Below, piece by piece: positions 1 to 31,756 of a stretch of DNA of 31,756 nucleotides (position 1 is the first letter of the stretch; the number at the start of each line of letters is the position of its first letter). Below the pieces are notes generated by a model. It was not told where the DNA came from and did no database searches. It saw only the letters and a list, made by a program, of their open reading frames with translations. The stretch lies in the IMG/VR virus record IMGVR_UViG_3300030060_001726, positions 1 to 31,756 of that record; one strand, written 5' to 3'. Both the position numbers and the translations under genes were made by a program. Origin of the DNA: a virus.

Positions 1-79
1 ATGTATTTGTGCTAGAAGTAGTAATAGCATCTAGCTTAACATAGTTACCTATTTGTGGTGTTTTGCCTATATATGCCAT
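1..79 (-). CDS. N-terminus of a tail fibre/tail-tip protein (cut by window edge)
   Basis: An ATG at 79-77 follows an AAGGA ribosome site and opens a frame that runs off the left edge after 26 codons. The visible residues begin MAYIGKTPQIGNYVKLDAIT. This start (M-x-x-IGK-x-P-x-x-G) is, from memory, a common N-terminus of short fibre or tail-associated proteins in marine phages. The neighbouring upstream gene starts with a similar MPFLGRQPTP, so the two may share a virion-docking N-terminus. The rest of the protein is outside the window. The late-operon position directly after fibre genes supports a tail role; the exact function is not shown. Confidence 0.6.
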   Translation of the reverse strand, partial: MAYIGKTPQIGNYVKLDAITTSSTNT

Positions 80-88
80 TTTTTTTCC

Positions 89-709
89 TTATGCTAATTT
101 TACAAAGGTTATTCCAGTTTGGTTTTCATCACTACCACCAAGTATATTTGTAGATGAAGCAATAGCATTTGCCATACCAGCAACCATTCTTAATCTAAAA
201 CTACTCGTCGTTGACACAGTAAAAATAAATGTATTGCTTGCATTTTCATAATTTGAACCACCATATGCCCAACATCTACTTCTAAGAGTATAAGCACCTC
301 CACTATTTGTACTTATTTGTATATTTAAATCAAATCCATCTCCTGAACCAGTAATTTCAACTTGTGCATGATAGTTACATAAATATGTGCCAGTTTGTGC
401 GACACTAAAAGCACCTGAACTTACTGTCCAATTTGCACTCCCAACTCTTGTATATTGTGTGTCTGCTTCTTCAAATGGTGTAAACATTTGCAAACTGCCA
501 GTTCCAGCAACATTTTGGCTAAGTCTAAATGATTGTGCTGATTGAATACCAGCACCAGTAACAGTTCCAGTAAAAGCATAGTTTGCAGTTAAATCTAATT
601 TAGTATTTTCTACTGCATCATCTGCAATCTTAGCAGTAGATATAATACCATCTGTTATATCTGATGATGTTAATGGTACTGGTGTTGGTTGTCTTCCTAA
701 GAATGGCAT
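89..709 (-). CDS. Tail fibre tip protein with C-terminal beta-sandwich (C1q/TNF-like) domain
   Basis: This 206-residue protein starts MPFLGRQPTPVPL. A linker with 'DGIISTAKIADDAVENTKLDL', of the type seen in phage fibre proteins ahead of a head domain, follows at about residues 15-40. Residues about 65-206 are beta-rich, with Trp, Tyr and aromatic spacing (NWTVSSGAFSVAQTGTYLCN, then a closing GITFVKLA), and resemble the trimeric C1q/TNF-like jelly-roll of receptor-binding tips. The start overlaps the stop of the preceding gene (TAATG at 711-707). It is the third of four consecutive fibre-type genes, so host recognition is the likely role. The C1q-like fold is judged from pattern only. Base usage differs from most of the window: it contains no CCWGG site (see findings). 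Confidence 0.65.
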   Translation of the reverse strand: MPFLGRQPTPVPLTSSDITDGIISTAKIADDAVENTKLDLTANYAFTGTVTGAGIQSAQSFRLSQNVAGTGSLQMFTPFEEADTQYTRVGSANWTVSSGAFSVAQTGTYLCNYHAQVEITGSGDGFDLNIQISTNSGGAYTLRSRCWAYGGSNYENASNTFIFTVSTTSSFRLRMVAGMANAIASSTNILGGSDENQTGITFVKLA

Positions 710-1065
710 TATGTGATCTCCATATAACTCATAGTCACTGACAGTTTATCTGCTACAGAACAATCTATTTTTACTATATCTCCAGCATTTAAAATTATTT
801 TATTACCAGCCATAATTTCAACAGTAGCTCCATTTGGTACTGGTATATCTTTTACAAGATGTGCTGTAGTATTTGCTGTCTGTGATGTTTGTGTGGTTGT
901 GCTTACTATTTGCACTGTTCCAGTAACTGAAGTTGTGTGTACATTTGCCAGTGTTAGTCCTAATACAACAATTGTACTTCCAGTTTGAACTGTATAAAGA
1001 GTTTCAGGTGACCCTGAACTGGCTGGGGCAACATCTCTTGTTACTAATTTAAATGCATTTGCCAT
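709..1065 (-). CDS. Small beta-rich tail/virion protein, function unknown
   Basis: 118 residues, almost entirely short Thr/Val-rich beta strands with no Cys pairs apart from C102, no membrane segment and no signal peptide. It starts MANAFKLVTRDVAPASSG. Proteins of this size and appearance are common beside fibre genes in marine phages. I recognise the pattern but not an assigned function. It is translationally coupled to the next gene by a TAATG overlap and is preceded by an AAGGAGAAAATAA ribosome site just before its ATG. A structural role, such as fibre adaptor or small tip protein, is inferred from context only. Confidence 0.55.
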   Translation of the reverse strand: MANAFKLVTRDVAPASSGSPETLYTVQTGSTIVVLGLTLANVHTTSVTGTVQIVSTTTQTSQTANTTAHLVKDIPVPNGATVEIMAGNKIILNAGDIVKIDCSVADKLSVTMSYMEIT

Positions 1066-1076
1066 TTATTTTCTCC

Positions 1077-2612
1077 TTATCCTAGTGCAATTGCTAAAGC
1101 TGTTGGATCATCAGTAACAGCTATAGTAACAGTGTCGGTTGCACTTGCTGTAGTTGTTATTCCAGTTCCAGCTGCTATTGTTAATGTGTTTCCACCAGTA
1201 ATCGTTTGATTAGATCCAGCAGAAGCAGCCACAATAAAGTTTGTCATATCTCCATCAGCTCCGTCAGCTCCAGCTGCACCAGTAGCGCCAGTTGCTCCAG
1301 TAGCTCCAGTAGCTCCAGTATCTCCTTTATCTCCATTTCTTGTAAAATGCACTGATACACCATCAGCTGCACTAAATGTGTTGTTTGATGCTAAATGTTG
1401 AACTACTAGTTTAGTATATCCTGAAGCATCTGTTGATGTTCCAGTTATTTTAAATCTTGCATAAGTTGAACTGTCTTGTGTATCAACAATATGCAGAAAT
1501 CCTTTTATAGTTGATGTACTATCATCCCAAGTAATTATGTCTGTTTGTATTGACACACCATTGTCATCAACATCATCAATATATATTTCAGTTACGTTTG
1601 CATAGTTTGCATTATTAAAAGCTATCTCTCCATTACCTGGATCAGTATCAGTTGTACCAGTATCAAACTTATACAAATAACCAGGTACAGTTCCGCCATC
1701 TTTTCCAGTAGCCACAAAACTTAAAAATACTTTATCGTTATTTGCAAAAGTTCCAAAGTTATCTATGTATGCTATTGAAAGTTTTGTGTAACCAGTATTA
1801 TCTGTAACTGCTCCAGTGATTCTAAATACCGCCCAAGTATCTAAGGTATTAGCCTTAGACATTCGTATCCTACCTCTATTAACAGTGTTTGCTACATCAT
1901 CAAAACTTTGCACCCAGGCAGAAACATCTGTGCCATTTATTTCAAGATCATCTACATAAGCTTCAGTTGCAGAAGCAAAAGTTGTATTGTTAAATCTTAT
2001 TACTCCATCACCAGGATCAGAGTCTGTGGTAGTTGTCGAATATGTAAATTGTGCAGCATCACCTCCTATTGGTAAAAAATCTGCTACTGTAGTTAAATTT
2101 CCATCACTATCAAAACCAAGAGTTTTTGATGCCCTTTCAGATGCGCTATCTGTAAATTCTGGTGTTGTGATTGTATTTGTTCTTGATACTTTAAATGATC
2201 TATCAAGCTGCTCTTGTAGTTCCTGGCTGATTAATGTCAATCTATCCAGGGCATTTTCATGGCTTTCAGCTGGGAAAGGATCATTAGCTACATAATCGGT
2301 TGATTGTGTAATATCTAATGCACGCCTTATAATTACAGTTTCACCAGATTGCGGCCTTTTATCTGAGCTAGAAAAATGTGCATCACTGCTAGTGCCAGTA
2401 TTAAATTTAAATAAAACATTACCGCCACTATCATTACCAGCATTAGTAACAATATAATCAGTGTCTAAAACCTTTACTGTTTCAGTTCCAGTAGAGCTTC
2501 TTATGATTACATCTAAATCACCATTTGCAAAAATCTTAAAACCATAAGGAAATGAGTGTTGTGTGCCATTTCCATCGGCAGAATTTTTAATAATTTTTAT
2601 ATCTACTGTCAT
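1077..2612 (-). CDS. T7 gp17-like tail fibre with duplicated domain and collagen-like stalk
   Basis: 511 residues. Residues 1-150 resemble the T7 tail-fibre N-terminal virion-attachment domain: an early GNGTQHSFPYGFKIF motif, then 'DYVANDPFPAESHENALDRL' and a short coiled-coil-like helix (LISQELQEQLDRSFKV). Residues about 188-303 and 311-424 are two copies of one domain. Both open with a D-x-DPG-(D/N)-G-x-I-x-FNN motif, share VDD/IDD and W-DD positions, and end in a GYTKL strand. Residues about 427-455 are Gly-X-Y collagen-like repeats (GATGATGATGA and similar). The C-terminal 55 residues are Thr-rich beta. The start overlaps the end of the preceding large ejection-protein gene by 4 bases. 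The role is reversible or irreversible receptor binding. This is the longest fibre gene visible; the tip is probably supplied by the downstream genes. Confidence 0.85.
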   Translation of the reverse strand: MTVDIKIIKNSADGNGTQHSFPYGFKIFANGDLDVIIRSSTGTETVKVLDTDYIVTNAGNDSGGNVLFKFNTGTSSDAHFSSSDKRPQSGETVIIRRALDITQSTDYVANDPFPAESHENALDRLTLISQELQEQLDRSFKVSRTNTITTPEFTDSASERASKTLGFDSDGNLTTVADFLPIGGDAAQFTYSTTTTDSDPGDGVIRFNNTTFASATEAYVDDLEINGTDVSAWVQSFDDVANTVNRGRIRMSKANTLDTWAVFRITGAVTDNTGYTKLSIAYIDNFGTFANNDKVFLSFVATGKDGGTVPGYLYKFDTGTTDTDPGNGEIAFNNANYANVTEIYIDDVDDNGVSIQTDIITWDDSTSTIKGFLHIVDTQDSSTYARFKITGTSTDASGYTKLVVQHLASNNTFSAADGVSVHFTRNGDKGDTGATGATGATGATGAAGADGADGDMTNFIVAASAGSNQTITGGNTLTIAAGTGITTTASATDTVTIAVTDDPTALAIALG

Positions 2613-5086
2613 CGTGATTCCTCAAAAATGTTGGATAAATCTACTGATCTATCTGGTGCTGCACTACCAGGCCGCCACCAGTAAGATTGGTTATATTCTC
2701 TTGCATACTTTCTTTCTATGTTTCTAAATTTTCTTGCGGCTTTTGGATCAGCCATTTGTTCTAATTGTTGTAATATGTTTCTTTCTAAAGCTAACCTTGA
2801 ATACCAAAGCGAGCTACCTGGTGTATATCTACCAGCGAATCTCACCATATCACTTGCAAAGTTTGTATCTTCACCCTCAATAGCTTGTTGAACATTACCC
2901 ATTGTCAATTTTAAAACATCTTCAGCCAAGCCTACTACTGGGCCAGCTATTGTTTGTGCCAGGCCGCCACCGAATCTATTATGATCGGACATTAAAAAAT
3001 CCCCAAAAATACCAAGGCCGCCACTTTGCATAAATGCAGCTCCCCAGAAACCAGCGCTTGTCATTGGTCTAGGATCACGGCCTTTTGACATTTCTTTTAG
3101 TTGCAAGGCTAGCGCACCCATGATTGTTCCAGTAATTAAAAAATCAGCCAGGTATGTACCTTTTCTCGCAGCTCCTTTTTGTGTAACTCCTCTTACTAAA
3201 TGTGTATTTACTAGCGTTGTTCCAAAGTTTTTATACATTGCAAAAGACCTGGAAAGCTCGCCAGCTATTGTTCCAGGATTTGTGTTACCTATCAAAGCAA
3301 CCTTACCTCGCAAGCTTGATGATGGTACTGCAAAGTTTGTTTCAGTATTTATCATCTCTAATACTCTTAGAGATAAATCCCTAGCAGTATTACTATCTAT
3401 ATCTGTTCTTGCTGCTATGTTCTCGTGGCTTAAAAATTTTGCGCCGTCATATTCATACAAATCTGTAGATCTAATAATATCCCACTTATCGGATCCTATA
3501 CCATATCTTTGTAAGCTTGCTCTTATAGGCTCGTCTAACTCGTTAAATGCTTTTGGCGCTTGATCTGCAAGGTAACCTAAAAACTCCATCCCAAACGCCC
3601 ATCTACCAGCTTGTGTAAGTGGAGATAAAAAGCTTGCCCTCATAACAAAATCAGATATACGCCTGGTTATCTCTGGACCAGATACATCACCAACATACCT
3701 CATTTGCGCAGCCGCTACAGTTGTCCACCCCTCAGCTATCAAACCTAGCCTTACTGCCAGCTTACCTTTTTCTTCAGCTTTGAGAGGATTTAATAATTTT
3801 AAAACATCAGTTACAGTGCTTACTTGCGGTAATCCAACAAAACCCCTGGTAATTCTTTGAAAGTTAAAATCAGTTATTGCTGATATTGATGCAGCACCTA
3901 ATTGTGCTGAAGTAAGTATAGATCTTATGCCAGCAAAAGTATTTCCAAAAAATCCATCAATAGGCTGATTAACTCTACCAGACCAGCCGTTATATAATGT
4001 ATCTATATAGTTTGCAGCTTTGTTAGCTTTGTTGATAGCCTTTGGATCTCCAGGCTCTACATTTTGTTTTATTTTAGTTTTTATAAAATCTAAAGTTGCC
4101 AGAGGATTCGGACCTAATATATCCATCTGTGCTATTTCTTTTGACATAGATGTAATGTGGCCCATCATCACATCAAAAGCATTAGTGTTACCAAATTTTT
4201 CCTGGTATTCTAACCAGGCATCCGCATCCTTGAAAACTAAAAATCTATGATCTGTTCTGCTATTAGCCAAAGATTTTCTATTGCTAGCCATTGCGCCAGG
4301 TTTTACTTTATTTAAACCACCGCTGCTAATTGTTTCCCATACATCTTGTAAAGCAAATATTAATCTATCTTCAGTCATTTTAAGACCAGTTTCATGGTCT
4401 AACATTTTTTCTGGATCTAGTCTGTCTTTTACAAAGCTAACCCATTCTGACATACCAGCCTTGCCTACTTCAATCTGGTCATGTTGCTGCGGCAATCCCC
4501 AATCAGATCTTTTTGGAATAGATCCACCAGCTCTATTAAATTGTAATCTTAGATCCTCGGCAGTTTCTTTCCAGGCTATTGCAAACTCTTTTGCGCTTAC
4601 ATCATCAGTAGTTTCTCCAAAAACTTCCCTGACCATATTTTTCAGTTGCGCTTTGTTTCTTGTAGATCCCAGCAAGTTTCTTTTAAATGTAGCCAGAACA
4701 TCATACATTTTACTTGTAGCTCTTTGCTCAATAGCTTGTTGACGTTGCACCAGGCTAGAATATTTTGAAAAAATATCTTGTTCTATTAGAGCTTCAGCTG
4801 CTTTTGCATAGTCTTGTTTATCTCCAAAACCTCTATATTCATTTAAATTTTTATCTACTTGTTTGAACGCCTGGACCTGGAGTAACTTTTTTCTTTTCTT
4901 TTCAGAAGCAAGCTTTTGTAAACTTTCAAAAGTTTCTTTTGCAGCTCTTGCAGCAGCTGCACCTCTATTCATTTTGCCCTGGTATTCTACATCTAATCCA
5001 ATATATAGATCACTAGCAAGCCTTGCCTGGTCATCGGTTAGATTGCCCTCACGATTACCATTAGTAATACAATCCAAAAAACTCAT
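2609..5086 (-). CDS. Large internal virion (ejection) protein, gp16-like position
   Basis: 825 residues. I chose the ATG at 5086 because it overlaps the stop of the preceding gene as ATGA; an ATG three codons earlier is possible. The protein is mostly helical. Residues 1-120 are charged and Ala/Lys-rich (AAAARAAKETFESLQKLASEKKRKK). The middle holds amphipathic segments, and Gly/Ala-rich hydrophobic stretches lie around residues 640-720 (LITGTIMGALALQL; GFWGAAFMQSGGLGIFGDFL). These suit a protein ejected into the host envelope, like T7 gp16. No lytic transglycosylase motif is recognisable, unlike T7 gp16. It sits between the ParB/zeta protein and the tail fibre, where T7 has gene 16. The family assignment is by position and character rather than by a clear motif. 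Confidence 0.7.
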   Translation of the reverse strand: MSFLDCITNGNREGNLTDDQARLASDLYIGLDVEYQGKMNRGAAAARAAKETFESLQKLASEKKRKKLLQVQAFKQVDKNLNEYRGFGDKQDYAKAAEALIEQDIFSKYSSLVQRQQAIEQRATSKMYDVLATFKRNLLGSTRNKAQLKNMVREVFGETTDDVSAKEFAIAWKETAEDLRLQFNRAGGSIPKRSDWGLPQQHDQIEVGKAGMSEWVSFVKDRLDPEKMLDHETGLKMTEDRLIFALQDVWETISSGGLNKVKPGAMASNRKSLANSRTDHRFLVFKDADAWLEYQEKFGNTNAFDVMMGHITSMSKEIAQMDILGPNPLATLDFIKTKIKQNVEPGDPKAINKANKAANYIDTLYNGWSGRVNQPIDGFFGNTFAGIRSILTSAQLGAASISAITDFNFQRITRGFVGLPQVSTVTDVLKLLNPLKAEEKGKLAVRLGLIAEGWTTVAAAQMRYVGDVSGPEITRRISDFVMRASFLSPLTQAGRWAFGMEFLGYLADQAPKAFNELDEPIRASLQRYGIGSDKWDIIRSTDLYEYDGAKFLSHENIAARTDIDSNTARDLSLRVLEMINTETNFAVPSSSLRGKVALIGNTNPGTIAGELSRSFAMYKNFGTTLVNTHLVRGVTQKGAARKGTYLADFLITGTIMGALALQLKEMSKGRDPRPMTSAGFWGAAFMQSGGLGIFGDFLMSDHNRFGGGLAQTIAGPVVGLAEDVLKLTMGNVQQAIEGEDTNFASDMVRFAGRYTPGSSLWYSRLALERNILQQLEQMADPKAARKFRNIERKYAREYNQSYWWRPGSAAPDRSVDLSNIFEESR

Positions 5087-8000
5087 ACTACACAACCCTC
5101 AAGGCGGTCCAGCATACGCTGGTCTTGCGCAAATTCTTCTTGTAATTCTTTTAATGTTTGTGTTTTGGCTACAATACTATCGCCATCTACAGTTAGTTCT
5201 GTTGGAACTTCTAAATCTAAATCATCGACTAAGCTTGTTTGTTCTGCAATTTCTTGACCTGGGCCATCAATTCTTTGCCCTGGGATGTTGTCAACCACTG
5301 CTCCGCCACTTGCTCCCCTTTCTCCTCCGCTGCTGCGAAATTGTAACCCCTCAAAGATTCCGTCTGTATCTTCTCGGATTGTTGGGATTTCTCCAAGTTT
5401 TTGGTTGTTGTCGACTTCGGCGTAACCATCAGCTTTCCTTTGTTGTTTCAAACTAACGTAAGTTTGATTCGGTTTTGCTCCTACACTTCTAACATAAACT
5501 GGACTAACTAATCTACCAGTATTAATAAATCTTTTTAGCATCCTGGTTAGTGCATTTTGAGGCGTTACATCCATATTCGCTAGTGTAACTGTATAACCTT
5601 TTGCTTTTAGATTATCTATTTGTTTCTGAATACTACCTACTGTATCTCCCACTTTTGGGATAACTACATTAGATCCCTCATCAGTAATCAAATCTTTAAC
5701 AAGCTTTGCTAGTGCAGAGCTTTCCTCATGCACCGCAGCTGCACCTATGCCACCTTGAAATTCTGGTAATATTTTTTTCGCATCATCAGAATCTATGATT
5801 GCTGCATTAAGTTTTCTAGCAACCTGGTTAGCAAAAGTACTCTTACCAGCAGCTGGAGGACCAAGCAATATAACCGCTTTTTTCTCAGTTTTTACTCTAT
5901 AACCTGGTGGTACTTCAAGCTTCGCATCGGTGTATGCCAGCTTTTTCGCTCTGTCAATTAGCGAGTTTACGCCTTGAGCGTACCCTTTTAAGTTCATTCC
6001 GTCAACAACAAAATCTCTATTATCAAACCAATCTTTTGATCCATAGTTCGCAGCTTCATGTGTTTTTGGTATTGCATCAGCTTCTTCAATAGCTCTAATC
6101 ACTGCTGGATGATTGTCTATCTCAGCATCCGTCATGCCCTGGTCAAGCTTTGTATTTAGATCTTGCCTAGCTTCCAGGTCCGATAAAAAACCCTCTTGCC
6201 GTCTTAACTCACCAAACTGATCTTCTTCTAACTGATTTGATTGCTGCCTGGATCCTGGTCCAGCTGGTTCGTCAAAGTCGTTGAGGTTTGAGTTTGTTGG
6301 TTCATTCTCACTTGTGCGGACTTTCGCTTCACCATCGAAAGAGCGTCTGACGTTGCCAAACTCAAGGCGGTTGAAATCGCCCTGGTTAATTGCAGATCTG
6401 ACAGAGTTAATAAATCCTCTTGAAGCGTTGGTATAGTTGCCGCTTTCCCTGGCAAGTCTGGCTGCATCGTTGAGAGCATCGCTGAGTTGCCCTTTTCTGT
6501 TTGCAAGCGTTGTGATGAGCGTGATCGCTTGGCCATCTTTTGATACCCTTTCTTGGTTAGCGTTTCTTGCTAGCTGATTTCCCTCAGCTTCTAATCTTTC
6601 TGCATTATTAACAAGGTTTTGAAAAGCATTTTTATCCTGGCGTAATGCTTTTTGTGCCATATCTAATATCCTGGCTCTTTCTACAAAGAAACTTTCAGCC
6701 ATTACTTCTTCGCCAAAAAGGTTTGCGGTTGTTTCTTTTCTTACTCCTGATTCAATAACTTGTCTTACTATAGCATCAGCTTGGAACTCATTGTCTGGCA
6801 TATTCCTGGCCAACACTCTCATTGCAGCTTCTTGTAATGCTGAATCATCTGGTATTAATCTTCCAACAACCGCTGCAAACTTTGCTGGTACTACATCGTT
6901 TACAACCATACCAAATAATTCATCGGTAAGATTTACAACCGCCCTGGCTTGTTTTACAAGGTTTGATCTTGGCGGTAGCTCACTTATCTTACTTGGATCT
7001 ACTCGCAATACCTTTGCAGCATCAACCGCAGTGCCAGTACCCTCAGCAATATTTTTTAGTGCAGCAGTTACCCTGGCATAAGCTGGAGTAAATCCGTCAA
7101 CCTCTCTTATCTTCATTCCATACAAAGTTACATCCTGGCCCTCAGCTTTTAATCTTTTTGCCAGGCCCAATCTTTGATGGCCGTCTGCAATGAACTGCCT
7201 ACCATCGGCATATTCATAAACTACAATTTGTCCAGATTTTATTGGATCCCATTTTTTTACACCTTGCAAAGCATCAGTAACACCCTGAGCATCACCGCCA
7301 GCTTTGAACTGAAAAAGTTTTGCATCTACTTGTAAATTATCTGGATCAAACTTAAAAACTTCATTATTTAAATTATCAGACTCAAAAACATTCTTTGGCT
7401 TGATAACGCTTGATTCTGGTACTTCGTTTATGTTTACCAGGTCGTTTGATTCTATCGCTAATTCAGCATCATTCAATCTTTGTAAATGCTCGGATTCACT
7501 TGATAAGGGATTTGAATTTACTGCATCTTCTGAATTTTGAGCAGCCTTTACAAGTAAATCTGCTTTACTATTTGGTTTTATAAAGCCAGCTTTTTTGTAA
7601 GCATCTATTCCTTTTTTTATCTGATCGCTTGTAAAAGATATTGTCTTGCCACCAGCTCTAAAAACAAAAGGTGATGCCGCACCAAAGCCAGCACCAAAAG
7701 CAATAGCTTGCCAGAACTGTGCATCAGTATATTCCAGGCCAGTGCTTTTATACCATTTTTTTACATTGTTTTGAATTAGCGCTTCTGATCCAGCACCAAT
7801 TATAGCTTGATTCAAAGCTAGCTGGTAAAGTTTACCAGGACCATTACCAAACATTAAACTACCAATAATAACTGGATCTTGTATTAATGATCCAGCTTCA
7901 CCAGTTAACCTGGCTAATACATTACTAAAACTTGGTGATCGTTCTGTAATCTCCTGATTTTCTTTGAAAGCAAGCCTTGCTTGTTCTTTGGCATTTTCAA

Positions 8001-8376
8001 TAAGTTTTTCATGGCTGAACTCACCAAACAAATCTGGATTATCTTTAATTATTTTTGATATTTCATTAACTTTTTTTTCATATCCAGCGTACTTTCTTTC
8101 TTCATTAAAAATAGACATCGATAAAAGTTTGCCAGGATTTACAACATCATTAGGCAATCCTAGCTTTTGTTTATTCTCATTTATTGTTTGTATGTATGGA
8201 TCCCACTGCTCCTCCATAACAATAGATTCTGAAACTGAGGTATTGTTATATTCACTATACTTGTAAGCAGCTTTTAGGTTATCAATAAAACTAGCTTCAC
8301 CAGTTGTAACTACTGTACCAGGCGTTGCCTTTGTTCCAGTACGTTGCTCCTCCTCTTTTGTATAAAGAAAACTCAT
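5083..8376 (-). CDS. Ejection 'polyvalent' protein with ParB-like and zeta-toxin-like kinase domains
   Basis: 1097 residues. Residues 1-150 are helical and charged. Residues about 165-245 hold hydrophobic Gly/Ala-rich stretches (IIGSLMFG, AIAFGAGFGAASPFVF) suited to membrane insertion. Residues about 352-480 match a ParB/Srx-like domain, with GRQFIADGHQRLGLAKRL at 392-409 as the hallmark. Residues about 828-990 look like a zeta-toxin/P-loop kinase: Walker A GPPAAGKST at 839-847, an acidic DSDD at 862-865, HEESS at 883-887, and R945, R949 and R955 in an R-x3-R-x5-R run ending TGR. Zeta toxins phosphorylate UDP-N-acetylglucosamine; that activity here is inference. Its place among the gp14/gp15/gp16-like genes makes it a virion-carried, ejected protein. 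ParB-like and zeta domains are known in phage polyvalent proteins. Confidence 0.8.
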   Translation of the reverse strand: MSFLYTKEEEQRTGTKATPGTVVTTGEASFIDNLKAAYKYSEYNNTSVSESIVMEEQWDPYIQTINENKQKLGLPNDVVNPGKLLSMSIFNEERKYAGYEKKVNEISKIIKDNPDLFGEFSHEKLIENAKEQARLAFKENQEITERSPSFSNVLARLTGEAGSLIQDPVIIGSLMFGNGPGKLYQLALNQAIIGAGSEALIQNNVKKWYKSTGLEYTDAQFWQAIAFGAGFGAASPFVFRAGGKTISFTSDQIKKGIDAYKKAGFIKPNSKADLLVKAAQNSEDAVNSNPLSSESEHLQRLNDAELAIESNDLVNINEVPESSVIKPKNVFESDNLNNEVFKFDPDNLQVDAKLFQFKAGGDAQGVTDALQGVKKWDPIKSGQIVVYEYADGRQFIADGHQRLGLAKRLKAEGQDVTLYGMKIREVDGFTPAYARVTAALKNIAEGTGTAVDAAKVLRVDPSKISELPPRSNLVKQARAVVNLTDELFGMVVNDVVPAKFAAVVGRLIPDDSALQEAAMRVLARNMPDNEFQADAIVRQVIESGVRKETTANLFGEEVMAESFFVERARILDMAQKALRQDKNAFQNLVNNAERLEAEGNQLARNANQERVSKDGQAITLITTLANRKGQLSDALNDAARLARESGNYTNASRGFINSVRSAINQGDFNRLEFGNVRRSFDGEAKVRTSENEPTNSNLNDFDEPAGPGSRQQSNQLEEDQFGELRRQEGFLSDLEARQDLNTKLDQGMTDAEIDNHPAVIRAIEEADAIPKTHEAANYGSKDWFDNRDFVVDGMNLKGYAQGVNSLIDRAKKLAYTDAKLEVPPGYRVKTEKKAVILLGPPAAGKSTFANQVARKLNAAIIDSDDAKKILPEFQGGIGAAAVHEESSALAKLVKDLITDEGSNVVIPKVGDTVGSIQKQIDNLKAKGYTVTLANMDVTPQNALTRMLKRFINTGRLVSPVYVRSVGAKPNQTYVSLKQQRKADGYAEVDNNQKLGEIPTIREDTDGIFEGLQFRSSGGERGASGGAVVDNIPGQRIDGPGQEIAEQTSLVDDLDLEVPTELTVDGDSIVAKTQTLKELQEEFAQDQRMLDRLEGCVV

Positions 8377-10496
8377 TAGTTAAATCCATAGAATTGTAAA
8401 GCATCTAAAATTATTTCATTTCCATTTAGATCGCCAGCAATCAAAAAATCTGGATCACCAGGCGTACCCCTGGCTAGCTTGTACTTACCATCTCCGACAA
8501 CATAAAGATTGTATTCTTCATCTTGAATATCTTTAAGAAGCTTTGCATCTATGTTAAAACCTTGAGCTGCAAAATCTTCTAACTTTATGTCATCAAGCAT
8601 ATCTTCAAGTTTATCTGCATCTAGTTCTTTTGGTATTACTACTGGATGACCATTTACTTTATCAACATTACCTACTGCCATTTTTATTGCATCAGCATAT
8701 ACATTGTTTCTAAAAAACTGTAATCCTTGATCGTTTGCCATTTTATTGTAAATTAGATCAGATACTTGTTTTGCTGCTCCCTGGACTTCCGCTGGCGTAA
8801 ATAATAAAGCATTGCCTAATGTATTAGAATATTCTGCTTGTGTATTTATGTTCGTAGCTTCTGGAGCTTTTTTACCAGCATTTTTAAGATCTAAACCTTG
8901 CAATGCAAACTTTGCATTATCAATCAAGCCTAGCTGCATTAGACCGCCAATATGCGCAAGTTCTGGTGCGCCTTTTTGTGATAGCTCTGCCAAAACATCT
9001 GAAGCGTGTCTGCCAAAACCCTGGTTTAATTTATTTAAAACTAAAAGCTTTTGTTCTGTGCTAGTTGTACTAGCTTCAAAAAATGCTTTTAAACTGCTAG
9101 CTTCTTCGTCTTTTAAAAATTTCAGCGCAGATCCATATTGGCCAGATACGGCCACTGCTTCACTAATTCTTTTACTAACACGAACTTCGTAGTTTCCAGA
9201 TAGAGATCTATCACCAGGATTAGCCACTACATCAACAAAATTTATAGGCGTAATTTTTGTATTGCCAGCTCTTTCAGCAAAAGTAAGCGGATCTCTTTTC
9301 AGTTCGGATCTCATATTTGTTTCAAGAGTTTTGAGATCGCTTACTATTTCTGCTTCAATCAATGTATCTATGCCAGCTGCACCAGCTCCAGGTATTCCCT
9401 CGGTTGAATACTTTGTAATCTCAGCAGTAAGAGATGCCATGTTTGTTTTCCTGGCAACATCAAATATTTGTTTTTTTAATTTAAGATTATTAGCTAGTGC
9501 AATTAATTCTACGCCATCTGCGCCCATTGATTTTGCTTTGTTTTCCAAACCATTAATTACTTCAATATCAACAGTGCCACCTTTTTTAAAAATATTATTT
9601 ACTTCTTTCAAATCTATTTTTAATGATGCAGCTTGAGTTTTATTTATGGCTTTCATATTTTTTATATCAGTTCTTAGATTCCTTACTAAAACTCTTGCTT
9701 CTACTGAATCCATTGTTCCTGGTGGATTCTTTTCTAAGTTTTCTATAAATTTTTCTTTTCCCTCGATAGTTCCAATTTTTTGAAAGTTATCTACTACAGA
9801 ATTTTTTAAAATATCTTCTTGAGCTGCCTGACGTTTTACAGTAGCTTCAGTGTTTGTCATATATCCCAGGCTAACAAGCTTTGCATAGATACCATTTTGG
9901 CCAAACAATTCATTGGCAGCTTCAAGTTTTTCTGCTGCATTACCAACCACTGCTTGTTTTTTAAAATGATCTATTGAATTTATCAGCACCGCTGCTTGCT
10001 CATTAATTAATCTGTTCGAGGTATTAGATCTAACTGACACACTTTTATTTGTGAAAGCCAGGTCTGCTTTTATTAAGAAATCTCTTTGCGCAGCTTTGCT
10101 TGAAAATCCTTTTGATAAATCTTTTTTAAGTTTTTCAGAAGTTGCATTGAAATATCTATTACTAAGGCTGGGATCCATTTTAGAAGCTTCAAGCGCAGCA
10201 TTATTCAAAGCCTGGTTGTATTTTAATGTTCCATCAGCCAACTCAGATTCATATTTATTTTTTAATTCAGCTTCAAAAAAAGCTAGTTTCTTTTGTTCCG
10301 CTGCTTTAAATTCTTCTGTTTTTTGACGTTCTGCAATTTGCAAAGCATTTAAAGATGCAGTTTGTGCAGCTTCACCAAGCCTTGCAGTTGCTTGTGCTGC
10401 TTGCGATAAAGCACCAGGACTTGCTTGTACTGAAAGTTGCCTTGCACCAGTGCCGGTTGTTCTGGCAGTTTGTCTATTAAATGTAGGTACTTTCAT
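8376..10496 (-). CDS. Internal virion protein, gp15-like
   Basis: 706 residues, highly helical, rich in Ala, Lys, Leu and Asn, with no Cys-based motif and no membrane segment. The N-terminus (MKVPTFNRQTARTTGTGARQLSVQASPGALSQAAQA) resembles the start of gp15-type ejection proteins of marine podoviruses: a short basic segment then an Ala/Gln helix. Residues about 55-130 form a long charged coiled-coil-like region. The gene starts on the last base of the preceding gp14-like gene and ends on the first base of the ParB/zeta gene, so it is tightly coupled in the ejectosome block. Role inferred from T7: the ejected tube across the periplasm. The family assignment rests on size, order and composition. 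Confidence 0.72.
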   Translation of the reverse strand: MKVPTFNRQTARTTGTGARQLSVQASPGALSQAAQATARLGEAAQTASLNALQIAERQKTEEFKAAEQKKLAFFEAELKNKYESELADGTLKYNQALNNAALEASKMDPSLSNRYFNATSEKLKKDLSKGFSSKAAQRDFLIKADLAFTNKSVSVRSNTSNRLINEQAAVLINSIDHFKKQAVVGNAAEKLEAANELFGQNGIYAKLVSLGYMTNTEATVKRQAAQEDILKNSVVDNFQKIGTIEGKEKFIENLEKNPPGTMDSVEARVLVRNLRTDIKNMKAINKTQAASLKIDLKEVNNIFKKGGTVDIEVINGLENKAKSMGADGVELIALANNLKLKKQIFDVARKTNMASLTAEITKYSTEGIPGAGAAGIDTLIEAEIVSDLKTLETNMRSELKRDPLTFAERAGNTKITPINFVDVVANPGDRSLSGNYEVRVSKRISEAVAVSGQYGSALKFLKDEEASSLKAFFEASTTSTEQKLLVLNKLNQGFGRHASDVLAELSQKGAPELAHIGGLMQLGLIDNAKFALQGLDLKNAGKKAPEATNINTQAEYSNTLGNALLFTPAEVQGAAKQVSDLIYNKMANDQGLQFFRNNVYADAIKMAVGNVDKVNGHPVVIPKELDADKLEDMLDDIKLEDFAAQGFNIDAKLLKDIQDEEYNLYVVGDGKYKLARGTPGDPDFLIAGDLNGNEIILDALQFYGFN

Positions 10497-11068
10497 TAAC
10501 CAAACCTCGTTTGTGCAGTTTGTTTTTGTAAATTAATATTATTCTGGATTGATTGTCTGTTAAGATTTGCACCAGCTTGTATATTTGCAGCTGAGCTAAA
10601 TCCTCTAAGCAAACTTACACCAGCGTTTATATTACCAGCAGTTCTTGCAGTAGATCCGTAGAGTCTATTCAGTTGTGCTTGCATCCTATTTTGAACGGCG
10701 CTTTCTTCAAGCTCTTGGACACCAACCGCTGCATTATATTTTCTTATAGCTATTTCTTCATCAGCTTCTTTTGCATTTGCCAGGGCAATCTTCAATGGCG
10801 TACCACCCTCAGCAACAAATCCATTATATCTAAATGCCTGGCTTGTTGCATCCTGGAGATCGGAAAACTCTCTACGAAATCTAGCAATATCAAGTTGGCT
10901 TGCTATTTTTAATTGCACTGCATCTTGTTCATTAGCCAGGGCATTACGCTCATTTATATCTGCATTAAAATTATTAGCTGCTTGCTGAGCTTTACCAACG
11001 GCTCTAGCGCCGTTAGCGGCTACTACCGAACTAACTATAGTTGATGCTATTGCTGCTTCAATACCCAT
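10496..11068 (-). CDS. Internal virion protein, gp14-like
   Basis: 190 residues. An N-terminal hydrophobic segment (about residues 3-25, IEAAIASTIVSSVVAANGARAVG) is followed by a long Gln/Asn/Ala-rich helical region (NNFNADINERNALANEQDAVQL; YNGFVAEGGTPLKIALANAKEADEE). That is the typical architecture of T7 gp14-type ejection proteins, which enter the outer membrane at infection. It is the first of four consecutive ejection-type genes and overlaps the preceding gp13-like gene by one base. The phrase 'G-GTPL-IALANA-EA' is, from memory, well conserved in this family in marine podoviruses. Confidence 0.8.
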   Translation of the reverse strand: MGIEAAIASTIVSSVVAANGARAVGKAQQAANNFNADINERNALANEQDAVQLKIASQLDIARFRREFSDLQDATSQAFRYNGFVAEGGTPLKIALANAKEADEEIAIRKYNAAVGVQELEESAVQNRMQAQLNRLYGSTARTAGNINAGVSLLRGFSSAANIQAGANLNRQSIQNNINLQKQTAQTRFG

Positions 11069-11508
11069 TAAAAAACCTTTGCATATCTAAAATAATCGCT
11101 ACCATCTGGACCATATTTTCTCATAAGTCCCTCGTTTTCTAATCCCATAAACTGAGCAAACCTTTGAGCTTCTGGCCAATCTGCTCTTACTGCTGATTGA
11201 ATACGAACTAGTTTTTGCTCTTTTATCAGCCTTGGCAAATACTTAAAAATTATTTTCATCACTGGTCTTACATGGCTATGGACCTTATCAGTTGATAAAA
11301 ACCAAACTTCAGCAACACCTGGCCATAATTGTTTGATACCGCCGCAAGCTATCAGGTGGCCATTATCTATTGCACTAAATGATTGACCAGGAACATGAAG
11401 TCCTTTTGCAAAATCTAAATGTTCTTTTATGTGCTGCGGCGCACCTTTATTCATTTTGCCATCAAGTATTTCCTGGCCATGCTCTGGCTTGTAATCTGCC
11501 ACTATCAT
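11068..11508 (-). CDS. T7 gp13-like internal/assembly protein with GNAT-like fold
   Basis: 146 residues. The pattern is acetyltransferase-like: strand FSAIDNGHLIACGGIKQLWPGVAEVWFLS (about 44-72), helix VRPVMKIIFKYLPRLIKE (about 80-97), then VRIQSAVRADWPEAQRFAQFMGLENEGLMRKYGPDG (about 101-136). This arrangement is typical of T7 gp13 relatives, which are needed for assembly of the internal core and have a GNAT-like fold, probably without catalysis. Its start overlaps the tail tube B stop (ATGA), and it precedes the gp14-like gene, as in T7. A real acetyltransferase is possible but less likely in this position. Confidence 0.75.
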   Translation of the reverse strand: MIVADYKPEHGQEILDGKMNKGAPQHIKEHLDFAKGLHVPGQSFSAIDNGHLIACGGIKQLWPGVAEVWFLSTDKVHSHVRPVMKIIFKYLPRLIKEQKLVRIQSAVRADWPEAQRFAQFMGLENEGLMRKYGPDGSDYFRYAKVF

Positions 11509-13784
11509 TGATCGAAAGTTTGCAGCCTTGGGAAAATTGCTAATACTGTTGTTGGTAATGGCTGGTTTTGCTTGACTACAATAAATCCATCATTGTCAAA
11601 ACCACCTCTAAATTCTAATTCTTTATCACCAGTAAACATCGAAAGAGCAGTGTCCATATCATCAGCTGAGCTTCTAAATGGTATTCTATCTATTTCACTT
11701 TCACTGCTACCTACCTGGATTCCAACAGTTCTAAATAATCTCAATGTAATATCATGTATTCTTTTTATTTTTCCCTGGGCCGTACCCTCAGTGCCGCCAG
11801 CATCAACTCGCATTGTTTGTAAGGTTGAATCAAAACCTAATCCAATATGTGCTTTTGTAACTGATCTATCCAAAGTAATTGATCCAGAAGATACTGTTTT
11901 GTTTGGATGTGTAGCACCATTCGCCAGGATTGATACACTTTGGCCCTCTAAATGATTTAGGCCAGATATTGTAGTTGCTGCGGATCCGGTATACGATAAT
12001 CCACTATCTACAAAGAAAGCATCTTGAACATCAGTACCAAAATCAAAATTTGAAAAAGTTTCTATGTATCTTGCCGTTGCACCATTTATAGTTCTTTTAA
12101 CAACCAGGTAAACATTATCTTCATTGAGATCACCTGGTATAACCGCAACACTTTCAACCACTGCATTACCTGATCCAAAAGATCCACCAATAATATGTTC
12201 GTGCCAGCCAACAACATTTTCTTCTCGTCTATATGTCATGCCAACAAAACGGCCATCTGTTAAAACACACCAAACAATATTGTCTGGCTCTTGCTGAAAA
12301 GCCATTTCAGTTATACCGCTATCAGTAATATGCTCTGCAAGAACAGTTAAATCTGGAGCCTGGTAACTATCGGAATCAAAATTATATACAAGCTCTCTTA
12401 CTTTCCTTGATGCTCTTTGAACAAACATAGTTACGTTACCAACCTGGATAGGCTGAATATTTGCAGATCCATAATTAGCCTGGCGTTTTATTTGAGCGTT
12501 TGTAGGTGATAGAGGTTCGGCTGCGCCGCTTGCACTTACTGCAAACTCACCACCACTAGTTCCAACAATCAAAACTCTACTTGATGTAAGATACCTAATA
12601 ACATTTACCTGGTTAGATCCAATAGTATATGTCAAAGCATCATCAGCATCTATACCATCTGCAAAATCTTCAAAGCTGCCACCTACTGAAAAAAACAAAG
12701 TTTGTGGTTGTGCAGTTGTATTTGCAAAAACCAGGCGCTGCTCAAAAAATGTAACTGCTGCTGGATGGCCAGTTGTTGAGCTAAATGCTCCCAGGCTAAA
12801 ATTATCATCAGCTTCTAGCGCACCATTTATTGTTACTGAAGCACTTGCTGATTCATTCACCAGGTCGACACTTGGAGAAAACAAAATTGTATCAGCAGTT
12901 ACCTGGACTAATAAAACGGCAGTTGATTTATTATTACCGCCATTTGATGCACCAGATATTGTAACCTTTTGGCCTACTTTAAAACCCTCAGTTACAAAAT
13001 TACCAGCAGTGTCTGTAATTCTATCATTGTGTTCCAGGCCAGTTGAGCTTGGATCTCCCTCAAAAAATGCAATAGTTGTTGCGGTATAACTTGGCATCAG
13101 CTCAGTTCTACCCTCAGCATTTTCCTGGACAGTTGCGGTAACAGAGGTTGCACTTGAAAAGTTTGTTATCTTTGCAAAACCATCATGTAGCTTTACTAAT
13201 CTTCCAACATCAGTCGAAGCAAAAGTATCTGCGCTTGCAGTAATAGTAACACTACCAGTGCGGCCATTTGCAGTTAATGTTGTAGTTGTCGTATTAGGAT
13301 CTTGCATAGGACCACGGAGAAAATTTACCTCCGTTATTGTCCAAGCAGTATGACTTGTCCTGGTTATCTTTTGTACTGGATGTGATGGATGTACCAGGTA
13401 CATGACATCAGCGCTTTGTGTAAACTTTATTTCAGATACCTGGGCGCTAGTGTAAACAGTTGTAACTTCTATTGGATTTGAACTACCATCAACAACAGTG
13501 CCGCCATCTTTATGTATTCTAAAATAGTTTTCACCAAATTCTAATATATAAGCTTGCTCAACATTAAATTCAAAAGGTATTAGCCTGGTAAAATTTGAAC
13601 TTGTTTTTACAGAGTTTACATACTTCGTACCAGGTCTGCGACTTGCACCGCCATGAGGATGTATTAAAAAGTTTTGTAACTTTTTGCAGCCATTAAAATA
13701 TTTGTTTACATCAGTGCGGCCCTCTAACCTGGGCGATAATTCACCAGCAGTAAAATTATTAAATGGAGGTGAAGCCTTAGCCAT
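11505..13784 (-). CDS. Tail tubular protein B (gp12-like nozzle protein)
   Basis: 759 residues. The N-terminus reads MAKASPPFNNFTAGELSPRLEGRTDVNKYFNGCKKLQNF, then 'GGASRRPGTKYV', the clear hallmark of podovirus tail nozzle proteins (T7 gp12 family). The rest is beta-rich (FEQRLVFANTTAQPQTLFFS; ITEMAFQQEPDNIVWCVLTDGR; typical propeller-type strands), with a 'DGIDADDALTYTI' segment usual in this family. The length matches the family. It follows tail tube A without a gap and overlaps the gp13-like gene. It forms the distal tail tube through which DNA leaves. Confidence 0.9.
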   Translation of the reverse strand: MAKASPPFNNFTAGELSPRLEGRTDVNKYFNGCKKLQNFLIHPHGGASRRPGTKYVNSVKTSSNFTRLIPFEFNVEQAYILEFGENYFRIHKDGGTVVDGSSNPIEVTTVYTSAQVSEIKFTQSADVMYLVHPSHPVQKITRTSHTAWTITEVNFLRGPMQDPNTTTTTLTANGRTGSVTITASADTFASTDVGRLVKLHDGFAKITNFSSATSVTATVQENAEGRTELMPSYTATTIAFFEGDPSSTGLEHNDRITDTAGNFVTEGFKVGQKVTISGASNGGNNKSTAVLLVQVTADTILFSPSVDLVNESASASVTINGALEADDNFSLGAFSSTTGHPAAVTFFEQRLVFANTTAQPQTLFFSVGGSFEDFADGIDADDALTYTIGSNQVNVIRYLTSSRVLIVGTSGGEFAVSASGAAEPLSPTNAQIKRQANYGSANIQPIQVGNVTMFVQRASRKVRELVYNFDSDSYQAPDLTVLAEHITDSGITEMAFQQEPDNIVWCVLTDGRFVGMTYRREENVVGWHEHIIGGSFGSGNAVVESVAVIPGDLNEDNVYLVVKRTINGATARYIETFSNFDFGTDVQDAFFVDSGLSYTGSAATTISGLNHLEGQSVSILANGATHPNKTVSSGSITLDRSVTKAHIGLGFDSTLQTMRVDAGGTEGTAQGKIKRIHDITLRLFRTVGIQVGSSESEIDRIPFRSSADDMDTALSMFTGDKELEFRGGFDNDGFIVVKQNQPLPTTVLAIFPRLQTFDQ

Positions 13785-14375
13785 TTACAACCTCGCATTA
13801 ATAAATGTGTTTGCAGCTAATACCTCGCTATCCTGGATGCTAGAAGTATTAGTTGTATTACCCTCAGTTGCATCAACAAACCTGGCTTCTTTTAATTTAT
13901 CTCTATATAAAGTTGCAAGCTGAGATGCCAGGCTAATACTACCAGATAAAGGATAAGCTATATCAGCTGCAAGTGCAGCTACAATAGTTTCTAGCAAAAG
14001 AGTGTCATATTGGTTTGGATCAGTTACTTTTCCTACAAACACCAGATTGATTGTGCTTTCATCAGATAAAATTTTTCTACCCTCAAGCTCAAACTTTATT
14101 TCTGGATCTGAAAGTTTTAAGACTCGCAAACAAAATGGATCAGTAGGCAGCGTAAATTGTTTTGCAAAAGTAAAACTAGGCGCATCAGCATCAGGTGCTA
14201 GTGTCTGCCTGGTAATCAAACTATTCCAGGGATGAGATCTAAATGTTGCATCCCTTACAAACTCATATCTTTGATTGCATATCCTGGCAGCTTTACTATC
14301 TTCTGTAAGAGAAATAATATTAGATGCACCGATTTGATTCAAAGCTGAGTTACAAATATCTACTACTGAAGCCAT
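13785..14375 (-). CDS. Tail tubular protein A (gp11-like adaptor)
   Basis: 196 residues from the ATG at 14375, which has AGGAA upstream. An upstream in-frame extension is less likely because it would run through the terminator hairpin. MASVVDICNSALNQIGASNIISLTEDSKAARICNQRYE, then VRDATFRSHPWNSLITRQTLAP and FTLPTDPFCLRVLKL, are hallmarks of the T7 gp11 family. It forms the ring between the portal and the nozzle. It is the first gene after the intrinsic terminator that closes the capsid block, and it is directly followed by tail tube B. Confidence 0.9.
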   Translation of the reverse strand: MASVVDICNSALNQIGASNIISLTEDSKAARICNQRYEFVRDATFRSHPWNSLITRQTLAPDADAPSFTFAKQFTLPTDPFCLRVLKLSDPEIKFELEGRKILSDESTINLVFVGKVTDPNQYDTLLLETIVAALAADIAYPLSGSISLASQLATLYRDKLKEARFVDATEGNTTNTSSIQDSEVLAANTFINARL

Positions 14376-14387
14376 AATAATTCCTAT

Positions 14388-14414
14388 AAAAAAGCAGCGC
14401 ATTGCTGCGCTGCT
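14388..14414 (-). terminator. Intrinsic terminator after the capsid/decoration genes
   Basis: A perfect 9-bp stem (AGCAGCGCA / TGCGCTGCT, 14393-14401 and 14406-14414) with a TTGC loop is followed on the minus strand by six T residues (14393-14388). It lies between the decoration-like gene and the start of tail tube A. T7 has its main terminator at the same place, just after the capsid gene and before gene 11. It probably lowers tail gene expression relative to capsid. Confidence 0.85.
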
Positions 14415-14420
14415 AAAGTT

Positions 14421-14897
14421 TTAGTTTATAACGTATTCAATAATGAATGACATTGTACCAGCAGTACCACCAGTTGCATTGAATGTCGCTGCAACATAGT
14501 AGTGTCCGCCTGGATCTGTAGAATCACCAGCAATAGTGTAAACTTCTTGACCGCAAGTGCTTATGTCTGCGGCTTCAAATCTTACATCTGTCATTGCAGC
14601 TGCATCAGCAACGGAGCTTGCAAAACAATCTTCGTCTTTGACTACGCCAGCGCTAGTGTATAACCCAACATTAAATGTGGCGCTGCTACCAAAAGTGTCA
14701 GTGCCTATCTTTAACGAGCTTATTCTAGCGTTTGTCGGTATTGGAGCTAGCATAACAATATCGTTATCAGTGCTATCTCCAGCTGCTAGTTCAACAGTTC
14801 CTTGAGCAATCCTGGTTGTTCCAGTTAACAAACCAGCATCACTCATTGTATATGTAGCTTCAAAATTGGCTACGAGATCAGAATTTTTTGTAGTCAT
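14421..14897 (-). CDS. Probable capsid decoration/head-associated protein
   Basis: 158 residues, beta-rich and acidic (many Asp and Thr, few Lys). It starts MTTKNSDLVANFEATYTMSD and ends with a beta strand SFIIEYVIN. A good GGGAGA ribosome site precedes the ATG. It lies 14 bases after the major capsid gene and directly before the terminator, the usual place for a head decoration or second abundant head protein in marine podoviruses. No named motif is visible; the role is inferred from position, composition and probable high expression. Confidence 0.6.
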   Translation of the reverse strand: MTTKNSDLVANFEATYTMSDAGLLTGTTRIAQGTVELAAGDSTDNDIVMLAPIPTNARISSLKIGTDTFGSSATFNVGLYTSAGVVKDEDCFASSVADAAAMTDVRFEAADISTCGQEVYTIAGDSTDPGGHYYVAATFNATGGTAGTMSFIIEYVIN

Positions 14898-14911
14898 GTT
14901 CTATCTCCCAA

Positions 14912-15775
14912 TTAAGCTGATTCATCACAAAGGATAGAAACTACTTTTGCTTCTTCCATTCGTGTTGCACCAAAGGTTGCACAATAAAAGACTTGAGTAC
15001 TGTAACTCTTATCAGCACGCTCATCGATTTTTGCCATTACGTCTTTTCCAACGGCAAGCTTGATTCCATCTTCAGCCCAAGCAAAACAAGTTCTGATACT
15101 GGATGCCACACTTAACCTGGTTGACATAATAAATTTAAAACCCATAAAAGTGTCCACTTCACCAGCGACAAGAGCTTTTACAGTATTAAAATCACTTGAT
15201 GTGATCTGTGTAGTACCTAGTAAAGCTTCTACTTGAGCTGGAGCTACGGCAATATATCTTGGGATTGATGGATCTACTGATCCCTCATCCAAAATCTTTT
15301 TTGCACTTATGAGCTTGGCTATTGTTAAATCAGCTGATCCATGAGCAATAATATTACCAGCAAGCATTGAGGTATCAGTGCTTCCACTGGATCCAGTTTT
15401 TGCCGTACCAGTTGCAGCAGTAATAATTGCATCATCCATTGATCTACCTATTGCTGAAGCAGCTGCTTGAGCATAAGTTGATGTAGGATCAATTAACATT
15501 CTTATTTTGTCGGCATCATCTATAAGATCGGCCCACTCATAAGAATCCATAGTTACCATTCGTCTTGAATGTGGTGTATCAAGAATTTGTGTATCTTGAT
15601 GTCTTGAAGTTCTTTTGACCGCAGCGGTTGCACCTACCTGGTCAAAAAAGGCTTTCTCACCAGTTACAGATTCCTCAGATACAGAACCTCGTAGCAAAGA
15701 ACCTCTTTGCTGCGACAATAACTGTACGTTGGAGCTGAACTGATTAACGAAAGCAGTAGTGATTTGTGAACTCAT
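14912..15775 (-). CDS. Major capsid protein
   Basis: 287 residues. The pattern fits the capsid family of marine T7-like phages: MSSQITTAFVNQFSSNVQLLSQQ, then RGSLLRGSVSEESVTGEKAFFDQVGATAAVKRTSRHQDT and a TPHSRRMVTMDSYEWADLIDDADK segment (about 66-90). A helix region IGRSMDDAIITAATG lies at about 108-122, and the C-terminal part has FMGFKFIMSTRL and CFAWAEDGIKLAVGKDV. Length is somewhat short compared with T7 gp10A but normal for this group. A GGAG lies upstream of the start. Adjacent scaffold, portal and decoration genes confirm the role (HK97-fold shell subunit). Confidence 0.9.
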   Translation of the reverse strand: MSSQITTAFVNQFSSNVQLLSQQRGSLLRGSVSEESVTGEKAFFDQVGATAAVKRTSRHQDTQILDTPHSRRMVTMDSYEWADLIDDADKIRMLIDPTSTYAQAAASAIGRSMDDAIITAATGTAKTGSSGSTDTSMLAGNIIAHGSADLTIAKLISAKKILDEGSVDPSIPRYIAVAPAQVEALLGTTQITSSDFNTVKALVAGEVDTFMGFKFIMSTRLSVASSIRTCFAWAEDGIKLAVGKDVMAKIDERADKSYSTQVFYCATFGATRMEEAKVVSILCDESA

Positions 15776-15831
15776 TACATACTCCTTAGTTCATAAAAAT
15801 TAAAACGCTACCTGGGAATCCAGACGTAAGG

Positions 15832-16029
15832 TTATTTGGTTTTGCGAGGGCCTTTGCTTATCTCGACTACTTTACTTGGTTTTTCTTTTGGAGGGCCACT
15901 TGGCTTATCTCCAGCTTCGCACCATTGTAAATACTTATTAGCTCTTTCCATTGGATCATCTATTATTCTTCCAGATCCAGTTTCAAGCACCATTCTTAAA
16001 ACTTCTAATCTAAACTCTCTATTATGCAC
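15832..16029 (-). CDS. Small conserved-type protein between scaffold and capsid, unknown function
   Basis: 65 residues, N-terminal helical half (REFRLEVLRMVLETGSG...ERANKYLQWCEAG) and a basic, Pro/Lys-rich tail (PPKEKPSKVVEISKGPRKTK). The start overlaps the scaffold stop by 8 bases, so it is translated with the morphogenesis genes. A role in capsid assembly is possible; nothing in the sequence shows it. The 56 bases that follow before the capsid gene hold a weak CTGG-ATTC-CCAG stem-loop but no clear promoter. Confidence 0.6.
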   Translation of the reverse strand: MHNREFRLEVLRMVLETGSGRIIDDPMERANKYLQWCEAGDKPSGPPKEKPSKVVEISKGPRKTK

Positions 16030-16861
16030 TTATCATCTCCCTATACTTCATAACTTCGTCTACATAGAAACTATGCTGAGGATGCTTTGCATCCCAGTAC
16101 GGCGTGTTCTCAGCGGTCATTTCAGCAATTTTAGAATTGATTTCATCTAGTCCAAGAGCATTTGACGTTTTAACGCCCTCTAAGCTATCCTCACCAACCT
16201 TGTTAGTAATAAAGTCGCCAACATTCACAATCATTCTAATAACGTCTGGATGATCGCCTAAACGCCGCCCATCAGCTAACTCAATATTTGCAATTTCTAC
16301 ATTGCCAAACTGCTGAAGAACGCCGTTACCTACTTTCATTCTGTCTTGGAAAGCTGGGCCATATTCTTTTTGCAGCTCTTGAGTTGTCTTTTGTACCTCA
16401 GCTTGAACATTAATCTGATTTGTACTGAGCTGATTATTAGTTTGTTCGTTAAATTCATTTAATAATAATGTTGCCTGGCGCTGCGACAAACCAGCTTTAT
16501 GGGCCGTGTTCTGAAACCAGTTTAACATTTCTTCATTTTTTACCTGGTCATCTGGTATTGTAGCTGCCAGGTTGTAATCTTTTGCTTCATTCGGTCTACC
16601 GAGTTTGCCATAAACAACATTCCAATCATCATCGGTGGCGTGTTTACCTGGTATGGCTACTTTATCAGCGCCAATCATGGATTGTGAATGAACAAAACTT
16701 TTTATCAATCCTGGTACATCCTGGATTGATTCTAAAGATTTATGTCCTTTTATTTCTTCTGGAATTTCTGAGCGCCAATCATATTCGGCTGGCTGCGCAG
16801 ACGGAGCTTGTCCAGCATCTTCAACGGCTGGAGCTTCCGCTACCTGGGCTTCTTCACTCAT
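16022..16861 (-). CDS. Capsid assembly scaffolding protein
   Basis: 279 residues, acidic and helical. It has an Ala/Glu/Pro-rich N-terminus (MSEEAQVAEAPAVEDAG), a 'YDWRSEIPEEIKGHKSLESIQDVPGLIKSFVHSQSMIG' segment (about 28-65) and 'WNVVYGKLGRPNEAKDYNLA' (about 80-99), followed by a long helix with NNQLSTNQINVQAEVQKTTQELQKEYG. These features match T7 gp9-type scaffolds in marine podoviruses. It sits between portal/Bbp19 and capsid genes, the standard position. ATGA overlap with the preceding gene. Confidence 0.88.
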   Translation of the reverse strand: MSEEAQVAEAPAVEDAGQAPSAQPAEYDWRSEIPEEIKGHKSLESIQDVPGLIKSFVHSQSMIGADKVAIPGKHATDDDWNVVYGKLGRPNEAKDYNLAATIPDDQVKNEEMLNWFQNTAHKAGLSQRQATLLLNEFNEQTNNQLSTNQINVQAEVQKTTQELQKEYGPAFQDRMKVGNGVLQQFGNVEIANIELADGRRLGDHPDVIRMIVNVGDFITNKVGEDSLEGVKTSNALGLDEINSKIAEMTAENTPYWDAKHPQHSFYVDEVMKYREMISA

Positions 16862-17079
16862 GTTTCTACTATGTCCTCTCTTTTTGGTTTATCGGCCAGC
16901 ATTGCTTTTATAAATAGCACTACAGTGCGCTGGCCCTCTCTGTAGGCCGTTTCGGTTGCATCTGGAGAAAAGGTTGATCCATTTACATGATACCTAGCTT
17001 CCAAATCTTTTAAGATTGTTTCGCCATCTTTTGTATTAAATAAAAGCTTATAAGCTGCTCTAAGCTCATCAATACTCAT
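16858..17079 (-). CDS. Bbp19-like small phage protein
   Basis: 73 residues. LLFNTKDGETILKDLEARYHV, then FSPDATETAYREGQRTVVLFIKAML, is the signature of the Bbp19-like phage family (first described in Bordetella phages): a small helical protein coded next to the portal. It overlaps the portal stop and the scaffold start by 4 bases each. Its molecular role is not established. Confidence 0.75.
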   Translation of the reverse strand: MSIDELRAAYKLLFNTKDGETILKDLEARYHVNGSTFSPDATETAYREGQRTVVLFIKAMLADKPKREDIVET

Positions 17080-18674
17080 TGTGTAGCCTTTAATAACGGC
17101 GCTGCTGCACCAGCTGATTCAGCGACTTGCTGCGCCTGGTCTAACTGTTGTTGTTGTGCTTGCTGCGCTTGTCGTTGTTCTCTTATCTCACTTACCTGGT
17201 CATCACCTCGTACCGCTTTGGCTGGCACTGATAATGCACTAATCAAATGTTTGACCAGGTTATCAGCATCCAGGTAATCGATAACACCAGGATCCACCTG
17301 GGCCAACGGCTGCATCAATTCAATAAACTGAAGCGAGCTTTGAACATCGCCAGCTCTTTGAGCTTTTGCCAGCGGTGATACATATTCAATATCAAAATCC
17401 TGGCCCTGGATTATATCTGGAGCTGGTTTAAAAAGATTCTTCCTGGCTAAAATATTGTAACTCCTGGTAATCAATGGCTGCAACAACTCAGCTTGTAATC
17501 TTCCCAACACTGGCCCTAACAACCTCATCTTTTCTTCAGTACGCTGCACAACCTCGGTTGCCGTCATTTGCGGTCCTTGGCCCAGGATAAGTTGGTCAAC
17601 GTAGAAAGCTGATTGAATTGCTTTTCTACGTTGTTCTTCCATATTCAAACCAATAGGATTGTTTGCACCTATATTCAATGGCTCTAGTCTATCTCTAGTG
17701 CCAGACCTATAAAAATTAAGGCCGCCAGGTACAGTTCTAATGGGGAGAATAAAACCATCATCTGGAACAAGTAAGGGAGGATCCACTTGTTTTTGAGCGG
17801 CCCTAATCGTTACCTCTGACATTTTATTAAGCATCTTAATATCTGCCAGGGCGGTCATGGCTGGAGAACGGCCATAACCTATCTCGAAACTTGCTTTTAA
17901 AAATCTAGGAACACAATAACAAAACTCGTCAAAGCCGCCCTCAGATAAAATAGTTTTATTTTCTGGATCTATATAAACTGAAGCCACTGGCTTATTGCCA
18001 GCATCAACTCTTGTAATATCCCTTTCATCCCTGGTATAAACGGCGTGTAATAATGTAATCATCTCATAAGGTTTTTCTTCTACCATCTTCAGCATTTTTG
18101 CTGAGATTTTATCTGCGCCAAACCTTTGTATTACCGCCCTCAACGGCATTTTAAATTTACGATATACTGTATCTACACGGCCTTTTTCATTTTCGGTAAC
18201 ATAACATTCTGAAATATGCCTGGTTGAAAAACCAAGCTGAAACTCATCATCTTCTTCGATAAATATAACGCCAGTGCCAAAAGTAATTAGATCATGGTAA
18301 AGCTCGTGTATCTGCTCATTGAAGTTTGACCTGGCAAAAGCGCCATACATTACACGCTCAACATCACCAAGCCATTCTCTTGCTGCATCATTCATATTTA
18401 GATCATCATTACGATACTGCAATGAAAACCATTTGGTGGACATATTTGTAAGCATACCATGCAAACTTGCCGCTAGCAGCTCAGCTGCAAGGCCAGCAGT
18501 GCCATCCATAATAAGTTCTGATCTTTTATCGCCTGGTGATCTAACTTTGTTTATATCAGCTTTCCTGGGCGCAACATAATCAGCTACTTCTTGCCAGTGA
18601 GTTTCCCAGGTTGCTCTTTGATTTTCTAAGGATGCAAACCTTTTTACAAGTTCTGCTGCTAGTTGTTCTGACAT
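17076..18674 (-). CDS. Portal (head-tail connector) protein
   Basis: 532 residues. The N-terminal 'RFASLENQRATWETHWQEVADYVAPRKA' (about 12-39), 'ELLAASLHGMLTNMSTKWFSL', 'LITFGTGVIFIEED' and the central 'YGRSPAMTALADIKMLNKM' plus 'QVDPPLLVPDDG' are hallmarks of the T7 gp8 head-tail connector family. 'GPQMTATEVVQRTEEKMRLLGPVLGRLQAELLQPLI' forms the crown region. The C-terminal 40 residues are a Gln-rich helix (QAQQAQQQQLDQAQQ). It forms the dodecameric DNA gate and docks the terminase. Length is as expected. Confidence 0.93.
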   Translation of the reverse strand: MSEQLAAELVKRFASLENQRATWETHWQEVADYVAPRKADINKVRSPGDKRSELIMDGTAGLAAELLAASLHGMLTNMSTKWFSLQYRNDDLNMNDAAREWLGDVERVMYGAFARSNFNEQIHELYHDLITFGTGVIFIEEDDEFQLGFSTRHISECYVTENEKGRVDTVYRKFKMPLRAVIQRFGADKISAKMLKMVEEKPYEMITLLHAVYTRDERDITRVDAGNKPVASVYIDPENKTILSEGGFDEFCYCVPRFLKASFEIGYGRSPAMTALADIKMLNKMSEVTIRAAQKQVDPPLLVPDDGFILPIRTVPGGLNFYRSGTRDRLEPLNIGANNPIGLNMEEQRRKAIQSAFYVDQLILGQGPQMTATEVVQRTEEKMRLLGPVLGRLQAELLQPLITRSYNILARKNLFKPAPDIIQGQDFDIEYVSPLAKAQRAGDVQSSLQFIELMQPLAQVDPGVIDYLDADNLVKHLISALSVPAKAVRGDDQVSEIREQRQAQQAQQQQLDQAQQVAESAGAAAPLLKATQ

Positions 18675-18675
18675 A

Positions 18676-19320
18676 TTAGCTTCCTAGTAAAGTTTTTCTT
18701 TGCACTGGCGCAGATCCAAGTATGCCCTGGGATGACGTATTTATCCCACGCCCTCTACCTCTACCACTCATGGCGTAAAGCCTTGGCGCAAGTGATGCAC
18801 CTCTTACTGCTGCACTCGGCGTAATTCTTCTTGATGTTGTGTTTGATACACCTGGCACGGCTGCTCCTGGTCTACCGCTTGTAGTTCTTCTTCTAACTGG
18901 TTGCTGGTCATTATCATCACCGCCCATAGGAGGATTCGGATCGCCCTCTGGAGATCCAGTATATACAGTACCACCAAACAAACCAGTTCCCATAGTTCCC
19001 ACAACATTACCGCTGGATCCATAAACTGGATTAGCTCCACGCTGCAAACTTGCTTGTGTTTGTTGTGCGCTCAAAGCGTTAACAACATTTAATGTTCCAA
19101 TACCTGGAACAAGAGCATCAGTTAAAATGTTGCCAGTAAGACTATCTCTTTGTCTATCAGCCAAAGCGGTACTGCCAGCAAAATCACCAAATCCCATTGA
19201 TAAACCAGCTTCTGACATAGCAGCTTGACTTTCAGCAGTAGTCATTCCAGCCATCATGTTTTCTTCTTCAGCCTGGTCTATTGTGTCCTGGCCACCAGGA
19301 TCGCTTGTTTCACCAGCCAT
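18676..19320 (-). CDS. Gly/Arg-rich small virion protein with C-terminal KTLLG motif, unknown function
   Basis: 214 residues. The ATG at 19320 overlaps the preceding stop (TGATG) and is preferred to an in-frame GTG one codon earlier. The first 90 residues are acidic and Ala/Met-rich, followed by Gly-rich repeats (GTMGTGLFGGTVYTG), a basic segment (RRRTTSGRPGAAVPG; SGRGRGRGI) and a C-terminus ending SQGILGSAPVQRKTLLGS. The last part resembles the C-terminus of the next protein (SQGLLTEAPIEYKSLLGS), suggesting a shared docking tag. Low-complexity, probably disordered. Position between terminase and portal suggests a head or connector accessory role. Confidence 0.6.
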   Translation of the reverse strand: MAGETSDPGGQDTIDQAEEENMMAGMTTAESQAAMSEAGLSMGFGDFAGSTALADRQRDSLTGNILTDALVPGIGTLNVVNALSAQQTQASLQRGANPVYGSSGNVVGTMGTGLFGGTVYTGSPEGDPNPPMGGDDNDQQPVRRRTTSGRPGAAVPGVSNTTSRRITPSAAVRGASLAPRLYAMSGRGRGRGINTSSQGILGSAPVQRKTLLGS

Positions 19321-19547
19321 CACTTACTTCCCAATAATGATTTATATTCTATCGGAGCTTCAGTTAACAAACCTTGTGATCCAGTTAAAATGGTCTTTTG
19401 TCTACTAACTCGGTTAGCTCTTTTTCTTTTATCTTCTACTTCGTCTACGGAGGTTACTGCGCTATCTGGCACAACATCCATAGGCGGTGCTGGCGGTGGC
19501 GGCTCTACTGGCGGCGGCGCTGGCACTTTTGGATTAAGGAATCCCAT
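19320..19547 (-). CDS. Proline-rich small protein between terminase and portal
   Basis: 75 residues. The N-terminal third is Pro-rich (KVPAPPPVEPPPPAPPMD), the middle charged (DEVEDKRKRANRVSRQK), and the C-terminus carries TILTGSQGLLTEAPIEYKSLLGSK. Small Pro-rich proteins ending in a KTLLG-like motif lie at this place in many marine podoviruses (recalled, not searched). The start overlaps the large terminase stop (TAATG). Function unknown; a structural adaptor or assembly peptide is the likeliest idea. Confidence 0.6.
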   Translation of the reverse strand: MGFLNPKVPAPPPVEPPPPAPPMDVVPDSAVTSVDEVEDKRKRANRVSRQKTILTGSQGLLTEAPIEYKSLLGSK

Positions 19548-20827
19548 TATATTGCTACTCCCAATGGATTATAGTTACTATCTGCTATTGCTTGCGGCGG
19601 TCTATCAAAACCTCGGTTTTCTTTTATCCCAACCGCAAAGTATCGCCAGGCATCAGCTGCATGACTCGCCCAATCGTGTACTGGACTATTCCTAAATGTT
19701 CTCAATCTTTCATTGTAAGCTCGATGATACTGGCGCAAAGCTTCCAGGCCAGCCTTACAATTTACCTGGTCAAACCAACAACGACCAAGAATAATCTGCG
19801 CAGCGTGTATGCCATCTTCAACTGGCAGCTTTGGTACAACCCTAAAATTGATTCCCAAATCGTATGCGATCTCTCTGCGGCTTTTACCAGAGCCAAGCTC
19901 TCTAACCTCAATATCGTGTGGCGCATTGTGATTTCCATAGAAGTAGCTTTTCGATGTAAGTATTTTCGCATAGTGCGGTAATCCCTCATTCCGAGCTTCG
20001 TAAAAATCTATTACATGAATTGCCCTACCAACATTCTGAGTAAACCAGATTGCGGTACTATCACCTATACCAAGATCCCACCAGGTATCTACTTTGTGCG
20101 CCTGGTCATATGGAACATTCCCTATGCGCCCACTTTCCTGGGCGGCTTGCAGCTCTTTTCCATAAATCGCACCAGGTACATTTGCAACCCAGGAACATTC
20201 AAACTCTTGTTCATACTGGTCCTCGGTCATTATCTGCCTGGCAGCGTGTAATTCTTCCTCATCAACTATACCAGTTTCGCTGGCCTTATAAACCTGAGTA
20301 AACCATTCATCACTGTTTTGAGCTGATTCATATAAATCAAAAAAAGCATTATGCCCTCTTGGAGTTCCAATAAAGAACGCCCAGCCTTTTCTATCAGACA
20401 ATGCTGGCCGCAGCACTTCTGGAAATAAAGCTTCTGGCATATCTGCCATTTCATCCAGGCAAGCACCATCAGCATAGATCCCTCGCAGCGCATCATAGTT
20501 TTCTGCTCCGAGCAGCTGAATCCTTGCACCATTAGGCAGATCACATCGCAGCTCAGTTTCGTGAAACCTAACCATCGGTACTTTACCAGCAAACTGCTTT
20601 AGATAATCCCATGCCACCGCCTTAGCCTGGCGGTATGTAGGCGCTATATAAAAATACCTGGGATTCGTCTTATCATTCAGTATCGCATCCCTCAGTAAAT
20701 GATTTATAGCCATAACTGTTTTGCCAAATCGTCTATGACATACCACAACTCCCCAGCGACTCTTGACCAGGGCATTGTGAAGTTTTGCCTGGAGCGGTCT
20801 TGGTGAATACGGAATCTCAATGTTCAT
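19547..20827 (-). CDS. terL: Terminase large subunit (packaging ATPase and nuclease)
   Basis: 426 residues. Walker A-like CHRRFGKT at 30-37, Walker B GACLDEM with D125-E126, and coupling motif FFIGTPRG at about 151-158 form the ATPase. The RNase H-like nuclease has D251 (WWDLGIGDST) and D385/D392 (DWASHAADAW). It cuts concatemers and pumps DNA through the portal. GGGAG lies about 10 bases upstream of the ATG, next to an 11-base palindrome, GTGTCAGACAC (20828-20838), that may affect initiation. It is shorter than T7 gp19 but complete. The gene is separated from the small subunit by 246 non-coding bases, which is unusual. Confidence 0.95.
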   Translation of the reverse strand: MNIEIPYSPRPLQAKLHNALVKSRWGVVVCHRRFGKTVMAINHLLRDAILNDKTNPRYFYIAPTYRQAKAVAWDYLKQFAGKVPMVRFHETELRCDLPNGARIQLLGAENYDALRGIYADGACLDEMADMPEALFPEVLRPALSDRKGWAFFIGTPRGHNAFFDLYESAQNSDEWFTQVYKASETGIVDEEELHAARQIMTEDQYEQEFECSWVANVPGAIYGKELQAAQESGRIGNVPYDQAHKVDTWWDLGIGDSTAIWFTQNVGRAIHVIDFYEARNEGLPHYAKILTSKSYFYGNHNAPHDIEVRELGSGKSRREIAYDLGINFRVVPKLPVEDGIHAAQIILGRCWFDQVNCKAGLEALRQYHRAYNERLRTFRNSPVHDWASHAADAWRYFAVGIKENRGFDRPPQAIADSNYNPLGVAI

Positions 20828-21073
20828 GTGTCAGACACTCCCTATCTGATATATATTAGATATAGCAAGCGGCGGCTTGCTTTGGGGTACCAGGGGTAGG
20901 CAAATTCTAAAAAAACCAGGTCAAACTTTGTAAAATAGCAGCCATATCGGTTAGTTACCGCTAACTATTTCTATATCCAGCAACGATTACAGAAGATCGG
21001 CAAACAAAATTCAAAATCAAATCCCTCGTGTGCGAGATTACTGCCAAAATGTTTGCACAAAAATACGTTGATC
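20828..21073. other. Non-coding gap between the two terminase genes
   Basis: 246 bases without a plausible gene. It holds an 11-base palindrome GTGTCAGACAC (20828-20838) beside the large terminase ribosome site, an AT-rich near-palindrome around 20843-20862, a strong 7-bp hairpin (20864-20881), a GTTAG/CTAAC repeat near 20950-20970, and a CTCG-TGTG-CGAG stem-loop near 21024-21035. No tRNA could be folded by eye. A packaging recognition site or an attachment site would fit here, but the sequence alone does not show either. Confidence 0.5.
20864..20881. repeat. Hairpin upstream of terL
   Basis: Perfect 7-bp inverted repeat AGCAAGC / GCTTGCT around GGCG. No T-run follows on the minus strand, so it is not a typical intrinsic terminator for the late transcript. 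It could be an RNA processing or packaging element. Confidence 0.6.
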
Positions 21074-21496
21074 CTAGTTAATCTCAAGGTTGCCATTCGC
21101 CCAGGACAAAGTTACCTGGCCATTATTTTCAGCTGCTTTATCTTCAGCTTTATCTCTAACGCCTAACGGCTGCATTTGTCTAATATGCTTATCCATATGA
21201 TCTGCTTGTAATCTTCTTCTTTGTACTTCTGCCATTGCTAGCTTAGGATCGTCTGGTAAAGCCATGTTAACCAGGTCAAGTATCTGATCCCTCATAACCT
21301 CGCATTGCAACGCTCTAGCCTTACGATACATCGTATGAGCATCATCATTCTCTTGCACCCATCTCAGTACAGTTCTCCAGCTTGGTAAGCTCTTTGTGTT
21401 ATTACATATCCTGGTCAAGCTTTCGCCCTCAGCAATACGCTCACAAATAGTTTCCATTTGTGGTTTTGTAACTCTTATTTTGTAAACTTTAGCCAT
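21074..21496 (-). CDS. terS: Terminase small subunit
   Basis: 140 residues. A helix-turn-helix of the small-terminase type lies at about residues 9-50 (VTKPQMETICERIAEGESLTRICNN, then SWRTVLRWVQENDDAHTMYRKARA), followed by a helical oligomerisation part and a charged tail (GVRDKAEDKAAENNG). It recognises the packaging site and regulates the large subunit. It is the first gene of the late block; only a weak GGGA ribosome site precedes the ATG, and a terminator hairpin lies just upstream of that. Confidence 0.85.
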   Translation of the reverse strand: MAKVYKIRVTKPQMETICERIAEGESLTRICNNTKSLPSWRTVLRWVQENDDAHTMYRKARALQCEVMRDQILDLVNMALPDDPKLAMAEVQRRRLQADHMDKHIRQMQPLGVRDKAEDKAAENNGQVTLSWANGNLEIN

Positions 21497-21510
21497 TTTC
21501 CCAGCTCATA

Positions 21511-21555
21511 AAAAAACCTGGCAGAGAAATGAAAAACTGCCAGGTTAGTTTTTTT
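21511..21555 (-). terminator. Intrinsic terminator (possibly bidirectional) ahead of terS
   Basis: A perfect 10-bp stem, AACCTGGCAG (21515-21524) with CTGCCAGGTT (21537-21546), and a 12-base loop. On the minus strand it is followed by a T-run (21516-21511); on the plus strand by seven T (21549-21555). It stands only about 15 bases before the terS start, so minus-strand transcripts must pass it to express the late genes. Confidence 0.8.
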
Positions 21556-21567
21556 CAACATAAAATT

Positions 21568-21608
21568 TGGTTTGCAGCTCCCATTTTTCAGCAAATAACT
21601 GCAAACCA
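21568..21608. repeat. Second large hairpin in the control region
   Basis: A perfect 10-bp inverted repeat TGGTTTGCAG (21568-21577) and CTGCAAACCA (21599-21608) around a 21-base loop. No T-run follows. It lies between the terminator and the minigene. Together these structures suggest a structured leader RNA or a protein binding site such as an antitermination or packaging site. Confidence 0.6.
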
Positions 21609-21625
21609 CCGAAAGGAGTCAAACA

Positions 21626-21634
21626 ATGAAATAA
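21626..21634 (+). other. Two-codon minigene (ATG AAA TAA) with ribosome site
   Basis: AAAGGAG (21612-21618) lies 7 bases before ATG-AAA-TAA. The stop runs directly into a 7-bp hairpin, AGCTCTA (21634-21640) with TAGAGCT (21652-21658). A longer pairing, AATAAGCT (21630-21637) with AGCTTATT (21712-21719), is possible as an alternative. This layout is like the lambda bar minigenes or a minimal leader. Expression is not shown; a chance occurrence is possible. Confidence 0.4.
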
Positions 21635-21756
21635 GCTCTATAGAGGTAAACTAGAGCTATCTTCTCAAAGCTTACCAAAAACACTAATGTTTTAGATTCA
21701 TTTAGTCAAGCAGCTTATTCAAAAAAAATTAATTTGAAAAAAAGTTTATTTACCCC

Positions 21757-21773
21757 TTGACTTTCAACGTCAA
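21757..21773. promoter_or_regulatory. Operator-like inverted repeat / possible promoter before the plus-strand early genes
   Basis: TTGAC-N7-GTCAA (TTGACTTTCAACGTCAA). The plus-strand TTGACT could serve as a -35 box for the gene at 21818 and the minus-strand TTGACG as one toward the late genes, but no good -10 box is visible at the right distance on either strand. Read on the minus strand it matches the integrase promoter site at 28452-28468 in 14 of 17 positions. Confidence 0.5.
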
Positions 21774-21817
21774 TAGGCCCACATTAGTAATAGAGGTTAA
21801 CAACAAGAGGAGAAAAA

Positions 21818-22084
21818 ATGAGCGCTTTCAACGGATGGATCGATACTTTCATTGAGGAGAAAGGTATTGATACCGCTCACAACTTCGAGTTTGACGAAGC
21901 TGGTACGTTTCACATCGTAGAAACTGCCACTGTCATTGCCTGGATCAAAAAGTTAGATCCAGAAACAAAAGCCAAGATCAAAGACAACTTTGTCAAGATC
22001 GACTTCTTCAATGGAGATCCGATGCATTTCATGGAGTTCATGGCCAAAGGCATGGTCAAGGCAACTTACGGAGCAGCTGCTTGA
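21818..22084 (+). CDS. Small acidic early protein, unknown function
   Basis: 88 residues, acidic, soluble-looking, no membrane segment: MSAFNGWIDTFIEEKGIDTAHNFEFDEAG and so on, with an amphipathic helix FMEFMAKGMVKATYG near the end. A strong AGAGGAG ribosome site precedes the ATG. It is the first of four short plus-strand genes. Its first codons (ATGAGCGCTTT) are identical to those of the fourth gene of the block at 22547. Not recognised. Codon use leans more to NNC endings than in the surrounding genes, which may indicate high expression or different origin. Confidence 0.7.
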   Translation: MSAFNGWIDTFIEEKGIDTAHNFEFDEAGTFHIVETATVIAWIKKLDPETKAKIKDNFVKIDFFNGDPMHFMEFMAKGMVKATYGAAA

Positions 22085-22305
22085 TGAACAACTGGATAAT
22101 TGCTGAGAAATTTGCTGGCAAGCCATACTGGTACAAACACAAGTTTGCGCCAGTTTGGATCCTTAAAAACTTTGGCAACAGACCTCTTTGGCCTTACGAG
22201 GTCTACAAAACAACCGAGTGCGGCGAGTACAGAAAAGCTACTGGCCACACATTCTCTAAGCTTGATCTTGCCAAAGATCATGCTGAAACAATTATCAACA
22301 ACTAA
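22084..22305 (+). CDS. Small early protein, unknown function
   Basis: 73 residues from the ATG at 22084, which overlaps the previous stop (TGATG), so translation is coupled. The protein is rich in aromatic and basic residues (MNNWIIAEKFAGKPYWYKHKFAPVW; FGNRPLWPYEVYKTTECGEYRKATG). No motif recognised. Position in the early plus-strand block suggests a host-takeover or regulatory role, but this is inference. Confidence 0.65.
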   Translation: MNNWIIAEKFAGKPYWYKHKFAPVWILKNFGNRPLWPYEVYKTTECGEYRKATGHTFSKLDLAKDHAETIINN

Positions 22306-22314
22306 GGAGAAGCA

Positions 22315-22536
22315 ATGAAAGTAGGAACTAAAATGATTGGGGATTGGGGAGCTATGATCCCCCTCAGCTATGGTGTGATTTCAAAGATTGATTCCAACAT
22401 AGTGTACATCACCTGGGATGATATGCCAGGATCAATCAGCTACGGAATTTCTGATATAGACAAAGGTCAAATGACGTTGAATGGCAAGCCAGTTGGCATT
22501 GGCATTTATACAGAAGATCAATACTACAACAACTAA
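22315..22536 (+). CDS. Small beta-rich early protein, unknown function
   Basis: 73 residues, beta-rich: MKVGTKMIGDWGAMIPLSYGVISKIDSN, then IVYITWDDM. The pattern suggests a small SH3-like barrel; this is judged by eye only. AAGGAG lies 6 bases before the ATG. Third gene of the early plus-strand block, 9 bases after the second. Not recognised as a named family. Confidence 0.65.
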   Translation: MKVGTKMIGDWGAMIPLSYGVISKIDSNIVYITWDDMPGSISYGISDIDKGQMTLNGKPVGIGIYTEDQYYNN

Positions 22537-22546
22537 AGGAGAAACT

Positions 22547-23047
22547 ATGAGCGCTTTTATCGTAAATCCAAAACACATTGCTGCCCTTGCAGCATTTACT
22601 ATTCAACCCAGCAATTACTTTTATTGCTACAACATGCACACAAAAAAGGTACTGTTTGACTTCAGCTCTCCTGGCGTAGCAAACATAAAAAAGTTTCACC
22701 ATGTAAAATGGATAGCCAAGATGCTTGCTGAAGCTAACGTCAAGAGTGTCTACGAGCTTGAGAAAAGAGCTACTAAAGAGGTTTACAGTGCCAAGTATCT
22801 TGAGGATCTAATGTTGTTCCCAGCTGATTGCATCAAAGCTCTTGAAAAGCTTGGCACTAACGGCCACAACTACTACTTGAGTGATGCTGATGTTTACAAC
22901 ATGGCTTGCTGCTTAAACTACCAGAGCTGCGAGGTAGAAAACTGGATGCACACTGATGCTTACTGGATCATCAAGGCGATCAAGGATCATGCAGCAAAAG
23001 GTATGGCTAGTGATGCTAAAGTTAAATGGGAATGGAAAGCTGCTTAA
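22547..23047 (+). CDS. Early protein of a family seen in marine phages, unknown function
   Basis: 166 residues from the ATG at 22547, chosen for its AAAGGAG site; an in-frame ATG further upstream lies inside the preceding gene. It begins MSAFIVNPKHIAALAAFTI. Proteins starting with a similar 'M(S)-x-FIV-x-x-x-HI' are, from memory, frequent in phages and some bacteria, without known function. It has a mixed helical pattern, several Cys (ACCLNYQSCEVENW) and an Ala/Lys-rich C-terminus (KGMASDAKVKWEWKAA). Its stop overlaps the stop of the convergent gene at 23044 by 4 bases. Confidence 0.7.
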   Translation: MSAFIVNPKHIAALAAFTIQPSNYFYCYNMHTKKVLFDFSSPGVANIKKFHHVKWIAKMLAEANVKSVYELEKRATKEVYSAKYLEDLMLFPADCIKALEKLGTNGHNYYLSDADVYNMACCLNYQSCEVENWMHTDAYWIIKAIKDHAAKGMASDAKVKWEWKAA

Positions 23048-23475
23048 AGCTTGTAATATAATCTAACCAGGGCATCCTGGTATCTACGCTTAACAATCCT
23101 GGGATCATTCAATCCCAGGATTTTTGCTATCTTGGTCCATTTTGCGCCACGATCTCTAAATGCAGCTGAATGAGCTACGGCCCAGATTAATCTGCGATCA
23201 GCTTCATCCATAGACAATCCCATTGTAATAGCTTTGTCTAACCTGGTTATCTGTTCTGGTGATGCTTTCAGCCTGGGAGTTTCAAAAGAGCTATAACCAT
23301 AAGCAGACCACTCTTTGACATACTCTGGCCAATGCACCATCTTCTGCTTTCTGATTACACCAGGCAACTTTCTTTCAGTTTCAGCTGCTTCCAGAAATAG
23401 ATCATGCAGCTGATCTATTGCCAGTTTGTCTTGTGATCTTAATGCTCTCTCACTCTTTACGTCTAAGCTTATCAT
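23044..23475 (-). CDS. DUF6362-like HTH protein; candidate late regulator
   Basis: 143 residues. The middle 'HWPEYVKEWSAYGYSSFETPRLKASPEQITRLDKAI' and the C-terminal 'ADRRLIWAVAHSAAFRDRGAKWTKIAKILGLNDPRIVKRRYQDALVRL' match what I remember of the DUF6362 phage family: a conserved W-x-AYG segment followed by a sigma-region-4/RinA-like helix-turn-helix (about 107-140). AGGAGAT precedes the ATG. It is the last gene of the minus-strand early block. In lambda-like phages the last early gene is often the late activator or antiterminator. The terminator ahead of terS makes that role attractive but unproven. Confidence 0.6.
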   Translation of the reverse strand: MISLDVKSERALRSQDKLAIDQLHDLFLEAAETERKLPGVIRKQKMVHWPEYVKEWSAYGYSSFETPRLKASPEQITRLDKAITMGLSMDEADRRLIWAVAHSAAFRDRGAKWTKIAKILGLNDPRIVKRRYQDALVRLYYKL

Positions 23476-23803
23476 CCATCTCCTTTAGCCATTCTATCTT
23501 TTCAAATACTGGTATATGTTCCAGGTTTATAACTAAATCCTTGTAAGCTTCTTCGCTATATCTTCTCCTGAGCTTTGCCAGGACACGCCTTTGCAATTCA
23601 TCCAGCGGATACCTGGCACTACGCTGCACTGCTGCCTGGTAACTATGATTTGTAGCTTTCACTGTTAACTTAGCTAAGTTCTTTAGCTTAGCTAAGTTAG
23701 CTAATCTTTGTTTTTTATTTAAGGAATATTTAGGATTGCTAAGATTAGCGCTAAGCTTAGCACTTCCTGGCTTGACAAAAATTCTACTGTTTTCCTGATT
23801 CAT
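23450..23803 (-). CDS. Small basic protein, unknown; carries an iteron-like repeat cluster in its coding DNA
   Basis: 117 residues, strongly basic. The N-terminal part holds Leu/Ala/Lys repeats (KNLAKL after LANLAKL, about residues 34-46), then RYPLDELQRRVLAKLRRRYSEEAYKDLVINLEHIPVFEKIEWLKEMDDKLRRK. Not recognised as a family. It overlaps both neighbours (26 and 20 bases). The DNA for the N-terminal third contains 11 TTAGC/GCTAA copies around an AT-rich core (23670-23761). A DNA-binding or replication-initiation role is possible, as when an origin lies inside its initiator gene, but is speculation. Confidence 0.6.
   Translation of the reverse strand: MNQENSRIFVKPGSAKLSANLSNPKYSLNKKQRLANLAKLKNLAKLTVKATNHSYQAAVQRSARYPLDELQRRVLAKLRRRYSEEAYKDLVINLEHIPVFEKIEWLKEMDDKLRRKE
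23670..23761. repeat. Iteron-like TTAGC/GCTAA cluster with AT-rich core; possible replication origin
   Basis: TTAGC occurs at 23670, 23683, 23688, 23697, 23745 and 23757; GCTAA at 23673, 23691, 23700, 23738 and 23750. CTTAGCTAAG occurs twice, and GCTAAGCTTAGC is a 12-base palindrome. Between the two groups (23706-23735) lies an AT-rich stretch. It is within coding DNA, so part of the repetition follows from the Leu-Ala-Lys repeats. Confidence 0.4.
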
Positions 23804-24074
23804 CTGTCAACCCCCCATGTATAAAAAAATAATTACCGCCATCCAAATTGTGGTCAGAGTTAGCTTCGCCGCAATCCATCCTGGCTAATTTATTTTCAAT
23901 ATGAAATTTTACTGCATCACTTGCATAAAATCTTTCACCTGGTTTTAATTTTTTTTTAAAACTTAAAGTTAATCTAGCTGCCAGGTTCTCGTAAAGTTCC
24001 TGGTAATTACCAAGCTTGCCAGCTCTATCTTTGAGTATCTGCGCAGCTACTTCTGCATATTGTTGTGGTGTCAT
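23784..24074 (-). CDS. DUF6378-like small phage protein
   Basis: 96 residues. 'ILKDRAGKLGNYQELYENLAARL' (about 13-35), 'ASDAVKFHIENKLARMDCGE' (about 51-70) and 'DHNLDGGNYFFIHGGL' resemble the DUF6378 phage family as remembered (R-x-x-x-YG/LG-x-Y/F...; a K-x-AR helix; then D-x-x-D-x-x-GY). That family lies in early regions of many phages; its activity is not established. It overlaps the 53-residue gene upstream by ATGA. Confidence 0.5.
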   Translation of the reverse strand: MTPQQYAEVAAQILKDRAGKLGNYQELYENLAARLTLSFKKKLKPGERFYASDAVKFHIENKLARMDCGEANSDHNLDGGNYFFIHGGLTDESGKQ

Positions 24075-24232
24075 TTGATAATCCTATCTGCATGATCTAC
24101 TTTCAGCTCTTGTTCTCTCCAGGCTGCTTTCTCAGCTGCAAGCTCAGCTGGTGTAAGCGGCACTTGTTTTTTCTTCATCTCTTTATAGATCATAGATAAA
24201 TACATAGCTCCAGTTCTAAATGATTCAACCAT
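24071..24232 (-). CDS. 53-residue early protein, unknown function
   Basis: An uninterrupted 53-codon frame fills the gap between the VRR-NUC and DUF6378-like genes. It starts MVESFRTGAMYLSMIYKEMK and ends KVDHADRIIK. GGGGGAGATA lies just before its ATG, which overlaps the upstream stop (TAATG). Its own stop overlaps the next start (ATGA). The coupling on both sides, good ribosome site and absence of waste space support a real gene. Mostly helical and charged; not recognised. Confidence 0.75.
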   Translation of the reverse strand: MVESFRTGAMYLSMIYKEMKKKQVPLTPAELAAEKAAWREQELKVDHADRIIK

Positions 24233-24621
24233 TATCTCCCCCTTAGTTTAATTAATTGTTCTAAAAATTCTTGCACCTGGTCAACAGATCTGCAAAGCGC
24301 CCAAAAAGCACCAGCTTCCTCTAACCTATCTCTTATTTCTCTTTGGCTTTGAGTGAGCTGGCCCTTGCGACCTTTTACCTCAATAAATATTGATAACGAT
24401 ACGCCGCAGTATGTCTGATCGCCTGGCACAAATATTTCTATGTCTGGCCAGCCAGCTTTCGTTCCCATACGTTTTTGTTTTACTTTGAATGAAACATGAC
24501 GGTTACCCTCATTCGGTGAGTGATGCCAAACTGATCCAGGCGGCAGCATAATATCCAACCACCTGGCTATTCGTAGGTGTACTGTATCTTCCGAATCAAT
24601 TTCTACGGATGATAAAGTCAT
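24232..24621 (-). CDS. VRR-NUC family nuclease
   Basis: 129 residues. 'WHHSPNEGNR' (32-41), 'RMGTKAGWPDIEIF' (51-64), 'IFIEVKGRKGQLTQSQREIRDRLEEAGAFWALCRSVDQV' (79-116) are the standard VRR-NUC motifs: catalytic D60 and E81-x-K83, with Q89/Q92 in the following helix. VRR-NUC enzymes are small PD-(D/E)XK, structure-specific nucleases and often act on junctions or branched DNA in phages. It overlaps the HTH gene by 26 bases. Likely role: resolving recombination or replication intermediates. Confidence 0.9.
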   Translation of the reverse strand: MTLSSVEIDSEDTVHLRIARWLDIMLPPGSVWHHSPNEGNRHVSFKVKQKRMGTKAGWPDIEIFVPGDQTYCGVSLSIFIEVKGRKGQLTQSQREIRDRLEEAGAFWALCRSVDQVQEFLEQLIKLRGR

Positions 24622-24808
24622 TTGGCGTTACCGCTCCCATTGTTACTTCTAAAATCAAGCTTAGATTTTTTGGATTCGGTGTCAATGCCTGGTTGTGATT
24701 TTTTGGTAAACACCACCGCCTGGCCACTGTAGCTTCTTTGAAACCAAGTTTTTCAGCTAGTTTTTTGTAACTCAAATTATTTTCTAATCTATATTCTTCT
24801 AGTGTCAT
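24596..24808 (-). CDS. Small Cro/repressor-like HTH protein
   Basis: 70 residues from the ATG at 24808, giving a normal helix-turn-helix start: MTLEEYRLENNLSYKKLAEKLGF, then the recognition helix EATVARRWCLP. The tail 'NPKNLSLILEVTMGAVTPNDFI' is typical of Cro-like phage regulators (choice of binding helix then 'T-G-AVTPNDF'). An upstream in-frame ATG at 24847 lies inside the operator-like repeat and is less likely. No ribosome site precedes 24808, so a leaderless message is possible. It is divergent from the recombination block. No separate CI-type repressor with a peptidase or dimerisation domain was seen. Confidence 0.8.
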   Translation of the reverse strand: MTLEEYRLENNLSYKKLAEKLGFKEATVARRWCLPKNHNQALTPNPKNLSLILEVTMGAVTPNDFIIRRN

Positions 24809-24836
24809 GTTGAAACAAATATCAAAAATGTATTCT

Positions 24837-24900
24837 AACGTCAACATAATAAAATAAATTTGACAAGGTTGACGTTTACAGATACTGTTGTCGCTAATAA
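24837..24900. promoter_or_regulatory. Divergent promoter/operator region of the early genes
   Basis: Inverted 9-base half-sites AACGTCAAC (24837-24845) and GTTGACGTT (24868-24876) with TTGACA (24860-24865) between. Candidate minus promoter: TTGACG (24844-24839) 17 bases before TATTTG (24821-24816). Candidate plus promoter: TTGACG (24869-24874) 18 bases before GCTAAT (24893-24898). The half-sites overlap both -35 boxes, as expected for autoregulation by the HTH protein. Boxes are weak, so strength is unsure. Confidence 0.6.
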
Positions 24901-24913
24901 AAGGAGAAAGACA

Positions 24914-25861
24914 ATGACACTCAAAGAAACACCAGGATATGCCAGTAGGTTTAATTATCTATGGCACTCAAATCCTAAATCAAAACTGAGATGCAAAGCT
25001 TTGTTTGACAAAGTTCATGTAAGGCCAGCTCTTGCTGAAGCCTGGGAAATATATCAGCAATTAGATGCAAGCCAGCATTTAAGAGATAGTGCCTGGAAAA
25101 TAATTCAAAAGTTTGAACAGAAATTCAATGGCCAGGACAATGCAGCAATGTGCGGTGGTCGTACTGTTCAAGAAGCTACTGATGCTATACTGATAAACAA
25201 AACAGAAACTGGTGATGCAATCGACCAGGCTATTGAATCATTTAATAAATACAAACCTCGCACCTGGGATGATGGAGCTGATGCTGAAAAAAAAGATAAG
25301 TATATTGATGAACTGGAATCAGTAATCAAAAATGCAGCAGCTGGTTTGCAAGAAGCTATGGCCAGGGATAACCAGATAACTGGTGAAATAGAATATTTAA
25401 ATACTTTACCTGGCACTGAACTGCCACACAACACCAGGCCAGACTATAATAGGCGTGGAGATCTCAAGACAAAATGGTCCAGGATAAATAAAAAAACTAA
25501 ATCTGGATTTTCAGCTGGCAGTTTGCCAAGTAGTTTATCTGGTCCTTTTGAACAAGCTGCGCTTTACCAGGTCGCTGGATTCTGGGCGTGTAATGGTAAA
25601 CTACCTCCGTTCCTGGTCTATGCTAACGCTACAGACTACAAAATTTTTGACCAGGGAAACACACCAGAGCTGCAAAATGATTACCTACAAGACGTTGTAA
25701 ACGCCATAGTTCGTAATCATAGAACTACAGAAGAAATATTGAAAGCTGCAAAAGACAAAGATCACCTTTTCAGATTAGTTGATCCAGACTTTACAAACAT
25801 ATGCTGGGCGGATCCACCAGAGATAATTGAGGAAGCTCACAAAGTATGGGGGATAGGATGA
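24914..25861 (+). CDS. RecB/Cas4-like PD-(D/E)XK exonuclease (recombination)
   Basis: 315 residues from the ATG at 24914, eight bases after AAGGAG. A TTG at 24860 would place coding sequence over the operator. The C-terminal half has the nuclease pattern: acidic E158/E160 and D177, then GDLKTKW with D183-x-K185, followed by QAALY (Q214-x3-Y218), the motif typical of RecB/Cas4-type enzymes; 'FLVYANATDYKIF' forms the next strand. Upstream 'GGRTVQEATDAILINKT' may be substrate-binding. It opens the plus-strand recombination block and lies beside a possible annealing protein, so a Red-alpha-like role in end resection is likely. Confidence 0.75.
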   Translation: MTLKETPGYASRFNYLWHSNPKSKLRCKALFDKVHVRPALAEAWEIYQQLDASQHLRDSAWKIIQKFEQKFNGQDNAAMCGGRTVQEATDAILINKTETGDAIDQAIESFNKYKPRTWDDGADAEKKDKYIDELESVIKNAAAGLQEAMARDNQITGEIEYLNTLPGTELPHNTRPDYNRRGDLKTKWSRINKKTKSGFSAGSLPSSLSGPFEQAALYQVAGFWACNGKLPPFLVYANATDYKIFDQGNTPELQNDYLQDVVNAIVRNHRTTEEILKAAKDKDHLFRLVDPDFTNICWADPPEIIEEAHKVWGIG

Positions 25862-25983
25862 TAAAATTATTTTTTGAAATTTTATTTCTATTTATGTTTT
25901 GTGTATTTGCTTACTATGCACTTTGGTTTGGTTGCCTGGTTGACCAAGCTTGCTTTGATAGAAATTTTATTGAGATTCTATAA
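25858..25983 (+). CDS. 41-residue membrane protein
   Basis: An ATG overlapping the exonuclease stop (ATGA) opens a 41-codon frame that ends with TAA directly before the next ATG. MIKLFFEILFLFMFCVFAYYALWFGCLV is a single hydrophobic transmembrane helix (residues about 3-28), followed by a short charged tail (DQACFDRNFIEIL). It fills the gap exactly and is coupled on both sides. Function unknown; small membrane proteins in early phage regions can act in host envelope modification or superinfection exclusion, which is only a suggestion here. Confidence 0.7.
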   Translation: MIKLFFEILFLFMFCVFAYYALWFGCLVDQACFDRNFIEIL

Positions 25984-26370
25984 ATGAAATACGAAACAAA
26001 AAAGAAAGTGAAACAAGCTATGTTAGAAAAAAAATATAATGAAGAATTGAATCAAGCACCAAATATCCATAAAAACCCCAGGGAAACTGAGCAGCTGGCT
26101 TTGGACTTCATACTACCTAGAATAAAGAATATGCGCCTGGCGGTCCTCAGATCCGTAGCAAAGGCTGGATGGCCGCAAGGTATTACTGGATCAGAAATAG
26201 TTGATGACATTGATGGATATATTGTATCAGTAAGACCAAGACTAACTGAGCTGCATGAGTATGGATTAATCATTCCAGGCAATAAAAGAAAAAATAAAAG
26301 AGGATGCCAGGAGCTTACCTGGTTGATTACAACCGAGGGCGAGCAAGTAGCGAGGATGAAAGATGAGTGA
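25984..26370 (+). CDS. Winged-helix DNA-binding protein
   Basis: 128 residues. The N-terminus is basic and helical (MKYETKKKVKQAMLEKKYNEE). Residues about 45-125 form a winged helix: 'MRLAVLRSVAKAGWPQGITGSEIVDDI', recognition part 'VSVRPRLTELHEYGLII', then a wing with basic residues (NKRKNKRGCQELTWLI). Such proteins occur in early phage regions as regulators or replication helpers; the specific role is unknown. It is between the exonuclease and the annealing-protein candidate, overlapping the latter by 8 bases. Confidence 0.65.
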   Translation: MKYETKKKVKQAMLEKKYNEELNQAPNIHKNPRETEQLALDFILPRIKNMRLAVLRSVAKAGWPQGITGSEIVDDIDGYIVSVRPRLTELHEYGLIIPGNKRKNKRGCQELTWLITTEGEQVARMKDE

Positions 26371-27013
26371 GCTGAAAGAAATATTAGAAACAATAAACCT
26401 AAAAACTATAAATTTAAAAGGCAAAGAATACAGTATGGTATCTTCACGCCTGGAGATTTTTAGAAAGCATTTTGGTTTTAGATATGGAATTGTAGAGGAG
26501 ATCCTGGTAGATGACGGCAAGCGTGTTGTAACAAAAACCAGTATCATTGACAGAGATAAGCCAGAAATACCTATTGGCGTAGGACACGCTGAAGAAATAA
26601 GAGGTAGCTCCCTGGTTAACAAAACCTCAGCAATAGAGAACTGCATGACAAGCAGCCTTGGTAGAGCTTTGGCTACTGCTGCTGCTTTGCATGGTGGTGA
26701 AATGGCAAGTGTAAACGAAATAGAAAAGGCACAAAACAATGAAAAAAATATTAACGAAATTAAAAAAGATCTTCCAAAAGATAAAGAAGATCCTCCAAAA
26801 GAAGAAGAAGCCACAGAAAAAGACCAGGAGCAGTGGCAAAAAATAACTGAGAACTATCTTAAAAATATTGATGAACTCAAATCACAAAGTATGTGTTTGC
26901 ACTGGTTCAATAGAAATAAAGATGTTCTTAAAAATATGAAAGTAGTTGTTCCCAGGATGTACGGCGAGATCCAGGAGCATTACGAAAGAAAACTTGAATC
27001 ACTTAAACTATAG
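26363..27013 (+). CDS. Possible ERF/Rad52-type single-strand annealing protein
   Basis: 216 residues. Residues about 30-120 are conserved-looking: LEIFRKHFGFRYGIVEEILVDDGKRVVTKTSIID, then 'GHAEEIRGSSLVNKTSAIENCMTSSLGRALATAAALHGGE'. The last part (N-K-T-S-A-x-E-N...-T-S-x-x-GRAL) resembles the helix of ERF/Rad52-like annealing proteins where 'T-x-x-x-K/GRAL-x-x-x-G' is usual. Residues 120-160 are a charged Lys/Glu/Pro linker (EIKKDLPKDKEDPPKEEEATEKDQEQW). Position after an exonuclease supports a Red-beta-like partner. I recall relatives annotated only as hypothetical, so the assignment is moderate. Confidence 0.5.
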   Translation: MSELKEILETINLKTINLKGKEYSMVSSRLEIFRKHFGFRYGIVEEILVDDGKRVVTKTSIIDRDKPEIPIGVGHAEEIRGSSLVNKTSAIENCMTSSLGRALATAAALHGGEMASVNEIEKAQNNEKNINEIKKDLPKDKEDPPKEEEATEKDQEQWQKITENYLKNIDELKSQSMCLHWFNRNKDVLKNMKVVVPRMYGEIQEHYERKLESLKL

Positions 27014-27021
27014 GAGATATT

Positions 27022-27354
27022 ATGGGAAACTCACCACAATTTTCAAATACAAATATGAAATTTCAGAGGGCAGTAGGCGCATCTGACGATAACCCTGGAC
27101 AAAAAGTTAAGGTAAGTATCTGGCTTAACTTTGATAATGGCTGGGATGATGTAAACAAAATACCTTTTCCGCCTACACCTGAGCAGCAAAAATCTATTGA
27201 AGATATACATAAACAAATAAAAGATTTGGGGATGGAACTATCAGTGCAGCTGCAAACTGATAGTAAAATGAATATTGCCAGGACTAGGGCATTTTGTAAC
27301 GAGCTTCGTTACGAAACTAAAGATGAATCTATTAGCGGATTTGATGATCTCTAA
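27022..27354 (+). CDS. Small acidic-tailed protein, possible single-strand DNA-binding accessory
   Basis: 110 residues with an AGGAGA ribosome site. Residues 1-45 include 'NTNMKFQRAVGASDDNPGQKVKVSIWLNFDNGW', then 'EQQKSIEDIHKQIKDLGMELSVQLQTDSKMNIARTRAFCNELRYE' and an acidic end ISGFDDL. An acidic, Phe-containing tail is a feature of SSB proteins, but no OB-fold could be confirmed by eye. It is the last gene of the recombination block and its stop overlaps the convergent integrase stop by 4 bases. Function unproven. Confidence 0.5.
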   Translation: MGNSPQFSNTNMKFQRAVGASDDNPGQKVKVSIWLNFDNGWDDVNKIPFPPTPEQQKSIEDIHKQIKDLGMELSVQLQTDSKMNIARTRAFCNELRYETKDESISGFDDL

Positions 27355-28418
27355 AAATTTATCTTGGCAATCTTTTGTTGCAGCTTTTGTTTTCTAGCTA
27401 AGTCTTGCATCCAGTGGCCGTAGACGTTTTGAGTTATCTTAATATCGCTATGGCCCATAAGATTTGAAACTGTCCAAATATCATCACCAAAATGCTCAAG
27501 CATCTTACTGGCGTAGTAATGTCTGAGATCGTGCCACCTCAAAGTTTTATCACTTACTTTCTTAACTACCTTTTGCAGCTGCTCCAGCCAGTAGCTTCTT
27601 CCTATCATCGTGTTGTATTTAGTGCCAAACACAAAGTTTGTTTTACCTGGTCTACCTTTTTTTATGTAAAGCTCTTTCAGCTCTTTTAAAATTTTACCAG
27701 GGATAGGCACTATTCTATTTGAAGTATTTGTTTTGACCAGGCCCACGCCATGCTTTTCGATCTCATCATCAACAACAACCTTGAGCTTTGCGCTTCGTCT
27801 TACATTAACTTCAGACATTTTAAAATCAATATCATCCCAGGTCAAAGCTCGTTGCTCACCAGCTCTTAGGCCAGTGCTGCAAGCAAATCTGTAAGCTAGT
27901 CTAATTGATTCTGGTAAATGGCTATCAATCTCATGGATAAAATCAGTAGATAGTTTTTCAATCTTAGGCTGCTGCTCAACGATAGGTCTTTTGAACTCAG
28001 CATCTAACATGGGATTTTGCGCCAGGCAGTTTCTGCTTTTGCAAAAAGATAAAAACTTATTAAAACAAGATCGCATCTCTTTCACAGTTTTGAAGCTTCG
28101 CTTACCTTTTTTACCGCTATTAAATAATGTGGGGAGGATGTAGGATTCACAATGTTCTACAGTGAGATCCCTTGGTTTGAGCTGGCCAACAGTGCAGCTA
28201 CCTACATTGATTGCCAGGATTGTATCAAAGATATTTTTGTATTTATCAAAATAATCTGGCAGCGGTTTGCCGCCTTTCATGTTTTTGTATTCTCTAAAAT
28301 AAAATGTTCTTAGAAAATGATTATTTTTCAGTCTTATATCCCAATCTTTCCTGGCATCTTGGCATGGGAACTCACCAAGCAATTCTTGTATTGTCCAGTT
28401 TTCTATTTGTTTTTTCAT
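27351..28418 (-). CDS. int: Tyrosine recombinase integrase
   Basis: 355 residues. A core-binding domain (about 60-150, with FKTVKEMRSCFNKFLSFCKSRNCLAQNPM) precedes the catalytic domain. Catalytic residues: R185 in STGLRAGE, K229 in the beta-hairpin (LVKTNTSNR), H296-x-x-R299 in LRWHDLRHYY, H323 in LMGHS and Y333 in TQNVYGHW. All are present, so the enzyme should be active. AAGGAG precedes the ATG, and a strong sigma-70 promoter with an operator-like element lies just upstream. It shows that the phage can probably integrate. No attP core could be identified, because that needs a host sequence. Confidence 0.95.
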   Translation of the reverse strand: MKKQIENWTIQELLGEFPCQDARKDWDIRLKNNHFLRTFYFREYKNMKGGKPLPDYFDKYKNIFDTILAINVGSCTVGQLKPRDLTVEHCESYILPTLFNSGKKGKRSFKTVKEMRSCFNKFLSFCKSRNCLAQNPMLDAEFKRPIVEQQPKIEKLSTDFIHEIDSHLPESIRLAYRFACSTGLRAGEQRALTWDDIDFKMSEVNVRRSAKLKVVVDDEIEKHGVGLVKTNTSNRIVPIPGKILKELKELYIKKGRPGKTNFVFGTKYNTMIGRSYWLEQLQKVVKKVSDKTLRWHDLRHYYASKMLEHFGDDIWTVSNLMGHSDIKITQNVYGHWMQDLARKQKLQQKIAKINF

Positions 28419-28439
28419 ACGTTTACTCCTTATACTATA

Positions 28440-28468
28440 TATATAAGAAGTATGACGTATAAAGTCAA
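28440..28468 (-). promoter_or_regulatory. Integrase promoter with overlapping operator-like element
   Basis: TTGACT (28468-28463), a 17-base spacer and TATATA (28445-28440): a near-consensus sigma-70 promoter about 15 bases before the AAGGAG of the integrase. The stretch 28452-28468 (ATGACGTATAAAGTCAA on plus) matches the minus-strand reading of the control site at 21757-21773 at 14 of 17 positions, so a common regulator is likely. Confidence 0.8.
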
Positions 28469-28469
28469 T

Positions 28470-28721
28470 CTAAGCTTTCTTTTTCTTTTTCTTGCCTAGT
28501 AAATCTGCATCTGCGCGGCGCGCTCCACCACGGCCGCTGACAAACGAGCGAACACGGCCCATCGCCCAAGCTGCCTGGCTGGTCTTTGGTCTGCTCCCAG
28601 CCGAAAAGTACGCCGCCGCTCCTCGTTTATAGACCTTATCTAAGGTTGCTTTTGAAAATCTTGATGCGCCTGGTATGGATGAATATTTACCACCAGGCTT
28701 TTTCTTTTTGGTCGGTGCCAT
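28470..28721 (-). CDS. Small basic phage protein (DUF5824-like)
   Basis: 83 residues, very basic. MAPTKKKKPGGKYSSIPG, then 'SKATLDKVYKRGAAAYFSAGSRPKTSQAAWAMGRVRSFVSGRGGARRADADLL', and a poly-Lys tail KKKKKKA. The central 'KVYKRGAAAYFS-GSRPK-S--AWAM-RV-SF--G-GGAR--D-DLL' is, as remembered, the DUF5824 phage family found in marine phages. Function not established; it may bind DNA or be packaged. It is the last gene of the lysis-side block, coupled to the next by TAATG. Confidence 0.65.
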   Translation of the reverse strand: MAPTKKKKPGGKYSSIPGASRFSKATLDKVYKRGAAAYFSAGSRPKTSQAAWAMGRVRSFVSGRGGARRADADLLGKKKKKKA

Positions 28722-28915
28722 TAGGATCTGCTCCTTTTTTTACTGATACGATTCATCATAGCTGGCGTAAGTTTGCCTTGGCGGTAGAGCTTCGCAGTTC
28801 GTAAGATCTCTTTTTCTCTGGCTTTGGGATTCTTTGCACCAGAAACATATTTTTTAGGTACGCCCTTTTTTGTTTTTGCTACTGGTGCAAATTTTCTTTT
28901 ACCTGGTTTTTTCAT
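28721..28915 (-). CDS. Small Lys-rich protein, unknown function
   Basis: 64 residues, about one third Lys/Arg: MKKPGKRKFAPVAKTKKGVPKKYVSG, then 'AREKEILRTAKLYRQGKLTPAMMNRISKKRSRS'. The middle-to-C-terminal helix pattern (E-I-x-x-T-A-x-L-Y-x-x-GK-x-T-P) looks conserved-type but I cannot name it. Coupled by TAATG overlaps with both neighbours. Nucleic-acid binding is likely from charge alone. Confidence 0.6.
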   Translation of the reverse strand: MKKPGKRKFAPVAKTKKGVPKKYVSGAKNPKAREKEILRTAKLYRQGKLTPAMMNRISKKRSRS

Positions 28916-29040
28916 TATTTCTTTCTGGCTTTCATAATTCTTTTTTGTAAAGCCATCGGCAATGTTTTTTGTTTTTTAGTTAAACCTTTTTTTGGTGGTC
29001 TACCTTTTGTTTTTCCATAAGTTCCTTTACCCATTGGCAT
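28915..29040 (-). CDS. 41-residue basic protein with AT-hook-like motif
   Basis: A 41-codon frame, MPMGKGTYGKTKGRPPKKGL and onward to KRIMKARKK, begins at 29040 after GGAGAAC and ends in a TAATG overlap with the next start. KGRPPKK resembles an AT-hook (GRP core). Similar 'MPMGKGTYG' mini-proteins occur in marine phages (recalled). It fills the gap exactly and has a good ribosome site. Function unknown; minor-groove DNA binding would be a reasonable test. Confidence 0.7.
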   Translation of the reverse strand: MPMGKGTYGKTKGRPPKKGLTKKQKTLPMALQKRIMKARKK

Positions 29041-29042
29041 AA

Positions 29043-29321
29043 TTAAGTTCTCCTTTTTTTGTGTCTGTTAGCAAAGTTCCTGGCAGCTTGAACGGATCCA
29101 AACCCCCACTGTTTCATTGCAAGAGCTTTCCTGGTTGGTCTACCCTTGCTATCTTTCATTGGACCTTTCATGCCAGCAAACCTTGCTGCAAAAGAAACTC
29201 GCCTGGGAGAAGTACCAGTTTTGAGCGGTCTTTTAAGATTGCTGCCCTCGGTCCTTTTGAAAAATTTTCTTCCAGCTGCATTTAATCCACCTTTTGGATT
29301 CTGGTATTTTTTAGCTACCAT
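29043..29321 (-). CDS. DUF6321-like basic phage protein
   Basis: 92 residues. 'GGLNAAGRKFFKRTEGSNLKRPL', then 'RRVSFAARFAGMKGPMKDSKGRPTRKALAMKQWGF', matches the DUF6321 signature as I remember it (GL-x-x-x-GR..KR..GS-L-x-P, then R..SF.AR..G-x-x-GPMKD..G-PTR.ALA...W). It is common in marine phages and possibly virion-associated; function unknown. It overlaps the endolysin stop by 11 bases. Confidence 0.75.
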   Translation of the reverse strand: MVAKKYQNPKGGLNAAGRKFFKRTEGSNLKRPLKTGTSPRRVSFAARFAGMKGPMKDSKGRPTRKALAMKQWGFGSVQAARNFANRHKKRRT

Positions 29322-29763
29322 CTATCAAACCTTTTCTATATCCATTTAATCTATCAAAGGTAAGCAGCTCACCTCTTGGATCATCAGCTATACTACAATG
29401 CACCCAGCCAGTATTACCTCCAGTATAACATTCAAGAATGAGCTGATCGAACTCCAGGTTGTCTTTTATGTAATGACAAAGATCCCAGTTTGATATGCCA
29501 GGTACTTCAAAATCAGCTGCCTGGCCTTTGCAGTGCTGGCTTTTCTTTGAGCTTCCTATTTGAATTGAAAGTTCAACACAACGAAAACCACTGCTTGGCG
29601 TAAATGGTATTCCATAATGATCCCTTACTGGTTGCAAAATTTTCTCACACAAAATTTTCATGTAATGAATTTCATCTGCACCAGGATTATTATTTATATC
29701 TTTGCGCTCAGCAGTCTGGCTTTTAATTAATTCTTTTATTGAAAAGTTTTTGGATAGCATCAT
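29311..29763 (-). CDS. Endolysin: zinc peptidase of the M15 (D-Ala-D-Ala carboxypeptidase/L-Ala-D-Glu) type
   Basis: 150 residues. 'NFSIKELIKSQTAERKDINNNP' is the usual start of the M15_3-type fold. Metal ligands are seen in SQHCKGQAADFE (H77, D84) and in GWVHCS (H122), with SSGFRC at 57-62 and E111 as the probable catalytic acid. The enzyme should cut peptide cross-links of peptidoglycan in the periplasm. No signal peptide is present, so a holin is needed. It lies two genes after holin-like membrane proteins. GGAGAAAA precedes the start. Confidence 0.88.
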   Translation of the reverse strand: MMLSKNFSIKELIKSQTAERKDINNNPGADEIHYMKILCEKILQPVRDHYGIPFTPSSGFRCVELSIQIGSSKKSQHCKGQAADFEVPGISNWDLCHYIKDNLEFDQLILECYTGGNTGWVHCSIADDPRGELLTFDRLNGYRKGLIDGS

Positions 29764-29765
29764 AG

Positions 29766-29897
29766 CTATTTTCTCCTGGCGGTCCTTGCTGCCCTGGCAA
29801 ATTGTGCTGCCGTTGGTGCGCCCTTGGCACCTTTTTTCCTCATTTTACCACCTCGTTTACGCTTTGCATGAATGTTGGCGTATAGTCCTTTTCTCAT
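29766..29897 (-). CDS. Small basic protein (KGLYANIHAKRKR type)
   Basis: 43 residues from the ATG at 29897, chosen because GGAGG lies 4 bases upstream; an in-frame ATG at 29960 has no clear site. MRKGLYANIHAKRKRGGKMRKKG, then 'APTAAQFARAARTARRK', is a highly conserved mini-protein in marine phages as I remember it; function unknown. It is part of the basic-protein cluster around the endolysin. The 72 bases upstream (29898-29969) hold no other clear feature. Confidence 0.65.
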   Translation of the reverse strand: MRKGLYANIHAKRKRGGKMRKKGAKGAPTAAQFARAARTARRK

Positions 29898-29969
29898 AAA
29901 ACCTCCATTTTCCCAGGTCCAATCATACACGGCCCTTTTGTTTCGGCGCTCCTGGCGCATCTGAGAGCC

Positions 29970-30347
29970 TTATTTTTTCTTAAATTTGTCCAAACCTTTT
30001 AATCCAAGGCCAGCGAGTATAGTTACATACAAAACATTCTGATACCACTGCGGCAGCTCATTTAATCTTTCAAAACCTCGTTTGACTATTTCTTCCATGC
30101 CAGGAATAAAACATAGACACATTGGAATAAGAACGATTACTGTAATTATTTCATCACGCCAGGAATTTTGTGTACTCTGGGCCATGATTAGTTCCCACTT
30201 GCTATCATGTGTAGCAGCAGTTTTCATAACTTCAGCTTCTGCTTCAGCTTTTGCTTTTGCTACTGCGCCCTTTGCTTTTGTCTGCTCTATTTTAGATTCC
30301 ATAAAACTTGATGCAAGACTTGCAAGCGGTGATAAAAATTGTAACAT
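29970..30347 (-). CDS. Putative holin (two membrane segments)
   Basis: 125 residues. The N-terminal half has an amphipathic, Ala/Lys/Glu-rich helix (KAKGAVAKAKAEAEAEVMK). 'NSWRDEIITVIVLIPMCLCFIPGMEEIVKRGF' (about 61-92) gives one membrane segment and 'LPQWYQNVLYVTILAGLGLKGL' (about 97-118) a second. A 'SW-D-E..T...L.PL...FIPG....V..GF..L...P.WY' pattern is common in phage proteins called holins of gene-transfer-agent type. Position before the endolysin supports the role. Confidence 0.7.
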   Translation of the reverse strand: MLQFLSPLASLASSFMESKIEQTKAKGAVAKAKAEAEAEVMKTAATHDSKWELIMAQSTQNSWRDEIITVIVLIPMCLCFIPGMEEIVKRGFERLNELPQWYQNVLYVTILAGLGLKGLDKFKKK

Positions 30348-30349
30348 AA

Positions 30350-30661
30350 TTATTTCCTATCCATCCAAGCAGTTGTACCCATGTATGTACCGACTATGCC
30401 AGCGCCTGAAATGTAAAAAAGTGATGAGATTTCTGCTAACGCTTCCACCCTGGGAATAGGGATTACGAATTGTGCAGCTGTAAATACTCCCATACCAATC
30501 AAAGTGTATCTTGCCATCCTAAGTTGCGCTAAATTTTTTCTTAATCGACTTTCGTTTTCTTTTATCTCTTTTGCTTGTTTCAGTTCTTCATTTGTTATTT
30601 CATTGTTTCCATCAAGATCGTATTGATCTAGTATTGAATCCTTTTGTAATTTTTTCTGCAT
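30350..30661 (-). CDS. EF-hand plus two membrane segments; holin-like or lysis regulator
   Basis: 103 residues; the ATG at 30661 overlaps the previous stop (TGATG). Residues about 10-25 are an EF-hand-like calcium loop, DQYDLDGNNEITNEEL (D, D, N, E/N, I, E spacing as in the canonical loop). A charged helix follows, then 'YTLIGMGVFTAAQFVIPI' and 'SSLFYISGAGIVGTYMG' as membrane segments. Similar EF-hand membrane proteins occur in T4-like cyanophages (recalled). Calcium-sensitive control of lysis is an interesting but untested idea. Confidence 0.6.
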   Translation of the reverse strand: MQKKLQKDSILDQYDLDGNNEITNEELKQAKEIKENESRLRKNLAQLRMARYTLIGMGVFTAAQFVIPIPRVEALAEISSLFYISGAGIVGTYMGTTAWMDRK

Positions 30662-30867
30662 CAATAAACCTTTACCTTTTTTGGATTTACCCTGGGAACT
30701 AATTTACAAATACATTCATAAACAATATCTTCATCATTTCGTTTGTATGATTGCTTGCTCAATATGCTTTTAAAATCCATGCAAGATACTGCGCTTCTGA
30801 AATATATTCCTTGCTTGTCCATAGCTCCATTAAGACTACATATTAAAAGAAAGGCACTTACACTCAT
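30661..30867 (-). CDS. Small probably exported protein, unknown function
   Basis: 68 residues. The first 15 residues (MSVSAFLLICSLNGA) form a hydrophobic signal or anchor-like segment; cysteines at 10, 29, 52 and 54. The C-terminal part is charged (DEDIVYECICKLVPRVNPKKVKVY). Start overlaps the preceding stop by ATGA. It lies in the lysis block among membrane proteins, so a spanin-like or envelope role is possible, though no lipobox (L-x-x-C at the correct place, LLIC) can be firmly claimed: C10 follows LLI, which would give a very short signal. Confidence 0.5.
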   Translation of the reverse strand: MSVSAFLLICSLNGAMDKQGIYFRSAVSCMDFKSILSKQSYKRNDEDIVYECICKLVPRVNPKKVKVY

Positions 30868-31334
30868 ATGATACCTTTTTTCTTAGCGATTATTGCCAGG
30901 ACAGTTACAACACCAGCGCATAATGCAGTTATCAAAATAGCCAAAAGAGTTTTTAAAATTATATCCTGGATTTTTTCTTTTGTTTTTTGTCTATCAATCG
31001 CTGCTTGTTTTCTTTTTTTACGAGCTTCAGCGCAGAACGCCAGGTAATCTGAATAAAGATTTGGCCTACCATATAACTGCATGAACTCACGGAGCTGGTC
31101 TTGTTTTTTTCTAATTTGTTCCAGGGCCATAAATTCTTCTAAATCAGAATCTTCTTTTCCTAGAAAATTTGTCCATATACTATTTTTTCTTCTATGTAAA
31201 TCTGCTCTTAACTGATCTTCAGCTGCGCAAAAGCGTGAGATCGCCGCTCCAGCGTTTGCAATATCCCTTGAATTTTCCACAGTTTTTTTAATAACTGCAA
31301 AGGCAGCGTTAGCAGCTGCAAGCATTTCCAGCAT
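30864..31334 (-). CDS. Helical protein with C-terminal membrane anchor, unknown function
   Basis: 156 residues. N-terminal Ala-rich helix (MLEMLAAANAAFAVIKKTVENS), central 'FCAAEDQLRADLHRRKNSIW' and 'EQIRKKQDQLREFMQLYGRPNLYSDYLAFCAEARKKRKQAAIDRQ' helices, then one transmembrane segment 'ILKTLLAILITALCAGVVTVLAIIA' (about 126-150) and a short KKKGII tail. Proteins with a 'G-P-LYS-x-x-x-F-AEARKKRKQ' section occur in marine myo- and podoviruses (recalled). Anchor plus coiled coil could fit an envelope or lysis function; not shown. Confidence 0.6.
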   Translation of the reverse strand: MLEMLAAANAAFAVIKKTVENSRDIANAGAAISRFCAAEDQLRADLHRRKNSIWTNFLGKEDSDLEEFMALEQIRKKQDQLREFMQLYGRPNLYSDYLAFCAEARKKRKQAAIDRQKTKEKIQDIILKTLLAILITALCAGVVTVLAIIAKKKGII

Positions 31335-31353
31335 GACATGATATACCTATTTA

Positions 31354-31524
31354 TTAATTTTGTAGTATTATTGATATGAGAAGTACGATAGTTGTACCAG
31401 CAGATCCTATAAGCACAGCTTCCAGGCGCTTAACACGATTAAGTAACTCTATAAATCTTTCCTGGCTTAGTGCTGCTAGTGTATCTAGTTCAGCCTTAAC
31501 AGATTGTATACTTGGTTTAGACAT
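31354..31524 (-). CDS. 56-residue coiled-coil plus membrane protein, XhlA/holin-like
   Basis: A 56-codon frame: MSKPSIQSVKAELDTLAALS, then a heptad-like segment ending RVKRLEAVLIG, and a C-terminal transmembrane helix (about 38-55, IGSAGTTIVLLISIIL). The pattern N-terminal amphipathic helix plus C-terminal membrane span is like XhlA-type haemolysin/holin-associated proteins. It follows the fibre-associated gene by three bases. Another short frame does not explain this space. Confidence 0.65.
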   Translation of the reverse strand: MSKPSIQSVKAELDTLAALSQERFIELLNRVKRLEAVLIGSAGTTIVLLISIILQN

Positions 31525-31527
31525 TCT

Positions 31528-31756
31528 CTAACCTTTTGGATATTTATCTTTTACTGCTTTGATAGTTGTTTTCCAACCATCAATACCATTATGATATAAG
31601 TCATCTAGTTGGTCTGCTATAGATGGATATGCTAGTTCTCTATCTCTTTGATACTTGTTGTTATCGTATGCAGTTTGTAACTCTTTTTGTTTAGCTAGTA
31701 TATCAGATTCAGAAATTGGTGTTGTGTTTTCAAGCCAAACAACATTTGCTGAATCT
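31528..31756 (-). CDS. C-terminus of a tail-fibre-associated (XkdW-like) protein, cut by window edge
   Basis: The last 75 residues are visible, ending with a TAG at 31530-31528. 'VVWLENTTPISESDILAKQKEL' and 'YPSIADQLDDLYHNGIDGWKTTIKAVKDKYPK' are the typical C-terminal sections of XkdW-like phage proteins, often the gene right after a tail fibre and perhaps a fibre chaperone. About 25-40 N-terminal residues are missing. It is the kind of gene expected after the one cut at the left edge, so it links the two ends of the window, though the reading frames do not join directly. Confidence 0.75.
   Translation of the reverse strand, partial: DSANVVWLENTTPISESDILAKQKELQTAYDNNKYQRDRELAYPSIADQLDDLYHNGIDGWKTTIKAVKDKYPKG

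What the first reader, a model, noticed from the sequence alone, without database searches (positions are those of the whole stretch)
5083..8376. Virion-ejection protein with both a ParB-like and a zeta-toxin-like kinase domain
The 1097-residue protein lies among gp14/15/16-type ejection genes and has hydrophobic segments suited to membrane entry, a ParB-like domain (about 352-480) and a kinase with Walker A GPPAAGKST at 839-847 and the Arg series 945/949/955 near its end. Zeta toxins poison cell-wall synthesis by phosphorylating UDP-N-acetylglucosamine; no epsilon-type antitoxin is evident next to it. If it is injected with the DNA it could inhibit wall synthesis, alter nucleotide pools or block rival phages at the first minute of infection. 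It also replaces or supplements T7 gp16, of which the transglycosylase part is not seen.
Basis: partly seen in the sequence, partly recalled or inferred. Interest (0 to 1): 0.78.

Follow-up and report, generated by a model that had tools for sequence, protein, structure and literature searches.

The report
Phage ejection protein with swappable enzyme
A protein that this marine phage probably packs in its head and ejects into the cell with its DNA has a socket near its end which, in related phages, holds a zeta-toxin-type kinase, an alarmone-synthetase-type enzyme, an RNase-type domain or nothing, so the phages seem to swap what they inject.

Summary
The ORF lies on the minus strand (8376..5083, 1097 aa), in a tail-tube/internal-virion-protein operon. 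It has a ParB-like core and a real zeta-fold kinase (Pfam Zeta_toxin E 8e-18; best solved-structure match zeta toxin, Z 16). Position makes it the counterpart of epsilon15 gp16 rather than T7 gp16.

Among 86 distinct related slots, 56 hold this kinase, 25 an alarmone-synthetase-like nucleotidyltransferase (structural matches include the T6SS toxin Tas1), and 5 are essentially empty. Prophage relatives carry a PBECR1 RNase domain or nothing there. Near-identical cores carry unrelated fillings. In 70 of 70 loci the next gene overlaps or abuts, so no immunity gene fits directly downstream.

The UDP-GlcNAc idea is weak: the catalytic Asp is invariant, but substrate-contact Thr118 is Val in 53 of 56 and Arg120 is not kept. 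The acceptor is unknown.

Likely an ejected, effector-swapping polyvalent protein. Polyvalent proteins and MuF polymorphic toxins are close precedents, so this is a new variant of a known kind. Packaging, ejection and activity are inferred.

The parts
5083..8376 (-). Whole gene, 1097 aa, epsilon15-gp16-position ejection-type protein
   Evidence: position
7387..8376 (-). N-terminal region (aa 1-330), mostly helical, conserved within the family
   Evidence: AF2 model; alignment
6211..7359 (-). ParB-like core (aa 340-722) with invariant ADGHQR (aa 397-402)
   Evidence: phrog_10691 E 4e-64; Noc 7nfu Foldseek E 5e-4; invariant columns
5221..6210 (-). Exchangeable slot (aa 723-1052)
5425..5898 (-). 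Zeta-toxin-fold kinase (aa 827-984; structural match aa 775-1006)
   Evidence: Pfam PF06414 E 8e-18; 1gvn_B Z 16.2 over 198 residues
5836..5862 (-). Walker A GPPAAGKST (aa 839-847)
   Evidence: K845 and S846 invariant 56/56
5785..5793 (-). D862-S-D864; D864 aligns with the catalytic base Asp67 of zeta
   Evidence: profile alignment to 1gvn; both Asp 56/56
5512..5544 (-). Arg series R945, R949, R955
   Evidence: each 56/56; R949 aligns with zeta Arg158
5086..5220 (-). Conserved C-terminal tail (aa 1053-1097) closing the slot
   Evidence: found in complete family copies; dN/dS 0.05-0.16
2609..5095 (-). Downstream gp17-like virion structural protein (828 aa), overlapping the gene end by 13 bases
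   Evidence: phrog_684 E 4e-183; homologous to phiV10p20; adjacent in 70/70 loci
8376..10496 (-). Upstream 706-aa protein in the gp15 position
   Evidence: gene order against phiV10; adjacent homologue in 65/85 loci
10496..11068 (-). Internal virion protein (gp14 position)
   Evidence: phrog_418 E 5e-5
11068..11508 (-). Internal virion protein (gp13 position), GNAT-like
   Evidence: phrog_4177 E 2e-26, phrog_308 E 4e-9
11505..13784 (-). Tail tube B
   Evidence: phrog_376 E 3e-233
13785..14402 (-). Tail tube A
   Evidence: phrog_394 E 2e-48

Best explanation
It is an internal virion (ejection) protein of an HTVC010P-like podovirus, sitting where epsilon15 has gp16. The N-terminal part and the tail package the protein and let it be ejected with the DNA (inferred from position). 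The ParB-like core probably handles the entering DNA or a nucleotide (inferred from fold). A slot just before the tail carries an exchangeable enzyme, here an intact P-loop kinase of the zeta/AvrRxo1 group that phosphorylates a small nucleotide-type acceptor of unknown identity in the newly infected cell, probably not UDP-GlcNAc. Relatives inject an alarmone-synthetase-type enzyme, an RNase-type domain or nothing through the same slot, so the system works like a polymorphic toxin delivered by a virion, without a linked immunity gene. Shown by sequence and predicted structure: architecture, slot exchange, synteny, kinase and synthetase folds, conserved active-site residues, purifying selection. 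Inferred: packaging, ejection, timing, toxicity, substrate.
For: Zeta fold: Pfam E 8e-18; AF2 model with pLDDT about 85-96 in the domain; best matches 1gvn Z 16.2 and 3q8x Z 16.1. Slot census: 86 distinct slots = 56 kinase, 25 synthetase-like, 5 short. The alternative filling folds as a small alarmone synthetase: 8vx3 Z 14.7, Tas1 6ox6 Z 14.5 and Foldseek E 2e-7. PBECR1 RNase domain at the slot in two Aureimonas relatives, E 1e-8 and 5e-8, absent from close prophage relatives L182-L184. Exchange: L057/L063 cores 89% and L075/L076 83% identical with different fillings; L050 (kinase) and L067 (synthetase-like) are sister cores (tree) with near-identical tails; at least 11 changes of filling on a 67-core tree. 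Kinase dN/dS 0.07-0.20; L005/L007 core dS about 0.21 against kinase dS 0.80. gp17-like gene directly downstream in 70/70 loci.
Against: No virion proteomics, ejection experiment or enzyme assay was available. P0001 shows no detectable sequence homology to phiV10 gp16 (hhalign prob 0.7; tail profile no better than shuffles), so equivalence rests on position alone. The ParB assignment rests on fold and motif, not on a family model. Whole-model pTM is 0.35, so domain arrangement is unknown.
Confidence: 0.68

Rival explanations
1. One reading: the kinase is a true zeta toxin that phosphorylates UDP-N-acetylglucosamine and blocks wall synthesis.
For: Best structural match is the zeta toxin, including the UDP-GlcNAc-bound form 3q8x; catalytic Asp67 equivalent D864 is invariant. 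Iyer et al. 2017 give the same reading for zeta-like kinases of conjugative-element polyvalent proteins and phage MuF fusions (PMC5512222).
Against: Thr118 (contacts the beta-phosphate; Thr to Val abolishes PezT toxicity) is Val in 53/56, Arg120 is mostly Gly/Asp/His, and the Glu100 and Thr128 positions are variable. The family has its own invariant set (H883, E885, S886, P907, G910, R955, N990). A zeta+ParB protein also occurs in a haloarchaeal virus, whose host is not expected to have murein (own knowledge).
Confidence: 0.12
2. The slot enzymes are not toxins but counter-defence or nucleotide-repair enzymes: the kinase might repair cleaved RNA/DNA ends or alter NAD or other cofactors used by host defence.
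For: Structural matches include AvrRxo1 (Z 14.0, an NAD 3'-kinase per PMC5087710) and bacterial polynucleotide kinase (Z 13.9); the sequence profile also matches Pnkp1. Roles in conflict with the host are proposed for polyvalent proteins (PMC5512222).
Against: The match to zeta extends over N-terminal helices outside the polynucleotide-kinase match (model 775-1006 against 830-1011). The other fillings, alarmone synthetase and PBECR1 RNase, are typical toxin domains.
Confidence: 0.28
3. The protein is made late and acts inside the producing cell or in assembly, and is not ejected.
For: No virion proteomic data were found for any close homologue.
Against: Syntenic with gp17-like and upstream internal virion genes across the family; epsilon15 gp15 and gp17/16 are assigned to its packaging/injection device (PMC12391199 citing Guichard 2013), and epsilon15 ejects internal virion proteins (PMC8954989).
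Confidence: 0.1
4. The kinase domain is a decayed passenger without activity.
For: The slot can be empty in relatives with otherwise intact genes.
Against: Active-site residues 56/56 conserved; dN/dS 0.07-0.20.
Confidence: 0.03

Closest known systems
Polyvalent proteins of phages and conjugative elements (Iyer et al. 2017, PMC5512222)
   Same: Large multidomain protein in a late structural gene cluster, ParB-like domain joined to effector-type domains; zeta-like kinase, RelA/SpoT, PBECR1 and ART all occur in that class.
   Different: Here a conserved core and tail frame one defined slot whose content is exchanged between near-identical proteins. [quoted passage not shown] a ParB+zeta protein at a podoviral gp16 position was not found in the passages read.
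MuF polymorphic toxins, e.g. Apk2 (PMC12226406)
   Same: Phage head-associated protein with variable toxic C-terminal domain, including RelA/SpoT-like (p)ppApp synthetase.
   Different: No MuF domain was reported by Pfam here; the variable module is followed by a conserved tail; no immunity gene fits directly downstream, whereas apk2 is followed by iapK and aph1; this is a podoviral ejection-cluster gene.
Zeta/PezT toxins
   Same: Fold, P-loop, catalytic Asp, Arg158 equivalent.
   Different: Named UDP-GlcNAc contacts other than the catalytic Asp not kept; no epsilon antitoxin; fused into an ejection-cluster protein.
Halovirus HCTV-5 gene 114
   Same: Annotated 'zeta toxin and ParB nuclease domain protein', near capsid genes.
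   Different: Archaeal virus with a MuF-like gene nearby; only its zeta part matched P0001, 28% identity.
Epsilon15/phiV10 gp16 and HTVC034P gp44
   Same: Same place in the ejection gene order.
   Different: phiV10 gp16 is 600 aa with no Pfam domain above cut-off; HTVC034P gp44 is 1229 aa with LPD38; no detectable homology of the phiV10 protein to the core.

Membership tests
Zeta toxin family (PF06414) | Match above Pfam's curated cut-off | tested here: met
   65.1 bits against 22.3
Zeta toxin family (PF06414) | P-loop Lys and catalytic Asp (Asp67) | tested here: met
   K845 and D864, 56/56
UDP-GlcNAc-phosphorylating zeta/PezT toxins | Substrate contacts Thr118 and Arg120 (with Glu100, Thr128) | tested here: not met
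   V909 in 53/56; position 911 mostly G/D/H; 891 and 919 variable
UDP-GlcNAc-phosphorylating zeta/PezT toxins | Adjacent epsilon-type antitoxin | tested here: not met
   Downstream gene overlaps or abuts in 70/70 loci; upstream gene overlaps in the window
UDP-GlcNAc-phosphorylating zeta/PezT toxins | Kinase activity on UDP-sugars, toxicity | not testable with these tools
   needs assay
Polyvalent proteins | Several conflict-type domains in one large protein within a phage structural gene cluster | tested here: met
DdrB-like ParB | ParB/Srx fold with conserved active-site Arg | tested here: inconclusive
   Foldseek to Noc E 5e-4; invariant ADGHQR; no Pfam ParB or ddrB-ParB match
Polymorphic toxins | Conserved delivery part with interchangeable toxin-type module | tested here: met
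   that the core delivers is inferred
Polymorphic toxins | Linked immunity gene | tested here: not met
   no room directly downstream in 70/70 loci
MuF polymorphic toxins | MuF domain | tested here: inconclusive
   No MuF-type family was reported by Pfam, PHROGs or NCBIfam for the protein; a missing match does not exclude a divergent one
Podoviral ejection proteins (epsilon15 gp16 position) | Place between gp15 and gp17 genes | tested here: met
Podoviral ejection proteins (epsilon15 gp16 position) | Presence in virion and ejection into the cell | not testable with these tools
   needs virion mass spectrometry
T7 gp16 | N-terminal lytic transglycosylase | tested here: not met
   no such domain by Pfam in this protein or in the tested neighbours of the cluster

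The most novel reading that the evidence does not exclude
Marine podoviruses, including relatives of the SAR11 phage HTVC010P, use a component of the DNA ejection apparatus as a general delivery platform for interchangeable enzymes, swapped by recombination inside one framed slot and needing no linked immunity gene: a virion counterpart of polymorphic toxins aimed at the infected cell itself.
Probability: 0.55. Interest if true: 0.76.

Novelty: new variant of a known kind. Interest (0 to 1): 0.62.

Why it matters
If true, part of the ejection machinery of a marine phage group doubles as an injector of swappable enzymes acting in the first minutes of infection. That gives a testable system (same scaffold, kinase, synthetase-like, RNase-like or empty) to ask what injected enzymes do for a phage. 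It also adds a kinase subfamily whose substrate is open, and a warning that 'zeta toxin' annotations in phages need not mean UDP-GlcNAc.

Tried and rejected
Homology of core or tail to phiV10 gp16: rejected (hhalign prob 0.7; tail profile scored like shuffled sequence). Sequence search of PDB with the core profile: nothing meaningful. ParB by Pfam: no match. Transmembrane segments: none by hydropathy. Pfam for the synthetase-like filling: no match; it was recognised only by structure. A first clustering of slots by loose blast joined everything and was replaced by one requiring coverage. The second nucleotidyltransferase-like filling (L057, L076) is probably a distant synthetase relative (hhalign E 7e-6, prob 84%) and was not modelled. 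Several slots of the broader set stay unassigned (L201, L205, L209, L210, L211, L250, L269); L212 resembles ART-PolyVal below cut-off, L258 holds a second, different zeta domain. Literature searches for an ejection protein with such domains gave only the polyvalent-protein paper. No isolate with a close full-length homologue was found.
Full report
WHAT IS THERE. The window is a 31.8-kb virus contig whose major capsid protein is 66-68% identical to those of pelagiphages HTVC034P, HTVC035P and HTVC010P. It also has an integrase gene. The finding is a minus-strand gene, 8376..5083, 1097 aa. Upstream in the operon are tail tube A and B, two internal-virion-protein families and a 706-aa protein; downstream is an 828-aa virion structural protein, phrog_684. 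Phage phiV10, an epsilon15 relative, has the same order: tail protein, gp13, gp14, gp15, gp16, gp17, and its gp17 is homologous to the window's 828-aa protein. The gene is therefore in the gp16 position of epsilon15. A paper on epsilon15, citing genomic analysis, assigns gp15 and gp17/16 to its packaging/injection device (PMC12391199). A review states that epsilon15 ejects internal virion proteins on infection (PMC8954989). No sequence homology to phiV10 gp16 could be shown, so this rests on position.

THE KINASE IS REAL. Pfam Zeta_toxin matches residues 827-984, E 8e-18. The AlphaFold2 model is confident there (pLDDT about 85-96). The best solved matches are zeta 1gvn (Z 16.2, 198 residues), UDP-GlcNAc-bound zeta 3q8x (Z 16.1), PezT (15.1), AvrRxo1 (14.0) and a bacterial polynucleotide kinase (13.9). 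In 56 distinct homologous slots the P-loop K845/S846, D862, D864, R945, R949 and R955 never vary. dN/dS of the domain is 0.07-0.20 between close relatives (Nei-Gojobori script).

THE SUBSTRATE IS PROBABLY NOT UDP-GlcNAc. A family profile aligns to zeta at E 1.8e-7. Zeta Asp67, the catalytic base, is D864 (56/56). Thr118, which contacts the UDP-GlcNAc beta-phosphate and whose change to Val abolishes PezT toxicity (PMC3062530), is Val in 53/56. Arg120 is mostly Gly, Asp or His; the Glu100 and Thr128 positions vary. The family instead has its own invariant residues (H883, E885, S886, P907, G910, N990). AvrRxo1 shows that this fold can phosphorylate NAD (PMC5087710). The acceptor here is unknown.

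THE KINASE SITS IN A SWAPPABLE SLOT. Residues 1-722 and the last 45 residues are conserved; what lies between is exchanged. Three scans of IMG/VR and one of bacterial genomes gave 86 distinct slots: 56 kinase, 25 synthetase-like, 5 with 4-27 residues only. The synthetase-like module, invisible to Pfam, folds as a small alarmone synthetase (8vx3 Z 14.7; T6SS effector Tas1 Z 14.5). Two of the 25 are a distant version. On a 67-core tree the filling changes at least 11 times. L057/L063 cores are 89% and L075/L076 83% identical with different fillings. L050 (kinase) and L067 (synthetase-like) are sister cores whose alignment stays near-identical up to the slot, apart from one insert in L050, and again in the tail. 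L005 and L007 have core dS about 0.21 but kinase dS 0.80, as expected if the kinase allele itself was exchanged. In a second lineage, two Aureimonas genomes carry a PBECR1 RNase domain at the slot (E 1e-8 and 5e-8), while close prophage relatives L182-L184 have none. A wider scan added more kinases and synthetases, a second, different zeta domain (L258) and an ART-PolyVal-like domain below cut-off (L212).

NO LINKED IMMUNITY GENE. The gp17-like gene starts between 12 bases before and 0 bases after the end of this gene in 70 of 70 loci. The window's upstream gene also overlaps. An immunity gene elsewhere in the genome is not excluded.

PARB-LIKE CORE. I treat it as likely but not settled.

INTERPRETATION. 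The most economical reading is an ejected polyvalent protein with one framed effector slot. It works like a polymorphic toxin delivered by a virion, but no MuF domain was seen and it lacks linked immunity. The wider idea has precedents: Iyer et al. 2017 (PMC5512222) describe polyvalent proteins with ParB, RelA/SpoT and PBECR domains, and zeta-like kinases in conjugative-element polyvalent proteins and fused to MuF in phages; MuF-Apk2 toxins are experimentally characterised (PMC12226406); a haloarchaeal virus gene is annotated with zeta and ParB domains. What appears new is the framed, recurrently exchanged slot in a podoviral gp16-position protein of HTVC010P-like and related phages, and the evidence against UDP-GlcNAc. 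Packaging, ejection, timing and toxicity are inferred. Whether the fillings harm the host, exclude rivals or counter defence cannot be decided from sequence.

Noticed in passing
window 27351-28418 (-): Integrase (phrog_1 E 8e-48) in a contig with an HTVC010P-like capsid, suggesting a temperate member of this group.
   Followed up: no
window 11068-11508 (-): The internal virion protein in the gp13 position resembles a GNAT acetyltransferase (Pfam E 0.008, below cut-off; HTVC034P counterpart annotated acetyltransferase).
   Followed up: no
L191:13588-17277 (Pelagibacter phage HTVC034P gp44): At the ejection position this cultured pelagiphage has a 1229-aa protein with polyvalent domain LPD38 (E 3e-37).
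   Followed up: partly
L050, residues about 297-430 of its homologue: Insert of roughly 130 residues inside the core, absent from its sister L067; content unidentified.
   Followed up: no
L253:5638-10083: Homologue whose slot region carries a weak GNAT match, a second ParB-like stretch and the synthetase-like domain in series.
   Followed up: partly
L098 (Dunaliella viridis virus SI2): Record assigned to an algal host but with a podoviral ejection operon homologous to the window's; may be a bacteriophage.
   Followed up: no
L096:5651-13366 (Prochlorococcus phage P-SCSP1a_00021): 2571-aa protein with a distant ParB-core match (26%), guessed to be an internal virion protein by position in PMC9860041.
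   Followed up: partly
window 1077-2612 (-): Tail fibre with a short collagen-like repeat at residues 427-454 (E 9e-5, below cut-off).
   Followed up: no
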